DNA from: an uncultured Clostridia bacterium
GTDB lineage: Bacteria > Bacillota > Clostridia > Christensenellales > CAG-917
Direction: 5' to 3'
DNA length: 64,000 nt
NCBI GenBank assembly: GCA_944332815.1
Contig: CALVKQ010000002.1
Coordinates: 127,787 to 191,786 of the forward strand
Below the pieces are notes generated by a model. It was given only the letters and a program-made list of their open reading frames with translations, searched no databases and had not been told where the DNA came from. Shown here piece by piece: positions 1 to 64,000 of the stretch. The translations under genes and the position numbers were made by a program. How positions within the stretch are numbered: the first letter of the stretch is position 1; each line of letters begins with the position of its first letter.

Positions 1-2465
<2,465 letters not shown>

Positions 2466-2503
2466 TTGTTTCAATTTATCCTTTTATTCTTCGTCTTGGA
2501 TTT

Positions 2504-3301
2504 TCAGTTTTGCGCGTCCTTGTCGTCCGCTCTCTCGACGGAGTAACTCGCAGCCGGACTCTCCGCCGCCTTATCGGCAAGAGGATTGTTGCTGCTGTCC
2601 GTGGTCTTTGCGCTCTCCGCGGTGACCTTCTCCATCTCGCCGCTGTTTATCTTGCGTATCTGCTTTATGATGTCGACAAGATACCCTATCGCCGCGGCAT
2701 AGCTCATGCATATGCCCCACGAGAGGATGCCCCAGTCGGCGAACGCGACGTAGGGGTGGAAGAACGCGAGCAGCACGCCCACGGAAACCGTGAATGACGC
2801 CACTTTGCCCATCCAGTTCGCCTGCACCTTTGCGCCCTTCTTCATCACGAGAGGCGCGGCGCACACCATGATGCCCTCCTTTAAGAGCAGGAGGATGACG
2901 AACGCATAATGCACATACCACCCTTCGCTTGCCGTCATTGTCGCAACGCCCAGCACGTCCAGCCCTTCCATGGACTCCCCGAGAGGGGTCAGCCCCGTGC
3001 AAAGCGAAAGGCAGAACAGCACCGAAATGTGCATCAGCTTATCCGCGAACGGGTCCAGCGCCATGCCTATGCCCGACGTCATGTTGAACCGACGCGCTAT
3101 CCAGCCGTCCACCAGGTCGCTCGCCGCCGCCACGGCGAACACGCCGAGCGCGATATACAGCAGCACCGGGTCCGCATTGACGCCCGCGCACGCCATGAGC
3201 GCTATGTACGCAGGGATGCACAGTATGCGGAAGTACGTGATGATGTTGGGGATGGTCCAAAGTTCCTTTTTGTCTATCTGCCCCATTCCTTTATATGCCA
3301 T
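2504..3301 (-). CDS. pgsA: CDP-alcohol phosphatidyltransferase, PgsA-like
   Basis: Integral membrane enzyme of 265 residues, most likely CDP-diacylglycerol--glycerol-3-phosphate 3-phosphatidyltransferase, the committed step to phosphatidylglycerol. The CDP-OH-P transferase signature is complete around residues 62-88 (D-LV-DG-WI-AR ... G-MAL-D-PFA-D), with the aspartates that bind metal and the CDP moiety. The opening WTIPNIITYFRI is typical of PgsA. Several hydrophobic segments follow. The last ~55 residues are polar, Ser/Ala/Asp-rich and beyond the family core, so they are probably a disordered cytoplasmic tail. A GGTGG ribosome-binding site precedes the ATG. valS follows in the same direction. 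Confidence 0.9.
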   Translation of the reverse strand: MAYKGMGQIDKKELWTIPNIITYFRILCIPAYIALMACAGVNADPVLLYIALGVFAVAAASDLVDGWIARRFNMTSGIGMALDPFADKLMHISVLFCLSLCTGLTPLGESMEGLDVLGVATMTASEGWYVHYAFVILLLLKEGIMVCAAPLVMKKGAKVQANWMGKVASFTVSVGVLLAFFHPYVAFADWGILSWGICMSYAAAIGYLVDIIKQIRKINSGEMEKVTAESAKTTDSSNNPLADKAAESPAASYSVERADDKDAQN

Positions 3302-3399
3302 TTTGCCACCGCCTTTTCGGGTAATGTATTATCGTTGATTATATCACACGCGCTCGCGTATGTAAAGAGCTCTCTCCTTTTCTAGGACCGGGAGAGAGG

Positions 3400-4053
3400 T
3401 CAGCCGAGCAAAAAATCGCCGAGCTCGCCCGGAGCAGCAAAGATGTAGTCCGCCGCATGTGCGATGAGCTCCTCCCTGCTCCCGTAGCCCCAAAGCACGC
3501 CTGCTCTGTCCATGCCCGTCTGCACGGCGCCGTCCATGTCATACATCCTGTCCCCCACCATGAGCGCGCCCGAAGCGTCCGGCATGGCGAGATTTTGCAT
3601 GACGTAACGGATGACTTCCGCCTTGCTGTCGCGAGAACTGTCGCTTTCCGCGCCGCCTATGAAACGGAAGTGAGGGGAAAGCCCAAGTTCGTCCAGCATC
3701 ATCACCGTGAATTTCAAAGGTTTGGACGTCGCCACCGCAAGCCGCATACCGCCGTCTTTCAAGCGAAGGATAAGTTCCCTCACCCCGGGATACACGCTGC
3801 AATCGCGCCAGCCCGTCACCTCGTATTCCGCACGGTAAAGTCGGATGAGCTCCTCGATGAGAGTCTCGTCGTGCACGCCGAGTATGCTCTTCATGGACAC
3901 CCTGAACGGAGGGCCCACCATATCGTCAAGCTGCGCTTCGGTGTACGGCACGCCTTTTGCGTCCAACGCATGGCGGATGCACGTCAAAATGCCGGGCTTG
4001 CTGTCCGTGATGGTGCCGTCCAGATCAAAAAATACGGTGTCGTACCTTTTCAT
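3400..4053 (-). CDS. HAD-superfamily phosphatase, phosphoglycolate phosphatase-like
   Basis: Soluble 217-residue hydrolase of the haloacid dehalogenase superfamily, Gph/PgpB-like branch. Motif I FFDLDGTITDS (nucleophile and acid/base aspartates) is at the N-terminus. Motif II is VATSKP, motif III the lysine in SKAEVIRYV, and motif IV VGDRMYDMDGA. The helical cap lies between motifs I and II. Substrate cannot be told from sequence: phosphoglycolate, pyrophosphate or another small phosphoester are all possible. The ATG lies one base after the stop of ddh, so translation is probably coupled. Confidence 0.85.
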   Translation of the reverse strand: MKRYDTVFFDLDGTITDSKPGILTCIRHALDAKGVPYTEAQLDDMVGPPFRVSMKSILGVHDETLIEELIRLYRAEYEVTGWRDCSVYPGVRELILRLKDGGMRLAVATSKPLKFTVMMLDELGLSPHFRFIGGAESDSSRDSKAEVIRYVMQNLAMPDASGALMVGDRMYDMDGAVQTGMDRAGVLWGYGSREELIAHAADYIFAAPGELGDFLLG

Positions 4054-4054
4054 G

Positions 4055-5026
4055 TCAAAGCGTATGAGCGATGAAATCCACCCTGTCCTCGTCCGTCAGC
4101 TCTATCACGGGGATGTCGAGGATGGTCTTTGCGCCGCGCACTCCCTTGCGGAAGAGTTTGCAGTTCACTCTCGCGTACGCCATGAGCACGCTTGCGGTAA
4201 AATCGGGGTTGCTGTCCAGCGCGAGAGAGAACTCCACACGCTCTTTCATGCCGTTCACTTCGCCGCTGCGAAGCACGAAACCGCCGTGCGGCATCCCCGT
4301 GTGATCGCGGTCGAACTCCTCCTCCGTGATGAAATGCACCACCGTGTCGTATTCGTCGAAATAGTTGGGCATGGTGACGATCCGCCTCTCTATCTCCGCC
4401 TTATCGGCGCCCTCCGCCGCCACGACGAAGCATTCGCGCAGGTGTTTGTCGCGAGTGGTCAGGGACGCGCCCTCCCCTCTTCTTGCCGCGGCGAGAGCCT
4501 CCTCTTTCGGGATGGTGTATTGCACGCCTTTCACCACTCCGGGAAGCTTGCGCACCGCCTCGCTGTGCCCCTGCGACACGCCCTTGCCCCAGAACGTCTG
4601 GGTGCTGCCGCCGGGCAGGACGCCCCCGAACAGCGCGCGCATCAGCGAGAACAGACCGGGATCCCAGCCTATGCCGATGAAGGAGAGGTGCCCGTTTTCG
4701 GAGGTTATCTTTTCCATGTCCGTGACATAGCCGCGCATCTTGGCGTGGGTGTCGAAGCTGTCCACCGTGTTGAAATGCACCGCAGCGGTCTTGCCGAGGT
4801 CCACAAGGTCGTTTGCCGAGCCCGTGCAAAGCGCGAGGACGTCTATCTCACCCTCGTATTTCGCGAGGTCGGACTGCCTGAAAAAGGGAGTTCCGAAAGG
4901 GGAAGAGAGGGTGTCGGGATCCCTGCGCGTGAAAATGCCGACGAGTTGCATATCTTCGCTCGCGGCGGCTATCTTTTCGCAGGCTCTGCCGAGATTGCCG
5001 TAACCGACTATGCCGATCTTATACAT
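4055..5026 (-). CDS. ddh: meso-Diaminopimelate D-dehydrogenase
   Basis: NADPH-dependent enzyme of 323 residues that makes meso-diaminopimelate directly from tetrahydrodipicolinate, a one-step branch to lysine and peptidoglycan precursors. The N-terminal Rossmann motif GIVGYGNLGRA, the LCTGSANDL segment, a DSFDTHAKM segment and IGWDPGLFSLMRALF match the family. Length matches the usual ~325 residues. The open frame extends upstream, but the start at 5026 is preferred: it has GGAGG about 7 bases before it and gives the canonical MYKIGIVGYG opening. It overlaps nothing and is followed by the HAD gene one base later. Confidence 0.92.
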   Translation of the reverse strand: MYKIGIVGYGNLGRACEKIAAASEDMQLVGIFTRRDPDTLSSPFGTPFFRQSDLAKYEGEIDVLALCTGSANDLVDLGKTAAVHFNTVDSFDTHAKMRGYVTDMEKITSENGHLSFIGIGWDPGLFSLMRALFGGVLPGGSTQTFWGKGVSQGHSEAVRKLPGVVKGVQYTIPKEEALAAARRGEGASLTTRDKHLRECFVVAAEGADKAEIERRIVTMPNYFDEYDTVVHFITEEEFDRDHTGMPHGGFVLRSGEVNGMKERVEFSLALDSNPDFTASVLMAYARVNCKLFRKGVRGAKTILDIPVIELTDEDRVDFIAHTL

Positions 5027-5130
5027 AAAATGCCTCCGTGAATAAAAATCAATTTGCGTCAAGTTTACACCTTTTCGCGCGCGAAAGCAAGCGAATGCGC
5101 GACGTACGTTGCGAGCGCGCGCAATATATT

Positions 5131-5158
5131 GCGCCATGCCTGTCTGGCATAATGCGCC
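5131..5158. repeat. Short hairpin carrying the ATGCCAGACAGG repeat tip
   Basis: GCGCCATGCC and GGCATAATGCGC are near-complementary around TGTCT. The minus strand contains TATGCCAGACAGG, the terminal 13 bases of the MITE-like element at 31850-32132. It is probably a decayed end of that family in the ddh-mazF spacer. Confidence 0.5.
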
Positions 5159-5290
5159 CAAACCAAATTTTTTCCGAAGGCATAGTGTATATTGTGTCGG
5201 CATACGGCGTAAGCGCGCCCGTGCGGTCACGCTCCCGAGGCGGCGAGGTATAATATCCGCGCGGCACGGGAATGCTCCGAGGGTATGGAA

Positions 5291-5638
5291 ATGGTCAAAC
5301 GCGGCGAGATATATTATGCCGACCTCAGCCCCGTGGTCGGAAGCGAACAGGGCGGAGTGCGCCCCGTGCTCGTCGTACAGAACAATGTCGGGAACCGTTA
5401 CAGCCCCACGGTCATAGCCGCCGCGATAACCTCCAAGCTGGACAAAGCCAAACTGCCCACTCACATCGCGCTCGCCGCCGACAGCTGCGGACTGGCGCAA
5501 AACTCCGTGGTGCTGCTCGAACAGATACGCACCATCGACAAACAACGGCTCAAAGAAAAGATAGGAGAACTGCCTGCCGTGACCATGGCGAGGGTGAACG
5601 AGGCTCTTTTGGTGTCGCTGGGGTTTTTCGAAACCTGA
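5291..5638 (+). CDS. mazF: Type II toxin endoribonuclease NdoA/MazF
   Basis: Sequence-specific mRNA interferase of the PemK/MazF fold, 115 residues. The signature KRGEIYYADLSPVVGSEQGG, then RPVLVVQN, and the closing EQIRTIDKQRLKEKIGEL are the hallmark blocks of the Bacillus/Clostridium NdoA branch. Residues R24 and the TSK loop used for catalysis are present. The ATG at 5291 has GAGG eight bases upstream; an alternative ATG two codons earlier has poor spacing. A TATAAT at 5249-5254 is a plausible -10. No antitoxin frame is seen within 250 bases upstream, and the neighbours (ddh, nnrD) are on the other strand. An unlinked antitoxin is possible. Confidence 0.92.
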   Translation: MVKRGEIYYADLSPVVGSEQGGVRPVLVVQNNVGNRYSPTVIAAAITSKLDKAKLPTHIALAADSCGLAQNSVVLLEQIRTIDKQRLKEKIGELPAVTMARVNEALLVSLGFFET

Positions 5639-5884
5639 CCCCCTCCTTGCCCCGAAATGCGCCGTCCTCCCCCCCCTTGCGCAGTTTTGCCTCCCTGCCG
5701 CATCGCGGACTCCAGGGGTTTGTTGTCCCGTCCTTCTTTGGCAAGGTCAAGTCCCCGTCCCGACGCGCCCGATATCCAAACTCCGAAAGCATTTTTGCAT
5801 GTTCCGCGCAAGCGTAATTTTCTCCTGTTCGCCGCTGCGGCGGACAAGTCATGCCCGAAAACGAAACAGTCTTTAACATGCAAA
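5639..5884. other. Gene-free spacer after mazF
   Basis: About 250 GC-rich bases with runs of C and no convincing frame, ribosome-binding site or RNA gene on either strand. The short minus-strand frames here have no recognisable protein features. Confidence 0.6.
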
Positions 5885-5911
5885 AACGCGCCTTTATCGC
5901 GCGTTTTTTTT
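5885..5911. terminator. Bidirectional intrinsic terminator between mazF and nnrD
   Basis: The AACGCGC/GCGCGTT stem has a 7-base loop, with a T8 tract on the plus strand and T5 on the minus strand. It serves the converging mazF and nnrD transcripts. Confidence 0.8.
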
Positions 5912-5939
5912 ACTTTTAACTGTCATTTCGGCGATTTTG

Positions 5940-6845
5940 TCACAAACGCATTACGCCCTGCAACTCGTCGAAGGCGAGGGGCAGCGTGGACATTATGTCG
6001 TCGGGCAGGTGGGACAATGCGTTCGTGCGGCTGAACTCCGCACTGCGCCCCAGAACGTATGCCCCCGTCCTCGCCGCGAGCAGCAGCGGCACATCCCATG
6101 CGAGCAGCCCGCCAATTATGCCGGAGAGCACGTCGCCGCTCCCTCCCTTGGAAAGTCGTGAATTGCCGGTGCGGTTGCACCACACTTCCCTGCCGTCGCT
6201 AATATAGCTTTCGTGCCCTTTGAGGAGAAGGACGCAGGAGTGCTCGGCGGCGTAACGTCGGCAAAGTTCCGCGGCGTTTCCTTTCACCTCATCCGCAGGT
6301 ATCCCCGTCATTGCCGCGAACTCTCCGGTGTGAGGCGTAAGCACCGCCCTGCCCTTGAAGTCCGCTATCCTGTCTGCGCACTTCAATCCGTCGGCGTCCA
6401 GCACCAGGCGGCAGTCGGTGTTGTTCAGCAAAAATCTGACGTAGCTCTCGGCATCGCCGTCCGCCATGCCCATACCTATCGCAAAAGAAGTCGCCTTTTT
6501 TGCAAGCTCCGCCGCTTTTTTCTCCTCGAACAGGATGTTCCCGTCCGCGGACGGCAGGGGGAAGAGCGCGGAATAGCGGAGCACCGGGTAAAGCGCCTCC
6601 GCCAAAAAATCGGGAACGGCGAGCACGGTGGTGCCTGCGCCCGAGCGCATGGCTGCCTCCCCCAAAAGCGCGAGCGTTTCCTCCGCGCTTTCTGCGGCAA
6701 AACGCGGCGCGCCGACATAGTTTGCGCTGCCGCCCACAATGACGCATCTGCCGAAACTGCCCTTGTTCCCCTCCTCCGTCCTGAACGGCAGACGGAATTG
6801 CAGCGACGGCAAGTCATTTTGCATTATCACGGGTTTATCATTCAT
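5940..6845 (-). CDS. nnrD: ADP-dependent NAD(P)H-hydrate dehydratase
   Basis: Metabolite-repair enzyme that restores NADH/NADPH from their hydrated, damaged forms using ADP. The 301 residues correspond to the YjeF C-terminal (ribokinase-like) domain alone. Blocks seen: GSFGRCVIVGGSANYVGAP, the LDADGLK segment, LTPHTGEFAAMTG, LLLKGHESYI, and the nucleotide/anion-hole block CNRTGNSRLSKGGSGDVLSG, followed by IIGGLLA. The N-terminal epimerase domain of bifunctional forms is absent. It is followed downstream by the terminator at 5885-5911 and preceded by recX at 36 bases. Confidence 0.93.
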   Translation of the reverse strand: MNDKPVIMQNDLPSLQFRLPFRTEEGNKGSFGRCVIVGGSANYVGAPRFAAESAEETLALLGEAAMRSGAGTTVLAVPDFLAEALYPVLRYSALFPLPSADGNILFEEKKAAELAKKATSFAIGMGMADGDAESYVRFLLNNTDCRLVLDADGLKCADRIADFKGRAVLTPHTGEFAAMTGIPADEVKGNAAELCRRYAAEHSCVLLLKGHESYISDGREVWCNRTGNSRLSKGGSGDVLSGIIGGLLAWDVPLLLAARTGAYVLGRSAEFSRTNALSHLPDDIMSTLPLAFDELQGVMRL

Positions 6846-6880
6846 TTTGTTTCATTGAAACGACGTTTATGTCATATATC

Positions 6881-7420
6881 TTATGATTCTTCGTCGTCTT
6901 GCTCCTCGCACGGATATTCATTTATAGCGTCTTCCAGCCTGTTGAGAGCATGGTCTATGACGTCGCGCGAAAAGCCGCGCTGCCAAAGATACGCCCCGAC
7001 TTTCGCAAGCTCTTTACGTTCCGTCAGGCGTTTGGTCGCGGCGTATTTGTTTGCAAGGCGGAAAGCGTTCTCCGCCTCCTCATCGTCGGACAAAGCCTCC
7101 GGCAGAGCCTCGGCTACTATCTCTCGCGGCACTCCTTTTTCCGCGACAAGCTTGAACTCCATCATCTTTTTGCCCATCTTCGCGCCGTAGCACTCCGCAT
7201 ATTCGTAAACGTAGCGCACGTCGTCTATATAACCGTACCGTTTGCACAGCGCGAGGGCGTCCTCGACCTCGGGCTTGTGATAGCCCTTTTTGTACAGCCT
7301 GTCGCGCACCTCTTTTTCCGAGCGCGGCGATGCGGAAAGGTACTTCCCTGCCGCGTCGAACGCGCTCAGGCGCACCTTCGTCTTCGCCTGTTTTTCCCCG
7401 TTGTTATCCTCGCTTCTCAT
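6881..7420 (-). CDS. recX: RecX-like regulator of RecA
   Basis: About 179 residues with the RecX three-repeat helical layout: AGKYLSASPRSEKEVRDRLYKKGY, then YGYIDDVRYVYEYAE, then the C-terminal LWQRGFSRDVIDHAL. RecX proteins bind RecA filaments and limit recombination. The frame is open up to 7453. The ATG at 7420 is chosen because GGAGG precedes it, though the spacing is only 3 bases, so the exact start is uncertain. The C-terminus is acidic. Confidence 0.82.
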   Translation of the reverse strand: MRSEDNNGEKQAKTKVRLSAFDAAGKYLSASPRSEKEVRDRLYKKGYHKPEVEDALALCKRYGYIDDVRYVYEYAECYGAKMGKKMMEFKLVAEKGVPREIVAEALPEALSDDEEAENAFRLANKYAATKRLTERKELAKVGAYLWQRGFSRDVIDHALNRLEDAINEYPCEEQDDEES

Positions 7421-7468
7421 ACGCCTCCGTCCGTGACCGTGCACCGCGAGCATTCGTCGGCAATTAGC

Positions 7469-7495
7469 AAAAACGGCAGTTGACCTGCCGTTTTT
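7469..7495 (-). terminator. Intrinsic terminator after ilvE
   Basis: Eleven-base stem AAAAACGGCAG/CTGCCGTTTTT with a 5-base loop. The minus strand ends in T5, 15 bases beyond the ilvE stop. The symmetric A/T tracts let it work in both directions. Confidence 0.88.
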
Positions 7496-7509
7496 GTGCC
7501 GTTAAAGTC

Positions 7510-8571
7510 TTATTTGACTCTGTACACCCAACCGAATTCGTCGGGATAACGCTCGGTCTGGATGCCCGTGATACGGTCGTACAGCCAACCGGTTATCTCG
7601 CCCATCTTGCCGCCGTTTATCTCCATGGTGAGGTCCTTATAGGCAATGGCGCCGACGGGGGAAATGACTGCCGCCGTGCCCGTGCCGAACGCTTCGTCCA
7701 GCTTGCCGTTCTTGTACGCTTCCACCACCTCGTCGATGGGAAGATGTCTTTCCTCCACCTTGTAGCCGTGTTTGCGCAGAACCGCGAGCGCGCTGTCACG
7801 GGTTATGCCGCGCAGGATGGAGCCGTCCAGCATGGGGGTGACCACCGTGCCGTCGATGACGAAGAACATATTCATCGCGCCGACCTCTTCCACGTACTTC
7901 TTTTCAGCGCCGTCCAGCCACAACACCTGATCGTAGCCCTTTTCCTTCGCACGCTCCCCTGCAAGCAGGCTGCACGCATAGTTGCCCATGCACTTGGCTT
8001 CGCCGGTGCCGCCCTTGGACGCACGCGTAAGTTCGGTTTCCACTATGAGTTTGGTGGGTTCGAGCCCGTGCTCGTAATAGCTGCCGACGGGGGAAAGGAT
8101 GATGGTGAAAATGAACTTCTTTGAGGGATGCACGCCGAGGAACGCTTCGGAACCGAACATGAAGGGACGGATGTAAAGCGCGGTGCCGGGGGCGGTGGGG
8201 ATCCACTCCTCTTCGAGTTTGACCAGCTCGGAGAGCGCGTCAAGAACGACGTCGATGTCCACCTTCGCCATGCACAGCCTCTCGGCGCTCCTGTTCATAC
8301 GCACGAAATTGTCACGGGGACGGAACATGGTGATCTCGCCCTTGGAGTTCTTGTACGCCTTCAAGCCCTCGAATATGCCCTGACCGTAATGCAGCGAGCA
8401 GCACGCCGGATCCACGCGGAAATCCTCGTATGGGACGATCTCCGGCTCGCTCCAACCGCCCTTTGCCGCGTCATATTCCATGACGAGCATATGGTCGGTG
8501 AAATACTTGCCGAACCCGAGCTTGGAAAAATCGGGCTTTTGTTTCCTTTCTTTGACCATTGTGATTTTCAT
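7510..8571 (-). CDS. ilvE: Branched-chain amino acid aminotransferase
   Basis: PLP enzyme of fold type IV (353 residues) that interconverts Leu/Ile/Val and their 2-oxo acids. Diagnostic blocks are GQGIFEGLKAYKN near residue 67, RPRDNFVRMNRSAERLCM, YIRPFMFGSEAFLGV, GEAKCMGNYACSLLAGERA with the PLP lysine, and DGSILRGITRDS. Length and blocks fit the eukaryote-type (longer) IlvE subgroup common in Clostridia. AAGGAG lies 7 bases before the ATG. It is monocistronic: a structured 300-base leader precedes it and a strong terminator follows. Confidence 0.96.
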   Translation of the reverse strand: MKITMVKERKQKPDFSKLGFGKYFTDHMLVMEYDAAKGGWSEPEIVPYEDFRVDPACCSLHYGQGIFEGLKAYKNSKGEITMFRPRDNFVRMNRSAERLCMAKVDIDVVLDALSELVKLEEEWIPTAPGTALYIRPFMFGSEAFLGVHPSKKFIFTIILSPVGSYYEHGLEPTKLIVETELTRASKGGTGEAKCMGNYACSLLAGERAKEKGYDQVLWLDGAEKKYVEEVGAMNMFFVIDGTVVTPMLDGSILRGITRDSALAVLRKHGYKVEERHLPIDEVVEAYKNGKLDEAFGTGTAAVISPVGAIAYKDLTMEINGGKMGEITGWLYDRITGIQTERYPDEFGWVYRVK

Positions 8572-8872
8572 ATCTTACTCCTTGCGCCTGAGCGCGTAAT
8601 TATATTCGTTTTAGCGTCTGCGGCTGCCGTTTACAGCCTTATTACACGATAAGTGTTTTTCTCCGTGCCCGACCCACCTCCGCAGACGGATACGACCGGC
8701 ATCGCCAAAGGCTCTGCAACACTTTTCGTGTTTTAGCCCTGTTTTACCACTTCACTGTTGACACACGTATCGTGTTATTATTTTCGGCGACCCTTTGAGC
8801 CGCCCGTGAGAGCCCGCCCGAGCTCGCGCCCGACTCATACGTCGACACGAGTCCCACTCTTCCCGAAAGCCC
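8572..8872 (-). promoter_or_regulatory. Structured 300-base region upstream of ilvE
   Basis: No gene is seen. On the minus strand there is a TATAAT at 8599-8604 with no good -35. Three inverted repeats share an AACAC...GTGTT plan: 8644-8656, 8718-8732 and 8763-8775. A 9-base stem (8615-8623 with 8680-8688) encloses the first of them. The layout suggests operators or an RNA leader that controls ilvE. The conserved T-box sequence is not found. Confidence 0.45.
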
Positions 8873-9493
8873 TCACATCGCCTCGTAGCGTATGTCCGTC
8901 ACTTCCGCACGCACGCGACCCGAGGTCTGGGCTTCGACGAGCGCAAGCGCCTCCGCCGTCCGTTCACGAGGGACGCACCATGCGGCTTCTACTCCTTCGC
9001 CGTAACCCGTGCGCACATTCTTTGCTCCGAAAGCGTTCAACGCCCGTTCCAACACCGAGGCGTCCTGATAGGTGCAACGGTAGGCTATCTCCGCGCATTC
9101 CGTCATCAACGCTTTCGTTGCGGCAGCCACTGCGCGCGACACGCTGTCCGTATACGCCGCCACCAATCCGCCGGCTCCGAGTTTGATGCCCCCGAAGTAG
9201 CGGGTGACGACGACGGCGACTCCCACCAGTTCCTGTTTTTTCAGCACTTCCAGCATGGGCTGTCCTGCCGTGCCGCCCGGTTCCCCGTCGTCGGAAAACC
9301 GTGCCGTGCGCTCGTCCGCTATATATGCGTAACAGTTGTGCGTGGCGTCGGGGTATTTCTTTCTGACCTTGCGCACGAAAGCCTCGGCGGAATCGCCGTC
9401 TTCCACGTGCGCTATGGTGGCGATAAACTTCGAGCGTTTGATCTCCGTGACGCTCTCCGCCTCGCCTCGTACAGTCAGATAACTCTTACTCAA
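8873..9493 (-). CDS. yigZ: YigZ/IMPACT family protein
   Basis: 206 residues of the UPF0029/IMPACT family, with the N-terminal ribosomal-S5-like domain containing RSKFIATIAHV, THNCYAYI, FSDDGEPGGTAGQP and VVVTRYFGGIKLGAGGL, followed by a smaller C-terminal ferredoxin-like domain. Biochemical function in bacteria is unsettled; IMPACT relatives act on translation regulation. Its start overlaps the tyrS stop by 8 bases, so the two are probably translated together. Confidence 0.92.
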   Translation of the reverse strand: MSKSYLTVRGEAESVTEIKRSKFIATIAHVEDGDSAEAFVRKVRKKYPDATHNCYAYIADERTARFSDDGEPGGTAGQPMLEVLKKQELVGVAVVVTRYFGGIKLGAGGLVAAYTDSVSRAVAAATKALMTECAEIAYRCTYQDASVLERALNAFGAKNVRTGYGEGVEAAWCVPRERTAEALALVEAQTSGRVRAEVTDIRYEAM

Positions 9494-10700
9494 CAGTCAC
9501 CTTGAAGAAGTTCTTTTTGCCTTTTTGAAGCACGAACCCGTTGGCACGTTGACTGTCGGAAAGTTCCGCATTGATGTCCGTCACTTTCACGCCGTCCACC
9601 ATGACGCCGCCCCCTTGGATGAGCCTTCGCGCCTCGCTCTTGGACGGGACTTTCGCCACCGCGACCAGCACTTCCGCCACCTGTTTCATACCCTCGGGGA
9701 TGACTGCGGACGGCATATTTTCGCTGTCGCCGGAAAATGCCGCTTTCGCCTTTGCGAGCGCGTCGTCTGCGGCTTCCTTGCCGTGCACCGTAAGGGTGAG
9801 TTCGTACGCGAGCCTTTCCTTTGCCGCGTTCATGCGTTCGTCGTTATAGCGCGTGAGCTCGTCTATCTCGTCGAGAGGCAGGAAGGTGAGGAAGCGGAAC
9901 ACCTTGTTGACGTCCGCGTCCGGGATATTGCGCCAGTACTGGAAGAAATCGTAAGGCGACGTTTTTTTCTCGTCCAGCCAAACCGCGCCCTTCGCCGTCT
10001 TGCCCATCTTTATGCCTTCCGAGGTGGTGAGCAGCCCGAAAGTGATCGCGAACGCGTCCTTGCCCTCCTTTCTGCGGATGAGATCCGCGCCGGCAAGGAT
10101 GTTGGACCACTGGTCGTCGCCGCCGCATTGGAGCACGCACCCGTACTTGCGGTTGAGCACCAGGAAGTCATATGACTGCATGAGCATATAGTTGAATTCG
10201 AGGAAGGTGAGCCCCTTCTCCATGCGCGCCTTGTAGCACTCCGCCGTCAGCATCTTGTTGACGGAGAAGCAGGAACCTATCTCGCGCAAAAAGTCGATGT
10301 AATTGAGCCCCAGCAGCCAATCGGCGTTATCCACGATGATCGCGCCGTTCTCGCCGTCGAAACGGATGAACCTCGCCATCTGCTTCTTGAAGCATTCCAC
10401 GTTATGCCGGATGGTTTCGCGCGTCATCATACTGCGCAAGTCCGTGCGCCCGGAAGGGTCGCCGATCATAGCCGTGCCGCCGCCTATCAATATGATGGGG
10501 CGATGCCCGGCGTCCTGCAAACGCTTTGCGACTATCATCTGCACGAAATGCCCGACGTGCAAGCTGTCCGCCGTCGGGTCGAACCCGATATAGAAGCATT
10601 GCGAGCCACTGTCCAACAGCTTTTTGAGGTCGTCCTCGAACACAGTCTGTTTGACGAGTCCGCGCGCCCTGAGTTCGTCTATGATGTTCGTTTTGGACAT
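9486..10700 (-). CDS. tyrS: Tyrosine--tRNA ligase
   Basis: Class Ic synthetase (404 residues) that charges tRNA-Tyr. The HIGH equivalent is DSLHVGHFVQM near residue 48, the tyrosine-binding segment is QSYDFLVLNRKYGCVLQCGGDDQ, and the KMSKS equivalent is KMGKT in EGIKMGKTAKG. The C-terminal S4-like RNA-binding domain (PSKSEARRLIQGGGVMVDG) is intact. The ~130-base upstream spacer is too short for a T-box, so tRNA-dependent control is not supported. Confidence 0.97.
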   Translation of the reverse strand: MSKTNIIDELRARGLVKQTVFEDDLKKLLDSGSQCFYIGFDPTADSLHVGHFVQMIVAKRLQDAGHRPIILIGGGTAMIGDPSGRTDLRSMMTRETIRHNVECFKKQMARFIRFDGENGAIIVDNADWLLGLNYIDFLREIGSCFSVNKMLTAECYKARMEKGLTFLEFNYMLMQSYDFLVLNRKYGCVLQCGGDDQWSNILAGADLIRRKEGKDAFAITFGLLTTSEGIKMGKTAKGAVWLDEKKTSPYDFFQYWRNIPDADVNKVFRFLTFLPLDEIDELTRYNDERMNAAKERLAYELTLTVHGKEAADDALAKAKAAFSGDSENMPSAVIPEGMKQVAEVLVAVAKVPSKSEARRLIQGGGVMVDGVKVTDINAELSDSQRANGFVLQKGKKNFFKVTVE

Positions 10701-10829
10701 TTGTATATCCGCCTTTTTGATGTTCGTTAAATCTTTTGAAAATTATAGCACCATTCGCGCGCACGGGCAACCGATATTTACAACTGAATGCAATTCGCTC
10801 GCCGTCAACGCCATTCCGACGCAAAAACC

Positions 10830-10862
10830 TCAAAAAAACAGCCGCCGTCACGCCACGGCGGC
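10830..10862 (-). terminator. Intrinsic terminator after the GNAT gene
   Basis: Eight-base stem GCCGCCGT/ACGGCGGC with a 6-base loop. On the minus strand a T7 tract (10832-10838) follows, 35 bases beyond the acetyltransferase stop. Confidence 0.85.
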
Positions 10863-10897
10863 AGGGACTCATATCCGCCCCTGACAACGTGAAACCG

Positions 10898-11326
10898 TCA
10901 CGATTTCGGGCACAGCGCCTTTCTCATCCAAATGTGCGGCACTCCCTCCTCGTCGTCGGGCTCGCCGAACGGCTGATATCCCAGCTTTGCATAGAAACCC
11001 GACGCGCGCGTTTGGGCATGCACGACGGACTCGCGACCTCCTGCTTCCGCCGCCAGTTTCTCCGCCTCGCTCACTATGCTTGCGCCCACGCCTTTTTTGC
11101 GATACTCGGGCATCACGGCTATCCTGCCGATGAGATAAACGCCCTCTTCATCGCCCTTGAAAAACCGACACGTAGCAACGGGTTTTCCGCTATCTGACAG
11201 CACCAAATGCACGGAAACACCATCCGCGGCGTCGAACTCCTCTTTGAAGCCCTGTTCCTCCACGAACACCTTTTCCCTGATGTCTTTCGCCTCCTCGGGT
11301 AAAACATAGTAAACTTTCGTCATCAT
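10898..11326 (-). CDS. GNAT family N-acetyltransferase
   Basis: 142-residue acetyl-CoA-dependent acetyltransferase. The N-terminal block IREKVFVEEQGFKEEFDAAD is typical of the ElaA/YjcF-like GNATs. The acetyl-CoA motif A is IGRIAVMPEYRKKGVGASI (R/Q-x-x-G-x-G/A type). SGFYAKLGYQPFGEP gives motif B. Substrate unknown. A second ATG follows the first directly. Its start lies only 7 bases after the stop of the AT-rich Mrr-like gene and has no clear ribosome-binding site, so its original upstream region may have been replaced when that gene arrived. Confidence 0.85.
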   Translation of the reverse strand: MMTKVYYVLPEEAKDIREKVFVEEQGFKEEFDAADGVSVHLVLSDSGKPVATCRFFKGDEEGVYLIGRIAVMPEYRKKGVGASIVSEAEKLAAEAGGRESVVHAQTRASGFYAKLGYQPFGEPDDEEGVPHIWMRKALCPKS

Positions 11327-11333
11327 ACCGCAA

Positions 11334-13355
11334 TCAATCTAGTTTTACACCAGGCATATATGCATCCAACGTCTTTTGCAGAATATACCTGTTCCATAGT
11401 ATCACATTCGACTTCTTTGCTTGCTCTATCGCCGCGGGTGTAAACGTCGAATTCGTCACAACCATTGCTTTGTCACACCCGTAAAATTCTTTGCCCGAAA
11501 TCGCTTGCTGTACAGCGTCATTTCCCACACTATGTCCATAGTAACACTTGCATTGTATAGCTATGCGGACAATGTCATCGTCAGCAATTATATCAATTCC
11601 GTAGTCACCTGTTGTTCGGGTAAAACGCACGTTATACTCCATTTTCTCAAATAGTGCTGCAACAAGTTTTTCGAAATTCTTACCGTATGCGGATTTTGAA
11701 TTATTTATACCGACAGCATCCCTGATTTCAATCGTCTGCGCTCCTTCCAGCAATTTATCACGCGCTATTTTTATTCTGTATTCTTCAAGTTTTGCCGAAG
11801 CTTCTTTTACCAGTTGCCCGCCATTCTTGAACAGCCCCTCATTCGCTTTAGTAGTATACAAATAATAACAACGCCACATTGTTAAATTATCTTCTCTTAG
11901 CGCTGCCTCTTTTAACACCATCACATACTCGTCAAACGATGACGCATTGATTTTAGAGACATATTTCTCGTAAAAATATCGAATATAGTTCTCTCTGAAA
12001 ATTAGATATATTACCGCCCTAATTTCATTTTCTTCGAAATTTTTCTTAACAGTTTCATAAAGTAACTCTATATACGCTTCAACGTATCTTCTATTATCCT
12101 CTATTCCTGCATATCCGACTGTCTTCCAACTTGGCGATTTCGGTAATATTCCATATCCCCAATTTTGCGCTTTTGGCAATATTCCCAAATCATATTTGAT
12201 GCAATCGAACAAGTATTCATCCCTATCATCACCGTCATCTCCCCTTTTAATTATATACTTAATACCATATCTTGCGAATACTTTCCTGAGCAAAGTGGAA
12301 AACCCCATTTTCCCCGTAACATAATTGGCAATCTCTTTAAGTAGATTTGCCGTTGGAATATAAAATTTTTCTGTTAATTTATAAAAGATTTCGGATTGGC
12401 TCTTAATCCCATCTCGTGCCTGTTTGATTATACTCTCCGAATGGCTTAGCGGCTTTTCAACAACAGTTGGACTTTCTATAGCTTGCTTTACGTCATTCAT
12501 TTTCGACGTTTTTGGAATGTTTATAACTTCTGGTTTCGAAGTGGGCGTATTAACATATCCTTTGAAAGAATCAACCAGCGTATCAAATCTGCTCATTTCC
12601 AATAAGATTTGATGCAGAGTAAATTTTCTAGCGCGTGCGAATAATAACGCCTTTCCTGTCTTTATTATATCTGCCTGTTGAGTAATTCTGTTGCTATGAA
12701 TTGACAAATAAATGCGCAAGTTTTCGCGAAGATCTGCAGAAGCAACAACATCTTTCTCTTTGATTTCAAATTGATTTGTTATCTTATTGTCAATCAAATT
12801 GAGCATTAAAACAAACATTTGCTTCGGAAACAAACTTGTTCGCATTATGTTTAAGTTAACTAAAAAAGTATTATATGATTTACTGAGTATTACATCATTG
12901 CTAATTATTTGAGCCGCTCCTTCGCTCATAATCAGCTCTTCAATTTTGCGAACAGTCTCCTCGTTTTTTTTGTCCGCAATAAAATCAGACAACCAAAACA
13001 ACCTAATCAATGCGTTGCAGCATAAAACATATGCTCGATTAAACGGATATGATTCTCTAACACGTCTTTGGGAACTATCATATTGTAAAAGAACCTCTAT
13101 AGACTCGTCAATAATCTGAAATCCCTTGTTGTGTTTGTTAACAAATTTAGTTAAATTTCGCCTTATATGGTTTTCGATGTTGCTGATAGATAATGAAATC
13201 GAACAAGTAAAGTACGCCTTTTTTATACATTTTACAATTAAGTCTGGCGCATTATTAAAGTTCTTACAAAGATTGCTCAACATTGTGTCAAAAACAGGTA
13301 AGCGGTCTCTGACATATTTTTCAATTGACCTGCTAACGAATGTTTTCTTGCTCAT
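11334..13355 (-). CDS. Large protein with C-terminal Mrr-like restriction endonuclease domain
   Basis: 673 residues. Residues ~555-665 carry a PD-(D/E)xK nuclease core of the Mrr type: E562 in KNFEKLVAALFEKM, D588 in GDYGIDIIADDD, and Q601-x-K603 in IAIQCKCYYGHSVGNDAVQQA, followed by the AMVVTNSTFTPAAIEQA strand-helix seen in Mrr proteins. The first ~550 residues are helix-rich, unrecognised, and may sense a signal or bind nucleic acid or a partner. Base use is unlike all neighbours: strongly AT-rich with AT-ending codons, so recent transfer is likely. It has an AGGTGG ribosome-binding site, its own promoter at 13430-13458, and lies behind the tandem array of GGGtGRT 3' ends. A defence role is inferred from the domain and location only. 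Confidence 0.8.
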   Translation of the reverse strand: MSKKTFVSRSIEKYVRDRLPVFDTMLSNLCKNFNNAPDLIVKCIKKAYFTCSISLSISNIENHIRRNLTKFVNKHNKGFQIIDESIEVLLQYDSSQRRVRESYPFNRAYVLCCNALIRLFWLSDFIADKKNEETVRKIEELIMSEGAAQIISNDVILSKSYNTFLVNLNIMRTSLFPKQMFVLMLNLIDNKITNQFEIKEKDVVASADLRENLRIYLSIHSNRITQQADIIKTGKALLFARARKFTLHQILLEMSRFDTLVDSFKGYVNTPTSKPEVINIPKTSKMNDVKQAIESPTVVEKPLSHSESIIKQARDGIKSQSEIFYKLTEKFYIPTANLLKEIANYVTGKMGFSTLLRKVFARYGIKYIIKRGDDGDDRDEYLFDCIKYDLGILPKAQNWGYGILPKSPSWKTVGYAGIEDNRRYVEAYIELLYETVKKNFEENEIRAVIYLIFRENYIRYFYEKYVSKINASSFDEYVMVLKEAALREDNLTMWRCYYLYTTKANEGLFKNGGQLVKEASAKLEEYRIKIARDKLLEGAQTIEIRDAVGINNSKSAYGKNFEKLVAALFEKMEYNVRFTRTTGDYGIDIIADDDIVRIAIQCKCYYGHSVGNDAVQQAISGKEFYGCDKAMVVTNSTFTPAAIEQAKKSNVILWNRYILQKTLDAYMPGVKLD

Positions 13356-13533
13356 ATCAAACCACCTATAAGCATCCCGTTCATAAAGTCTATTAGTTGC
13401 TAAAAATGTTTGTACTGCTATTGCAATATATTATATAAGAAAATGAATAGCTAGGCAAGTCCGTTATTGTATTACACTCAGCAACAAACGCCAAAATCAA
13501 TCTTACCCGATTAGCCACCGCACAAGCAACCGA
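13356..13533. other. AT-rich junction between array and Mrr-like gene, with remnant unit D
   Basis: Reading on the minus strand, 13533-13513 encodes SVACAVA, the start of a fourth array unit, and then diverges into AT-rich DNA that continues into the nuclease gene. The abrupt change from array to foreign-looking sequence marks a likely recombination junction. Apart from the promoter, no other feature is seen. Confidence 0.6.
13430..13458 (-). promoter_or_regulatory. Sigma-A-type promoter of the Mrr-like gene
   Basis: TTGCCT (13453-13458), a 17-base spacer and TATAAT (13430-13435) on the minus strand, about 75 bases before the start codon. It gives the gene expression independent of the three terminators upstream. 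Confidence 0.75.
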
Positions 13534-13658
13534 TTTGGAACCAAAAGGCACACCTTGCGGTGTGCCTTGATGTTCGGCGCTTTGCGCCTTACTTAGTCTA
13601 ATGTTGCTTGCGCTTATTTTGTCAGTGCTTCCTGCACTGCCACTGCGCACGCAACAGA
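13534..13658 (-). repeat. Array unit C: synonymous copy of the GGGtGRT 3' end plus terminator
   Basis: Encodes SVACAVAVQEALTK and stop (13658-13614) with the same residues as the true gene end but largely different codons. It is followed by the conserved GAACATCAA block and a GGCACACC/GGTGTGCC hairpin (13547-13566) with TTTT after it on the minus strand. The small stem is GGCGC-AAA-GCGCC where A and B have GGTGC/GCACC. Confidence 0.85.
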
Positions 13659-13809
13659 CTGATTAGACCAAAAACACGCCATTGCTTTCGCTATGGCGTG
13701 TTTGATGTTCGGTGCTTCGCACCTCACTTGGTTTTTTCTTTGCCCTGCTTGTCGCCGAAGCCTCTTACTTCGTAAGAGCCTCTTGAACGGCGACTGCACA
13801 AGCCACAGA
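13659..13809 (-). repeat. Array unit B: near-identical copy of the GGGtGRT 3' end plus terminator
   Basis: 151 bases. Encodes SVACAVAVQEALTK and stop (13809-13765) with nearly the codons of the true gene. A matching post-stop segment, the GGTGC-GAA-GCACC stem and GAACATCAA follow, then a hairpin with AACACGCCAT/ATGGCGTGTT arms (13673-13702) and a minus-strand T tract. The hairpin sequence is unrelated to that of unit A. Confidence 0.85.
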
Positions 13810-13951
13810 ACTGAAATACCAAAAGGCGCCGCAAATGCGGCGCCTTGATGTTCGGTGCTTTGCACCTCACTTGGTGTTTCTTTGCCCTGCTTGTCGCCGA
13901 AGCCTCTTACTTCGTAAGAGCCTCTTGAACGGCGACTGCGCACGCCACAGA
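13810..13951 (-). repeat. Array unit A: native GGGtGRT 3' end plus terminator
   Basis: 142 bases covering the last 14 codons of the functional gene, its stop (13907-13909), the GGTGC-AAA-GCACC stem, GAACATCAA and the GGCGCCGC/GCGGCGCC terminator hairpin (13825-13844) with TTTT on the minus strand. The coding end itself forms an inverted repeat: GTCGCCG...CGGCGAC outside and CTCTTAC-GAA-GTAAGAG inside, with the stop codon in the stem. Confidence 0.85.
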
Positions 13952-14911
13952 CGCACCGACCATGGGGTTATTGCCCATGCCGATGAGGCCCATCATTTCG
14001 ACGTGCGCGGGCACGGAGGAGGAACCTGCGAACTGGGCGTCGGAGTGCATCCTGCCCATGGTGTCCGTCATGCCGTAAGACGCAGGACCTGCCGCCATAT
14101 TATCGGGGTGCAGCGTTCTGCCCGTACCGCCGCCGCTCGCCACGGAGAAGTACTTTTTGCCGTGCTCGACCGCCCACTTTTTGTAGGTGCCTGCGACGGG
14201 ATGCTGGAATCGCGTGGGGTTGGTGGAGTTGCCCGTGATGGACACGTCCACGTCTTCGAGGCGCATGATCGCGACGCCTTCCGTGACGTCATCCGCGCCG
14301 TAAACGCGCACCGCGGCGCGCTCGCCCTTGGAGTAAGCGGTTTCCTTGACTATCTTGACTTCGCCGGTGTAGTAATCCATCTTGGTCTGCACATAGGTGA
14401 AGCCGTTTATGCGGCTGATGATGAAAGCCGCGTCCTTGCCAAGCCCGTTGAGGATGACTTTGAGGGGCTGTTTGCGGACTTTGTTCGCAGTCTTGGCGAT
14501 GCCTATCGCGCCCTCCGCCGCCGCGAAAGACTCGTGACCTGCGAGGAATGCGAAGCACTTGGTTTCCTCACGCAGCAGCATTGCCGCGAGGTTGCCGTGC
14601 CCGAGCCCGACCGCACGCTGTTCGGCGACGGAACCGGGGATGCAGAAGCTCTGCAAGCCGATGCCTATGGCTTCCGCCGCATCCGCCGCGTTCTTGCACC
14701 CTTTCTTGATGGCGATGGCGCAGCCGACGGTGTACGCCCACACTGCGTTTTCGAACGCGATGGGCTGCACGCCTTTGACTATCGCTTCGACGTCTATGCC
14801 CTTTTCGGTGCAAACGGCTTTTGCTTCCTCCAAAGAGGCGATGCCGTATTCCGCGAGGGCTTTGTTGATCTTGTCGATCCTTCTCTCGTAACCTTCAAAT
14901 CTGATGCTCAT
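13907..14911 (-). CDS. GGGtGRT family protein
   Basis: 334 residues of the conserved anaerobe family named for its GGGtGRT motif, seen here as SVASGGGTGRTLHPDNMA. Other conserved blocks are CFAFLAGHESFAAAEGAIG, NGLGKDAAFIISRINGF and VDVSITGNSTNPTRF. Function is unknown. It sits 12 bases after the Fe-S scaffold-like gene, a pairing common in Clostridia, which suggests a role linked to metal clusters or redox enzymes. The C-terminal 14 codons are the part duplicated in the array downstream. No frameshift or truncation is seen, so insertions at this site have preserved the protein end. Confidence 0.88.
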   Translation of the reverse strand: MSIRFEGYERRIDKINKALAEYGIASLEEAKAVCTEKGIDVEAIVKGVQPIAFENAVWAYTVGCAIAIKKGCKNAADAAEAIGIGLQSFCIPGSVAEQRAVGLGHGNLAAMLLREETKCFAFLAGHESFAAAEGAIGIAKTANKVRKQPLKVILNGLGKDAAFIISRINGFTYVQTKMDYYTGEVKIVKETAYSKGERAAVRVYGADDVTEGVAIMRLEDVDVSITGNSTNPTRFQHPVAGTYKKWAVEHGKKYFSVASGGGTGRTLHPDNMAAGPASYGMTDTMGRMHSDAQFAGSSSVPAHVEMMGLIGMGNNPMVGASVACAVAVQEALTK

Positions 14912-14923
14912 AGCAGCCTCCCA

Positions 14924-15616
14924 TTACTCTTTGCGCGGATCGATATACTTGACCGCGTCGGCATATCTGCCGTAAGTGCCCGTGCTCTTTTTGAGCGCTT
15001 CGGCAGGATCGACACCCTTCTTTATCATCTCCATCATGACGCCAAGCTTGACGAACTCGTAGCCGATGATCTCGCTGTTCTCGTCCAGGGCGACCTTGGT
15101 GACGTAACCCTCCGCCATTTCCAGGTAACGAGGTCCTTTGACGACGGTGGAATACATGGTGCCGATCTGGCTGCGCAGCCCCTTGCCGAGGTCTTCCAGC
15201 CCTGCGCCGATGGGCAGACCGTCTTCAGAGAAGGCAGATTGCGTTCTTCCGTAAACGATTTGCAGGAACAGCTCGCGCATGGCGGTGTTGATGGCGTCGC
15301 AAACGAGGTCGGTGTTGAGCGCCTCCAAAATGGTCTTGCCGGGCAGGATCTCCGCTGCCATTGCCGCGGAATGCGTCATGCCGGAGCAGCCGAGCGTTTC
15401 GACGAGCGCCTCCTGAATGATGCCGTCCTTGACGTTGAGGGTGAGCTTGCACGCGCCCTGCTGCGGCGCGCACCAGCCTACGCCGTGCGTAAGACCGCAA
15501 ATGTCCTTGACTTCCTTTGCCTGCACCCACTTGCCCTCTTCGGGGATGGGAGCCGGACCATGGTTGGGCCCTTTGGCAACAGGACACATCATTTCAACTT
15601 CGTGAGAATATTGCAT
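14924..15616 (-). CDS. Iron-sulfur cluster scaffold-like protein (NifU-related)
   Basis: 230 residues. Cysteine-containing blocks MMCPVAKGPNHGP, GVGWCAPQQGACKLTL and ETLGCSGMTHSAAMAAEILPGK resemble the U-type scaffold core, in which conserved cysteines hold a nascent [2Fe-2S] cluster. The C-terminal third is helical and family-specific. It is probably cytoplasmic and acts with the GGGtGRT protein encoded next. An excellent AGGAGG lies 5 bases before the ATG. A TATAAT at 15653-15658 on the minus strand is a plausible -10 for the two-gene operon. Whether it truly assembles clusters is inferred from homology blocks only. Confidence 0.78.
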   Translation of the reverse strand: MQYSHEVEMMCPVAKGPNHGPAPIPEEGKWVQAKEVKDICGLTHGVGWCAPQQGACKLTLNVKDGIIQEALVETLGCSGMTHSAAMAAEILPGKTILEALNTDLVCDAINTAMRELFLQIVYGRTQSAFSEDGLPIGAGLEDLGKGLRSQIGTMYSTVVKGPRYLEMAEGYVTKVALDENSEIIGYEFVKLGVMMEMIKKGVDPAEALKKSTGTYGRYADAVKYIDPRKE

Positions 15617-15848
15617 AAATGCCTCCTAGAAAAGTGTAAATTGTGACCGAATATTATACTAACACTTAAATCCCACGCGCGCAAGCGAAAATATATGCCC
15701 ACCTCTCCGAATAAGAGTGCACGGGGGAATAGCGCGCCCCGAAAGAGGGCACGTGGGGCATGGGGCATTATTCCGTCTTCGAATGGGCGTGGAGTGTGTT
15801 CAAGCACATACGCTCATGTTTCACGTTATACCGAAACAGGAACGCGTT
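15617..15848. other. Upstream part of the 1.3-kb gene-free stretch
   Basis: Holds the promoter region of the scaffold-like gene and then GC-rich DNA without a credible frame. The whole interval to 16926 appears non-coding and is dominated by palindromic repeats listed separately. Confidence 0.5.
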
Positions 15849-15972
15849 GGGACAATAGGGGACGGGGTAAAGCCGGGGTCCCCGCCTGCGGCGGGGCTTG
15901 GGGGCGCAAATGTTCAAATGAGGGACAAAGCACGTTCCTCATTGGACATTTTTGCCCCGTCCCCGTTGTCCC
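15849..15972. repeat. 124-bp imperfect palindrome with GGGACAA ends
   Basis: Ends GGGACAATAGGGGACGGGG and its near-complement CCCCGTCCCCGTTGTCCC bracket further nested inverted repeats: a C/G-rich hairpin near 15876-15900, and AAATGTTCAAATGAGG paired with CCTCATTGGACATTT. It looks like a MITE-type element or a large structured RNA. Confidence 0.65.
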
Positions 15973-16128
15973 GGATAAGGCAAGAACACTCTAAACTAGT
16001 GCGCGTGAGGAATAAAGTTTAATTGGGGTTGCTTTCCCCTGACATGGGAGTACAGCCCCCCCTCCTCCCCTACGGGACTCCTCCCCCACTCGGAATAGAG
16101 GACAATCCTCCTAAAATGCGGAACTCAC

Positions 16129-16165
16129 TTTTCATAAAGGCGCAGGCAGTGCGCCTTTATGAAAA
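16129..16165. repeat. Perfect 16-bp inverted repeat
   Basis: TTTTCATAAAGGCGCA and its exact complement are separated by five bases. No T tract follows, so it is less likely a terminator than a protein-binding or recombination site. Confidence 0.7.
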
Positions 16166-16411
16166 CACTTCCTGAAAAAGTTTGTTTATCGCACTCGCAT
16201 AATCAAGCGGCGAACAGTACTCGCCGAACGTCGCTCGTGGGGCGAGGAGGGCGACTCGACGCGCACCGAGCCAGTGTCTACTTAATATCCCGTCTAGCTT
16301 GCGAGGTCGCAGGTTCGCGCCGCGGCGTTCAAGCGGCGGCAAGCCGCCTGTGAACGCTTGGCTGAGCGGCGCGTGGTTCCGCCTTCGAACGGGTGTAAGT
16401 TTATTCCCGGT

Positions 16412-16523
16412 CTAAACGGCGATATTTGGATGAAGTTTACCCCATCCCGAAATCAAAGATTTCGCGACGGGGACCCCGTGTGCGTGACTCGCAGTGTGGA
16501 AGGGTTTTGACGCAGTATCACGC
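16412..16523. repeat. Palindrome-array copy 1 (chimeric)
   Basis: Starts with CTAAACGGCGATATTTGG like copies 2 and 4, but ends with GACGCAGTATCACGC like copy 3. The middle holds a GAAATC-AAA-GATTTC hairpin inside a CCCG/CGGGG stem. Confidence 0.65.
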
Positions 16524-16541
16524 CTTACTCAAAACTTGTCA

Positions 16542-16669
16542 CTAAACGCCGATATTTGGATGAAGAACAAGGAAAGTGCCTATCGGATGGACAGGAGCGT
16601 ACTAGGGCGTACGTGACTGTTCAGACGATAGGCACTTGACACAGTTATTCGCCAAATAGCGGCGTTTAG
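16542..16669. repeat. Palindrome-array copy 2
   Basis: 128 bp. Outer arms CTAAACGCCG and CGGCGTTTAG pair fully. Inner arms AAGTGCCTATCG and CGATAGGCACTT pair, enclosing GAGCGTACTAGGGCGTACGTGACT. Confidence 0.75.
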
Positions 16670-16678
16670 CTTGTTAAA

Positions 16679-16783
16679 GCGCGCTATTTTCGCGTCAGAC
16701 AAGGAAAAGCCCTCCCACACAAGAGGAGCGTACTAGGTCGTACGTGACTCGCAGTGTGGGAAGGCTTTGACGCAGTATCACGC
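16679..16783. repeat. Palindrome-array copy 3
   Basis: 105 bp. Shares ACAAGGAAA, the GAGCGTACTAGG loop and TTGACGCAGTATCACGC with other copies. Its central stem is different (CTCCCACAC with GTGTGGGAAG) but still pairs. Confidence 0.7.
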
Positions 16784-16800
16784 AAGACAACACCCTTGTT

Positions 16801-16926
16801 CTAAACGGCGATATTTGGATGAAGAGCGCGAAAGCCCCACATATCCGGACGCGCAGTGTACTCCTTGTACATAAGCGGTCGGAGATGTGGGGCTGACAAA
16901 GCTATTCGCCAAATAGCGCCGTTTAG
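16801..16926. repeat. Palindrome-array copy 4, abutting a stop codon
   Basis: 126 bp. Outer arms CTAAACGGCG and CGCCGTTTAG pair. The inner AGCCCCACAT/ATGTGGGGCT stem is unrelated to those of copies 2 and 3. Its loop motif GTAC-N4-GTAC is in the opposite orientation. The last base is immediately next to the stop codon of the DUF1508 gene. Confidence 0.75.
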
Positions 16927-17823
16927 TCAGCGGACGACATCCGTCTGCGCATAATACTTCAAATCCGCCATATTCTTTTCGGCATCGACGCGGACGGCTT
17001 TGGAGGGTCCGATGTAGGTGCAGAGGTTGCGGATGAGCTTGTAGTGGTAGTCGCCTGCCTCGCCTTCGATGGAGAAGGAACCTGCGATGACGTGTTTCTT
17101 GAAGCGTTTCACGGCGTCGATGCAGAACTGTTTGCTGGCGTAGTTATCGCTGGCGTAGAGCAGGTCGCCCTTGTTGGAATAGAGGGTGAAGTAATACTCG
17201 TCGCCCTCGTTGCCGATGACGTACTGCCCGTATATCTTCGCGACGTCGAAACCGTCCTTCTGTTCCAGCGGAGCGCGCTGCGCTTTGGGTTTGGAGGTTA
17301 TGGGCGCGCAAGCAGGCATGACGCGTTTGACGATGGGAGGAGGAGGCGCCGGAAGATAGGTGCGTTGCACGTAAACGGGCGCCTTGCCCTTGAAGTAGGT
17401 CCCCTCGAAAGGATCGTAATAGAAACCGGGATACTCGCCGTCGTAATTTCTCCAATCGCCCTGTCTTTCGTCGAGCGGACGGCTTTCGGACGAGATGGGA
17501 TGCTCCTCCGTGAGCACGAAACGCGTCTGGTCGGGCGCAGGGGTGATGACGGCGTCTTCCTCTTCGTCGGCAAGCGCAGGCACCATATAATAGGGTCTTG
17601 CGAGGGGCTGCGCAGGCGCGGCTGCCTGTTGGACGGGCGCTGCCGCCTGTGCCGCGGCTACGGGCGCCGCCTCCCCTTCCACGCTGTAACCTGCAAGGGG
17701 ATCCACATCGGGATCCTTATGTCTTTTTGCAAAGACCGCGCTGATGATGAGGATGACCACAGCAAAGAGTGCGACTGCCGCGAGCGCGACGTACAAAATG
17801 AGTTCGATCAATGAAAGTCCCAT
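16927..17823 (-). CDS. Membrane-anchored DUF1508 (YegP-like) protein
   Basis: 298 residues. A single N-terminal transmembrane helix (residues ~5-31) is followed by a long Ala/Pro/Gln-rich linker. A C-terminal DUF1508-type unit (about 200-255: YYFTLYSNKGDLLYASDNYASKQ and FCIDAVKRFKKHV) follows. DUF1508 modules have no established biochemical role. The frame is open further upstream, but the ATG at 17823 has GGAG eight bases before it and puts the hydrophobic helix at the N-terminus. The gene's stop codon touches copy 4 of the palindrome array, so the array may also shape its mRNA 3' end. No operon partner. Confidence 0.72.
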   Translation of the reverse strand: MGLSLIELILYVALAAVALFAVVILIISAVFAKRHKDPDVDPLAGYSVEGEAAPVAAAQAAAPVQQAAAPAQPLARPYYMVPALADEEEDAVITPAPDQTRFVLTEEHPISSESRPLDERQGDWRNYDGEYPGFYYDPFEGTYFKGKAPVYVQRTYLPAPPPPIVKRVMPACAPITSKPKAQRAPLEQKDGFDVAKIYGQYVIGNEGDEYYFTLYSNKGDLLYASDNYASKQFCIDAVKRFKKHVIAGSFSIEGEAGDYHYKLIRNLCTYIGPSKAVRVDAEKNMADLKYYAQTDVVR

Positions 17824-17966
17824 AATTTCCACTCCCGAATTTTCCGAGCATACACTTCGGACTATGCACATTTTAACACATGTCGTCCGCCATAGCAAGA
17901 TATTTTCGTGATTTTAAGTATAACTTAAATATATGCGCCCGTATCGCGCATCCGCGCTCGGTTTCA

Positions 17967-19670
17967 TCATATGAGCAAAATCAGAGATGATGCCACAAGG
18001 AACACGACGGCGACGGCTATCGTCCCCACTGCTCTCTCCCTGCGTTTTAAGAAGACGAACGGGCAAAGGATGAGTTCTGCGGCGAGCACCGCGACGATGC
18101 CCAAAAGGGACACGGAGAATGGCACGGAAGAGAAAGATATCCCACCTATCGCGTTCACGAATGCGGTGAAAGGCATGATGAGCCAGTCGGCTGCCCCGAC
18201 GAGCCCGTGCAGTCCCGTTATCAGCGAAAACGGCGTGATGACGAGCAAAAACAGATATATAAACATCGTGTACGGCAAAATGACGATGTTTGAGATGATG
18301 AAAAGAGTTTGGATGTTGCCGAAGAAATATGCCGCGAGCGGCATGGCGGTCAGGTTCGCCGCGACGGAAACGGAAACGGATTCCGCAGCATAAGTCAAAG
18401 CGCGCCGCGGCAGTTTCTCGCGAGCGTGCCTCGTCTTTTTGGTCTTTCCCTCCCCTTCTTCCGCCTCTTCGACGAGCGCGGCGATAGGGTCTTCCTCCTG
18501 CGAGCCGCCCGACATTATCGCAGCCGTGCCGTGCATGACGCGCGCTTCCGCACCGTCGGGTATACCGGAGGGCGACACTCTGTCCACCCCTTTCATAAGG
18601 AATTTTTTGAAAGCCGGAGCGAAAAGCATTATCCCGAGCAGCGAGAACACGGAAAGCAGAAAACCTACGTGCATGAGCGAGAAGGGACTGAACAGCATTA
18701 TGACCGCGGCGGCAAAGGACAGCGCGGAAAGCCCGTCGCTCTTCAAGCCGAACGCCGACCCGAAATTGAACACCGTCGTCATGACAAGTGCGCGCACGGC
18801 AGGTGGGACGAAATCGCAGAGCGCCACGTAGAATATCCCGACGCCGAGCACCACGGCGAGCGCGATCTTAGGATTTATACCGAGTTTGCGGAAGAGCCAA
18901 TAGACGGCGGTCGCGAGCGCGGTGATGTGAAGTCCGCTGACGGAAAGGACGTGCGCAAGTCCGCTCGCCTGTATGTTGCCGTAGAGCAGATCGTCTATGC
19001 CGCGTTTGTCGCCGATGACGAGCGCGCGTGCCACGGCGGAAGAGTTGCCGTCCATGTTTTCGTAAAACAGCCTGCTCACCGCGGTCTGCACTTCGAGGAT
19101 GAAACCGGGCTCCCCTTTCGCAAGAAATTCCGCGCTGTCGCCGCGAAGGGTGAAGTAAGTGCGGTTGAGCGCGTTTGAGGAAAAGAAAGTATCGAACGCG
19201 GTATGCCTCTCCGAGGAAAGGTAGCCCGTGAGGATGACTATGTCCCCTGCTCCGAAGTCGGGCGCTTCCATGGGCACGGTGACTCTGCATTCGCCGTCCG
19301 TCACCACGCCGTCCACGACCAGGCTCTCCACATAAAACTCCGCCATGCCGTCGGTGACGACGATCTCGCTCGCGACGCGCGCGGTGAACACGCCCTCGCG
19401 GTCGGCGACCAGATGAGAGTCGTAAACGTCCGCCGCGCCCGAACACGCCAGAAAACCTATAAAGAACGCGACGGCAAGATAGAGGTGTTTCCTGAACTTT
19501 CCCACCGCCCCGAAAAGCACGCATACCGCCACCGTGACGAGCAGCGGTATGAGCCTGTAAAGATGAGGAAGAGGGTAAAACGCTTCGGCAAGGAGGATGC
19601 CTGCCGCCATCAAAAGCGCGAAAAAGCAGACCGGTCTGCGATTGAACAGCCGTCTGCCGCGCACCGTCAT
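17967..19670 (-). CDS. comEC: ComEC/Rec2-type competence channel protein
   Basis: 567-residue polytopic membrane protein. Two or three N-terminal helices lead into an OB-like extracellular region (~90-190). The competence core with NIQASGLAHVLSVSGLHI and VPPAVRALVMTTVFNFG is diagnostic for the channel that takes up single-stranded DNA. The C-terminal metallo-beta-lactamase-like nuclease domain of longer ComEC proteins is missing: the protein ends in membrane helices. A ~60-residue charged insert (about 370-430) interrupts the helices. No comEA is seen nearby. The stop overlaps the start of nothing, but the gene lies directly downstream of the DUF1667 gene with a 4-base overlap, suggesting cotranscription. 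Confidence 0.88.
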   Translation of the reverse strand: MTVRGRRLFNRRPVCFFALLMAAGILLAEAFYPLPHLYRLIPLLVTVAVCVLFGAVGKFRKHLYLAVAFFIGFLACSGAADVYDSHLVADREGVFTARVASEIVVTDGMAEFYVESLVVDGVVTDGECRVTVPMEAPDFGAGDIVILTGYLSSERHTAFDTFFSSNALNRTYFTLRGDSAEFLAKGEPGFILEVQTAVSRLFYENMDGNSSAVARALVIGDKRGIDDLLYGNIQASGLAHVLSVSGLHITALATAVYWLFRKLGINPKIALAVVLGVGIFYVALCDFVPPAVRALVMTTVFNFGSAFGLKSDGLSALSFAAAVIMLFSPFSLMHVGFLLSVFSLLGIMLFAPAFKKFLMKGVDRVSPSGIPDGAEARVMHGTAAIMSGGSQEEDPIAALVEEAEEGEGKTKKTRHAREKLPRRALTYAAESVSVSVAANLTAMPLAAYFFGNIQTLFIISNIVILPYTMFIYLFLLVITPFSLITGLHGLVGAADWLIMPFTAFVNAIGGISFSSVPFSVSLLGIVAVLAAELILCPFVFLKRRERAVGTIAVAVVFLVASSLILLI

Positions 19671-20026
19671 CTGTTCACGGCATGAGGCAGAGGTCTGCCC
19701 GTCACAACGATGTCCGAATGCAGCCCCAGGACGTCCTTGTCCACCACCAGACCGATGTCGGCGTCCGAGGGCGCGACCAGCTCACGCGCTCTTTGCAAAA
19801 CGTCGAACATCCTGTCCTTGGGCACGGGGGCGGAAGTTTTGACGGGCACGACTCCACCGTCCGCGGTGCGGATGAGCGTGGTGACCGTGCGCACGGGGGC
19901 GGTATATTCGGAGATGCCGTACTCCAAACCGCGCTTGCAGGTGTAGCCGCGCACCACCACCTTGCCGTCCTCTTCCGTGATATCCAAAGGGCACCCCATG
20001 GGGCAATTTATGCAAATGGTCTTCAT
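19667..20026 (-). CDS. DUF1667 protein of a glycerol-3-phosphate dehydrogenase-like complex
   Basis: 119 residues opening with MKTICINCPMGCPLDI, a Cys-x2-Cys-P-x-G-Cys arrangement, and a further cysteine at YTCKRGLEYG. These cysteines suggest a metal or Fe-S site. The start at 20026 overlaps the stop of the flavoprotein gene by 4 bases. The trio GlpA-like, FAD/NAD oxidoreductase and DUF1667 protein is a recurrent operon in Bacillota, and the small protein is presumed to be an electron-transfer or assembly partner. Exact role unproven. Confidence 0.85.
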   Translation of the reverse strand: MKTICINCPMGCPLDITEEDGKVVVRGYTCKRGLEYGISEYTAPVRTVTTLIRTADGGVVPVKTSAPVPKDRMFDVLQRARELVAPSDADIGLVVDKDVLGLHSDIVVTGRPLPHAVNR

Positions 20027-21261
20027 ATCTCCAACCTCACGGTAACGTCGCCGTCGAGCGCCGACCTGTCCAGCGCGATCTTTTCCATTTCGCCGGGAGC
20101 TACTATCATGCGTTTTTTGGAATACAACACGCGTCCGCCGCACTCCGCGACGACCTTACAGTTTTTGTACACGTTGTCCGTGCGGAAGAATATCTCCACG
20201 TTTCCGCCGCCTCCGTGCACACGCTGCGGCAGGGCGTATCTTACCCCCTTGCCCACGTTTACGCCGAACACTCCGCCGTCCGTTTCGGGCGCGCCTTTGA
20301 GGGCGTAACTCGCAGCGGCGGCGCCTGCTATCTCCGCCTCATGGGACACGTTGTCCACAAGGTCGTGGACGTGAAGCACGTTTCCGCAGGAGAATATGCC
20401 CGGGACGGAGGTCATCCTGTTTTCGTCCACCTCCGCGCCCGAAGTCACGCGGCTCATCTCCACACCCGACCCGTTGAGGATGTCGTTTTCGGGGATGAGC
20501 CCGACGGAGAGCAGCAAACAGTCGCAGGGGATGAACTTCTCCTCGGAAAGCACGGGTTTCCTGTGCTCGTCCACGGGAGCGTAATACAGCCCTTCCATGC
20601 GCGGCTTGCCCACCACGCGCGTTACCGTATGGCTGTAATCTATCGGGATGCCGAAGTCTTCCAAACACTGCACGATGTTGCGTTTGAGTCCGCCGGAATA
20701 AGGCATGAGCTCTATGACTCGCTCGACGTGCGCGCCTTCCAGGGTCATGCGCCTTGCCATGATGAGCCCGATGTCGCCGCTCCCGAGGATGACGATGCGC
20801 CTGCCCACGAGGTAGCCCTCTATGTTGCACATCTTCTGCGCCATGCCTGCGGTGTAAATGCCTGCCGGTCTGGTGCCGGCAAGAGCTATCGCTCCGGCGG
20901 TGCGCTCTCTGCACCCCATCGCCAGCACGACCGCCCCTGCTTTGAGGTGCACGAGCCCCTCTTCGGGCGAAAGCACGGTGACGTCGCCGTCCGCTCCGAC
21001 GGCGAGCGCCATAGCGTTCAGTATCACTTTGACATCGGTCTTAGCGAGTTTCTTTTCAAAACGGTCGGCGTACTCGGGGCCTGTCAGCTCCTCGCCGAAA
21101 TAATGCAAGCCGAACCCTGCGTGGATGCACTGGTTGAGTATGCCTCCGAGGCGCACGTCGCGTTCGAGCAACAGCACTTTTGCGCCCTTTTCGTGGGCGG
21201 CGAGCGCCGCAGCCATTCCGGCAGGGCCTCCGCCTATGACCAACACGTCATACTTCGTCAT
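20023..21261 (-). CDS. FAD/NAD(P)-binding oxidoreductase, second subunit of the GlpA-like complex
   Basis: 412-residue flavoprotein of the pyridine nucleotide-disulfide oxidoreductase superfamily. FAD motif DVLVIGGGPAGMAAALAAHE is at the N-terminus and the NAD motif RRIVILGSGDIGLIMARRM is near residue 160. A TSVPGIFSCGNVLHVHDLVD block ends the second nucleotide fold, and HAGFGLHYFGEELTGPEYA is family-typical. It lacks a CxxC redox disulfide. The start at 21261 is chosen from GGAGG eight bases upstream; it overlaps the preceding gene by 14 bases, so translation is coupled. Probably receives electrons from the GlpA-like subunit. Confidence 0.88.
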   Translation of the reverse strand: MTKYDVLVIGGGPAGMAAALAAHEKGAKVLLLERDVRLGGILNQCIHAGFGLHYFGEELTGPEYADRFEKKLAKTDVKVILNAMALAVGADGDVTVLSPEEGLVHLKAGAVVLAMGCRERTAGAIALAGTRPAGIYTAGMAQKMCNIEGYLVGRRIVILGSGDIGLIMARRMTLEGAHVERVIELMPYSGGLKRNIVQCLEDFGIPIDYSHTVTRVVGKPRMEGLYYAPVDEHRKPVLSEEKFIPCDCLLLSVGLIPENDILNGSGVEMSRVTSGAEVDENRMTSVPGIFSCGNVLHVHDLVDNVSHEAEIAGAAAASYALKGAPETDGGVFGVNVGKGVRYALPQRVHGGGGNVEIFFRTDNVYKNCKVVAECGGRVLYSKKRMIVAPGEMEKIALDRSALDGDVTVRLEI

Positions 21262-22687
21262 AGCCGTCCTCCTTGACCGCAAGCAGCGCTATCTCGGAAT
21301 GCCCTGCGCCCTTTCTTATCTCGCGAATCGGGATGCCGAGTTCCTCGGAAATTATCTCCATCACCCTCGTGGAACAGAAGCCTCCCTGACATCTGCCCAT
21401 ACCTGCCCTGACGCGCCGCTTCACCGCGTCCACGGTGCGCGCAGGCAAGGGGGATCTTACGGCGGCGACTATCTCCGCCTCCGTGACCTTTTCGCACCTG
21501 CAAACTATCTTTCCCCACCGCGCGTCCTTCGCGATGAGAGCGTTTAGTCCCTCTTCGTCGAGATCCGCAAGACGCGGACGCACGGGAGGACGGACGATGT
21601 AACTCTCTTTGAGGGGCAGAGGAAGCTCTTTGAGCACAAGTTCCTCCACGTACTCCGCGATCGCCGGCGCGCTCGTGAGCCCGGGGGAACATATCCCTGC
21701 CGTTATTATCAGCCCTTTGACCTTTTCGGAAGGAGCGACGATGAAATCATGTCCGACCACGGTACGCACTCCGCAATAAACGCGTATGCACTTCCCGAAG
21801 GAGGGACGAGCGTAAGTGAGGGGCACGTTGCGGCGTATCTCTTCCAGACCCTCCGCCGTGACGGAGGTGTCGTCCTTCTCCGCCGGCGTGGAAGTGGGCC
21901 CGTAAATGACGTTGCCGTCCGCCGTCGGAGCGACGAGGATGCCCTTGCCTGCCGCCGTGGGCAGGGGGAATATGACCGTGGAAACATTCTCGCGTTCGGT
22001 GTGATCCAGGACGTAATACTCCCCTTTTCTGAACTCCGTGCGGTAAGTTTCCGCCCCCGCCATCGCGTTCACCGCGGACGCTTCCGCGCCGGCGCAGTTG
22101 ACCACCGTCTTTGCGCGGAACTCACCCTTCGCAGTGCCCACCACGAAAACGCCGTCCTCTTTTTTGAGGGAAAGGACGGCGCACTCCGTCAGTATCTCCG
22201 CCCCGTTGAGCACCGCCCTGTCCGCAAGCGCTATGGCGAGTTGATAGGGGGAGATAACGCCTGCGTCGGGCGCGTAGAGCGCCGCCACGACCCCTTCCGC
22301 CAACATGGGTTCGATGCGGAGCGCGCGCTCGCGCGAAAGCACCTCGGCGCGCACGCCGTTCAGATCCGCTTTGCGTTTGAGTTCGGCAAGCCCTTCCTCT
22401 CCGCCCTCGCGCGCAGCGACCAAAGAACCGCACTTCAAAGCAGGCACGTTCAGTTCATCAGCCAGCTGCCAGACGAGCGCGTTGCCGCGGACGTTGAAAC
22501 GCGCTTTCAGGGTCCCGGGCTCGCAGTCGTAGCCTGCGTGGACTATGCCGCTGTTGGCGCGCGTCGCGCCCACCGCGACGTCGTCGCCCGACTCTAAAAG
22601 ACAAACGGAAGCGGCACGGCGCGCCAGCCTGTCCAACACCGCGCACCCTACTATGCCGCCTCCGATAACTATCACATCTTTTGTCAC
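21248..22687 (-). CDS. GlpA-like FAD-dependent dehydrogenase with BFD [2Fe-2S] domain
   Basis: 479 residues. The DAO-type FAD domain starts at KDVIVIGGGIVGCAVLDRL, with ANSGIVHAGYD and the C-terminal RPPVRPRL segment as in glycerol-3-phosphate dehydrogenases. The last ~90 residues form a bacterioferritin-associated-ferredoxin-like unit with CRCEKVTEAEI and GRCQGGFCS supplying four cysteines for a [2Fe-2S] cluster, as in anaerobic GlpA. The GTG at 22687 is preferred: it gives the conserved N-terminus and has AAGG about 7 bases upstream. First gene of the three-gene redox operon. Substrate is most likely sn-glycerol 3-phosphate, but other hydroxy acids are possible. Confidence 0.88.
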   Translation of the reverse strand: MTKDVIVIGGGIVGCAVLDRLARRAASVCLLESGDDVAVGATRANSGIVHAGYDCEPGTLKARFNVRGNALVWQLADELNVPALKCGSLVAAREGGEEGLAELKRKADLNGVRAEVLSRERALRIEPMLAEGVVAALYAPDAGVISPYQLAIALADRAVLNGAEILTECAVLSLKKEDGVFVVGTAKGEFRAKTVVNCAGAEASAVNAMAGAETYRTEFRKGEYYVLDHTERENVSTVIFPLPTAAGKGILVAPTADGNVIYGPTSTPAEKDDTSVTAEGLEEIRRNVPLTYARPSFGKCIRVYCGVRTVVGHDFIVAPSEKVKGLIITAGICSPGLTSAPAIAEYVEELVLKELPLPLKESYIVRPPVRPRLADLDEEGLNALIAKDARWGKIVCRCEKVTEAEIVAAVRSPLPARTVDAVKRRVRAGMGRCQGGFCSTRVMEIISEELGIPIREIRKGAGHSEIALLAVKEDGYDEV

Positions 22688-22724
22688 AACACACCTTTTA
22701 CGCGTCAAAAAGCGCACATAAAAC

Positions 22725-23255
22725 CTATTTTGCGAATTTTTTCTTGTACATCTTGATATTGTCGCGGATGATGAGTTCCGCAAACGCGCGGTCCTTCACC
22801 TGGAACACCGTCGTGTCCTTTCCTTCCAGCTGTTTGTACACACGGAAGAAGTGCGAGATCTCGTCCATGATGTGAGGAGGCAGCTCGTCCACTTCCTTGT
22901 AAATGTTCCAGTTGGGGTCCTTGAACGGGATGGCTATTATCTTATAATCCATCTCGCCGCCGTCCTGCATCATGACCACGCCTATCGGATAGCACCTGAC
23001 CGTCGCAAGAGGGACTATGTTCTCCGAACACAGCACCAGTACGTCGAGGGGGTCGTTGTCCTCCGAGTAAGTGCGAGGGATGAAACCGTAGTTGGCAGGA
23101 TAGTGCGTGGAGGTGTACAGCACTCTGTCCAGGATGAGCAAGCCGGTGTCCTTGTCCAGCTCGTACTTGTTCTTGCTCCCTTTCGGGATCTCTATGACCG
23201 CAACGAAATCCGTGGGTGTGATGCGCGACGGATCAATGTCATGCCATATGCTCAT
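22725..23255 (-). CDS. ppa: Inorganic pyrophosphatase, family I
   Basis: Soluble 176-residue enzyme that hydrolyses pyrophosphate to two phosphates and so drives biosynthetic reactions. The family I signature with metal-binding aspartates is exact (SEDNDPLDVLVL). Other catalytic residues are in EIPKGSKNKYELDKDTG and YPANYGFIPRTY. Length matches prokaryotic family I enzymes. It lies 37 bases upstream of the GlpA-like start and 42 bases downstream of the M20 gene, all on one strand. Confidence 0.96.
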   Translation of the reverse strand: MSIWHDIDPSRITPTDFVAVIEIPKGSKNKYELDKDTGLLILDRVLYTSTHYPANYGFIPRTYSEDNDPLDVLVLCSENIVPLATVRCYPIGVVMMQDGGEMDYKIIAIPFKDPNWNIYKEVDELPPHIMDEISHFFRVYKQLEGKDTTVFQVKDRAFAELIIRDNIKMYKKKFAK

Positions 23256-23297
23256 GGTATCTCTCCTTTCCCTTCTCCCTTCCCCCGTGGGAGTATT

Positions 23298-24620
23298 TTA
23301 TTTGTAACCTTTCAGGTAGGTCTTGAAGAAGTTCACTCCCCCGACGAGGGAGGAGATGCTCACATTCTCGTTGGCGGCGTGCATGGAATCCAGCTGTTCC
23401 TGGCTGAGTTTGCAGGGGGTGCAACGGATGGCGCAGGGGGTGATGGTCTGCATCGTCCTGCAATCCGTGCCGCCGAAGATGAGGTAGGGCGCGGTCCCAC
23501 AGTCGGGGAAGACGCGTGCGATCGTGTCCGCAAAGTACTTGTAATCCGCGCTGTTCACATCCACCATCGGGGACGCCTCACGGCACTCCATGGGATGAGT
23601 TTCGATGTCAAAGCGCGCGGCAATGCGGCGCAGTTTTTCAAGACAGAGCTTGCTGTCGTCGCCGGGCGCGAAACGCAGATTCGCGGTCATGCTCGCCTCC
23701 TGGGGTATCACGTTGGGCGCGGCGGAACCCTGCGCCATAGTGAACGTCATCGTAGTCCCCAAAAGCGCCGCTCCGAAGGGAGTGAGTTTGGGCAGCACTT
23801 TGACGATGAGCGGTTTGAACACGTCCGCGTGTTTGGTGACGAACGCCAGCGCTCCCGTGAGCCCCGAGGACATCCCTTTGAGCATGGCGAGCGCCGCAGG
23901 CGTCATGCGCGGTTTGAACACGGTGTGCGTTTCGCAGTAATGCACGAACGCGGCGAGGCGCGCAAACGGCGTGTTCCTGGGGGGCGAGGAGGAGTGCCCT
24001 CCTTTGCTGCGCGCCACGAACTTCACGTCGCAGTAGCCCTTTTCTATTATGCCTATCATCGCGAAAGGCTTGGTCATGCCCGGGAACGCCTGTTCCACTA
24101 TCGCGCCGCCCTCGTCTATCGCGACCGCAGGCTTGACGCCGTGCTCCACCAGCCAGTCGCGGCAGTAAGCGGCTCCGTGCCCGGAAGTTTCCTCATTGTC
24201 GGAATAGCACAGATACACGTCCTGTTCGGGGGTGAACCCCTCCGCGATGAGCTCCTCCACGCTGCGGATGGTGCAAAAGAGGGTGTTCTTGCAATCCATT
24301 GTGCCGCGCCCCCACACTTTGCCGTCCGCGACGGTGGCGGAAAAAGGAGGATACTTCCAATCCCCTTCCGCAGGCACGACGTCCTGATGCGCCATGAGCA
24401 CGAGAGGTCTTGAAGAGGACTTGCCTTTCCATTTGAACATGAGCGCGTCGCTCTGCTCTCCGCCGGGCATGATGACCTCGCACGCGGAATAGACGCCGGG
24501 GAACTCCTCCGCAAGCGTCTTCCTGAACGCCGCGAAACTCTTGCGGTCCACCCCGGTCACTGTGGGGATGCGGATGAGCTTGCAAAAACTTTCCGCATAC
24601 AGTTTTGCTTTGTCGGACAT
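23298..24620 (-). CDS. M20 family metallopeptidase (carboxypeptidase S/PM20D1-like)
   Basis: 440-residue dinuclear zinc hydrolase. Ligands and catalytic residues are all visible: His in VLMAHQDVVPAE, bridging Asp in GRGTMDCKN, the general base pair in SDNEETSGHG, and the late His in DSMHAANENVSI. The dimerisation lid is inserted between them (SKGGHSSSPPRNTP...). The subgroup suggests cleavage or condensation of N-acyl amino acids or peptides. No signal peptide, so cytoplasmic. Upstream 290 bases hold no gene. Confidence 0.92.
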   Translation of the reverse strand: MSDKAKLYAESFCKLIRIPTVTGVDRKSFAAFRKTLAEEFPGVYSACEVIMPGGEQSDALMFKWKGKSSSRPLVLMAHQDVVPAEGDWKYPPFSATVADGKVWGRGTMDCKNTLFCTIRSVEELIAEGFTPEQDVYLCYSDNEETSGHGAAYCRDWLVEHGVKPAVAIDEGGAIVEQAFPGMTKPFAMIGIIEKGYCDVKFVARSKGGHSSSPPRNTPFARLAAFVHYCETHTVFKPRMTPAALAMLKGMSSGLTGALAFVTKHADVFKPLIVKVLPKLTPFGAALLGTTMTFTMAQGSAAPNVIPQEASMTANLRFAPGDDSKLCLEKLRRIAARFDIETHPMECREASPMVDVNSADYKYFADTIARVFPDCGTAPYLIFGGTDCRTMQTITPCAIRCTPCKLSQEQLDSMHAANENVSISSLVGGVNFFKTYLKGYK

Positions 24621-24861
24621 AACCGATGACCTCCGATGCGCGCACGAGCGGCACGCGTGCGCCGTATATGCGCTTGATGTTTATAGTTAATTCTATCCTA
24701 CGCGCGCGGTAAAGTCAAGCACGACTGCGGCGCGCGTGCCGACGCGGTCTGCCCTAAGCGCGAGATCCACCCGTTTTGATGGCGGAAAACGCTCCGCCGC
24801 GCGGCAAAACTTTCTCTTGTCACGCTTCTTGCCTCCGCGTCCGCCGCCCTCTTTGCCGCCA
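24621..24861. other. Gene-free spacer between mrp and the M20 gene
   Basis: GC-rich DNA with a short AT-rich patch near 24675-24700 that could hold the M20 promoter. No credible frame or RNA gene. Confidence 0.5.
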
Positions 24862-24890
24862 AAGCAAAAGGCAGCCGCGCCGCGGCTGCC
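24862..24890 (-). terminator. Intrinsic terminator after the Mrp-like gene
   Basis: Near-perfect GGCAGCCGCG/CGCGGCTGCC hairpin, followed on the minus strand by TTTTGCTTT, 25 bases after the stop. Confidence 0.85.
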
Positions 24891-24914
24891 GCTTGACTTT
24901 TCCGCACGTTCGGT

Positions 24915-25724
24915 TCAGACCAGATCTTCCAGCTGTTTTACGATCGCTTCGTCGGCGTCCTCCACCAGCCCTTCGTCCACCGTTGCCGCAAGGTCGGGGC
25001 GTATTGGCAGCTTCGCGACACGGGGTATGGAGAAGCGTTCGGCGGTTTCATCCGCATGGCTTTTGCCGAAGATCTCCTCTCTCCTGCCGCACTCCGGGCA
25101 CTCGTAGTAAGACATGTTCTCCACCAGCCCGAGGACGGGGATGTCCATCATCTTTGCCATGTTGACGGCTTTGGACACTATCATCCCCACCAATTCCTGC
25201 GGAGATGTGACCACGATTATGCCGTCGAGAGGCAGCGACTGGAACACCGTGAGCGGCACATCGCCCGTGCCGGGAGGCATATCCACGAACATATAGTCCA
25301 CATCCCCCCATACCACGTCGCGCCAGAACTGTTTGACGGTTTCCGCAAGGATGGGTCCGCGCCATATCACGGGCTTGCTCTCGTCCTCTATGAGCAGATT
25401 GAGGGACATGACCTCGATGCCCGTGCGAGTCTTGACAGGGAGGATGAGTTTGCCGTCCATGCTCTCCGCCCTCTCGCGGCTGACGCCGAAGGAACGGGGC
25501 ACGGAAGGACCGGTTATATCCGCGTCCAGCACCGCGACTTTTTTGCCTTCGCGCGCCTTGCCGACCGCAAGGAGAGAGGTCACGAGGGACTTGCCCACGC
25601 CGCCCTTTCCGCTGACTACGCCTATAACTTTTTTAACATTGCTCAGTTCGTTTTGCTTGACGAGGAAGCTCTCCTTGCCGCACTTGGAAGAACAGCTCTC
25701 GCAATCGTGACTGCAACCTGCCAT
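24915..25724 (-). CDS. Mrp/NBP35-type P-loop ATPase for Fe-S cluster transfer
   Basis: 269 residues. The deviant Walker A GVVSGKGGVGKSLVTSLLA is near residue 38. VFVDMPPGTGDVPLTV and ALGLVENMSYYECPECG follow, the latter carrying the CxxC that binds a bridging [4Fe-4S] cluster. The N-terminus MAGCSHDCESCSSKCG has a four-cysteine NBP35-like arrangement, so a second cluster is likely. The frame is open to 25886, but the start at 25724 has GGAGG six bases away and the family N-terminus. Single gene, with a strong terminator downstream. Confidence 0.93.
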   Translation of the reverse strand: MAGCSHDCESCSSKCGKESFLVKQNELSNVKKVIGVVSGKGGVGKSLVTSLLAVGKAREGKKVAVLDADITGPSVPRSFGVSRERAESMDGKLILPVKTRTGIEVMSLNLLIEDESKPVIWRGPILAETVKQFWRDVVWGDVDYMFVDMPPGTGDVPLTVFQSLPLDGIIVVTSPQELVGMIVSKAVNMAKMMDIPVLGLVENMSYYECPECGRREEIFGKSHADETAERFSIPRVAKLPIRPDLAATVDEGLVEDADEAIVKQLEDLV

Positions 25725-26031
25725 AATATGCCTCCGAATGGAACTAGGGCTATTATCATCCTCGCGCGCGCGGATGTCAACCGTTAAAAGGCTCGCAGGC
25801 TCAATTTTTGTTTCCCATGCCGCGCAGGAGCCGCGCATAAGCACGCCCGTCCCGTTCCGCGCGCCTGCTCCGCTTCGGGGCGACATGCCGCGATGTCATT
25901 TGCGCTCTTACCCTGAACCATACCGTAGCGGAACGCAGGCAATAGTATACCACAAGGTCCGCCCGTGCGAAAGCGCCGAAAAGAACTGCGCTGCGGTTTG
26001 TTCGTGTTAGTCCGATCCGGCATAAAGCAAA
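25725..26031. repeat. Gene-free spacer holding a decayed relative of the MITE-like element
   Basis: From about 25935 to 26022, the segments GCAATAGTATA, GCGAAAGCGCCGAAAAGAA and GTTCGTGTTAGTCCGATCC match the right part of the element at 31850-32132 at many positions, ending in GGCATA. No matching left end is visible. No gene in the interval. Confidence 0.55.
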
Positions 26032-26054
26032 GGACGCAGCGTACTGCCGCGTCC
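26032..26054 (-). terminator. Possible terminator after the iron operon
   Basis: GGACGC/GCGTCC arms with an 11-base loop. The minus strand continues CTTTGCTTT. Weak, but placed 35 bases after the last gene. Confidence 0.45.
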
Positions 26055-26088
26055 CATGCTGTTTAAGGAGAGAAATACGGTTTGCCAT

Positions 26089-26385
26089 TCAGGCGCATCG
26101 TGTTGTGTTGTCGTCCGACTTTTCGGACGGGAGGGAGTGCGCGCAGTTTGCGCACCCCGAGCAGCAGCCGGAACAGTGATGCGGCGCTGCCGCCTGTTTG
26201 CCGTCGGCTTTCTTTTGCGCGTCGTCATGCGTGTCGCGCGCGGCGGCGGCACAGTTTGCGGAGCAGTGGGTGCAATCCGCGCAGCCGGAGGGTTTGCCCT
26301 TGACTTTGCGTATCACCGCCGACACCGCGACCGCCGCCACTACGACTACGCATAGCACGATCACAAGTATATCCACAGAGGTCAT
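26089..26385 (-). CDS. FeoB-associated Cys-rich membrane protein
   Basis: 98 residues: one N-terminal transmembrane helix (~5-24), then a cytoplasmic tail with CADCTHCSANC and, after a polar linker, HHCSGCCSGCANCAH. The cysteine and histidine clusters suggest Fe(II) binding or handover. Small Cys-rich partners after feoB are a known family in Bacillota. Its ATG overlaps the feoB stop (ATGA), so it is translationally coupled. Last gene of the operon. Confidence 0.9.
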   Translation of the reverse strand: MTSVDILVIVLCVVVVAAVAVSAVIRKVKGKPSGCADCTHCSANCAAAARDTHDDAQKKADGKQAAAPHHCSGCCSGCANCAHSLPSEKSDDNTTRCA

Positions 26386-28805
26386 TTGTCTTCCTTTTCG
26401 TCCGAGTCCGCGTCGGTATCCTCCGCCGCGTCCGTCGCCTGCTCTTCCTCGGAGCCTTCGCCGCTTTCCGCTCCGCCGTCGTCTTGGGACGCCGCAGCCT
26501 CCGCGAGCGCGCTTTCCGCTCCGCTTGCAAGAGCGAGTTTCGCCTTCGCGTCACGTTTGCGGTTGAATGTCACTATGCCGTAGACCGCGCCTGCCGCAAG
26601 CGCCAGGAAGATGAACAGCGTCCACCACCAGCTGCCGACGAGGTACACCACCGTGCCCACGATATAGGAGGTGATGAGCCAGAATATCAGCGTGTTGCGG
26701 AAGGCTTTTTTGGTGCCGAGCTCCGCCTTTGCGGTCGCGACCGCCGCGAAACACGGGATGGTGGTCATGTTGAAGGCGATGAAGGAGATGAGCGCAGGGA
26801 CGGTGATTTTCGTCTGCTCTATCATTATCGCCGCCGCGGTGATGCCTTCCGCATCCGCTTCCGCATCGTACGCGCCGCCCGTCGCCGCCATTATGACCGC
26901 CGCCATAGTGCCGAACCCGGCGATGACGTTCTCTTTGGCGATAAGTCCCATAACCGCCGCCACGACGAACACCCATCCGAACGGACCCAGCTGCGAGCCG
27001 AAGCCGAGGGGTGTGAAGAGCGGCTGTATCAGTTTGCCTATGCCGGCAAGGATGCTGGACTCCATCTGCTCGTCCGCAAGATAGCTCCAATCCCACGCGA
27101 AGTGCAGGAGGAACCATATGAGTATGGTGGACGCGAGTATGATGGTGAACGCCTTCTTGACGAAGTGTTTCGCCTTGTCCCACAGGTGTATGGCGAGCGC
27201 TTTTGCCTGGGGCGCGTGATAGGCTGGCAGCTCCATAATGAAGGGAGGAGTATCTCCGCGCATCGTGGTGTTGCGCATGACTATGACGGCGATTATTGCG
27301 ACCGCGATGCCGAGGATGTACATCCCGTAAGTTATCGCGTCCGAATTCCCCACGCCGACGAACTGCACTATGCCGCCGGCTATTGCCACGAGTATCGGCA
27401 GTTTCGCGCCGCAGGAGAAGAAGGGGATGACTCGTATGGTCGCCATTCTCTCCCTGTCGTCGGCGAGCGTACGGGTGTTTATCATTGCAGGGATGGAGCA
27501 CCCGAAGCCCATTATCATAGGCATAAACGCTCTGCCCGAAAGCCCGAATCTGCGGAATATTCTGTCCAGAATGAACGCCACGCGCGCCATATAGCCGCTG
27601 TCTTCCAGAATGGAGAAGAACATAAAGAGCACGAGTATCTGCGGCAGGAAGGACAGCACCGCGAACAGACCGCCGAATATGCCGTCCACCACCAGTCCCT
27701 GCGCCCATGCGGAGGTGGTGCTCTCCATCGCGCCGCCTATCGCGTCGGAAATGGAACTCGTTATGGCGTCCAGCAGGTTGAAGAGAATCACACCGGGCGA
27801 CGAGATGCCGTCGGAAGAACCGAATATGCCCTCTCCCCACGTTCCGGCAAGCGTGACCCAGTCCTCGGGCAGCGCGCCGCCTGCGCCGAGATAGAGGAAG
27901 TCCTCCGAGAAGGTCAGGTGGAAGATGAGGAACATTATCACCGCAAAGATGGGAATGCCCCATATCCTGTGCGTCAGCACTTTGTCCGCCTTGTCCGACT
28001 TCGAGAGTTTGACGCTTTCGCCGTTCTTGCGCACGAACGCTTTCGCGAAATGTTTGGAGATATACTTGTATCTCTCGTCCGCGACTATCGCCTCAAAATC
28101 GTCGCCGAAGACTTCGTCCTTTATCCGCGACTTGTAATTCTTGACCAGCTCATACGCCTCGGGATGGGCTTTCACTTCCAGTTCGTCGCTCTCCACCAGC
28201 TTTATGGCGTGGAAGAGAGGGTCTTTCACGCCGCCGCCGTACAGCAGCGCTTTGACCTCGCTTATCGCGCCCGAAAGTTTTGAGCCGCCGAGCACGCTCA
28301 CCGCCTCGCGCTTGCGCTTGCTTGCGGCGTACGCTTTATCCATCAGCTCCTTTATCCCCTTGCCTTTGAGGGCGGATATCTCCACCACGGGGACGGCGAG
28401 CTCGTCTTCCAGCGCCTTGGCGTTTATCTTGTCCCCCGAACGCTCCACCGCGTCCATCATGTTGAGCGCCACCACCACGGGCACCTCTATCTCCATAAGC
28501 TGAGTGGTGAGGTAAAGGTTACGCTCCAGATTGGTGGCGTCCACGATGTTGATGACGAGGTCGGGCTTTTCGTCGAGTATGTAGTTGCGCGCGATGACTT
28601 CCTCCGGCGTATACGGCGAAAGGGAGTATATCCCGGGCAGATCGAGTATGCCTATGGGTTCGGCGCACTTTTTGTAGACGCCTTCCTTCTTGTCCACCGT
28701 GACGCCCGGCCAGTTGCCGACGTGCGCCGTCGAGCCCGTGAGCGCGTTGAACAAGGTGGTCTTGCCGCAGTTCGGGTTGCCTGCCAGTGCGAATTTAAGC
28801 ATCAT
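26382..28805 (-). CDS. feoB: Ferrous iron transporter B
   Basis: 807-residue Fe(II) transporter. The N-terminal GTPase has G1 GNPNCGKTTLFNALTG, G3 LDLPGIYSL, G4 LNMMD and a helical GDI region. The membrane domain contains the two Gly-rich and Cys-containing gate motifs (GFGCSIPAM and FSCGAKLPI) and FNMTTIPCFAA. The last ~90 residues are Ala/Glu/Asp-rich and disordered, an extension not usual in FeoB. Two adjacent ATGs exist; the first (28805) forms ATGA with the feoA stop, the second has better spacing to GGAGG. The operon context (regulator, two FeoA, Cys-rich partner) fits iron uptake under limitation. Confidence 0.97.
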   Translation of the reverse strand: MMLKFALAGNPNCGKTTLFNALTGSTAHVGNWPGVTVDKKEGVYKKCAEPIGILDLPGIYSLSPYTPEEVIARNYILDEKPDLVINIVDATNLERNLYLTTQLMEIEVPVVVALNMMDAVERSGDKINAKALEDELAVPVVEISALKGKGIKELMDKAYAASKRKREAVSVLGGSKLSGAISEVKALLYGGGVKDPLFHAIKLVESDELEVKAHPEAYELVKNYKSRIKDEVFGDDFEAIVADERYKYISKHFAKAFVRKNGESVKLSKSDKADKVLTHRIWGIPIFAVIMFLIFHLTFSEDFLYLGAGGALPEDWVTLAGTWGEGIFGSSDGISSPGVILFNLLDAITSSISDAIGGAMESTTSAWAQGLVVDGIFGGLFAVLSFLPQILVLFMFFSILEDSGYMARVAFILDRIFRRFGLSGRAFMPMIMGFGCSIPAMINTRTLADDRERMATIRVIPFFSCGAKLPILVAIAGGIVQFVGVGNSDAITYGMYILGIAVAIIAVIVMRNTTMRGDTPPFIMELPAYHAPQAKALAIHLWDKAKHFVKKAFTIILASTILIWFLLHFAWDWSYLADEQMESSILAGIGKLIQPLFTPLGFGSQLGPFGWVFVVAAVMGLIAKENVIAGFGTMAAVIMAATGGAYDAEADAEGITAAAIMIEQTKITVPALISFIAFNMTTIPCFAAVATAKAELGTKKAFRNTLIFWLITSYIVGTVVYLVGSWWWTLFIFLALAAGAVYGIVTFNRKRDAKAKLALASGAESALAEAAASQDDGGAESGEGSEEEQATDAAEDTDADSDEKEDK

Positions 28806-29032
28806 TCCACCTCCAACATGACGCAAGCCGCCTCCGCTTTGCGCAGGGTCAGCTCATAGCCGCGCAGAGTCACCTCTATCGGGTCGCCGAGGGGCGCTTT
28901 TTTGCGCAGCACCACCTCCGCTCCCGGGGTCACCCCCATGTCAAAGAGCCTGCGGCGGATCTTACCCTCGCCGCTCACGCTCTTGATGACTCCCTTTTCG
29001 CCTATCGCGAAATTGTTCAGTGTCTTGACCAT
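28802..29032 (-). CDS. feoA: FeoA domain protein
   Basis: 76-residue SH3-like cytoplasmic protein needed for FeoB activity. The GEKGVIKSVSGEGKIRRRLFDMGVTPGAEV block and DPIEVTLRGYELTLRKAEA are canonical FeoA. Stop overlaps the feoB start, and its ATG follows directly on the stop of the other feoA. Second of two tandem, quite different FeoA proteins. Confidence 0.94.
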   Translation of the reverse strand: MVKTLNNFAIGEKGVIKSVSGEGKIRRRLFDMGVTPGAEVVLRKKAPLGDPIEVTLRGYELTLRKAEAACVMLEVE

Positions 29033-29257
29033 TCAAGCCTCCTTCACGGCAACGAATATCCTCGTCGCCATCTCTCTGTCGAGCGCAAGCCTGCCCTCTT
29101 TGATGCGGACTATGACGCTGCCGCCGCTCACGGACAAAACTTCCAGCTCGCTGTTCACGCTGATGCCGAGATTTTCAAGATGCCGCTTGACCTTCTCGTC
29201 CACATGCAACCTGACCACCCTCAACAATACGTTGCAGGGCGCAAACACCAATGGCAT
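29033..29257 (-). CDS. feoA: FeoA domain protein, first of the tandem pair
   Basis: 74 residues with the FeoA fold pattern: VKRHLENLGISVNSELEVLSV, then GSVIVRIKEGRLALDREMATRIFV. Divergent from the second FeoA but the same length. Tandem FeoA proteins are frequent in Clostridia and may form unequal contacts with FeoB. It starts one base after the regulator stop. Confidence 0.92.
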   Translation of the reverse strand: MPLVFAPCNVLLRVVRLHVDEKVKRHLENLGISVNSELEVLSVSGGSVIVRIKEGRLALDREMATRIFVAVKEA

Positions 29258-29258
29258 A

Positions 29259-29633
29259 TCACTTTCTCTCCTCCGCGCCCGTGTATAGGCGCGCTATCCT
29301 TATTACCGTATCCTCGTCGAGCGCCCCCAGCACAGCCAGAGCGTCCCGTTCCGCCCGCGCGGCGGTGAGCCCCAATCTGCCCGTGAACACCGCGACCAAC
29401 ACGTCGCGTGCGGGCGCATATGCTCGCACCGCTTCCCTGCCCCTCTCGGTCAACCGCAGCCTGCCGTTCTCGTCGCGCACCGCCCAGCCGCCGTCCGTCA
29501 GCCTGTCCGCCGCCTTGCTGACGCTGGCACGCGCCACGTTCAGCCTGTCCGCGACATCCACCGACCTCGCGCTTCCGCTCTCGGAGGAGAGCGAGTCTAT
29601 CGTCATCAAGTAAGTCAGCAGCGATGAAGTCAT
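29259..29633 (-). CDS. DtxR-like iron-dependent regulator
   Basis: 124 residues: N-terminal winged helix (YLMTIDSLSSESGSARSVDVADRLNVARASVSKAADRL, wing GGWAVRDENGRLRLTERG), then a short metal-binding/dimerisation part. No SH3 domain, as in compact DtxR/MntR-type repressors. Position as first gene of the feo operon suggests it senses Fe(II) and controls its own operon. The AAGTTAG-N6-CTAACTT palindrome next to the -35 box is the natural operator candidate. MntR-like manganese sensing cannot be excluded. Confidence 0.85.
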   Translation of the reverse strand: MTSSLLTYLMTIDSLSSESGSARSVDVADRLNVARASVSKAADRLTDGGWAVRDENGRLRLTERGREAVRAYAPARDVLVAVFTGRLGLTAARAERDALAVLGALDEDTVIRIARLYTGAEERK

Positions 29634-29645
29634 CTTTCCGCCTCG

Positions 29646-29661
29646 GTTCGCAATTGCGAAC
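29646..29661. promoter_or_regulatory. GTTCGC palindrome, proximal copy
   Basis: GTTCGCAATTGCGAAC, a perfect 16-bp palindrome 12 bases before the regulator start codon, in the leader of the iron operon. A second copy lies 86 bases upstream. Confidence 0.6.
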
Positions 29662-29677
29662 TCATTCCCGTAAATTT

Positions 29678-29694
29678 ATGCGGCAGTGCCGCAT
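29678..29694. promoter_or_regulatory. ATGCGGC palindrome in the feo leader
   Basis: ATGCGGCA-G-TGCCGCAT, 17 bases, between the two GTTCGC palindromes. It could be an operator or an RNA hairpin. Confidence 0.45.
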
Positions 29695-29731
29695 ACCTCT
29701 TTTCGGACCGCTCTCTTTCCCCTCCGCAACA

Positions 29732-29747
29732 GTTCGCCACTGCGAAC
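29732..29747. promoter_or_regulatory. GTTCGC palindrome, distal copy
   Basis: GTTCGCCACTGCGAAC matches the proximal copy in all arm bases, with only the centre differing. Two copies in one leader argue for a dimeric DNA-binding regulator. Confidence 0.6.
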
Positions 29748-29760
29748 ATACCGGGCTGAT

Positions 29761-29781
29761 AAAAAGAGCCGTCCGCTCTTT
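29761..29781 (-). terminator. Terminator-like hairpin at the very start of the feo transcript
   Basis: AAAGAGC/GCTCTTT stem with a 5-base loop and T5 at the end on the minus strand. It begins within a few bases of the predicted transcription start (~29783), so it may act on initial transcription or as an mRNA 5' cap structure. Confidence 0.45.
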
Positions 29782-29789
29782 ACGCTTGA

Positions 29790-29819
29790 ATTATATGCCG
29801 CATTTTCGCCCCTTGTCAA
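29790..29819 (-). promoter_or_regulatory. Consensus sigma-A promoter of the iron operon
   Basis: TTGACA (29814-29819), 18-base spacer, TATAAT (29790-29795) on the minus strand. The 5' leader to the regulator start is about 150 bases. Confidence 0.88.
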
Positions 29820-29820
29820 C

Positions 29821-29840
29821 AAGTTAGCACAAACTAACTT
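29821..29840. promoter_or_regulatory. Operator-like palindrome next to the feo -35 box
   Basis: AAGTTAG-N6-CTAACTT, a perfect inverted repeat one base upstream of TTGACA. The GTTAG...CTAAC plan recalls DtxR/IdeR-type iron boxes, so the operon's own regulator is the best candidate to bind it. Confidence 0.65.
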
Positions 29841-29853
29841 TATGAAATATTTC

Positions 29854-29874
29854 ATGCCGGACCGGAATTATACA
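29854..29874. repeat. Isolated end of the ATGCCAGACAGG repeat family
   Basis: ATGCCGGACCGGAATTATAC matches the left end of the MITE-like element at 31850 in about 17 of 20 positions. No second end is nearby. Confidence 0.5.
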
Positions 29875-29883
29875 CGGATATAA

Positions 29884-29912
29884 GGAACACGCCGTACGTT
29901 GACGGCGTGTTC
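29884..29912 (-). terminator. Hairpin after the MFS transporter gene
   Basis: GAACACGCCGT/ACGGCGTGTTC stem with a 6-base loop, 30 bases beyond the stop. The T tract is poor on the minus strand, so termination efficiency is uncertain. Confidence 0.6.
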
Positions 29913-29941
29913 GTGTGTTTCCGATGAGGCAGAGGGAGTTT

Positions 29942-31405
29942 TTACTCCTGCGCGCCTTCTTCCGCGACAGGCTCTTCGGCGAGCTCTTCCTGCTCCTCCT
30001 CTTTCTTAGCCATGAGGTCGCGGCGCAGTCTGTCGGAATCCTTCACCACCCAAATTAGGGGGATGGCGGCGACGGCGGCCACCACCGCGGCGGCAAGGAA
30101 GAGTTCGAAGGGAGGTTTCATCTGACCTTCGTCGTGCGCGTTGAGAGAATTGACGCCCACCAGCTGCGCTATGACGATACCGAGCACCATGGGGATGAGC
30201 ACCGTGAAGCACATCCTGACCCCTTGGAATCTGCCTTCCGCGCCTTTGGGGATGTAGTCCTGGAAGGAGGCGGTCAGCGCGCCCGACACGGAGAGGATCG
30301 CCCCGAGAAGCACGGAGCCGCCCACTATCAGGATGGGCAAGTAAGCGGAACGGTCCATGAACTGCATGCAGTACACCACTATCGCGCCCACGATGAGTAT
30401 GGCAAGCAGGGGGAAGTAGAAGTTCTTTCTGCCGAACTTGTCAAAGAAGACGCCCAGCACCCCCGTTATCACCGCGCCGACGACGATTATGACCGCGAGG
30501 GGGATGATGTAGTCGGTTATGCCCAATCTCTTTTCGATGAAATTGATGAGGTAAGACATGAACACCTGCTGCGCTATGCCCAGCAGACACACCGTCCCGA
30601 GCGTGACGTACATCATCTTGTTCTGTTTGACGACAGAGGGGCGGAAGCCGTAGAAAGTTTCTTTCAGGTAATTGGGGTTGGAGTTTTTGACTATCCCGGG
30701 CGCGTCCTTCATCATGAACGCGGACAGTACGCCGCCCACCATCGGGAATATACCCATTATGATGAAGAAGAGTTTGATGTTCATCTCATCGCGCATCGTG
30801 ATGGGGATCTTGACTTCGTCCACCATCGCGCCGCTGTCGTAGGTGAACATCCCTATGCCGAACACCAGCACCGTGGCTATAACGGGCATGACGGAAAGGA
30901 TGGTGTTCACCCTGCCGCGGTTCCTGACGTCGGTGACGTCCGCCACCCAGGTGTTGAACGCCGCGTCGTTGGCGGTGGAACCGAAGAAGGTCATCACGCA
31001 GTCCAGGATGACGAGCACTGCGATGATCCCCCAGTTGCTGTCGTCCGAAAAGTTGATGGGGATGGCGGCAAACAGCATTATGGTCACACCCCAGATAAGA
31101 TATCCGAAGGTGATGAAAGGCTTGCGTTTGCCCGTCTTGTCGATGAGTCCGCCGGCAAAGATGGTGGTGACCGTAGCGGTCACTGCGGAAAGGACGACCA
31201 TCAGCGTTGTGACAGTGAAGTAAAGGTCGCCGCGCGTGTCGAACAGGTCCTGCCCGAACTTGGCGAAGAACATGTTCTCCACCACCCAGGCTATCTGACC
31301 GATGAGCCCGAACACTATCGCGCACGCCCATATCTTCTTGCCGAGAGGGGCGGAAGAGGGGGCGCCGCCCTGCGCGACGGCAGCCGTGGTTGACTTGTTT
31401 TCCAT
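29942..31405 (-). CDS. MFS transporter, MelB/GPH-like
   Basis: 487 residues with 12 predicted hydrophobic segments and a charged acidic tail (Glu-rich last ~25 residues). The loop motif after helix 2/3 (FAGGLIDKTGKRKPFITFG) is the MFS motif A in the form found in sugar-cation symporters. Substrate not evident; sugars, nucleosides or drugs are possible. The start at 31405 is preferred over an upstream extension because GAGG lies six bases before it. No metabolic partner gene is adjacent. A hairpin sits just before the ribosome-binding site. Confidence 0.85.
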   Translation of the reverse strand: MENKSTTAAVAQGGAPSSAPLGKKIWACAIVFGLIGQIAWVVENMFFAKFGQDLFDTRGDLYFTVTTLMVVLSAVTATVTTIFAGGLIDKTGKRKPFITFGYLIWGVTIMLFAAIPINFSDDSNWGIIAVLVILDCVMTFFGSTANDAAFNTWVADVTDVRNRGRVNTILSVMPVIATVLVFGIGMFTYDSGAMVDEVKIPITMRDEMNIKLFFIIMGIFPMVGGVLSAFMMKDAPGIVKNSNPNYLKETFYGFRPSVVKQNKMMYVTLGTVCLLGIAQQVFMSYLINFIEKRLGITDYIIPLAVIIVVGAVITGVLGVFFDKFGRKNFYFPLLAILIVGAIVVYCMQFMDRSAYLPILIVGGSVLLGAILSVSGALTASFQDYIPKGAEGRFQGVRMCFTVLIPMVLGIVIAQLVGVNSLNAHDEGQMKPPFELFLAAAVVAAVAAIPLIWVVKDSDRLRRDLMAKKEEEQEELAEEPVAEEGAQE

Positions 31406-31419
31406 ATCACACCTCATTG

Positions 31420-31438
31420 AGCGTGGGGAGCCCACGCT
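31420..31438 (-). promoter_or_regulatory. Leader hairpin or operator before the MFS gene
   Basis: AGCGTGGG-N3-CCCACGCT, a perfect 8-base inverted repeat that ends five bases from the GAGG ribosome-binding site on the minus strand. It could gate translation or bind a repressor. Confidence 0.5.
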
Positions 31439-31849
31439 AGTGTATTTTGCACGTTTCACGGGTTTATAGCACGGAAACGTCGGTTTCAACATGGCATATC
31501 GCATTTTGCGGTGTGCGTCACTTTCCCGAGGTCATGGAAGAAAGGGAAATATCACATAGGGCTTGCCGCCCGAAAAAACGCTCGTTATCATCCCTCTCTT
31601 ATCACGTGAGGGGGAGCGCACGGATGTCCTTAAAACATAAAAGCGGCATTCCGCCGCCCGTTCCCCCCTGCACATACATTTTACTCTTACGCGCGCGCAC
31701 TGTCAATACCGAATACGCACGCGCGAGTGAACATTCTTTCCGAAATGCCGTTTTTCTCCGCTAGGATGTGTTTCGGTCGGGCGCGCATTTAAGGCGTAAG
31801 AGTGCGGTGTGAACGAGCGTTTTCAAGGCGCGCCGAGGTCGGGCATCGG
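31439..31849. other. Gene-free spacer upstream of the MFS gene
   Basis: No supported gene. A TATAAA near 31465 on the plus-strand text could be read on either strand as a promoter element. The rest is mixed GC-rich DNA with short inverted repeats. Confidence 0.45.
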
Positions 31850-32132
31850 TATGCCAGACAGGAATAATACGAACCAGGTTCCGCGCCGCCGATTTCCGCC
31901 CGAACCGCGTCAGTCGCCTTGCTAATACGGGCTGGTATTAGCTGCGCCGACTTCCTTGCTCAGCCAAAAATCGGCTGGCGCGGAACTGCTCGCACCTCAG
32001 AGCAAGAGATTTTCGGATGATGTTGCGCTGGCGAAACGCCGCCAATAGTATACATATTGGCAAGTTCCGACTGTGCAAAAGCGCCGAAAAGAATTGCTCC
32101 GAGGCTGATTCGTATTATTCCTGTCTGGCATA
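31850..32132. mobile_element. MITE-like element with perfect 24-bp terminal inverted repeats
   Basis: The 24 bases at 31850-31873 (starting TATGCCAGACAGGAATAA) are exactly complementary to 32109-32132, and pairing extends with one mismatch to 28. Inside, GTTCCGCGCC-GCCGATTT pairs with a near-complement, and CTAATA/TATTAG forms a smaller stem. No transposase frame in 283 bp, so non-autonomous. Related ends occur at 5139, 25990, 29854 and within the hairpin at 51203-51283. Confidence 0.75.
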
Positions 32133-32237
32133 GGCAAGGCGCGCGGCTCGGCTCTGATGAAGGCAGAGTCGTCGCCCGAGGCGGCGCCGTTTTGCGGCGG
32201 CAATTCAAATTGCGGACGGGTTTGGAGCAAAATATGC

Positions 32238-32266
32238 TTGCGCGTATAGCTTTATTGTGCTATATT
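32238..32266 (+). promoter_or_regulatory. Promoter of tRNA-Leu
   Basis: TTGCGC (32238-32243), 17-base spacer, TATATT (32261-32266). The -10 ends nine bases before the mature 5' end. Confidence 0.7.
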
Positions 32267-32275
32267 TACATCTGC

Positions 32276-32362
32276 GCCGGTGTGGTGAAACTGGCAGACG
32301 CGCTGGACTCAAAATCCTGTGGAGTAAAATCCGTGTCGGTTCGAGTCCGACCACCGGCACCA
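32276..32362 (+). tRNA. tRNA-Leu, anticodon CAA
   Basis: 87 nt including an encoded CCA. Acceptor GCCGGTG/CACCGGC, D-arm GGTGAAACTGGCAGACGC, anticodon loop CTCAAAA (CAA reads UUG), a long type II variable arm (TGTGGAGTAAAATCCGTG) and T-arm GTCGGTTCGAGTCCGAC. The type II arm and A73 agree with leucine identity. Own promoter and terminator. Confidence 0.97.
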
Positions 32363-32368
32363 ACGAGC

Positions 32369-32404
32369 AAAAACGCCTCACTCCGAAGGAGTGTGGGCGT
32401 TTTT
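32369..32404 (+). terminator. Terminator of tRNA-Leu
   Basis: AAAAACGCC/GGCGTTTTT outer stem with an inner CACTCC-GAA-GGAGTG hairpin, seven bases after CCA, ending in T5. Confidence 0.92.
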
Positions 32405-32447
32405 CTTATGTCCGCGCCGTGCTTGCACGAGCGCGGACATAAGAAAA
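32401..32447. repeat. 47-base near-perfect hairpin following the tRNA terminator
   Basis: 17-base arms TTTTCTTATGTCCGCGC and its exact complement, with CGTG-CTTG-CACG stacked in the loop. Palindromic, so it could terminate from both sides. Confidence 0.75.
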
Positions 32448-32464
32448 AAAGACCAAACCGCGCC
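32417..32464. repeat. Direct repeat, copy 1
   Basis: About 47 bases (CCGTGCTTGCACGAGCGCGG...) repeated at 32522-32568 with one substitution and a one-base shorter A run. It overlaps the right half of the hairpin. Confidence 0.75.
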
Positions 32465-32521
32465 ATCGGCGCAAGGCGTTTTTGCGAGTGCCGAACGGGG
32501 GCGCACGCATCGCGTGCTCCA

Positions 32522-32568
32522 CCGTGCTTGCACGAGCGCGGACATAAGAAAAAAGACCAAACTGCGCC
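32522..32568. repeat. Direct repeat, copy 2
   Basis: Second copy, 105 bases downstream. The left arm of the hairpin has not been duplicated with it. Confidence 0.75.
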
Positions 32569-32593
32569 GTCGTCGCCGCAAGGCAACAGTCGC

Positions 32594-32621
32594 AGAAGTC
32601 CGCACTTTTGTGCGGACTTCT
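32594..32621. terminator. Strong hairpin AGAAGTCCGCAC/GTGCGGACTTCT
   Basis: 12-base perfect stem with a TTTT loop in gene-free DNA between tRNA-Leu and metA. Terminator-like, but with only a short T tract. The remaining bases to 32907 show no gene. Confidence 0.55.
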
Positions 32622-32907
32622 TGCATCCTACCCTGCGGCTCCTCTTCGCGTCGCGAAAATGCAAGCCGTTCACTCGCTCCTCGTTTTCCGCATCGCGCAA
32701 AACTATCGCTCTCTCACTCATTTTCGCTCCGCGGCACATTCCGACACGATATCACTTCATGGCGAGCGTCACTCTATGGGTCACAAACTCGGAAAAAGAC
32801 AGCCGTTTTTTAATCATCCCCCTCCCGAAAAAACAAAAATAGCTTCGACAACATTATAAATCCGCCGCGACGCAAAGTCAACGGCAAGTGCGGAAGCACG
32901 CCGCCAT

Positions 32908-32940
32908 ATAAAAACGCCGCCCGGCTGCTGCCGGGCGGCG
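32908..32940 (-). terminator. Terminator after metA
   Basis: CGCCGCCCGGC/GCCGGGCGGCG stem with a 4-base loop, followed on the minus strand by TTTTTATA, eight bases past the metA stop. Confidence 0.9.
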
Positions 32941-32948
32941 CACACGCG

Positions 32949-33881
32949 TCACTCCGTCGTGGTGACCTCGCCCACCTCGTGTATGAGATAGGGGGTGACC
33001 TGATAGACGTAATAGTTCAACCAGTTGTAGAACAGCAGATTTGCCGTGGAACGCCACTTCATATCCACTATCCCCAATTCCTCGTTGACGAAATAGTTGA
33101 CCGGGGGCGCGATGTCCAGCCCCTTCTCCTTGTCGCGTTCGTACTCCTTTTTGAGGGTGAAACGGTCGTACTCGGCGTGCCCCGTGAAAAAGAACATCCT
33201 GTTGTCGTGGGTCTTGGCGATCGAGATGCCGGCGTCGGGCGAGAAGGCGAGCACTTTGATGTCCGGGCAGGCGCGCACCGCGTCCTCGTCCACACGGGTG
33301 TGTCGGGAGTGAGGGATATAGAAGGTATCGTCCATACCCTTCAGAAGCATATCGTTTTCCTGCATGGCGTGCGTCGGGAACACCCCGAACAGCTTTTTGT
33401 CGAGCAGCTGCTTGCCTATCCCCCAGAAGTGGTACATCGCCGCCTGCGCGCCCCAGCAGATGTATATGGTGCTGGTGACGTTCTCGCGCGCGAACTCCAT
33501 TATCTCCACCAGCTCGTTCCAGTACTTGACGTCCTCGAATGGGATGGTTTCGACGGGCGCGCCCGTGACTATCATGCCGTCGAACTTCATCTTCTTGACT
33601 TCCGACAGCGTGCGGTAAAACTTCTGCATATGCGCCTCCGACACGTGCGTGCTCTTATAGCTCGCCGTGCCTATGAGGTGGATGTTCACTTGCAGCGGAG
33701 TGTTGCCGAGCAGCCTCATGAGCTGCGTTTCGGTGACCTCTTTCGTGGGCATGAGATTGACTATGGCGACTTCGAGCGGACGGATGTCCTGCTTTACGGC
33801 GCGCACGGAATCCATCACGAAGATCTTTTCGCTGCGCAGATTGGCATATGCCGGGATGTCTTTCGGGATGATGATGGGCAT
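32949..33881 (-). CDS. metA: Homoserine O-acetyltransferase, MetA type
   Basis: 310 residues of the MetA/HTS family that activates homoserine for methionine synthesis. The catalytic cysteine is in YICWGAQAAMYHFWGI, and the catalytic His/Glu pair in FTGHAEYDRFTL. The acyl-CoA selectivity position is Glu in VTGAPVETIPFEDV (Gly in Escherichia coli), which is known to specify acetyl-CoA. This agrees with metY, an O-acetylhomoserine user, directly upstream in the same direction. No S-box or other methionine riboswitch is seen before the pair. Confidence 0.95.
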   Translation of the reverse strand: MPIIIPKDIPAYANLRSEKIFVMDSVRAVKQDIRPLEVAIVNLMPTKEVTETQLMRLLGNTPLQVNIHLIGTASYKSTHVSEAHMQKFYRTLSEVKKMKFDGMIVTGAPVETIPFEDVKYWNELVEIMEFARENVTSTIYICWGAQAAMYHFWGIGKQLLDKKLFGVFPTHAMQENDMLLKGMDDTFYIPHSRHTRVDEDAVRACPDIKVLAFSPDAGISIAKTHDNRMFFFTGHAEYDRFTLKKEYERDKEKGLDIAPPVNYFVNEELGIVDMKWRSTANLLFYNWLNYYVYQVTPYLIHEVGEVTTTE

Positions 33882-33915
33882 AACGCTCCTCCGCGTCCGC
33901 GGCTGCGGACGGTAT

Positions 33916-35202
33916 TTACTCTTTGTGCGCGGCTTCGAGAGCCTGCTTTACGTCGGCGATAAGGTCGTCGATGTTCTCTATGCCGCAGGACAGCCTGACA
34001 AGGTCGGGCGAAACTCCGCAGGCGCGGAGCTCCTCGTCCGTCATCTGACGGTGAGTGGAACTCGCCGGGTGCAGACAGCAGGATCTGGCGTCCGCAACGT
34101 GAGTTTCTATGGCTATGAGTTTGAGATGTTTCATGAAGTTCTCCGCCGCCTTGCGCCCTCCCTTCACGGTGAAGCTGACCACACCGCAGGAGCCGCCGGG
34201 CAGGTACTTCTTCGCCACTTCGTGATACTTATCCCCGGGCAGGTCGCAGTAAGTGACGTGCGACACATGCTCGTTCGCTTGCAAAAAGCGCGCCATGGCG
34301 AGCCCGTTCTCGCAGTGACGTTTCATGCGCACGTGCAGGCTTTCCAGCCCGAGGTTGAGAAGAAACGCGTTCTGCGGCGACTGTATCGCGCCGAAATCCC
34401 TCATGAGCTGCGCGGTCGCCTTGGTGATGAACGCTCCGCCGAGCCCGAACCGCTCCGTGTACGTCACGCCGTGATAGCTCTCGTCCGGAGTGCAAAGCCC
34501 CGGGAACTTGTCCGGATACGCCGTCCAGTCAAATTTGCCGCTGTCCACTATGCAGCCGCCCACCGCCGCGCCGTGTCCGTCCATGTACTTGGTGGTGGAA
34601 TGGGTCACGATGTCCGCGCCCCACTCGAAGGGACGGCAGCCCACGGGAGTGGCGAACGTATTGTCCACGATGAGAGGCACGCCGTGTGCGTGCGCCACTT
34701 TCGCGAACTTCTCTATGTCCAGCACCGTGAGCGCCGGGTTTGCAATGGTTTCGCCGAACATCGCCTTGGTGTTGGGGCGGAAAGCGGCGTTAAGCTCCTC
34801 CTCATCGGCGTCGGGCGCGACGAAAGTGAAGTCTATGCCCATACGCTTCATGGTGACGGAAAAGAGGTTGAAAGTGCCCCCGTAAATGGTGGAACTCGCC
34901 ACCACGTGATCGCCAGTGCTCGCGATGTTGAACACCGCAAAGAAGTTGGCTGCCTGACCGGAGGACGTGAGCATCGCCGCAGTGCCCCCTTCCATCTGAC
35001 ATATCTTTGCCGCAACGGTATCGTTGGTGGGGTTTTGCAGCCTTGTGTAGAAATAGCCGGAGGCTTCCAGGTCAAAGAGTTTCGCCATCGCCTCGCTGGT
35101 TTCGTAGCGGAAGGTCGTGCTCTGCACGATGGGTATCTGCCTCGGCTCGCCGTTCGCCGGCGTATAGCCGCCTTGCACGCATAAAGTTTCGATCTTGCTC
35201 AT
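33916..35202 (-). CDS. metY: O-acetylhomoserine sulfhydrylase
   Basis: 428-residue PLP enzyme of the Cys/Met metabolism family that makes homocysteine from O-acetylhomoserine and sulfide. The opening ETLCVQGGYTPANGEPRQIP, SGYFYTRLQNPTNDTVAAKI, LTSSGQAANFF, IVDNTFATPVGCRPFEWGAD and the PLP lysine in THSTTKYMDGHG all fit MetY. The start at 35202 has AAGGAG six bases away. Cotranscribed with metA (34-base gap). smpB lies 31 bases upstream. Confidence 0.96.
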   Translation of the reverse strand: MSKIETLCVQGGYTPANGEPRQIPIVQSTTFRYETSEAMAKLFDLEASGYFYTRLQNPTNDTVAAKICQMEGGTAAMLTSSGQAANFFAVFNIASTGDHVVASSTIYGGTFNLFSVTMKRMGIDFTFVAPDADEEELNAAFRPNTKAMFGETIANPALTVLDIEKFAKVAHAHGVPLIVDNTFATPVGCRPFEWGADIVTHSTTKYMDGHGAAVGGCIVDSGKFDWTAYPDKFPGLCTPDESYHGVTYTERFGLGGAFITKATAQLMRDFGAIQSPQNAFLLNLGLESLHVRMKRHCENGLAMARFLQANEHVSHVTYCDLPGDKYHEVAKKYLPGGSCGVVSFTVKGGRKAAENFMKHLKLIAIETHVADARSCCLHPASSTHRQMTDEELRACGVSPDLVRLSCGIENIDDLIADVKQALEAAHKE

Positions 35203-35233
35203 ATAAAACTCCTTTTCCGTCATTTACGATCGG

Positions 35234-35686
35234 TCATCTGGTGTTGAATTCCTTTTTTATCCTGTCCAGTTTGCGCGCTTCTTCGCGTCGTTTCAGGGTT
35301 TCGCGCTTGTCGTAAAGGTCCTTGCCTTTGCAAAGCCCCAGTTCCGCTTTTACCAGGCTGTCCTTGAAATATATTTTGAGGGGGATGACGGTGTAACCCT
35401 TCTGCTCCGTGCGCGCTTTCAGGCGGAGTATCTCGCTCTTATGGAGCAGCAGCTTGCGCGTGCGGAGAGGATCCACGTTGAAGTAGCTCCCCTTCTCGTA
35501 AGGGGAAATGTGCGCGCCCATGAGCAAAGCCTCTCCGCTCTTCAAGGACACGTAGCTGTCGCGGAGATTGACTTTGCCCAGCCGCACGGACTTCACTTCC
35601 GTGCCGACCAGCTCTATGCCTGCCTCGTAAGTTTCCTCGACGAAATACTCGTGGTAGGCTTTTTTGTTGGTGGCAATTATTTTCAT
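35234..35686 (-). CDS. smpB: SsrA-binding protein SmpB
   Basis: 150-residue tmRNA partner in trans-translation, which rescues stalled ribosomes. [30 protein letters not shown], then [23 protein letters not shown] and the basic C-terminal tail [23 protein letters not shown] are all intact. Behind its own promoter at 35729-35757. No ssrA gene in the window. Confidence 0.97.
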
Positions 35687-35728
35687 CCTTCACCCTGCGC
35701 GCGGCGCGTGCGCGCCGTACACTGTTAT

Positions 35729-35757
35729 ATAATATATCCCTTTGCGATTATTTTCAA
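35729..35757 (-). promoter_or_regulatory. Promoter of smpB (and possibly metY-metA)
   Basis: TTGAAA (35752-35757), 17-base spacer, TATTAT (35729-35734) on the minus strand, about 45 bases before the smpB start. Confidence 0.75.
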
Positions 35758-35844
35758 GTTATTCGCGCGCTTTCGCTTGCGCGCGGATGCCGCCTCCCCC
35801 TGCGGCTTTTCGGATATCATCTCGCCGCAGCCGCTCGGACGGGA

Positions 35845-35871
35845 ATAAAAAAGCGGCTCGCAAGGAGCCGC
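35845..35871 (-). terminator. Terminator after secG
   Basis: GCGGCTC/GAGCCGC stem, followed on the minus strand by T7, 20 bases past the secG stop. Confidence 0.9.
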
Positions 35872-35890
35872 ATCCTTTGGCGTACAGTGC

Positions 35891-36271
35891 TTACATCCTG
35901 CCTATCTGTCCTACCACGAAGCAGATTATGGAGCAGACGAGGATGAACGCGAACAGCCCGAAGGTTATCTTTTTCAGGACGCTCTCCTTGCCCTTTTCCT
36001 TGTTCCTGCCGTAGTAGGTGTCGGAAGCACCGGATATGACTCCCACATTGTCGTTGGTCCCCTTCTGCATCATGACCACGACGATAAGCGCTATGCCTGC
36101 AACGAGCATCAGGATAAGGAACGCAAGAGTGACGTCCTGACGCACTTCGGGGTCGATCCTGCCGCCGGTCTGTTCAACGGAGGACTCGTTTTCGTTGCAC
36201 GCGGCGAGCACCACGCCGAGGACGGCGATGAGCACCACCAGTGCCATGATCAGCAATACCTTTTTCTTCAT
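35891..36271 (-). CDS. secG: SecG translocon subunit with an N-terminal lipoprotein-like leader
   Basis: 126 residues. Residues ~48-126 are a complete SecG: helix LAFLILMLVAGIALIVVVMMQKG, a Gly-rich loop (VGVISGASDTYYGRNKEKGK), and the second helix ITFGLFAFILVCSIICFVVG. Before it lies an extra MKKKVLLIMALVVLIAVLGVVLAAC leader with a lipobox-like LAAC and a polar linker (NENESSVEQTGG). SecG is normally ~75 residues without such a leader. The SecG role (assisting SecYEG protein export) is clear. Whether the leader is cleaved and lipidated is not. Promoter at 36335-36363. Confidence 0.88.
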   Translation of the reverse strand: MKKKVLLIMALVVLIAVLGVVLAACNENESSVEQTGGRIDPEVRQDVTLAFLILMLVAGIALIVVVMMQKGTNDNVGVISGASDTYYGRNKEKGKESVLKKITFGLFAFILVCSIICFVVGQIGRM

Positions 36272-36334
36272 ATCCTATAAACCTCACAGAACTTCGCGCG
36301 CGGTCACGCACGACTCCGTATTACAAGCTAGAAA

Positions 36335-36363
36335 ATTCTAGCATAGAGAAAAATATTTTGCAA
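36335..36363 (-). promoter_or_regulatory. Promoter of secG
   Basis: TTGCAA (36358-36363), 17-base spacer, TAGAAT (36335-36340) on the minus strand. The -10 lies inside a GCTAGAA-AA-TTCTAGC inverted repeat (36327-36342), a possible operator. Confidence 0.65.
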
Positions 36364-36479
36364 GCGGATTGAAGCACTTTCCCAAATCGGTGTTCCGCGC
36401 GCGTACCTCCGCAGCCCGATAAGAGTTTTACGCACCCTCCGCGCCCGAACTTCATATAATGGGGCACAAGGAGGAAGAT

Positions 36480-36959
36480 ATGGGGACTATGGAATATGCT
36501 GCCGAACTGCCTTATCCCGAGATCGAATGCGCGGAGAACCTGTCCGACGGCAAATTGCTGATGCCGAGCTACGGGGGCGCGGCAGGTGAATTGACCGCGA
36601 TCACCACCTACTGTTTCCAGCGCTATGTCACGCGCGACCGCGAGATAGCCGACGCGCTTGCCGGCATCGCGAAGGCGGAGATGCACCATCACGAACTGTT
36701 GGGCAATGCCATCGTAAAACTCGGAGGCTACCCCGTCATGGGCAGCAGGACTTATTGGAGCGGAAGTTTCGTGAACTACACCCTCGACCCAAAAAAGTTC
36801 CTGCGCGAGAACATCACCGCAGAGGAAACAGCCATCCTCAACTACGAGCGCACTGTCCTCGCACTGCGCACGGAAAGCGTCAAAACACTGCTGGAACGCA
36901 TCATCCTGGACGAAGAACTGCACATCAAGATCTTCAAGGATCTGCTCTCTTCTCTGTGA
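36480..36959 (+). CDS. Ferritin-like di-iron/manganese protein
   Basis: 159 residues in a four-helix ferritin-like pattern. Metal-ligand style motifs are GELTAITTYCFQRYV (E), KAEMHHHELLG (ExxH), AEETAILNYERT (E...E) and LDEELHIKIFKDLL (ExxH), as in rubrerythrin/CotJC/Mn-catalase relatives. No rubredoxin domain, so peroxide or oxygen defence or metal storage is possible. The ATG at 36480 is chosen from AAGGAGG five bases upstream; the in-frame ATG 21 bases earlier overlaps a TATAAT (36455-36460) that looks like this gene's -10. One of the few plus-strand genes. Confidence 0.8.
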   Translation: MGTMEYAAELPYPEIECAENLSDGKLLMPSYGGAAGELTAITTYCFQRYVTRDREIADALAGIAKAEMHHHELLGNAIVKLGGYPVMGSRTYWSGSFVNYTLDPKKFLRENITAEETAILNYERTVLALRTESVKTLLERIILDEELHIKIFKDLLSSL

Positions 36960-37000
36960 CATTCGGGAGGCGACGGGCGTCCCGTTTGCATACTGTCCGC

Positions 37001-37028
37001 AAAGAGGGGCGGATGTCCGCCCCTCTTT
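37001..37028. terminator. Bidirectional terminator between the ferritin-like gene and ywlE
   Basis: 13-base stem AAAGAGGGGCGGA/TCCGCCCCTCTTT with a 2-base loop gap, T-rich on both strands. Confidence 0.9.
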
Positions 37029-37080
37029 GTCATTCCTTTTCATTGTCTGTGCTTTTCTGTCCGCTTTACCCGAGCGTGGC

Positions 37081-37512
37081 TCACTTCCCTGCCGTCACGT
37101 GATCGTGCAACGCGCCGAGTATGCCCTCGAACACGTCCGCCACGGCGTTGTAGTCCTCCTGTGTGCCGCCGTACGGGTCGGCAACGTCCGAGCCCACGAA
37201 AAGCGAGAGGCTCTCCACCCTCATCCCGGGGTGCTTTGCCGCAAGTTTGTCGCGCTGGACGTCCGTCATGGTGAACACGAAGTCCGCGTCCTCCTCGCTC
37301 TTGCCGAACACTTTGGAGAGCCTGCTTGCTGCTTGTATCCCCCTTAACGAAAGGGTCTGCGCGGCTTTGGGGTTGACGGGGGAACCGCCCCCTTTCATGC
37401 CCGCGCTGTCCGTCACGCACTCGAACCCCACCTTGGCGGCGTAATCCGCAAACATCGCCGCCAGCATCGGCGAACGGCAGGTATTGCCCGTGCAGACGAA
37501 GACCAGCTTCAT
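37081..37512 (-). CDS. ywlE: Low-molecular-weight phosphatase, YwlE-type (protein-arginine phosphatase)
   Basis: 143 residues. P-loop VCTGNTCRSPM with nucleophile Cys and the Thr that, in YwlE, favours phospho-arginine over phospho-tyrosine. General acid Asp in VADPYGGTQEDYN. It overlaps the tsaC start by 4 bases, and the ywlC-ywlE order is as in Bacillus. If YwlE-like, it would oppose a McsB-type arginine kinase and ClpCP tagging; no McsB gene is in the window. Confidence 0.9.
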   Translation of the reverse strand: MKLVFVCTGNTCRSPMLAAMFADYAAKVGFECVTDSAGMKGGGSPVNPKAAQTLSLRGIQAASRLSKVFGKSEEDADFVFTMTDVQRDKLAAKHPGMRVESLSLFVGSDVADPYGGTQEDYNAVADVFEGILGALHDHVTAGK

Positions 37513-38492
37513 ACCGTCTTTCCTCCCACTGCTTTCATGACTCTGTTCATCACGGAAGCGGCACGCCCTTCCCCCTTCAACGCCTCCACGATGATGACAT
37601 CGTAAGTCTTCTCCGCGGTGCGCAGAGCGGAATAGACGGAGTGCATGAAGTCATCGACGTCCGCGCCCAGAGAGATGCGCTCTCTCGCGCCGAGCTCCGC
37701 CGCGTGGCAGTCCGTGAAAAGCAGCACGGGACGTTTGCCCTCCTGCACGCACCTGTCGTAGAACTCCGCCGCACGCGCTGCGTCCTCCGCGGCATACGCC
37801 TCCGCCGTGGGTGCGTAATGCTCATATTTCATGCCAGGGGACTTCGCGGTGCCTATCACCTTTCCGCTCCCCGGCGTGATGCCGAGATAGGGGGCGAGCA
37901 TCTCCGCCGTCACCGCGCCCGGACGCAGTATGACGGGGCTGCCGGAAGTGAGGTCCAAAACGGTGGACTCTATGCCCACTTCGCACTCTCCTCCGTCCAG
38001 AATGAGGGGCACTCTGCCGTTAAGGTCGTCATATACGTGCGCCGCCGAGGTCGGGGAAACGTGCTTGCTCCTGTTCGCGGAGGGCGCGGCGATGGGGAAG
38101 GAGCGCGAGATGAGCTCCCTTGCCACCGCGTTGTCCGGCATCCTGACCGCCACGGTGTTTCCGCCTGCGGTCACGACGTCGGGGATGAGGTCGGACTTCG
38201 GCAGCACCACTGTCAGCGCACCCGGCATGAACTTCTCCGCCAAAGCGTAAAACACGTCCGGGATATCGCACGCCACTTTCTCGGCGTCACTTACGCTTGC
38301 GATATGCACGATGAGCGGATTATCCTGCGGTCTTCCCTTTGCCTCGAATATCTTCCTCACCGCCTCGCCGTCGTAGGCGTTCGCGCCGAGTCCGTACACG
38401 GTTTCGGTGGGGAAAACCACCAATTCGCCGTTTTTTATCAGCGAAACGGCTTCGTCAAGCCCTTCTTGTGCATTTACGATGCGAGTTATCAT
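37509..38492 (-). CDS. tsaC: L-threonylcarbamoyladenylate synthase (Sua5/YwlC)
   Basis: 327 residues. The YrdC domain, with FPTETVYGLGANA, AKGRPQDNPLIVHI and FPIAAPSANRSKHVSPTSAAHV, makes threonylcarbamoyl-AMP for the t6A37 modification of ANN-decoding tRNAs. The C-terminal Sua5 domain (after ~residue 210) is present, as in the Gram-positive long form. Coupled by 4-base overlaps to the lipoprotein gene upstream and ywlE downstream. Confidence 0.95.
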   Translation of the reverse strand: MITRIVNAQEGLDEAVSLIKNGELVVFPTETVYGLGANAYDGEAVRKIFEAKGRPQDNPLIVHIASVSDAEKVACDIPDVFYALAEKFMPGALTVVLPKSDLIPDVVTAGGNTVAVRMPDNAVARELISRSFPIAAPSANRSKHVSPTSAAHVYDDLNGRVPLILDGGECEVGIESTVLDLTSGSPVILRPGAVTAEMLAPYLGITPGSGKVIGTAKSPGMKYEHYAPTAEAYAAEDAARAAEFYDRCVQEGKRPVLLFTDCHAAELGARERISLGADVDDFMHSVYSALRTAEKTYDVIIVEALKGEGRAASVMNRVMKAVGGKTV

Positions 38493-40522
38493 TTTTCTTC
38501 GTCCGCTTTGTCCGCGCCGCCTGCGGCACGTTTTTTACGTATGACCGCCACCGTCGCTATGACCGCGCCCAGCACGACGACGGTGCACCCTGCGGCGATA
38601 AGACCTATCCCCCAATCGGGGAGCGTCGCGTCCGCAGGCGCGGCAGAGCCGGACGCTGTCAGCCTGTAAACGCAGAAGACGCCGTCATCCGCGCGCGTCC
38701 CCCACACGAACACCAAAGAGTTGTCGCTGTTGGGACTGTACAGCGTGGGACCGTAGCTGTCCGCCATGAATATTGCGTCGAGCACGACGTTATCATCGTA
38801 ATCGCCGCTCATGTTTTTGACTCCGAAACGGGTGCCGCCTTCCGTGCTGACTTTATAGATATAGCAGCCTCTCTGCACCACGGGTTTGGAGCCCGAAGTG
38901 GTGGCGATGTCGGGGAAATGCGCCGTGGAACTGCCCTCTTCTCCCTCCGCAGGCGCGATGGAGCCGTCCCTGCCCAGCAACACCCTCTTGTTGTCCGTCG
39001 TCACCGCGTAAGTATAAAAGCTCCTGAACGGGAGGATGGAGGAATATTCGAAGGGGATGACATTGTTGCCGGCGAGGTCGAACGCGCCGAAAACGTGTTT
39101 CCCGTCCTCATTCTCTATCTCCGCGATGACCATGCCGTTCTGCACGCTCACGCTTACGTAATCGTGCTCGTCGTTTTGGAACACGAGTTTGCCGTCCGCA
39201 CTGTACAGTCTGATGGCGCTGGGATACAGCCTTGCGTAGAAGTAGCCGTCCGAGCCCTGCATCATGAGGTCGTAGATGCTCACCTCTTCGCGGTCAAGCG
39301 AGCCCTCCGGACGTATGCCGAAGTTGGTGGTGAGGGAGTAGACTATGTTGAGGTTTTCGTCCAGGATGAACTGGTCGTACATCGCCTGTTTGTCCGCGCC
39401 TATTATCAGACCGAAGGAGGCGTAAGTGTAACCCTCGCGCAAGTATGAGGAGGGCACGACCACGGTGGACTCGTCCACGCTCCTGCCCGACGCGAGGTCG
39501 TAGTAGGTGTTGACGCAGTTGAGGAAGACGTGCGCGGAGGAGTATTGCGCGCGCTCCCCCGTGGCTGCGTTGTAGGTGTAGCGCAGCATCTTATAGTACT
39601 CACCGTTGTAGGCGTAGTCGTAAGAATCGGTGGAACTCACCGTCCATTCCGTATGCACGAAGAATCTGCCGTTCCCGAGATAGGTCGCTTCGGTGTAATA
39701 GTCCTCATGACCGCTCGTATTGCGGAAGACAGCGTTAGACGCAGGCTGCATCGCGCCGCCTTGTTGCAATGTGCCGGGAACGTCGTATATCACGGTTTCT
39801 CTGCCCGAGGAGGAGGAAGTGGTTTCCACGCTGACATATCTGCCGTCAAAACCGAGCACGCCGCTCACGCCGCCGTCGGACGCGACCCATCCGACAAGCT
39901 CGCCCGTGGACAGACGATAGATGGCGGTGGACGACTTCCCTCCCGTGAACGCCGGGTCGACGACGTACTTCGCCGCCACGGCGACCAATTCCCCGTCCAG
40001 AACGCGCAGCGCGCCCGAAAGCGTTTCGTCCGTCGCCGTTTCCCCGAGGGAGGAAGTCTTGTTCGCGTTGAGCAGCCATCTTCCGTTCGCGTCCAGCACG
40101 CCCACGAAAGCGTCGTTGCTGTCTATGCGCACCACCAGCACGTCACCCACCGCGTGTATCGCTTTCACGCCTGCGGATTCGGGGATGAGAAGGTCGCTCT
40201 CCTTCACCTCCGCGCTCCCGTCCTCGGGCACCTTCGCCACGGAAAGGCATCCGTTCTTGACCACTATGAAGGCGTTGAGAGAGCGGATGTAACCTATGTC
40301 GGAGTCGGGATGACTCGTATACGAAGAGAGCACTCCCCAGCCCTCCGGGAGGGTGAGGCAGAGTTCCGCACCGTCTATCTCCGCGTCCGTCGCGGCGTAA
40401 TCGCGGTAAATGTCCGCAAGATCGGGCGTTTCGGTGTTGAACTTGTTGCAGCCTAACAACGCGCCTGCCAGGGTGGCGGCGACGATGACGGCGGCGGTGA
40501 TGAGGATGACCTTCTTTTTCAT
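38489..40522 (-). CDS. Large surface lipoprotein with C-terminal transmembrane helix, function unknown
   Basis: 677 residues. A signal peptide ends in the lipobox ALLGC, with Cys25 the predicted lipidation site. A long extracellular region of repeated beta-strand segments with aromatic/Asp turns suggests a propeller-like fold. Near the end, WGIGLIAAGCTVVVLGAVIATVAV is a membrane helix followed by RKKRAAGGADKADEEK, so the protein may be held at both ends. I do not recognise the family. AAGGAG lies five bases before the ATG at 40522. 4-base overlaps with recO upstream and tsaC downstream place it in a housekeeping operon. Confidence 0.75.
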   Translation of the reverse strand: MKKKVILITAAVIVAATLAGALLGCNKFNTETPDLADIYRDYAATDAEIDGAELCLTLPEGWGVLSSYTSHPDSDIGYIRSLNAFIVVKNGCLSVAKVPEDGSAEVKESDLLIPESAGVKAIHAVGDVLVVRIDSNDAFVGVLDANGRWLLNANKTSSLGETATDETLSGALRVLDGELVAVAAKYVVDPAFTGGKSSTAIYRLSTGELVGWVASDGGVSGVLGFDGRYVSVETTSSSSGRETVIYDVPGTLQQGGAMQPASNAVFRNTSGHEDYYTEATYLGNGRFFVHTEWTVSSTDSYDYAYNGEYYKMLRYTYNAATGERAQYSSAHVFLNCVNTYYDLASGRSVDESTVVVPSSYLREGYTYASFGLIIGADKQAMYDQFILDENLNIVYSLTTNFGIRPEGSLDREEVSIYDLMMQGSDGYFYARLYPSAIRLYSADGKLVFQNDEHDYVSVSVQNGMVIAEIENEDGKHVFGAFDLAGNNVIPFEYSSILPFRSFYTYAVTTDNKRVLLGRDGSIAPAEGEEGSSTAHFPDIATTSGSKPVVQRGCYIYKVSTEGGTRFGVKNMSGDYDDNVVLDAIFMADSYGPTLYSPNSDNSLVFVWGTRADDGVFCVYRLTASGSAAPADATLPDWGIGLIAAGCTVVVLGAVIATVAVIRKKRAAGGADKADEEK

Positions 40523-41214
40523 TCTTGCTCCTTGAAATAGCTGCTGTCGGGACGCACGCCCTGCGTGCGGTAAAGAAAATCGGCGAGCAGCCTGTTTGCC
40601 CTTATTTTTATTGCTTCGGGGACGTTGCGTTCCTCCCCTGCCATAAAAGCGCGCGACGAGGCGTCCACCTTGACGGAATCCCACGGCGCACAGTGCTTGC
40701 ACATCACGCCGCCGCCCTCCGAAAGAGCCGCTTCGTCGTCCAGCACGCAGCCGCATTCCGCGCAGGTGGTAAGATCCAGCCCGTTGCCGCCCTCGCGCAG
40801 CGCGTCAAGCAGAAAATCGCAGGCGGCGTCCCTGCCCTCCTTGCCCTCGTATGCCATGGCTTTCAAAGCATTCACCGCGGCAAGAAAGACGCCGGGCTGC
40901 GGCTCGGGAGAGAGTTTTGAGAGCAGTTCGAGGATCATGCAGGCGGAATAAAACTTGTCCAGGTCCGCCGTCACGGGGGAAAACGCGTCATATTGTACAC
41001 AGTCGGTCACTATGTATCTGTCCCCTTTCCCTGCCAACATATATTCCCCGAAATTCATGGGCTCGGCGGCAAAGCGAAGTTTGGCGCGAGGTTTCAGACA
41101 CCCTCTCGCCGACGCGGTGATGCGCCCCTCTTCCGGGGACACCAAAGTCAGCACCATGTCCGACTCCCTATACGGCACCGCCCTTGTCACTATCGCTATG
41201 ACTTTCTTGTCCAT
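40519..41214 (-). CDS. recO: DNA repair protein RecO
   Basis: 231 residues. N-terminal OB fold (IAIVTRAVPYRESDMVLTLVSPEEGRITASARG), helical middle, and the zinc-binding CAECGCVLDD...GGGVMCKHC. RecO loads RecA onto SSB-coated DNA with RecR. The start at 41214 (MDKKVIAIV) fits the family; an upstream extension to 41274 has no support. Within the era-yqzL-recO order typical of Bacillota. Confidence 0.9.
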   Translation of the reverse strand: MDKKVIAIVTRAVPYRESDMVLTLVSPEEGRITASARGCLKPRAKLRFAAEPMNFGEYMLAGKGDRYIVTDCVQYDAFSPVTADLDKFYSACMILELLSKLSPEPQPGVFLAAVNALKAMAYEGKEGRDAACDFLLDALREGGNGLDLTTCAECGCVLDDEAALSEGGGVMCKHCAPWDSVKVDASSRAFMAGEERNVPEAIKIRANRLLADFLYRTQGVRPDSSYFKEQE

Positions 41215-41305
41215 TGCCCTTATCCGAGAGCGCGCGGTAAGCGTTGTAAAACTCCACTCTTCCGCTCCTTTCAAACAACGTCCACAGTTCCTTCTTCGTC
41301 ATCAT
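41168..41305 (-). CDS. yqzL: YqzL-like small protein
   Basis: 45 residues (MMTKKELWTLFERSGRVEFYN...). The W-x-x-F-x-x-(S/T)-G-x(3)-(Y/F) pattern, the size and the exact position between era and recO match the YqzL family of unknown function. No ribosome-binding site precedes the ATG, and the gene overlaps the recO start by 47 bases, so the call rests on synteny and the short motif. Confidence 0.55.
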   Translation of the reverse strand: MMTKKELWTLFERSGRVEFYNAYRALSDKGNGQESHSDSDKGGAV

Positions 41306-41424
41306 GGAGTTAGTTTGAGCGGCGCGACGGCTCTTATACGCGCGTTCCGCTGCGCTTTTGTTTTTATGCGTATGCGGCAGAAAAGACACTTCATCATGCC
41401 GTTTCGCCGTTTCAACGCCTTTTT

Positions 41425-42321
41425 TCAGTCCTTCAGGTCTTTAACGTCGTAGCCCAGCTCGCGCATGAGATACTCGCTGTCCCTCCATTCCGCCTTGACG
41501 CGGACGTAAAGGGTGAGGAATACCTGCCTCCCCGTCAGTTCTTCAAGGTCTGCGCGCGCGGCGGTGGCTATCTTTTTGAGCATACCGCCCCCCTTACCTA
41601 TCACTATGGCTTTGTGCGACTGCTTCTCGCACACCACGTCGGCGTCTATGTCGTAGATGGGCTTATCCTCGCACAGCTCGAACTTGTTGATGTTCACGCC
41701 TATGCCGTAAGGCACTTCCTTGTCCAGCAGGTACAGCGCCTTTTCGCGGATGATCTCCGCCGCCATGAAGCGCATGGTCCTGTCCGTGTACATATCGTCG
41801 GGATACATCTTCTCCCCTTCGGGGAGCAGCCTGACCGCCTCATGAAGTAGCGCGTCCAAATTCTCCCCTTTCTTTGCGGAGAGAGGGACTATTGCCTTGA
41901 CGTCGGGGATGTCCTTCATCGCCTGCATGGCGGCGAACATGGTTTCGCGCGTGACGGCGTCCTGCTTGTTGAGGGCGACTATGACGGGCGCTTTCGCGGC
42001 GAGCTGCGCCATGGTGGAGGCGTCGAACTCGCTCACTCCCTTTGCCGCGTCGACGACGTAGATCACGCCGTCCACGTCTTTCAGTCCGCTCTGCACCGAC
42101 TTCATCATGTAGCTGCCCAGCTTGTTCCTGGCGTTGAGCATGCCGGGAGTGTCGATGAAAACTATCTGCGCGTCGTCGGTGTTGACGATGCCCACTATCT
42201 TATTGCGCGTGGTCTGCGGCCGCCAGGAAACTATGGCGACTTTCTCCCCCACCAGCGAGTTGATGAGGGTGGATTTGCCGGCGTTCGGCAGCCCTGCTAT
42301 GCATATGAATCCCGATCGCAT
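41425..42321 (-). CDS. era: GTPase Era
   Basis: 298 residues. G1 GLPNAGKSTLINSLVG, G3 DTPGM, G4 NKQD, and a C-terminal KH domain with IVIGKGGGMLKKIATAAR. Binds the 3' end of 16S rRNA during 30S assembly. 18 bases downstream of ybeY in the same direction, a functional pairing as both act on 16S maturation. Confidence 0.97.
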   Translation of the reverse strand: MRSGFICIAGLPNAGKSTLINSLVGEKVAIVSWRPQTTRNKIVGIVNTDDAQIVFIDTPGMLNARNKLGSYMMKSVQSGLKDVDGVIYVVDAAKGVSEFDASTMAQLAAKAPVIVALNKQDAVTRETMFAAMQAMKDIPDVKAIVPLSAKKGENLDALLHEAVRLLPEGEKMYPDDMYTDRTMRFMAAEIIREKALYLLDKEVPYGIGVNINKFELCEDKPIYDIDADVVCEKQSHKAIVIGKGGGMLKKIATAARADLEELTGRQVFLTLYVRVKAEWRDSEYLMRELGYDVKDLKD

Positions 42322-42339
42322 CTGACTTAAAACCTCTCG

Positions 42340-42807
42340 TTATCTTTTGAGTCCTACGGCGTCCATCACCCGTTCGGCTATGCCGTTCATTTCCTTTTCG
42401 CCCTCCTCCGTCACGTGGTCGAAGCCCAGAAGGTGCAACAGCCCGTGGCAGGAGAGGAACCCAAGCTCGCGCTCGTAAGAGTGCCCGAACTCCTCCGCCT
42501 GACTGCGCGCTCTGCCGGAGGATATCATTATGCTGCCCAGCGCCACGCGGCTGCCGTCGAACGCCTCGTCGGAAAAATCCTCCTTGCCGACGGGGAGTTC
42601 GAGCGAGTCGAAGTAGGGGAAGGACAGCACATCCGTTTCCGCGTCCACATTCCTGGTTTCGCGGTTATATGTACGCACGGTTTCGCCGTCCGCGATGTCC
42701 AGGTCCACGCTGAAAATGTCCTCCTGTCCGAGGACGGCGTAGACCGCCTTTTCCACGCGGCGTATCAGCCTGCGTTCGGGATATTTCGCGCCGGTGAATT
42801 CTATCAT
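42340..42807 (-). CDS. ybeY: Endoribonuclease YbeY
   Basis: 155 residues with the zinc site HGLLHLLGFDH preceded by ALGSIMISSGRA and DVLSFPYF. Needed for 16S rRNA 3'-end maturation. The start at 42807 forms ATGA with the stop of the HD protein; the open frame extending to 43593 is not coding in that part because it overlaps the HD gene. Confidence 0.95.
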   Translation of the reverse strand: MIEFTGAKYPERRLIRRVEKAVYAVLGQEDIFSVDLDIADGETVRTYNRETRNVDAETDVLSFPYFDSLELPVGKEDFSDEAFDGSRVALGSIMISSGRARSQAEEFGHSYERELGFLSCHGLLHLLGFDHVTEEGEKEMNGIAERVMDAVGLKR

Positions 42808-44279
42808 GCTTTCTTCTTCTCGTAAGACACCCTGCCGTGCTGCACCTGGGGCAGAGTTTCTATGATGGTGGTCTTTATGACGGAAAGGTCGTGCATGGTG
42901 ATGGGACACTCGTCGAACTGCCCCAGCTGCAATTTTTCGTCCACGAGCTTGTTCACCCTCTCCACAAACCCCTCTTTGGTGTCCGGCATATAGGCTCGGC
43001 ACGCCGCTTCCACCGTGTCCGCTATCATGACTATGGCAGCGATCTTGGTCTGGGGCTTGGGTCCGGGATAGGTGTAATCCGCCACGGAAAGGTCCCCTTC
43101 CTCCTCTTTGAGGTTGAGCGCCTTGCGGTAGAAGTAGCCCACGGGGGAGGTGCCGTGATGTTCCCTGCAAACGGCGACTATCTCCGGAGGCAGACGGTAT
43201 TGCTTTGCGAGTATCTCGCCGAACACCGTATGCGACGTTATCATGCTGACGCTGACCTCGGGGATGAGCTCGTCGTGCGGATTGTACGTGGACTGGTTCT
43301 CCGAAAAATACACGGGGGCTTTGAGTTTGCCTATGTCGTGATAGTACGCCGCGGCGCGCGCCATATGAGGATTCTCCCCTATCGCGCCTGCGCACGCCTC
43401 CGAAAGGTTGCCCACCACGAGGGAATGGTTGAACGTCCCCGGGGCTTCGCTCGCAAGGCGTTTGAGCAGCGGCTGGTTGAGGTTGGTGAGCTCGTTCAGA
43501 CGGAAATCGTCCGCGATGTTGAACACCCCTTCCAGTATGGCGACCACGGGCATGAACACGAACACCGCGCCCACGGATGCGCCGTAAGACCACAGCACGT
43601 TATACAGCAGGTCAATGCCGATGTCCCCTATCGCCAGCGTGCCTGCAAGCACCACCAGCATACCCAGCGCGGACGCGCCGAATGCCGCGAACATGAAGGG
43701 AAGCCTTGCAAGATGCTTGTCCACCAGCATATTGACCGCGAGCGCCGCCGTGAAGTTGCCCACCACGGAAAGGATGACCTCCGGCAGCATGTTGTCGGGA
43801 TAGTTCTCCCCGTGTATGAACGCCACCAGCAGCATGGCAGCAAGCGCGAGCGCCGTCATGGACGAAGTGCGGTTGTTGGAAAGCTCGGTGAGCACCAGCG
43901 CGGCAAAGCATATGGGCAGCGCGAATATGCTGAGGAATTTGCTCGTGGTCAGACACGCGATGAACGCGAGCGCGAACATCACGAACGCCAGCAGCATGTT
44001 GCGTATGGGGAAGCGCTGATCTTCCGCGGAAAAGTGCGCCGACATGATGAGGAAGCCCACCAGCACTTCGTTGATGACGAACACACCGGTGGTCGCCGCC
44101 GCGCGCTCCGGCGTGAACGCCGCCATGAAATCCCCCGTCATGAAGATGGCGAACAGCGTCAGCATCCCCATCACGAGGAAACACCCGGGATATACCTTCA
44201 AGAAATCGACGATCAACTTGCGGCGGTTTGCTAGTTTGACCTTCGCCGCAGTGGTCAGATATTCATCTTTCTTCTTCAT
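42804..44279 (-). CDS. 7TM-HD family phosphohydrolase, PgpH-like but short
   Basis: 491 residues. About eight hydrophobic segments (residues ~30-260) are followed by a cytoplasmic HD domain with GTFNHSLVVGNLSEACA, AAAYYHDIGKLKAP and SMITSHTV, the metal-binding layout of the c-di-AMP phosphodiesterase PgpH. The ~200-residue extracellular 7TMR-HDED domain that precedes the membrane part in typical PgpH is absent. Context (phoH, ybeY, era) is the standard one for this gene. c-di-AMP turnover is inferred from the family. Confidence 0.88.
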   Translation of the reverse strand: MKKKDEYLTTAAKVKLANRRKLIVDFLKVYPGCFLVMGMLTLFAIFMTGDFMAAFTPERAAATTGVFVINEVLVGFLIMSAHFSAEDQRFPIRNMLLAFVMFALAFIACLTTSKFLSIFALPICFAALVLTELSNNRTSSMTALALAAMLLVAFIHGENYPDNMLPEVILSVVGNFTAALAVNMLVDKHLARLPFMFAAFGASALGMLVVLAGTLAIGDIGIDLLYNVLWSYGASVGAVFVFMPVVAILEGVFNIADDFRLNELTNLNQPLLKRLASEAPGTFNHSLVVGNLSEACAGAIGENPHMARAAAYYHDIGKLKAPVYFSENQSTYNPHDELIPEVSVSMITSHTVFGEILAKQYRLPPEIVAVCREHHGTSPVGYFYRKALNLKEEEGDLSVADYTYPGPKPQTKIAAIVMIADTVEAACRAYMPDTKEGFVERVNKLVDEKLQLGQFDECPITMHDLSVIKTTIIETLPQVQHGRVSYEKKKA

Positions 44280-45297
44280 ATCGCTCCTTATCGGACGTGC
44301 CTTTTGCCGCCGCGTTCTCCGCCGCGTGCGGTTTTTCCGCCCCTCTTTCCGCCCGTTCGTACTCGTTGTACGCGCGTATTATGCGGCTGACCAGTTCGTG
44401 ACGCACCACGTCGCAGCTTTCCAGCCTGACCACCGCCACGCCCTTGACCCCTTTCAACACCTTTTCGGCGTGAGTGAGTCCGCTCATGACGTGCCCGGGC
44501 AGGTCTATCTGCGTGTCGTCGCCGGTCACCACCATCTTGCTGCCCTCCCCAAGCCTGGTGAGGAACATCTTCATCTGCTCCTTGGTGGTGTTTTGCGCCT
44601 CGTCCAGTATGATGAAACTTTTGTTGAGCGTCCTGCCGCGCATATACGCGAGCGGCGCTATCTCCACAAGACCGCGCTCCATGTTCTTGGTGTAGCTCTC
44701 GCTGCCGCCCATGAGCTCTTCCAGCGCGTCGTACAGCGGACGGAGGTAAGGGTCCACCTTTTCGGCGAGGTCGCCCGGGAGGAAACCCAGCTTCTCGCCT
44801 GCCTCCACCGCAGGGCGCGTGAGGATTATCTTCTCCACGGCGTGGCTTTTCAACGCATCCACGGCGAGAGCTACGGCAAGATAGGTCTTGCCCGTGCCGG
44901 CAGGGCCTATGCCGAAGGTCACGTAATTGTCGCGGATGGCGTCGCAATACATCTTCTGCCCCATGCTTTTGGGGTACACCGCCTTGCCTCGCCCCACCGT
45001 GACGGCAGCCATAAGGTCCTTGATGTCGCGCGCTTTGCCCTTGCGCACCATGTCCACCACCGCCGCTATCTGCTGCGGACCGAGCGGCTCCTTCGCGGAA
45101 AGCGCGACCAGCGCGTCGATGGCTTCCGCCGCGCTCTCGACATCCCCTTTCTCGCCCGTTATCTTCAAAGATTCCGCCCCCGTGAACACGCTCACGCCGA
45201 ACTCCTCTTCCAACAGTCGGACATTGGCGTCCAAGCCGCCGAACAGCTGCTGGAACGCGGCGAAATCGTTGATGGTCTTTTCCTTCGATATCCTCAT
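44263..45297 (-). CDS. phoH: PhoH family ATPase
   Basis: 344 residues. P-loop FGIGPAGTGKTYLAVALAV, Walker B SFIILDEAQNTTKEQMKMFLTR, and VVTGDDTQIDLP. The N-terminal ~100 residues include a KH-like element. The start at 45297 overlaps the yqfD stop as ATGA. The 3' end overlaps the HD gene start by 17 bases. Thought to act in RNA metabolism with YbeY. Confidence 0.92.
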   Translation of the reverse strand: MRISKEKTINDFAAFQQLFGGLDANVRLLEEEFGVSVFTGAESLKITGEKGDVESAAEAIDALVALSAKEPLGPQQIAAVVDMVRKGKARDIKDLMAAVTVGRGKAVYPKSMGQKMYCDAIRDNYVTFGIGPAGTGKTYLAVALAVDALKSHAVEKIILTRPAVEAGEKLGFLPGDLAEKVDPYLRPLYDALEELMGGSESYTKNMERGLVEIAPLAYMRGRTLNKSFIILDEAQNTTKEQMKMFLTRLGEGSKMVVTGDDTQIDLPGHVMSGLTHAEKVLKGVKGVAVVRLESCDVVRHELVSRIIRAYNEYERAERGAEKPHAAENAAAKGTSDKERYEEER

Positions 45298-46439
45298 CTG
45301 TCTATCCTTTCTTCCGTTTGGGCGTTTACGGTGACGAGGACGCCTCCCTCCTGCCTCTCCGCCTTTGCGGTCATCCCTTTCGGGACGGCGCCCGGGGGCA
45401 GTTCGCTCACCAACGCGCTCTTCGCAAGCGCGATCATTTCCTCCTCGCTCAAAGCGCACGCCTGCTCGCGGTATGTCACTTCCCTGAACGTGAACACGTA
45501 AAGTTCGTAACCCAGGAGGAAGTCGTTACGCTGTCTGCTCACTTCCAACACATAGTCCGCGTACGGGCTTTCGGGGGTATCGGGCGCCCTCCCGTCAAAG
45601 GAGAGCCGCACCTCCGTGTGCGTCGCGCCGTATTCGCGCACTATCTCCGTGTCGGGGAACAGCCGGGTCAGTTTCCTCTGCCGCAGCCCGTAGACCTCTC
45701 CATCCGCAGGGCAAGGGACCTTCTCCTCCCCCGATAACACGTAAGCGCCTATCAGCACGTCGCCGGGCAGCACCGCGTCGCCGTAAGCCACTTCCGCAGT
45801 CCCCGACCACACGATGACCCTGGTCACCGCCGCCGCCGTCGACGCCGTGACGTCACCCGTCGGAACGTCCGTGAAATGCTCGTTGCCGCGCTCCGCACGC
45901 ACATCCACGTACACGCGCGTGCCGCGCTTGGTCACCGACGCGAAAGCCACCCCCTCCAACGCGAGCAGCCTCTCTTCCAGCTCTTCTCCGTCAAAGCCCG
46001 GGAGGAACGCATAGGCGTGCACGCCGCTCGATTCCACCTCCGCACGGACGCCGGGCAGACTGTCGCCGCTGAACTCCACTTCCGTCACGAAACAGGGTTG
46101 GAGCGCCGCCAGCGCCACGGCAGCCGCCGTCCCCAAAAGGATGCCCGGCCGCCTTGCCGCCCGAATAAGGGAGAGCAATACTCCCTCTTCTTTTATTATT
46201 TTATAATTGTAGCATAAGCGGTCGCATATTGCAACCACCTTTGCCGCATCGCGGGATGGCACGGAGAAGCGCACGTCCTCCCCTCCCTCCACCGTGCGCA
46301 GCGTCGTGACCCTGCTCACCGCCGTGAACAGCGCGGCAGGGTCCTTCACCTCAACGCCGAATACGGTGCGAGAGAAAGGGAGCTTTGCCGCATTCGGTTT
46401 TCTTCCTCCGCCCCTGCGGACGTCCTCTACCTCACTCAA
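45294..46439 (-). CDS. yqfD: Sporulation protein YqfD
   Basis: 381 residues. The layout is N-terminal VEVKDPAALFTAVSRV, a single membrane helix (~93-112), then the extracellular part that includes VEFSGDSLPGVRAEVESSGVHAY, with later VYVDVRAE. In Bacillus, yqfD is a sigma-E-dependent gene needed for stage IV of spore formation. It overlaps yqfC by 8 bases. Presence suggests an endospore-forming lineage, though no other spore gene lies in the window. Confidence 0.88.
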   Translation of the reverse strand: MSEVEDVRRGGGRKPNAAKLPFSRTVFGVEVKDPAALFTAVSRVTTLRTVEGGEDVRFSVPSRDAAKVVAICDRLCYNYKIIKEEGVLLSLIRAARRPGILLGTAAAVALAALQPCFVTEVEFSGDSLPGVRAEVESSGVHAYAFLPGFDGEELEERLLALEGVAFASVTKRGTRVYVDVRAERGNEHFTDVPTGDVTASTAAAVTRVIVWSGTAEVAYGDAVLPGDVLIGAYVLSGEEKVPCPADGEVYGLRQRKLTRLFPDTEIVREYGATHTEVRLSFDGRAPDTPESPYADYVLEVSRQRNDFLLGYELYVFTFREVTYREQACALSEEEMIALAKSALVSELPPGAVPKGMTAKAERQEGGVLVTVNAQTEERIDR

Positions 46440-46683
46440 ATCCTACCCCCGTGACTCTGCCGCGCACGAGTATGTCGCCGCCGCCCATTTCCGCGATGAC
46501 CAGCTTCTCGCCCTTCACCGTGAGCACGCATCCTTTCACGCTCATTTTCACCTCGTCCGCAGACGCGGAAAGCACCCTCTTCACCCCTGCCGCGGCGACG
46601 CCGACGTTCCCGAGCACGGTTACGGTGAAAGGCATGAGAGCCGCGTCCGTCTTCAACTTTGCAAGCGTTTCGTCCCAGAACAT
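46432..46683 (-). CDS. yqfC: Sporulation protein YqfC
   Basis: 83 residues with the YqfC pattern: FTVTVLGNVGVAAAGVKRVL, then EVKMSVKGCVLTVKGEKLVI and GGDILVRGRVTGVGFE. The ATG at 46683 gives the usual length and MFWDETLAKLK start; a longer frame to 46827 exists but its extra part is not family-like. No clear Shine-Dalgarno. The AT-rich upstream minus strand has CATACTAAT, reminiscent of a sigma-E -10, with an imperfect -35. First gene of the eight-gene cluster. Confidence 0.8.
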   Translation of the reverse strand: MFWDETLAKLKTDAALMPFTVTVLGNVGVAAAGVKRVLSASADEVKMSVKGCVLTVKGEKLVIAEMGGGDILVRGRVTGVGFE

Positions 46684-46811
46684 ATCACAATTTATGCCAA
46701 AACCGACATTAGTATGTGAAATCGCAGAAAATATATATTGACCGCACGTTTTGACGAGATAAACACCTTTTACGGTGATAATGTCGGCAGATATCGGCGA
46801 CCGGCGGCACT

Positions 46812-46842
46812 CAAAAAACGGACGCATCCGGCGTCCGTTTTC
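46812..46842 (-). terminator. Terminator after dnaB
   Basis: ACGGACGC/GCGTCCGT stem with a 5-base loop and T6 on the minus strand, about 120 bases past the dnaB stop. Confidence 0.85.
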
Positions 46843-46960
46843 GGTATGTTTTGTCTGCGATATGTCCGCTCGCTCGGAGAGATGCTAAAACGACCCGGCA
46901 CATATCGGCGGCAAGACCCCGTCATATTATTCGGGTCGGGCACGCTTCGCGCCTCTCTCG

Positions 46961-48661
46961 TCAGAACGGGAGTTCGCCGTCCTCCGGGCTGCCCTCCTCG
47001 AAGGCGTCGTCGTCATCGAAGTTGTCATCGAGGTCGTCAACGAATTCGTCCTCTTCGTCCTCATCTTCGTCTTCGTCGGACGGTGCGGAAGGAGTGTCTG
47101 CATACTCGTCCGCATACTCTTTGTCCGCGAACTCCTCCGCGTCGTCATCTCCTTCCTCTTCGAGGTCGAAGGGCACTTCGTCTTCCGCCGCCTTGGCAAA
47201 CGGCATGAGCCCGTTGTCCTCGCTCGTCACCTCGTCGGTGAAGGTTTCGTCCTCGTCTTCCTCTTCCGCCGCGCTCTCTTCCGCACGGTACTCGGGGCGA
47301 GGAGGCGCCGCAGGCGCGGCAGGCGCTTCGCCTTGCTTGTACTCGCGGAAAGAGGTGGTTTCTCCGTTCCACTCAAGGTCCGCTTCCCCTCTTGCGCCGT
47401 TACGGTTCTTGGCGACGATCAGCTTGACCACGTTTTCGGGTATGGCGGGATTGAACTGGCTTTCGCGGTGCAGGAACATGACCATATCCGCGTCCTGCTC
47501 TATCGCGCCGGATTCTCTGAGGTCGCTGAGTTTGGGGGTGTGATCGTTGCGCTGTTCCACTCCGCGCGACATCTGGGAAAGCAGTATGATGGGGACGCCG
47601 AGCTCCTTTGCGTATATCTTCATGCTCCTGGACATGGAGCTGACTTCCACCTGTCTGCTCTCCTCCGCGCCGCCGGCGGTCATGAGCTGCAAGTAGTCTA
47701 TGATGATGAGGTCCAGCCCGTGGTCGCGCTTCAATCTGCGGCATTTGGACAGCACGTCCGTGGGCGAGTTCATGGAATAATCGTCGATGTAAAGGTTGGT
47801 CCCCAGCAGCCTGCGATAGGCGTCATACACTTTGCCTGCGTTTGCCGCCGAAAGCCCTCCCGTCGTATCCATCGCCGTAAGCGAGCACCCGGAAACGTGC
47901 GCCAGCATACGCTTGACCAGAAGATGCGCAGGCATTTCCAGCGAGAAGATCGCCACCGTCTTGTTGTGTTTCAAACATACGTTGGCGGCGATGTTGAGCG
48001 CGAACGCCGTTTTGCCCACGGAAGGACGCGCGGCAACGAGGATGAGTTCGCCGGGTTTCAGACCGTGCGAGAGCTGATCCAGTATGGGGAAATCGGTGTA
48101 GATGGCGTCATTGTTCACCAGACCTGCCTGGGCGTCCTGGATGCTTTTCATCACCACACTCAGCGCATCGCTCGCATGAGTGAGGTCCTTCTCCGTCATA
48201 TCCTCGGATATGGCGTACACTTCCTTTTCCGCCGCCATCAGCGCGTCGGTGCCGCTCACGGACTTATAGCCCTCTTTGACGATGTTGTTGCCTGCCGTGA
48301 TGACCTTTCTTATCAGAGAATCGCGCTTCACGATGTCCGCGTAATGGTCGCCGCCGGCAGCGGAAGGCACGCACTCCGCAAGCGAAGCGAGGTAATCTAT
48401 GCCTCCCACCTTGTCCAGGTTGCCCTGCATCATGAGCTTGTCCGCAACGGACACGGTGTCCACGACGGAAGACGCGTCCTGCAACTCGCGCATGGCGGCA
48501 AATATGATGCGGTTCGCCGACACGTAAAAATCGTTCTCGCGCAAATTCGGCACCAGCTGATCCGCCGTGCGGTCATCGATGAGTATGGAACCGAGCAGCG
48601 CCTGTTCCGCCTCCGCGTTATACGGCATCACCCGATAGATCTCTTTTGGTTTTTCCGGCAT
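46961..48661 (-). CDS. dnaB: Replicative DNA helicase with SSB-like acidic tail
   Basis: 566 residues. The N-terminal domain (NAEAEQALLGSILIDDRTAD) and the RecA-like motor with AARPSVGKTAFALNIAANV and DLIIIDYLQLM are complete, ending near residue 444. The following ~122 residues are Asp/Glu-rich and disordered. They contain LMPF and EVPF and end in EDGELPF, like the C-terminal tip of single-stranded DNA-binding proteins (DDDLPF type). The tail is absent from ordinary DnaB (~440-460 residues). The start overlaps the preceding gene's stop by 34 bases. Confidence 0.95.
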   Translation of the reverse strand: MPEKPKEIYRVMPYNAEAEQALLGSILIDDRTADQLVPNLRENDFYVSANRIIFAAMRELQDASSVVDTVSVADKLMMQGNLDKVGGIDYLASLAECVPSAAGGDHYADIVKRDSLIRKVITAGNNIVKEGYKSVSGTDALMAAEKEVYAISEDMTEKDLTHASDALSVVMKSIQDAQAGLVNNDAIYTDFPILDQLSHGLKPGELILVAARPSVGKTAFALNIAANVCLKHNKTVAIFSLEMPAHLLVKRMLAHVSGCSLTAMDTTGGLSAANAGKVYDAYRRLLGTNLYIDDYSMNSPTDVLSKCRRLKRDHGLDLIIIDYLQLMTAGGAEESRQVEVSSMSRSMKIYAKELGVPIILLSQMSRGVEQRNDHTPKLSDLRESGAIEQDADMVMFLHRESQFNPAIPENVVKLIVAKNRNGARGEADLEWNGETTSFREYKQGEAPAAPAAPPRPEYRAEESAAEEEDEDETFTDEVTSEDNGLMPFAKAAEDEVPFDLEEEGDDDAEEFADKEYADEYADTPSAPSDEDEDEDEEDEFVDDLDDNFDDDDAFEEGSPEDGELPF

Positions 48662-49269
48662 TTTGCCCTCCTTGCCGCCACATACAAAACGGCAGCCACT
48701 ACTATGATCGCCGCCGCCACGCCCACCAGCAGAGCGTACCAGCTTTCGTATTCGGCGCCGCGCACTCCGGCTGCGAACACGACCTCCCCGTCCTCGGGCG
48801 TTGCCGTGAGCACGTGCAGATATCTGCCCTCCGCCTCCGACCTTTCCGCGTTGGAATCCAGGGTACGGTATATTGTAGCATAGACGAAAACTATTTTCAA
48901 GTTATCTTCCGTGACCCCCCATTCCTCCGGCGCGGCGGAGAGCGCCGCCCGAGCGGCTTCCCCCGAATCAAAGGTCACGTCGTAGTGGCTCCTGTAATAA
49001 AACGCTCCCTCCTCCGTGACGTAGACGGAGATGTCGCACGGGACTGCGGCGTAAGGCTGCTCCACCTGCGCGGTGGTGAAATAAGCCCTCACCTCGCCCT
49101 CCTCCGTCTTGTCCATGGCGTAAAGGTAAACGAAACTTCCTTCTTCTTCTGCGGCAGCCGTCCCTTGCGGAGCAAACGCGCAAGCCGCAAAAAGGAATAA
49201 AAGCAAGGCGCAGGCGGCGGCGATCCGGCGCACGCGCGTAAGATAGGCGTTTTCGGACTTGCCCCTCAC
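48628..49269 (-). CDS. Exported single-pass protein of unknown function
   Basis: 213 residues. Signal peptide AAACALLLFLFAACAFAPQ, an extracellular region of ~130 residues with several aromatic-rich strands, then the membrane helix WYALLVGVAAAIIVVAAVLYVAA and a short basic tail. I recognise no family. The 3' end overlaps dnaB by 34 bases and its start overlaps pepF's stop by 4, so it is cotranscribed with both. Confidence 0.7.
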   Translation of the reverse strand: MRGKSENAYLTRVRRIAAACALLLFLFAACAFAPQGTAAAEEEGSFVYLYAMDKTEEGEVRAYFTTAQVEQPYAAVPCDISVYVTEEGAFYYRSHYDVTFDSGEAARAALSAAPEEWGVTEDNLKIVFVYATIYRTLDSNAERSEAEGRYLHVLTATPEDGEVVFAAGVRGAEYESWYALLVGVAAAIIVVAAVLYVAARRAKCRKNQKRSIG

Positions 49270-51068
49270 GCCTTCCCCCTCTTTGCGGCAAAGTCCGCCT
49301 CCAAAGCGTCCAGAGTGAGCGCGAACTCACGCATAGCGCGCTCGTAAGGCTCGTCCGATTCCAAGTCCACTTCCGCGAGCCGCAGGATATCCAACGGCGG
49401 CAGACTTCCGCCTGCGCAAAGGAAACTGCGGTACTTTTCAAAATACTCCGCGCCCCTTTGAAGGAGTTTGTCCGCGATGGTCACCGCGGCGGTCAGTCCC
49501 GTGGCGTACTTGTAAACATAGAAAGAGGAATAAAAGTGAGGGATGCGCGCCCATTCGTAACGTATCTCCTCATTGTGCTTGACCGCCCTGCCGTAATATT
49601 TCTTGTTGAGGGCGTAATACATCTCCGAAAGCCCCTCCGCGGTGAGGGGTTCTCCCCTCTCTACCATGGCGTGCGCCTCCGCCTCGAACTCCGCAAACAT
49701 GGTCTGACGGAAGAGAGTGGTGCGGAACATATCCAGATAATAACTGAGCAGATAAGTCCTTTCCTCCCCTTTCGCGGTTTTGAGAAGATGTTTCAAAAGC
49801 AGCACTTCGTTGACGGTGGAAGCTATCTCCGCCACGAATATCTCGTAACCTGACTTTGTTTCGGGCTGCGTCGAGTCGGAGTAATAGGAATGCAGCGAAT
49901 GCCCGAGCTCGTGCGCTATCGTGAACACGTCGTGAGCGGTGCCCGTGTAGTTGAGCAGGACGAAAGGATGCACTCCGTAGCACCCCCAGCTGTACGCGCC
50001 GCTGCGTTTGCCGCGGTTCTCGAACACGTCTATCCAACCGTCCGTGAACGAGGAAGCGAGAATGTCGGAATACTCCTTACCCATGACTTTAAGCGCCGAT
50101 TTGACCGTTTCAACCGCCTTTTCGTACGTTCTTGCCGTGCGAGGCTGTTCCACGACGGGGACGTGCAGGTCGTACATATTCAGCGTCTTGACCCCCAGCA
50201 TCCTGCGGCGCAGGGCGATGTAACGGTGCAGCGTTTTTGTGCCTTTCCCCACCGCTTCCAACAGCTTTTTGTAGCAGGTAGGAGGCACGTTCTCCGCGAA
50301 CATACTGCGTTCCAGACAGGAATTGAAACCGCGTATCTTTGCAAAAAACCAATCCTTTTTCACGTTGCCTGCGTAGTTCGCGGCTAGCGTGTTGATGTGG
50401 TCGCGGTAGGCTGCGAACATACTCTCGAACGCCGCCTTGCGCACCTCCTGCACGGGGTTTTGAAGGAGGAGGGAGTAATTGCCGTGGCTCATCTCCGTTT
50501 CCCTGCCCTTGTCGTCAACGACGGGCCGGAACTTTATGTCCGCGTTGTCGAACATGGCGAAAACTTCTTCCGCGTTGTCCGCGAAGATGCCTGCCTCCGA
50601 AAGCAGCTTTTCCTCCTTGTCCGAAAGGATGATCTCCTTGTTGCGCAATATGTCTGCAAACATCACCGAATAGTCCGCGAACCGCTTTGCCGCGGCAAGC
50701 TCTTTCAGCTTTTCGGCAGGCATGGCGGCAAGCTCGGGGGTGATGAAGGAGCTGAGCGATGACAGTTTCACCGCGACGGCGTCCGCGCGGTCTGTCATGC
50801 CCTGATAGACGGACACGCGCGAGTCCTCGTCCCTGCGCATGCGCGCGTACTGATAAAGTTTGCTCAGGTCGTGTGAAAGGGATGTGGAAAGCGTAAGACA
50901 TTCGAGCAGCGCCTCGTCGTCGGACAGTCTGCCCTTGTACGACGCCAGCCTTCCCATGCGTTCGGTGAGCGCGAAATAGCACTCCTCCCACGCGTCGTTG
51001 TCGGGGAATATATCCTCCAGGTGCCACTTGTAAACGTCGGGGACGTCCTTTCTTTCCTTGATCTTCAT
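49266..51068 (-). CDS. pepF: Oligoendopeptidase F
   Basis: 600-residue M3B zinc peptidase that degrades cytoplasmic oligopeptides. The active site HELGHSLHSYYS is followed, 25 or so residues on, by the third ligand in VAEIASTVNEVLL. N-terminal WHLEDIFPDNDAWEECY and YARMRRDEDS are family-typical. Length matches PepF (~600). Cotranscribed with the exported protein and dnaB. Confidence 0.95.
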   Translation of the reverse strand: MKIKERKDVPDVYKWHLEDIFPDNDAWEECYFALTERMGRLASYKGRLSDDEALLECLTLSTSLSHDLSKLYQYARMRRDEDSRVSVYQGMTDRADAVAVKLSSLSSFITPELAAMPAEKLKELAAAKRFADYSVMFADILRNKEIILSDKEEKLLSEAGIFADNAEEVFAMFDNADIKFRPVVDDKGRETEMSHGNYSLLLQNPVQEVRKAAFESMFAAYRDHINTLAANYAGNVKKDWFFAKIRGFNSCLERSMFAENVPPTCYKKLLEAVGKGTKTLHRYIALRRRMLGVKTLNMYDLHVPVVEQPRTARTYEKAVETVKSALKVMGKEYSDILASSFTDGWIDVFENRGKRSGAYSWGCYGVHPFVLLNYTGTAHDVFTIAHELGHSLHSYYSDSTQPETKSGYEIFVAEIASTVNEVLLLKHLLKTAKGEERTYLLSYYLDMFRTTLFRQTMFAEFEAEAHAMVERGEPLTAEGLSEMYYALNKKYYGRAVKHNEEIRYEWARIPHFYSSFYVYKYATGLTAAVTIADKLLQRGAEYFEKYRSFLCAGGSLPPLDILRLAEVDLESDEPYERAMREFALTLDALEADFAAKRGKA

Positions 51069-51202
51069 ACCGCCTCCTGCCCTTTTCGAAAAGGCATACT
51101 AACTTATTCTGTCCTTTTACGGTGCATCCGTGACCGTCCGCCGCGCGTCCGGATTAAGACCGGGGCGCGCGGACAGGGGGCTGCGCCCCGTCACCGGGCT
51201 TC

Positions 51203-51283
51203 AAAGACGGGGGCACCTCCGTCATGCCGGACCCGGTCCGTATCGTTCCGGTTCGGCATAGGTGCGGAGATGCCCCGTCTTTT
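51203..51283 (-). terminator. 81-base hairpin after the metallophosphoesterase, containing repeat ends
   Basis: AAGACGGGG...CCCCGTCTT outer arms, CTCCG/CGGAG, and an inner CATGCCGGACCCGG with CCGGTTCGGCAT. The inner part resembles the ATGCCRGAC repeat end. T tracts are short, so a repeat insertion acting as terminator is likely. Confidence 0.6.
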
Positions 51284-51294
51284 GTGTCATAATC

Positions 51295-52947
51295 TTAGTT
51301 TGCTTTCTTATATGCCTCCGCATACGGGATCCACCTCGTCTGCTCGGTGTCACCCTGATAGGGGTAATGGCAGGTGGAGAAGTTCCCGTCCGAACTTATG
51401 AGGATACCCTGACCGCCGCGCTGCTCTATCTTGTCCACGATGCCGATGTATGCGAGATAGTCGATGCTCATGCCGTAGCTGAGGCGGACGATGCTCGTGA
51501 CGTCGTTGCCGTCCTTATCCTTCACGGTGGCTTTCACGTCGATGGCGAAGGTGTTGTAGTGGTCGTGTCCGCAGAACGCGCCCTGACCGCCGTTGAGGAC
51601 CATGGTTTCGAACATCTGGCAGTTGTTGACGCCGGGGAAGGACTTCTCGCCGTCTTCGCCGGCTTTCCCGTGCACAAACTTCACGTTGTCGGTATCCACT
51701 TTCCCGTTGTTCTTATACTCTCCCCAATAAGTCCCGTACTCGGTGAGAGGGATGTGGAAGAAGACGAGGTTCTTGACCTGCGCCTTATCTTCCGGCACGC
51801 CGTACCCGAGGTTCTTCGCGGTCAGTTTCTGCATCTCCTGCGCGTACCACTCTATCTGATCCTGATGGATGTTGTCGTACTTCCACGCGATGCCGAAGTA
51901 GTCGCCGTCCGTATAGGAATGGGAGTCGATGGTGACGAGCGCCTGCGATATCTTGGTGCTGCCGACGTTTTCGGCGTAGTTCTCTGCCGTGATCTTCACG
52001 CTCTCAGCCGTTTGGGGATGTCTGACGACGATGACGTCGTTGCCCTTGCCGGCTATGTCGCCCGGCCCCTCACGGAAAAGGCAGTGAGGATATTTCGCCT
52101 TGTCCATATAGACCTGCGACGCGATCTCGTCACGGTCGTAAAGGCTGTATATCTCCGTGTCGTGGTTGCCGAAGGTGATGGTCCAGTAAACCCCGAGCTT
52201 CTCCATGAGCGCGGCGAACATCTCCGCCTCGCGCTTATTGTTGAAGGTGCCTGCCTGGAAGGGGACGGGATACGCCATGTCGCCCGTCACGATGACGAGG
52301 TCGGGTTTTGCGCGGTGCACTATCGTGCTGACCGCCTCCAAAGCCCATCTGTCCTTCTGCGCGGAGAACGCGCCTGCACCGATATGCACGTCGGTGAGAT
52401 GCACCACCTTGAACTCGTCCTTCTCGGAAGAAGCCACAAACTCATAGTAACCCGTGTCGCTCTCCGACGGGTTGATGAGAGTAAAGGCGCTGTCGTAGTC
52501 CACCGGCTGCACCTCGTTGGCTATGTAATCGAAGTTGCCGCTGTAACCCACCCAGCTGCACAGCGCGCAGATGGCGAAGAAAACCAGCACCACGCCGAAC
52601 ACCGTCCCGGTGATGATGAGGTCGCGTATGGTGCGGCGCCTCTTCTGTTCGGGCGTCATATCCTTGCGGCGCAGCCTCTTTTTGCGTTTGGGAGGCTGTT
52701 TTTCGGAGAAGTACTCCTCCTCGTTTTCGGCGTCGGGCGCCGCTGCGTCCTCTGCCTCCGCCGAACTCGCGCCCTCTTCGAACGCTCTGTCGTCCGCCTG
52801 CTCCGCCTCCGCGTCGGTCACGGGAGCGCTCGCCGCGCTCTCTTCACCGGCGGTGGCTTCCGTTTCTGCGGCTTTGTCCTCCGCCGCCTCGGAAGCTGCG
52901 GTGTTCTCCTCTTTTACGGAGATATCCTTTTCGTCTTCCGCTCTCAT
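51295..52947 (-). CDS. Membrane-anchored calcineurin-like metallophosphoesterase
   Basis: 550 residues. An Ala/Glu-rich acidic N-terminus (~1-70) and a basic stretch lead to one membrane helix (IITGTVFGVVLVFFAICALCSW). The phosphoesterase domain outside has VVHLTDVHIGAG, VIVTGDMAYP, TFGNHDTE and GHDHYN. Substrate unknown; purple-acid-phosphatase-like or nucleotide-directed activity is possible. The acidic N-terminus would be cytoplasmic. Stands alone between terminator and CDF gene. Confidence 0.85.
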   Translation of the reverse strand: MRAEDEKDISVKEENTAASEAAEDKAAETEATAGEESAASAPVTDAEAEQADDRAFEEGASSAEAEDAAAPDAENEEEYFSEKQPPKRKKRLRRKDMTPEQKRRRTIRDLIITGTVFGVVLVFFAICALCSWVGYSGNFDYIANEVQPVDYDSAFTLINPSESDTGYYEFVASSEKDEFKVVHLTDVHIGAGAFSAQKDRWALEAVSTIVHRAKPDLVIVTGDMAYPVPFQAGTFNNKREAEMFAALMEKLGVYWTITFGNHDTEIYSLYDRDEIASQVYMDKAKYPHCLFREGPGDIAGKGNDVIVVRHPQTAESVKITAENYAENVGSTKISQALVTIDSHSYTDGDYFGIAWKYDNIHQDQIEWYAQEMQKLTAKNLGYGVPEDKAQVKNLVFFHIPLTEYGTYWGEYKNNGKVDTDNVKFVHGKAGEDGEKSFPGVNNCQMFETMVLNGGQGAFCGHDHYNTFAIDVKATVKDKDGNDVTSIVRLSYGMSIDYLAYIGIVDKIEQRGGQGILISSDGNFSTCHYPYQGDTEQTRWIPYAEAYKKAN

Positions 52948-52982
52948 TGTCCCTCCTTGTTCCGCCCATCGACGGAATAGCT

Positions 52983-53897
52983 TTATTTTTCTTGTTCTTC
53001 TGCGGAGCGCACGAAAGTCACGGAAATACCGTTTTTCCGCGCCGTCCTTGCGATCCTGTATTCCGCGGCGGTCTTATCCTCCTGCCGCAGGTCGTTTTCG
53101 TAAACCAGTTCCACCGTGGCTTCGGCGTACTTTGTGCCGAAATCATACACTCTCACGCGCACGTCCGTCACGCCTTTCTGCGAAAGAGATAGGTTTTTAA
53201 GCCCGTTTTCGCGTTTTAAGTCCGCTCCGCCCATGAGTTTGTAACACGCCGAGAACGCGATCTTCAAGCCCGACGCTATCATCACGACGCTTATCGCAAG
53301 CCCTATGAACGCGTCCACGGGAAAGCTGATATAGCGCGAAAGGAAGAGCCCGAGCAAAGCAAATGTAGTGATGCACGCGTCCATGACGCTGTCCAGCGTC
53401 TGGGCTTTCAGGACCGGGGAACCGAACTTTTTGTAAAAGACTCGGAACACCGCTGCGAGCGCGATCTTCACCGCTATGGTGGCGGCGATCACCCCGAACT
53501 GCACCCACGAGAAAGTGATGACGGGATGAAAGAACACCCTGTCCAGCGCGGAGTACGCAAAACCGCCGCCCACGCCGATTATGATGATCGCCATAAGCAG
53601 CGTGACCACATACTCCGACCTGCCCAAGCCGCCCGGGAAACGCCTGGACGGAGGCTTATTTTCCACGCCGAACCCCACCGCGGCGCCTGCGTTGGACAGC
53701 ACGTCGCCGAAGTTGTTCACCCCGTCCGTGAGTATGCTCAAACTGCTGGTGTAAAGCCCCACCATCACTTTGATCACGCCAAGCCCCATATTCACCGTGC
53801 CTGCCACGGCGCTCACGGCGACTTTGGTCTTGCGTTCCCTTTTCGCGCCCTCCTCGGAGCAAACCGAAACGGCGCCGTCATTTGCATCAAAAGGCAT
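52983..53897 (-). CDS. Cation diffusion facilitator transporter
   Basis: 304 residues, six helices and a cytoplasmic C-terminal ferredoxin-like domain. Metal site A is split between SILTDGVNNFGDVLSN in helix 2 and QTLDSVMDACIT in helix 5. DxxxD-type ligands with Asn resemble Mn/Zn-type CDFs, but the metal cannot be assigned. Probably exports divalent metal by proton exchange. No regulator adjacent. Confidence 0.9.
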   Translation of the reverse strand: MPFDANDGAVSVCSEEGAKRERKTKVAVSAVAGTVNMGLGVIKVMVGLYTSSLSILTDGVNNFGDVLSNAGAAVGFGVENKPPSRRFPGGLGRSEYVVTLLMAIIIIGVGGGFAYSALDRVFFHPVITFSWVQFGVIAATIAVKIALAAVFRVFYKKFGSPVLKAQTLDSVMDACITTFALLGLFLSRYISFPVDAFIGLAISVVMIASGLKIAFSACYKLMGGADLKRENGLKNLSLSQKGVTDVRVRVYDFGTKYAEATVELVYENDLRQEDKTAAEYRIARTARKNGISVTFVRSAEEQEK

Positions 53898-53925
53898 TTT
53901 AACCTCTCAAAACGTCATGTCAACG

Positions 53926-55413
53926 TCAGTTGCTGTAAAGATGATTGTCCAAAAACTCGGGGTCGCACGTCAGATTGACGCCCAGTTTTCTGAACGGATC
54001 CTCATCCGCTTTTATGAGCATATGCGTGGAGTGCGCCTCGGAGTCTGCAAGCTCGGACAGCTTCTCCGTCGCCTTTGCCGCCCTCGGGTCGGTGGCGGCG
54101 CATATGGACAGCGCGATGAGCGCCTCGTCCAGCGTGAGCGGATTCTCACGCTCGTTGAGTATCTTGGTTTTGAGGTCCAGGATAGGACCTATGACATACG
54201 GCGAGATGAGTTTCACCGAGTCGTCTATGCCTGCGAGCACCTTGACCGCGTTGAACACGCAGGCGGCGCAGGCGGACATCATCTCCGTATTCTTGCCCGT
54301 CACCGTCCTGCCGTCGGGCAGTTCGATGGCGACCGCTCCTCTGCCGCCGTTCATCTCGCTCTTGGCGCGCGCCGCCGCCGCGACCTTCCTGTCCGACGGA
54401 GATATGCCCAGCCCCGACATCAAAAACTCCAACCTGTGGACGGTGGAGGGCTTCGCCGTGCCGTTCTTGTAGTCCACGAGCGCCTTGAAGTAACGGCGGA
54501 TGACCTCCTGTTTGCTCGCTTCCACGCACGCGGCGTCATCCGTGATGCAGTAGCCTGCCATGTTCACGCCCATATCCGTGGGCGAACGGTAAACGAGTTC
54601 CGTCCCCGATATCTTGGTGAGGATGCTCCTGACTACGGGGAACACCTCTATGTCGCGGTTATAGTTGACCGCCATCTGCCCGTAGGCTTCCAGGTGGAAG
54701 TTGTCCACTTTGTTGACGTCTTTGAGGTCCGCCGTCGCAGCCTCGTACGCCACGTTGACGGCGTGCCCGAGGGGGAGGTTCCAGATGGGGAAAGTTTCAA
54801 ACTTGGCGTAGCCTGCCTTCACTCCGCGCTTATACTCGTGATAGAGCTGGCTGAGGCAGGTGGCGAGTTTGCCGCTGCCGGGACCGGGCGCGGTGGCAAC
54901 GACGAGGGGACGGGTGGTCGGGATGTACGGGTTGGCGCCGTACCCTTCGTCGGACACTATGGTGTCTATCTCGTGCGGATAACCTTTCGTGGGACGGTGC
55001 AGATACACTTTTATGCCGCGGTTTTCCAGCTTATATTTATACGCCATAGCCGCTTGCTGATCGCAGAACATGGTGATGACGACGCAGTTTATGCTGATGC
55101 CCATCCCCGAGATGTTGTCGATCATGCGTTCCACTTCGCTGCCGTAGGTGATGCCGTAGTCGGCACGCACCTTATTCTTTTCTATGTCGCCGGCGTTGAC
55201 GCAGATGATGAGTTCCGCCTGATCTTTGAGCTTTTGCAGCAGCTTTATCTTTGCCGCCTTGTCAAACCCGGGGAGCACCCTCGCCGCGTGCAGGTCGTCG
55301 AAAAGTTTTCCGCCGAACTCCAAATACAGCTTGCCGAACTTGGAGATGCGCTCCAATATCTTCTCGGACTGCCTGCGCATATACATTTCACTGTCAAAAC
55401 CTATCCTTTTCAT
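53926..55413 (-). CDS. DUF1846 family protein
   Basis: 495 residues matching the DUF1846 family almost end to end: KRIGFDSEMYMRRQSEKILER, the APGPGSGKLATCLSQLYHE block (Gly/Ser-rich, P-loop-like), FPIWNLPLGHAVNVAYEAAT and RSPTDMGVNMAGYCI. Enzymatic function unproven in this family. Cytoplasmic, no membrane segment. 31 bases upstream of it is the topoisomerase A subunit gene's stop. Confidence 0.92.
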   Translation of the reverse strand: MKRIGFDSEMYMRRQSEKILERISKFGKLYLEFGGKLFDDLHAARVLPGFDKAAKIKLLQKLKDQAELIICVNAGDIEKNKVRADYGITYGSEVERMIDNISGMGISINCVVITMFCDQQAAMAYKYKLENRGIKVYLHRPTKGYPHEIDTIVSDEGYGANPYIPTTRPLVVATAPGPGSGKLATCLSQLYHEYKRGVKAGYAKFETFPIWNLPLGHAVNVAYEAATADLKDVNKVDNFHLEAYGQMAVNYNRDIEVFPVVRSILTKISGTELVYRSPTDMGVNMAGYCITDDAACVEASKQEVIRRYFKALVDYKNGTAKPSTVHRLEFLMSGLGISPSDRKVAAAARAKSEMNGGRGAVAIELPDGRTVTGKNTEMMSACAACVFNAVKVLAGIDDSVKLISPYVIGPILDLKTKILNERENPLTLDEALIALSICAATDPRAAKATEKLSELADSEAHSTHMLIKADEDPFRKLGVNLTCDPEFLDNHLYSN

Positions 55414-55444
55414 ATCCTTTGTCCTTTCCCTCTGTTTCTCCGCG

Positions 55445-57868
55445 TCATTCCGGCATTTTCGCCGCGCCGATTATACCCGTCTTATACATGAGTTTGCCTT
55501 TCGTGGTCCTGGTGTCCAGCCTGATGTCGTCGGTGTTTATCACTCCCACGCCCTCGCCCGTGCGGACCGCAAGATCGTAAGGCATCTTGACCGTGCCGAT
55601 ATACGCCACCGAACCGCGGTCGAGCTCCACTATCTTGACCCCTTTGAGGTAACGCGAACCGGGGTCTATGGTGGAGGCGATGACGCGCTTGACGTGACCC
55701 GTGTCCGTCATGACGATTATCTCCCCTTCGTCATCTATCTGACCGCCGAAGGCTATCTTGTCCCCTTCTCCCAGCTTCATGCCGCGCACGCCTGCGGCTT
55801 TCCTGCCCTGCAAAGGTATCTCCGTCACGCGGTACACCAGGCACAGTCCTGCCGCGGTGACTTCCAGCACGTTGAGCTCGTCATCCGCGTTCTCGACGTT
55901 GATGAGGGAGTCGCCCTCCGCAAGTATTATAGCGCTTCCCGGGGCGCGCATGGAAGTGAAATCGTTCCAATCGCTGCGTTTCACCATACCTGCGCGAGTG
56001 AAGAACACCAGTTCGCCCACGGGGGTGGAGGGGAAGAACATCAGCTTGACCGCTTTTTCGTCGGGGTGAAGTTCGCGGTTGAACTGCGTGAGGTTCATGC
56101 CCTTGTCCTTCCACTTGCGCTCCGCAACGTCCGTGACGTCCAGGCGCGCTATGTTCCCCCTGTCCGTGAAGGCGTACACCCAACCTTTGTTATTGACCTG
56201 CACCGCCTCCGCAGGCAGTTCGCCGTTCACCGCGGACGAGGCGTCCCTGACGAATGCCGACCAGTTCTTCTGCGACATGAAACGGAGAGTCCCCTCCGAG
56301 GAACGCACCAGCACTCCGTCGCGGTAGCTCACCGCTTCCTCCGCGGTGGGGAGCTCTATCTTGCCCTCCTCCCCTCCGTCGAGGATGACGGACACGCGCG
56401 GAGAAGACATCGCCTTTTTTATCGCGAGGATCTCCTCCTTTATCACGTTATACTGTCTGCGCGGCGACGCGAGTATGGCGGAAAGATACGCGATGCGCTT
56501 TTCCAGTTCCCGAAGTTCCTCTTCCAGCCTGCCCACCTCCAAGTGAGTGAGGGCTTTGAGGCGCATATCCACTATCGCCTGCGCCTGGTCGTCCGAGAGG
56601 TCGAAACGCTCGCGCAGGGCGAGTTTTGCCTTGGGAGTGGACTCGGAGGACTTGATTATCCTTATCACCTCGTCGATGTTGCGTATCGCGATGAGCAGCC
56701 CTTTGACTATCTCCGCGCGCTGTTTTGCGGCTTTGAGGTCGAAGGTGGTCCTGCGCACGATGATGTCGCGCTGATATGCGACGTAATAGGTCAGGATGTC
56801 TTTCAGCCCCATCTGCTCGGGCTTGCCGCCCGCGATCGCCACCATGTTGACGGAGTAGCCCACTTCCAGGCTCGTCTTCTTCATCAGGAAGGAAACTATC
56901 TTGCCTGCGTCCGTGTCGCGTTTGAGTTTTATGACCGCGCGCATCCCCGTCTTATCCGACTCGTCCACTATCTCGCTGATGCCGCCGAGCAGTTCCTTGT
57001 TGTCGTCGCGCAGCTTTGCGACGGACTTCAACACCTCCGCCTTGGACACCTGATAGGGCATCTCGGTGATGACGATGTTCTTCCTGCCTGCGTCCTCTTC
57101 CACATGAAGACGCGCGCGCAGTTTGAGCCTGCCCTTGCCCGTTTCGTAGATGCTCTCCATGCTGTCCACTGGGATGACGAAGCCGCCCGTCGGGAAATCC
57201 GGCCCGTGTATGACTTTCAGAAGTTCCGCCGTGGTGATCTTGGGGTCGTCTATGACCGCCACCACCGCGTCTATCGCCTCCCCCATGTTGTGAGGGGGGA
57301 TGTTGGTCGCAAGCCCGACCGCTATGCCGCTCGCGCCGTTGACGAGCAGATTGGGGAACCTGCCGGGCAGCATGTTGGGCTCCTCCATGCTGTCGTCGAA
57401 GTTGGGGCTCCAGCTCACCGTGTCTTTGTCGAGATCGCGCAGCAATTCCAACGCGAGAGGGCTCATGCGCGCTTCGGTATATCTCATCGCCGCAGGGGGA
57501 TCGCCGTCCGCAGAGCCGAAGTTGCCGTGCCCGTCTATGAGTTTCATGCGCATGGAGAAGGGCTGCGCCATCCTCACCATCGCGCCGTAAACGGAACTGT
57601 CGCCGTGAGGATGATACTTGCCCAGACAGTCGCCCACTATCCTTGCGGACTTCTTGTAGGGTTTGTCGGGGGTGAGCCCCATCTCGTGCATGGCGTAAAG
57701 TATGCGCCTTTGCACGGGTTTCAGCCCGTCCTCCACCCTCGGGAGAGCGCGGTCGAGGATGACGTTCTCCGAATAAGGCAGCATGCTGTTGTGCATGACC
57801 TCCTCGAACACCACGTCATACACCGCCGCCGTGTATTGCATCGCCTCGTTTCTCTTGTGTTTAGCCAT
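55445..57868 (-). CDS. Type IIA topoisomerase subunit A (ParC/GyrA)
   Basis: 807 residues. Cleavage core with [20 protein letters not shown], the quinolone region [20 protein letters not shown] and catalytic Tyr130 in [10 protein letters not shown]. The C-terminal beta-pinwheel repeats are seen from ~residue 500 ([15 protein letters not shown] and others). A clear Gly-rich GyrA box is not found, which leans towards ParC, but the gyrase/topo IV choice is open. The residue at the position of E. coli GyrA Asp87 is Gly95. The start at 57868 has GAAGGA five bases before it. 17 bases after the B subunit. Confidence 0.9.
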
Positions 57869-57885
57869 ATGCGTCCTTCCCCGTG

Positions 57886-59856
57886 TCACCTGTCCTCATC
57901 GCCGACCGCGAAATCGTCCACACGGTTGAAATCGGCGTATTTGTAGATATACTCTTTCCTCACGGCGCTGTCATCGCCCATGAGCACGGTGATGCGCTTG
58001 TCAGCAGCCGCCGCGTCCTCCACGGTAACTCGCGTGAGCGCGCGATGCGCCGGGTCCATCGTCGTGTCCCAAAGCTGCTCGGGGTTCATCTCGCCAAGCC
58101 CTTTGAACCTTTGCAAAAGCGCGTTCTTGCCCATCTCTTTCCTGCCCTCTTCGAGCGCGGCGTCGTCATAGAAATAACGCACTTCGTCCTTCTTCTGCAT
58201 CTTGTAAAGGGGAGGCATCCCGATGTAGACGTGCCCCTCCGTGATGAGTTGGCGCATGTAACGGAAAAAGAAAGTGAGCAGGAGCGCCCTGATATGCGCG
58301 CCGTCCTGGTCCGCGTCCGCAAGGATGATGACCTTGTCGTATTTGAGGTCGTTTATGTCGAAATCCGGCTCTATGCCCGTGCCGAGCGCGCTGATTATGG
58401 TGGATATCTCCTCGTTTGCAAGGATCTTTTCCAACGGCGCCTTTTCGACGTTGAGCGGCTTGCCGCGGAGTGGGAGTATCGCCTGGAAACTCCTGTCGCG
58501 CGCCTGCTTCGCGCTGCCGCCTGCGGAGTCGCCCTCCACGATGAACAGCTCGTTGACGGAGGCATTCCTGCCCGTGCAACTGCTCAGTTTTCCTATGAGA
58601 TTGGCTCCGTTCAGTTTGTTCTGCTGACGCGCGATGTCCTTGGCGCGCTTCGCCGCCTCTCTGGACTTCGCCGCCCCCATCGCCTTTGAAATGACCTTCT
58701 CCGCCGCGCTCTTGAAACCGCGCATCCCGATGAGCGCTTCCAGTTTTTCGGCAACCAGGTTCTCCACCTTGCTTTTGACCTCGGGGTTGCCCAGTTTGCC
58801 TTTGGTCTGACCCTCGAACTGGACGTTCTGCATCTTGACGGTGATCACCGCCACCATGCCCTCTCTGAAATCCTCGCCGAGCAGGTTCGCCTGTTTCTCT
58901 TTTAAGATGTTGTTCTTCCTCGCAAAATCGTTGAAGACCTTTGTCACCGCGGACTTGAAACCCACTTCGTGAGTGCCGCCGTCCGGGGTGGGGATGTTGT
59001 TGACGTAGGAGTGGATGCTCTCCGCATACCCGTCCGTGTGCTGGATGGCGACCGCCACTTCGAAATTGGCGTCCTTGCCCTCCACGTAAAAAGGCTTGTC
59101 GTAAAGGGGGGTCCTGCCCTCGTTGAGATACTGGACGTAATCAGCGATGCCGCCCTTATAACAGAAAGTGTCGCTCTTTCCGGTGCCGCCGGCAAGGGGC
59201 AGACGCTCGTCCTGCACCACGATGGTGACGCCGCGGTTGAGATAAGCCACCTCGCGCATACGCTCCGTCACTTCGTCGTACTTGAAAAGCTCGCTGCCGA
59301 ACACGCGTTCGTCCGGCTTGAAAGTGACCGTCGTCCCCTTTCCCTTCGTCCTGCCCACGAGAGTGAGAGGGGTCTTGACCGCGCCGCTCTTTATCTTCGC
59401 CCCCACCTGCGGAGAATGGAACTCCGCACGGTAAAGATTGCCGTCGCGCCTGACTTCGACGGTGAGCCACTCCGACAGCGCGTTGGTGACGGACGCGCCC
59501 ACGCCGTGCAGACCGCCCGAGTAAGCGTACTGTCCGCTGTCGAACTTCGCGCCTGCGTGCAGCTGGGTGAACACCACTTCCACGCCGCTGATCTTAAGCT
59601 TCGGATGCTTGTCCACGGGGATGCCTCGCCCGTTGTCGCTCACCCTTGCCACGTTGCCGTCCAGCAATTCTATGGTGACGGTGTCGCCGTAGCCGTTGGC
59701 GACTTCGTCCACGCAATTGTCGATGATCTCCCAAAGGATGTGATGCATCCCCTTGGAGCCCGTGGTGCCGATGTACATACCGGGACGTTTCCTCACCGCG
59801 TCCAGCCCTTCGAGGACGCTTATATCACCGGCATTATACCCCTTCTCCTGAGCCAT
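57886..59856 (-). CDS. Type IIA topoisomerase subunit B (ParE/GyrB)
   Basis: 656 residues. GHKL ATPase: [27 protein letters not shown] and [15 protein letters not shown]; transducer with [19 protein letters not shown] with [16 protein letters not shown] and [13 protein letters not shown]-terminal [18 protein letters not shown]. Complete, no insert. Upstream ~230 bases contain a TATAAT on the minus strand at 59943-59948. It pairs with the A subunit gene. Confidence 0.93.
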
Positions 59857-60035
59857 TCCAAACTCCCGTGACGCGGCGCGGCGCGCGCTCTTAATGCGCG
59901 TGCACGCCGTGCGTGCAACATAAAATATAGAATTATAAAGTGATTATACCACAACATCTTGCGATACAAAAGCGTTTTTAACAACTTAATGACAAATTCC
60001 GCGCCATCTCAATATGCTGCCCGACCGCACAAAAT

Positions 60036-60066
60036 CAAAACGCCGCCCGACTAAACGTCGGACGGC
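60036..60066 (-). terminator. Terminator after the alpha/beta hydrolase gene
   Basis: GCCG-CCCGAC/GTCGG-ACGGC stem with a 5-base loop. The minus strand continues GTTTTGATTTT, 20 bases beyond the stop. Confidence 0.85.
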
Positions 60067-60086
60067 GCACGGGCATCCCCGGAAAG

Positions 60087-61013
60087 TTACGCGTTTGCGG
60101 TCATCTTGTCTATCGCGGCGAGGAAGTCCGCATAGACCTCCGCGTTGTTGACCTCGTTGAGTATCTCGTGACGGGCGTCGGCGTAAAGTTTCAGGCTGAC
60201 GTCCTTGACTCCGAGATCCACATACTGTTTGTAGAGCTTGTCCACCAGCTTGCCTGCTCCGCCCACGGGGTCGAGCGCGCCGCTGAATATCGCGATGGGC
60301 TTGTTCTTGTCTATGCCTGCGAGGTTCTCCTTTTTGTAGGAATCCTTCAATCCGTTGAAGAAGAACTTGAAGAACGCGATGGACATCACTCCGCCGCACT
60401 GCTCGTCAAGGATGTACTTCTTGACCTGCTCCTTGTCACGGGAGAGCCAGGCATAATCCGTCTTGTCGCTCTTGAATTTGGCGTTGTAAGAACCGAAACT
60501 GAGCGCGTTGAGCAGCTTGCCAGCCTTCTCGCCGCCCAGCAGCTTATATTGCACGTTCGCCACCGCGCAGCCCACGCCGAGCAATGCGCCCTTCATGTTC
60601 GCAGAGCCGCACAGTATCGCGCCGCAGGACTCGTTCTTCATCTCTATGTAACGCTGCCCCAGCATGCTGCCGTAGCTGTGCCCGAGATAGACGACAGGGA
60701 CGCCGAAACGCTCTTTGAGGTGAGCGGTGATGGCGATCTCGTCGCGCACGGTGTCGTTGTAGATGTCGCCCTTGTGATAGCCGTAGATACCCTTTTTGCT
60801 CTGCTTGGTGCTGGTCATGCCGTGGGCGCGGTGATCGTCGGCAAAGACGACGTAGCCGTTGGCGTTGAGGAACTTGGCGAACGCGTCGTAACGTCTTGCG
60901 TGTTCCGCCATACCGTGAGAGATCTGCACGACGCCCTTGGGGTTTTTGACGTCGTTCCAGAGATAGCATTGCAAAATGGTATTGTCGAAACTGGTGAATT
61001 TTTCGGTTTTCAT
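60087..61013 (-). CDS. Alpha/beta hydrolase, monoacylglycerol lipase-like
   Basis: 308 residues of the serine aminopeptidase/S33-type hydrolases. Oxyanion region VVQISHGMAEHARRYD, DDHRAHGMT, nucleophile elbow YLGHSYGSMLGQ, catalytic Asp in FSGALDPVGGAG and His in YADARHEILNE. No signal peptide. Likely acts on lipid esters (lysophospholipid or monoacylglycerol). Monocistronic. Confidence 0.9.
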   Translation of the reverse strand: MKTEKFTSFDNTILQCYLWNDVKNPKGVVQISHGMAEHARRYDAFAKFLNANGYVVFADDHRAHGMTSTKQSKKGIYGYHKGDIYNDTVRDEIAITAHLKERFGVPVVYLGHSYGSMLGQRYIEMKNESCGAILCGSANMKGALLGVGCAVANVQYKLLGGEKAGKLLNALSFGSYNAKFKSDKTDYAWLSRDKEQVKKYILDEQCGGVMSIAFFKFFFNGLKDSYKKENLAGIDKNKPIAIFSGALDPVGGAGKLVDKLYKQYVDLGVKDVSLKLYADARHEILNEVNNAEVYADFLAAIDKMTANA

Positions 61014-61146
61014 AATCTCCGCCTTTAAGTGATGTATCGTTGACCGTGAATAATATTAACATAAGTGCCCGAGGAATGCAAACTAAAAATCCGCCTGCGC
61101 ATACTATGAAAACACGAAGGGGCGAAATATCCCCGAAGGAGGCGAC

Positions 61147-62229
61147 ATGAGAAGGATATTGCTGACGGGAGGAGGCACGGGCGGACACATTTACCCCAAC
61201 CTCGCTCTCCTGCCCGCGCTCGACAGACTGGGCGTGGAAGCGGTGTACGGAGGGGGCGACGGGGAGACTCCGGAGGAAAAGGCGGCAAAGCTCGCAGGGC
61301 TTGACTACGTGGGAGTCCCCTGCATAAAACTGGCGCGCTCGCTGTCGCCTGAAAGCCTGCGGAACGACCTGCGCATCCCGAGCGTCCTGCGCCGCGGAGT
61401 GCGCGCCGCGCAAGCCGCGATGGAAAAGTTTTCACCCGAACTCGTCTTCTCGAAAGGAGGCTTCGCCGCCCTCCCTTACGTCCTCGCCGCAACAAAGATG
61501 CACATCCCCGTCATATGTCACGAATCCGACGCAACGCCGGGTTTATCAAACCGTATTGCAAAGTTAAAAGGCGCTTATGCGCTGTGCGCGTATCCGGGGT
61601 GCAAGTTCGGCGAGTTTGTCGGGATGCCCGTGAGGGAGGATCTTTTCTGCCGTGACGGAGGGGCGGCAAGACGCGCGCTCGGCATTCCCCCCTCCGCAAA
61701 AGTCCTGCTCGTGACGGGAGGCAGCAGCGGAGCCGCCGCCCTCAACGCCGCCGTAACGGAATTGCTTCCGCACCTTGTGAAACGCTGCGTCGTCATCCAC
61801 CTGACCGGCAGAGGGAAAGCCGCGGACTGCCCTCCCGATATGCCCGGCTACATCCGCACGGAGTACTCCGACGACATGGGCGCGCTGTACGCCGCGAGCG
61901 ACCTCGTCCTGTCGCGCGCCGGAGCGACCGCCGTCGCCGAACTCGCCGCCCTCGGGAAACGCGCCGTGTTCGTTCCCCTCCCCAAAGGAGCGTCCAGAGG
62001 CGACCAGCTCCCCAATGCGGAACTCGCGAAAAAACACGGCGCGTTCGTCGTGCGTCAGGACGAGTTGCTTTCAAAACGCCTTTATCCAGTGCTTACGAGG
62101 GCGTTCGCCGCACCCCCGATGCGAAAGATATCCGACGACGCGAACGGAAAAATTGCGTCCGTCATCGATGTTACAATGCGGCGAGGTGTGAAATGCAACG
62201 ACAAAAAACCATCGCCAAATGGCTTGTGA
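61147..62229 (+). CDS. murG: MurG-like undecaprenyl-PP-MurNAc-pentapeptide GlcNAc transferase
   Basis: 360 residues, GT-B fold, makes lipid II at the inner membrane face. Loop LTGGGTGGHIYPNLAL at the N-terminus, VFSKGGFAALPYVLAA, a second Gly-rich block LVTGGSSGAAALNA, and the UDP-GlcNAc site LVLSRAGATAVAELAALGK and SRGDQLPNAEL. The ATG is preceded by GGAGG. Plus strand, apart from any dcw cluster, so a distant murG paralogue remains possible. Its end overlaps the next gene by 37 bases. Confidence 0.92.
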   Translation: MRRILLTGGGTGGHIYPNLALLPALDRLGVEAVYGGGDGETPEEKAAKLAGLDYVGVPCIKLARSLSPESLRNDLRIPSVLRRGVRAAQAAMEKFSPELVFSKGGFAALPYVLAATKMHIPVICHESDATPGLSNRIAKLKGAYALCAYPGCKFGEFVGMPVREDLFCRDGGAARRALGIPPSAKVLLVTGGSSGAAALNAAVTELLPHLVKRCVVIHLTGRGKAADCPPDMPGYIRTEYSDDMGALYAASDLVLSRAGATAVAELAALGKRAVFVPLPKGASRGDQLPNAELAKKHGAFVVRQDELLSKRLYPVLTRAFAAPPMRKISDDANGKIASVIDVTMRRGVKCNDKKPSPNGL

Positions 62230-63497
62230 TCATTTTGCTCTGCACCGTCGCGGTGGGGGCATACATAATGTACGACGCTCTGTACGTCACCAAAGGCAGC
62301 GGCGCGGATGCAGGCGACGCGCAGCCCGTCCTTCCGCCCTCGTCCGACGAACAGCCGCCCCACGAACCCGTGTTCACCGAACTGCCCCGTCCCACGCAAA
62401 ACTTTGCCGGGATGCAGGTCGCGCACACGGGCGGCGAGGGAGATGACATCCTGCTGGACGCCGTGTTCACGTCGGAGGCGACTTACCTCTTCTTTTCCTC
62501 CTCCTCGGCGGAATACGACTGCCGCGGCGCAGGGCTGTACGTCGCGGTGTGGAAGGATGACGCCCTGATCGCCGTGACGCGTTTTGCGGAGAAGGACAGT
62601 GTGTTCGGAGGAGGTAAACTCACCGCCGACGGGGTCGCCACCCTCATATCCGAAGGAGGGGAAGGCAGCCTTGTGGTCTTCGACGCGGAAGGCAGCGAGA
62701 AAGGACGCTGCGCCCTGCCCGGCTTCACCTCCGCGTTCACTCTCCTGAACGGAAATGCGCTCACGGTGTTCTCCGCAGAGGACGGGAAACTTGGCTGTCA
62801 CACGGTCGAAAAAGGGCTGACCGTCACTCATTCCCCCTTCTTTCTGTCGGGCAAATACGAGGTGGCGGAAGGCGTCGTCATTGGGGAGGGCATCCTCCTT
62901 TTCGCCCGGGAAGGCGAAGACGTCGCGGTGATACGTTTTTCTCATAAAGATGGTTTTAATGTCGTAAAAAGATATGAAAACTGCGTTTTCAGGCAGATAG
63001 TTCCCCTTGCCGGCGAGGACGCGCCGGCGCTGTGCATGCTGGCTGAAAGGCAGGACGGGATGCTGCTTGCGGTCATCGGGAGCACGGGCGCGGAGGAGGC
63101 GTCCACCGTGGCGGACGGGGTGTCGGAAGGAGCTCTGTTTGCCGACGGAGTGTCCGTGACGCTGTTGCACTCGGGCGGCGCGAACACCTATTGCCGTCAC
63201 CTGGACCTCATCGCATCCGCGCCCTCCGCGCTTTCCGTCGGAAGGGTGATCGAAGTGGCACAACAGGACGACCTGCGCCTCTTCGCGTCTTGCGACGACG
63301 ACGGCAGAACCACCGTGATGCTCTCCGAAAACGGGACGGACTTCTCCCCTCTGCTGGCGTATGACGGCGACGGGCGCGTCATGGCAAGGTTCGCCGATGG
63401 GGAACTCCTCCTTGCGTTCTCCACCTCTTCCTCCGACGGGATATATTTCGAGAGCTTCGGCGGCGCGGACGCTTACTTTGTGACGGCGCCACTCTGA
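62193..63497 (+). CDS. Membrane-anchored extracytoplasmic protein of unknown function
   Basis: 434 residues. An N-terminal membrane anchor (WLVIILLCTVAVGAYIMYDAL), a Pro-rich linker, then ~370 residues of repeated short beta-strand blocks (LLDAVFTSEATYLFF, GLYVAVWKDDALIAV, and similar) that suggest a beta-propeller facing outward. Family not recognised. Overlapping the murG 3' end by 37 bases, it is translated with murG and may assist cell-wall work, but this is inference from position only. Confidence 0.72.
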   Translation: MQRQKTIAKWLVIILLCTVAVGAYIMYDALYVTKGSGADAGDAQPVLPPSSDEQPPHEPVFTELPRPTQNFAGMQVAHTGGEGDDILLDAVFTSEATYLFFSSSSAEYDCRGAGLYVAVWKDDALIAVTRFAEKDSVFGGGKLTADGVATLISEGGEGSLVVFDAEGSEKGRCALPGFTSAFTLLNGNALTVFSAEDGKLGCHTVEKGLTVTHSPFFLSGKYEVAEGVVIGEGILLFAREGEDVAVIRFSHKDGFNVVKRYENCVFRQIVPLAGEDAPALCMLAERQDGMLLAVIGSTGAEEASTVADGVSEGALFADGVSVTLLHSGGANTYCRHLDLIASAPSALSVGRVIEVAQQDDLRLFASCDDDGRTTVMLSENGTDFSPLLAYDGDGRVMARFADGELLLAFSTSSSDGIYFESFGGADAYFVTAPL

Positions 63498-63662
63498 ACA
63501 CCCTGCCGCCGCCCCTCCTCGACGGTACCGGCAGGAAAACAAACACACGGTAAGACACGTTCCGGCGATAGCGGCAGCGCCGTAAGCGATAATTGCGCTA
63601 CGACACGGGCATATTCGCGGTAGATCCTTGCGCGTTCTCACGCGCAAACATCCGCGCGCGTA

Positions 63663-63691
63663 TTGACAATCGGCGCGGTTTAAGTTAAAAT
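63663..63691 (+). promoter_or_regulatory. Consensus promoter for a leaderless transcript
   Basis: TTGACA (63663-63668), 17-base spacer, TAAAAT (63686-63691). The ATG begins eight bases after the -10, so the mRNA would start at or next to the start codon. Confidence 0.8.
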
Positions 63692-63698
63692 ATTTGAT

Positions 63699-64000
63699 AT
63701 GGAAGCAAAGAAGCAGAAAGAGGAAATACAGGAGAACAAAAAGTTGGTCTTCGCAGGGCTGGGGCTCACGATCGGCTCCTTCCTCATGGCGGTGATCACT
63801 TTCGTGGTGTTCCTCATTCCCGGCAGCGTCAGGGAATCCTCTTTCCCTCTCATACAGTCGGGCATCTGCATCAACGTCATTGCCCTGGCGCTCGGCGTGA
63901 CCGGCATAATCCTGACCGCCGTTGCCAAGCCCAAGTCGGGAGTCGCGCGCCTCAACCTCTTTTTCGGGGCGACGGGCTGCGTGGTGGCGTTCGCCTGCTT
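63699..64000 (+). CDS. Small membrane protein (partial, runs off right edge)
   Basis: First 100 residues. A charged start MEAKKQKEEIQENKKL is followed by hydrophobic segments LVFAGLGLTIGSFLMAVITFVVF, CINVIALALGVTGIILTAV and, at the edge, LFFGATGCVVAFAC. No family recognised. It has no ribosome-binding site; the promoter geometry suggests leaderless translation. Confidence 0.65.
   Translation, partial: MEAKKQKEEIQENKKLVFAGLGLTIGSFLMAVITFVVFLIPGSVRESSFPLIQSGICINVIALALGVTGIILTAVAKPKSGVARLNLFFGATGCVVAFAC

Follow-up and report, generated by a model that had tools for sequence, protein, structure and literature searches.

Short gene-free units in tandem at the 3′ end of a GGGtGRT gene, probably gathered by serial insertion

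Results

Repeated gene ends downstream of the GGGtGRT gene

The window analysed here, a stretch of 64,000 nucleotides from an uncultured Clostridia bacterium (GTDB lineage Christensenellales, CAG-917), carries on its reverse strand a 334-aa GGGtGRT gene (13907..14911; PF14057, 656 bits), upstream of which lies a NifU-like partner gene on the same strand (14924..15616; PF01592 at 21.2 bits, just below the 22-bit cut-off). On the 3′ side of the GGGtGRT gene, which is the target of the repeats and whose last 14 codons form the first copy, three units (142, 151 and 125 bp) follow head to tail on the reverse strand, and after them comes a fourth core that is truncated. The core GTNGCNTGYGCNGTNGC, which encodes Val-Ala-Cys-Ala-Val-Ala, is present in exactly four copies in the window (reverse strand, 13932-13948, 13790-13806, 13639-13655 and 13514-13530) and in none of 100 dinucleotide shuffles; unit lengths are measured from core to core (13948-13807, 13806-13656 and 13655-13531).

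Unit 1 (13807..13948, reverse strand, as are all array features) consists of the core, an alpha-type tail with its stop codon, an inverted repeat, a conserved block and a terminator, and unit 2 (13656..13806), also with an alpha-type tail, has the same anatomy with a different terminator stem. Unit 3 (13531..13655) has a beta-type tail and an inverted core repeat GCGCAAGCAAC at 13603-13613. All three tails encode VACAVAVQEALTK-stop, the first two in one codon version and the third in another, such that tails 1 and 3 differ synonymously at 10 of 14 codons. The 1.63-Mb genome as a whole contains exactly three copies of the conserved block C(A/G)CCGAACATCAA, which is found as CACCGAACATCAA at 13845..13857 in unit 1 and at 13702-13714 and 13567-13579 in units 2 and 3; all three copies lie inside the array, which indicates that the array is real and local. 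Each block is followed by a terminator-type hairpin (13825..13844, 13673-13702 and 13546-13567), the first of which alone passed a simple terminator scan. The fourth, distal-most core (13514..13530), presumably the oldest copy, ends after SVACAVA, where AT-rich DNA begins. A preliminary description of this DNA had reported three such units, each with the last 14 codons, block and hairpin, and a fourth copy cut off after SVACAVA, and coordinates and repeats agree with it on all these points.

Adjoining the array is an AT-rich gene of 673 aa with a C-terminal Mrr nuclease domain (11334..13355, reverse strand; PF04471, 99 bits) and partial PADLOC matches to the ZorD and PDC-S02 defence models. 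This gene looks like a neighbour of the array, and we rejected it as the cargo of a core-flanked unit, because no second core was found beyond it and because a relic of its 3′ end precedes the same acetyltransferase gene in a sibling species (G004, locus L114). That GNAT acetyltransferase gene (10898..11326, reverse strand) is kept as the distal boundary in the array-bearing species of the genus, and it is followed by tyrS (9486..10700, reverse strand), which in relatives with an empty site comes directly after the GGGtGRT gene.

Cargo-free arrays in three genera of the family

Similar cargo-free arrays were found in nine related species, belonging to three genera of the same family and always at the GGGtGRT locus. 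Among nine other species of the same genus, five (G002, G004, G005, G008 and G009) have at least two tail copies at the locus, three (G001, G003 and G006) have a single one, and a search for the GGGtGRT gene in G007 found none; the G005 contig starts inside the array, which was placed by the acetyltransferase gene after it. The remaining arrays belong to other genera of the family (G024, G027, G031 and G010), and in a 396-genome sample of the order a strict tail pattern was repeated in this family alone. The gene order in the genus is GGGtGRT, array, sometimes other genes, acetyltransferase and tyrS, and at the empty sites of G030 and G035 a stretch of 70 bp separates the GGGtGRT gene from tyrS.

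The Val codon of the core marks the edges of the units in all three genera, and all 10 arrays are free of cargo and of the same anatomy, while copy number and unit make-up vary by species. The uniform lack of cargo gives no support to the earlier suggestion that the units of the window had once carried some. It also comes close to the observation that had been named as refuting insertion, namely a conserved, cargo-free array in relatives, yet the variation in copy number and unit make-up departs from it. Within the genus, the conserved block is confined to arrays with one exception, a copy on the reverse strand of a single-copy genome (G003:C1:112265-112277) that lies outside any array and may be due to chance. 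In the third, distal unit of G002 (L115) a short insertion separates the small hairpin from the conserved block.

Synonymous divergence and distal decay of the tails

Across the 10 arrays, the codons of the 20 downstream tails were compared with those at the end of the respective gene; 120 of the differing codons were synonymous and 8 non-synonymous, with related copies treated as independent and the G008 tail as the reference for G005, whose gene end is unassembled. Random changes would be expected to be non-synonymous in 74% of cases. Inside one genome, alpha and beta tails differ at about 10 of 14 codons, and tails may differ at up to 14/14 with the amino acids unchanged. By comparison, gene bodies of different species differ at 23-38% of codons, and same-type tails of different species can differ at just 1-2 of 14, near-identical tails being found in species with gene bodies that differ at 32-33% of codons. 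Since the divergence of tails within a genome thus exceeds that of gene bodies between species, and tails of the same type are nearly identical across species, the downstream tails do not seem to be copies of their own gene's tail.

Damage, scored by hand as truncation, loss of the stop codon or an amino-acid change, affects 8 of 10 distal-most copies versus 1 of 14 inner ones (Fisher p=0.0005, with kinship ignored and copies counted as independent). This concentration suggests that new units enter at the gene and push older ones outward. Untranslated downstream tails are expected to lose the peptide first. The simplest reading of the codon and damage patterns would be that units entered one after another at the gene and that each had once been its real end, and both the synonymous pattern and the polarity of decay favour the repeated insertion restoring the C-terminus that had been put forward at the outset.

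Two other histories bear on the same counts. If slippage or unequal crossing-over had duplicated the gene's 3′ end in tandem together with its terminator, and concerted evolution had followed, this could account for an exactly repeated beta-alpha pair in G008 and for the nearly identical units of G010, both of which tell us that local duplication does occur, as well as for terminator halves that have been homogenised within some genomes. The tails have not been homogenised along with them, so ordinary recombination also seems to shuffle units. However, duplicates that are not translated would lose the peptide first and would not keep an intact amino-acid sequence while up to 14 of 14 codons change, the breakpoints are identical across three genera, and the palindromes and inverted core repeat described below were not seen in the single-copy relatives read; we therefore consider duplication as the origin of the arrays quite unlikely. 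Homologous recombination with DNA of related species, in which the short homology of the core served to join one end, would explain how same-type tails can be nearly identical between species with such different gene bodies, but it predicts neither the identical core boundary of all units nor the palindromes, and at 11 nt the core offers very little homology for an event of this kind, which makes such exchange very unlikely.

Conserved palindromes and folding of the units

The alpha-type tails contain a palindrome, CTCTTAC-GAA-GTAAGAG, that spans the stop codon (13904..13920 in unit 1 and 13762-13778 in unit 2, reverse strand), and the beta form is CAGTGC-AGGAA-GCACTG (13623-13639, reverse strand). 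In the folded units a hairpin at the tail is accompanied by a second structure, and the arms of the latter often contain the next core. Array units of the genus also carry an inverted core repeat; neither the tail palindromes nor this repeat was seen in the single-copy relatives read. A sibling copy (G009_3) shows a compensatory change, with TGA in place of TAA as the stop codon and a matching substitution at the paired position of the tail palindrome, and in a hand-cut alignment of the L-type arms and the small hairpin 86.9% of cells pair, a value that 5 of 500 shuffles matched. Pairing of the inverted repeat with its own or the next core was the same as with permuted partners, that is, no unit-specific pairing was detected.

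A known RNA family was rejected as an explanation of the units, for which an Rfam search gave sub-threshold matches only. An array maintained for a regulatory role, as repeated terminators or 3′ RNA structures and not as a trace of insertion, would fit with the conserved block, the covarying hairpins and the terminator-type hairpin in every complete unit. However, besides the lack of an Rfam match above threshold, several species of the genus have no array, and terminators leave the synonymous-only differences between untranslated tails unexplained; of all explanations weighed here, we hold this one to be the least probable.

Larger elements attached at the GGGtGRT gene end of relatives

Larger elements occupy the same gene end in a number of relatives. 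In G033, a 92.7-kb prophage with genes for a tape measure protein, a holin and two integrases, and with a third integrase-like match inside, lies between two gene tails, the second of which is followed by the UTR and tyrS in sequence that matches the empty sites of the siblings G030 and G035; the marks of a prophage or island attachment site, namely a duplicated gene end, an empty site and a linked recombinase, are all present there. G012, G028 and G029 have a left end in common with this prophage. Elements of 1.8-4.8 kb between two tails were found at L041, L042, L051, L061 and L128, and one of about 10 kb at L053. At L051 and L053, a tyrosine recombinase gene directly follows the tail, and relatives of this recombinase were found at L075, L186, L204, L218 and L221, loci that had been fetched by the GGGtGRT gene or its tail. 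These marks are partly present at L051, L053 and other loci, and at the window's own array no linked recombinase was found. On this comparative evidence the GGGtGRT gene end is a real attachment site in relatives, as the preliminary description had proposed. It had also suggested searching related genomes for cargo between tails with a recombinase, which G033, L051 and L053 indeed have, whereas arrays of the window type are cargo-free.

Among viral contigs in IMG/VR, about 35 tails were verified, of which about 15 are chopped tails with unrelated DNA upstream, and in several viral tails homology begins at GGN-AAY-AAY-CC, upstream of the core of the short units. The known elements thus have cores that begin further upstream than the short-unit cores do, and the two groups may use different recombinases.

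No parent element with the ends of the units, and no cargo-bearing unit, was found: the tail pattern retrieved no contig of this genus from IMG/VR, the 14-base block pattern was unspecific and matched too many viral contigs, a plasmid collection gave no match, and phage records yielded no more than five matches, all short and partial.

Several features of these loci may be recorded in addition. The G033:C1 prophage (L120, L146 and L229) also carries nicotinamide phosphoribosyltransferase, RNA ligase and anaerobic ribonucleotide reductase genes. The gene end at L051 (11127-16669) carries two elements in tandem, spaced 4.75 kb apart, both of which open with a tyrosine recombinase gene; the first also has a resolvase-like fragment. 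L128 holds a 3-kb remnant between two tails, with one ORF that resembles the holin of the G033 prophage and a second that encodes a putative ToxN-type toxin. At L119 (G016) an AT-rich gene directly after the GGGtGRT tail appears by eye to encode a putative Vsr/DUF559 nuclease.

Discussion

The units have defined boundaries, their tails diverge strongly yet preserve their coding, the distal-most copies have decayed, the arrays are restricted to one locus, and in relatives phages and elements with a recombinase use this gene end as well. We therefore consider it probable from sequence comparison that the array is an accretion of short, gene-free, microCIME-type units at the end of the GGGtGRT gene. 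With a site-specific recombinase provided in trans, the gene end would be exchanged at the core GTNGCNTGYGC, the incoming unit would swap the last 14 codons for an equivalent set and add its own terminator, and each new unit would displace the previous tail downstream. We infer that this enzyme was a tyrosine recombinase and that the units came from outside the genome.

Accretion covers both the arrival of units of about 130 bp and that of larger elements which were later trimmed. Complete trimming, in which ICEs, IMEs or phage satellites entered and lost all cargo so that the left end and the next attachment core remain, is consistent with the use of this gene end by large elements in relatives and with the definition of CIMEs as integrated elements after cargo loss (PMC7563491). 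However, the complete units of 10 arrays have the same anatomy and nearly equal lengths, and neither intermediates with partial cargo nor a parent element were found; this form of accretion is possible but somewhat doubtful.

The closest known structures are the microCIMEs of Streptococcus salivarius, which are gene-free, measure 130-220 bp, lie at the 3′ ends of rpmG, rpsI, fda and rplL, and in composite tandem structures are always farthest from the target gene, the most decayed being the farthest; the tandem presence of an ICE or IME is a limit of the method by which they were detected and not part of their definition (PMC7563491). Like them, the units of the window array are gene-free, stand in tandem at a protein-gene 3′ end and have decayed most at the far end of the array, with the proportions of damaged copies given above; at 125-151 bp, a few units are up to 5 bp shorter than the published range, and a core marks every unit edge at the gene's 3′ end. 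Unlike microCIMEs, they have GGGtGRT as target, contain internal palindromes and are stacked several deep with no resident ICE or IME, the array holding no recombinase or transfer genes. Accretions of ICEs, IMEs and CIMEs at fda, rpsI and rpmG likewise combine site-specific 3′-end insertion with composite tandems, but the cores of the window enclose no gene-bearing element. The array is thus known in kind, and new in its target gene and in degree. What is new is the GGGtGRT target, the multi-unit arrays with no resident element, and conserved palindromes that resemble attC and lie outside its definition. The preliminary description had called the use of this gene undescribed, which stands for GGGtGRT as an attachment site, since a literature search by gene name found no such description and those papers examined held passing mentions, but not for gene-free elements at gene 3′ ends, which had already been published (PMC7563491).

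Integrons and CALINs share with the array the short units, the insertion beside a fixed end and imperfect palindromes with the next core in their arms, but the array has no gene cassettes and its core, GTTGCTT/AAGCAAC, misfits the usual R boxes of attC. The attC consensus is RYYYAAC for R'' and GTTRRRY for R'; the units show palindromic folding, and their core does not match this consensus. The AAC/GTT ends of attC (PMC2727003) are partly matched by the core. An integron proper was rejected, as the integron integrase model (TIGR02249) scored below cut-off in all 11 genomes searched. A looser kinship, in which the units of about 130 bp would be complete mobile cassettes with attC-like folding, captured serially at the gene end, with a replacement tail as cargo and with neither genes nor an integrase of their own, appears unlikely to us. 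If units were indeed self-mobile, they would represent very small site-specific mobile DNA.

The present findings add to the list of attachment sites a protein-gene end that prophages and islands use in several bacterial groups. In addition, synonymous-only divergence combined with far-end decay provides a measurable signature that separates serial insertion from duplication, and could be applied at any suspected attachment gene.

As for the enzyme, SCC elements at rlmH in staphylococci offer a parallel, as they enter a protein-gene 3′ end, have direct and inverted repeats, leave tandem remnants and use Ccr serine recombinases. The array resembles them in 3′-end insertion, repeats and tandem remnants, but the serine recombinase domain PF07508 had no match in two array-bearing genomes. 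No recombinase subfamily was found to track with the arrays; the single near-universal recombinase among array genomes is of the XerS-like housekeeping type, and the genomes' own recombinases score as Xer-like in those searched. An 11-kb contig (L226, G000:C16) holds a small element that carries an integrase and a weak match to an AAA-type ATPase, and integrases related to that of L226 occur in G008 and G024, both of which bear arrays.
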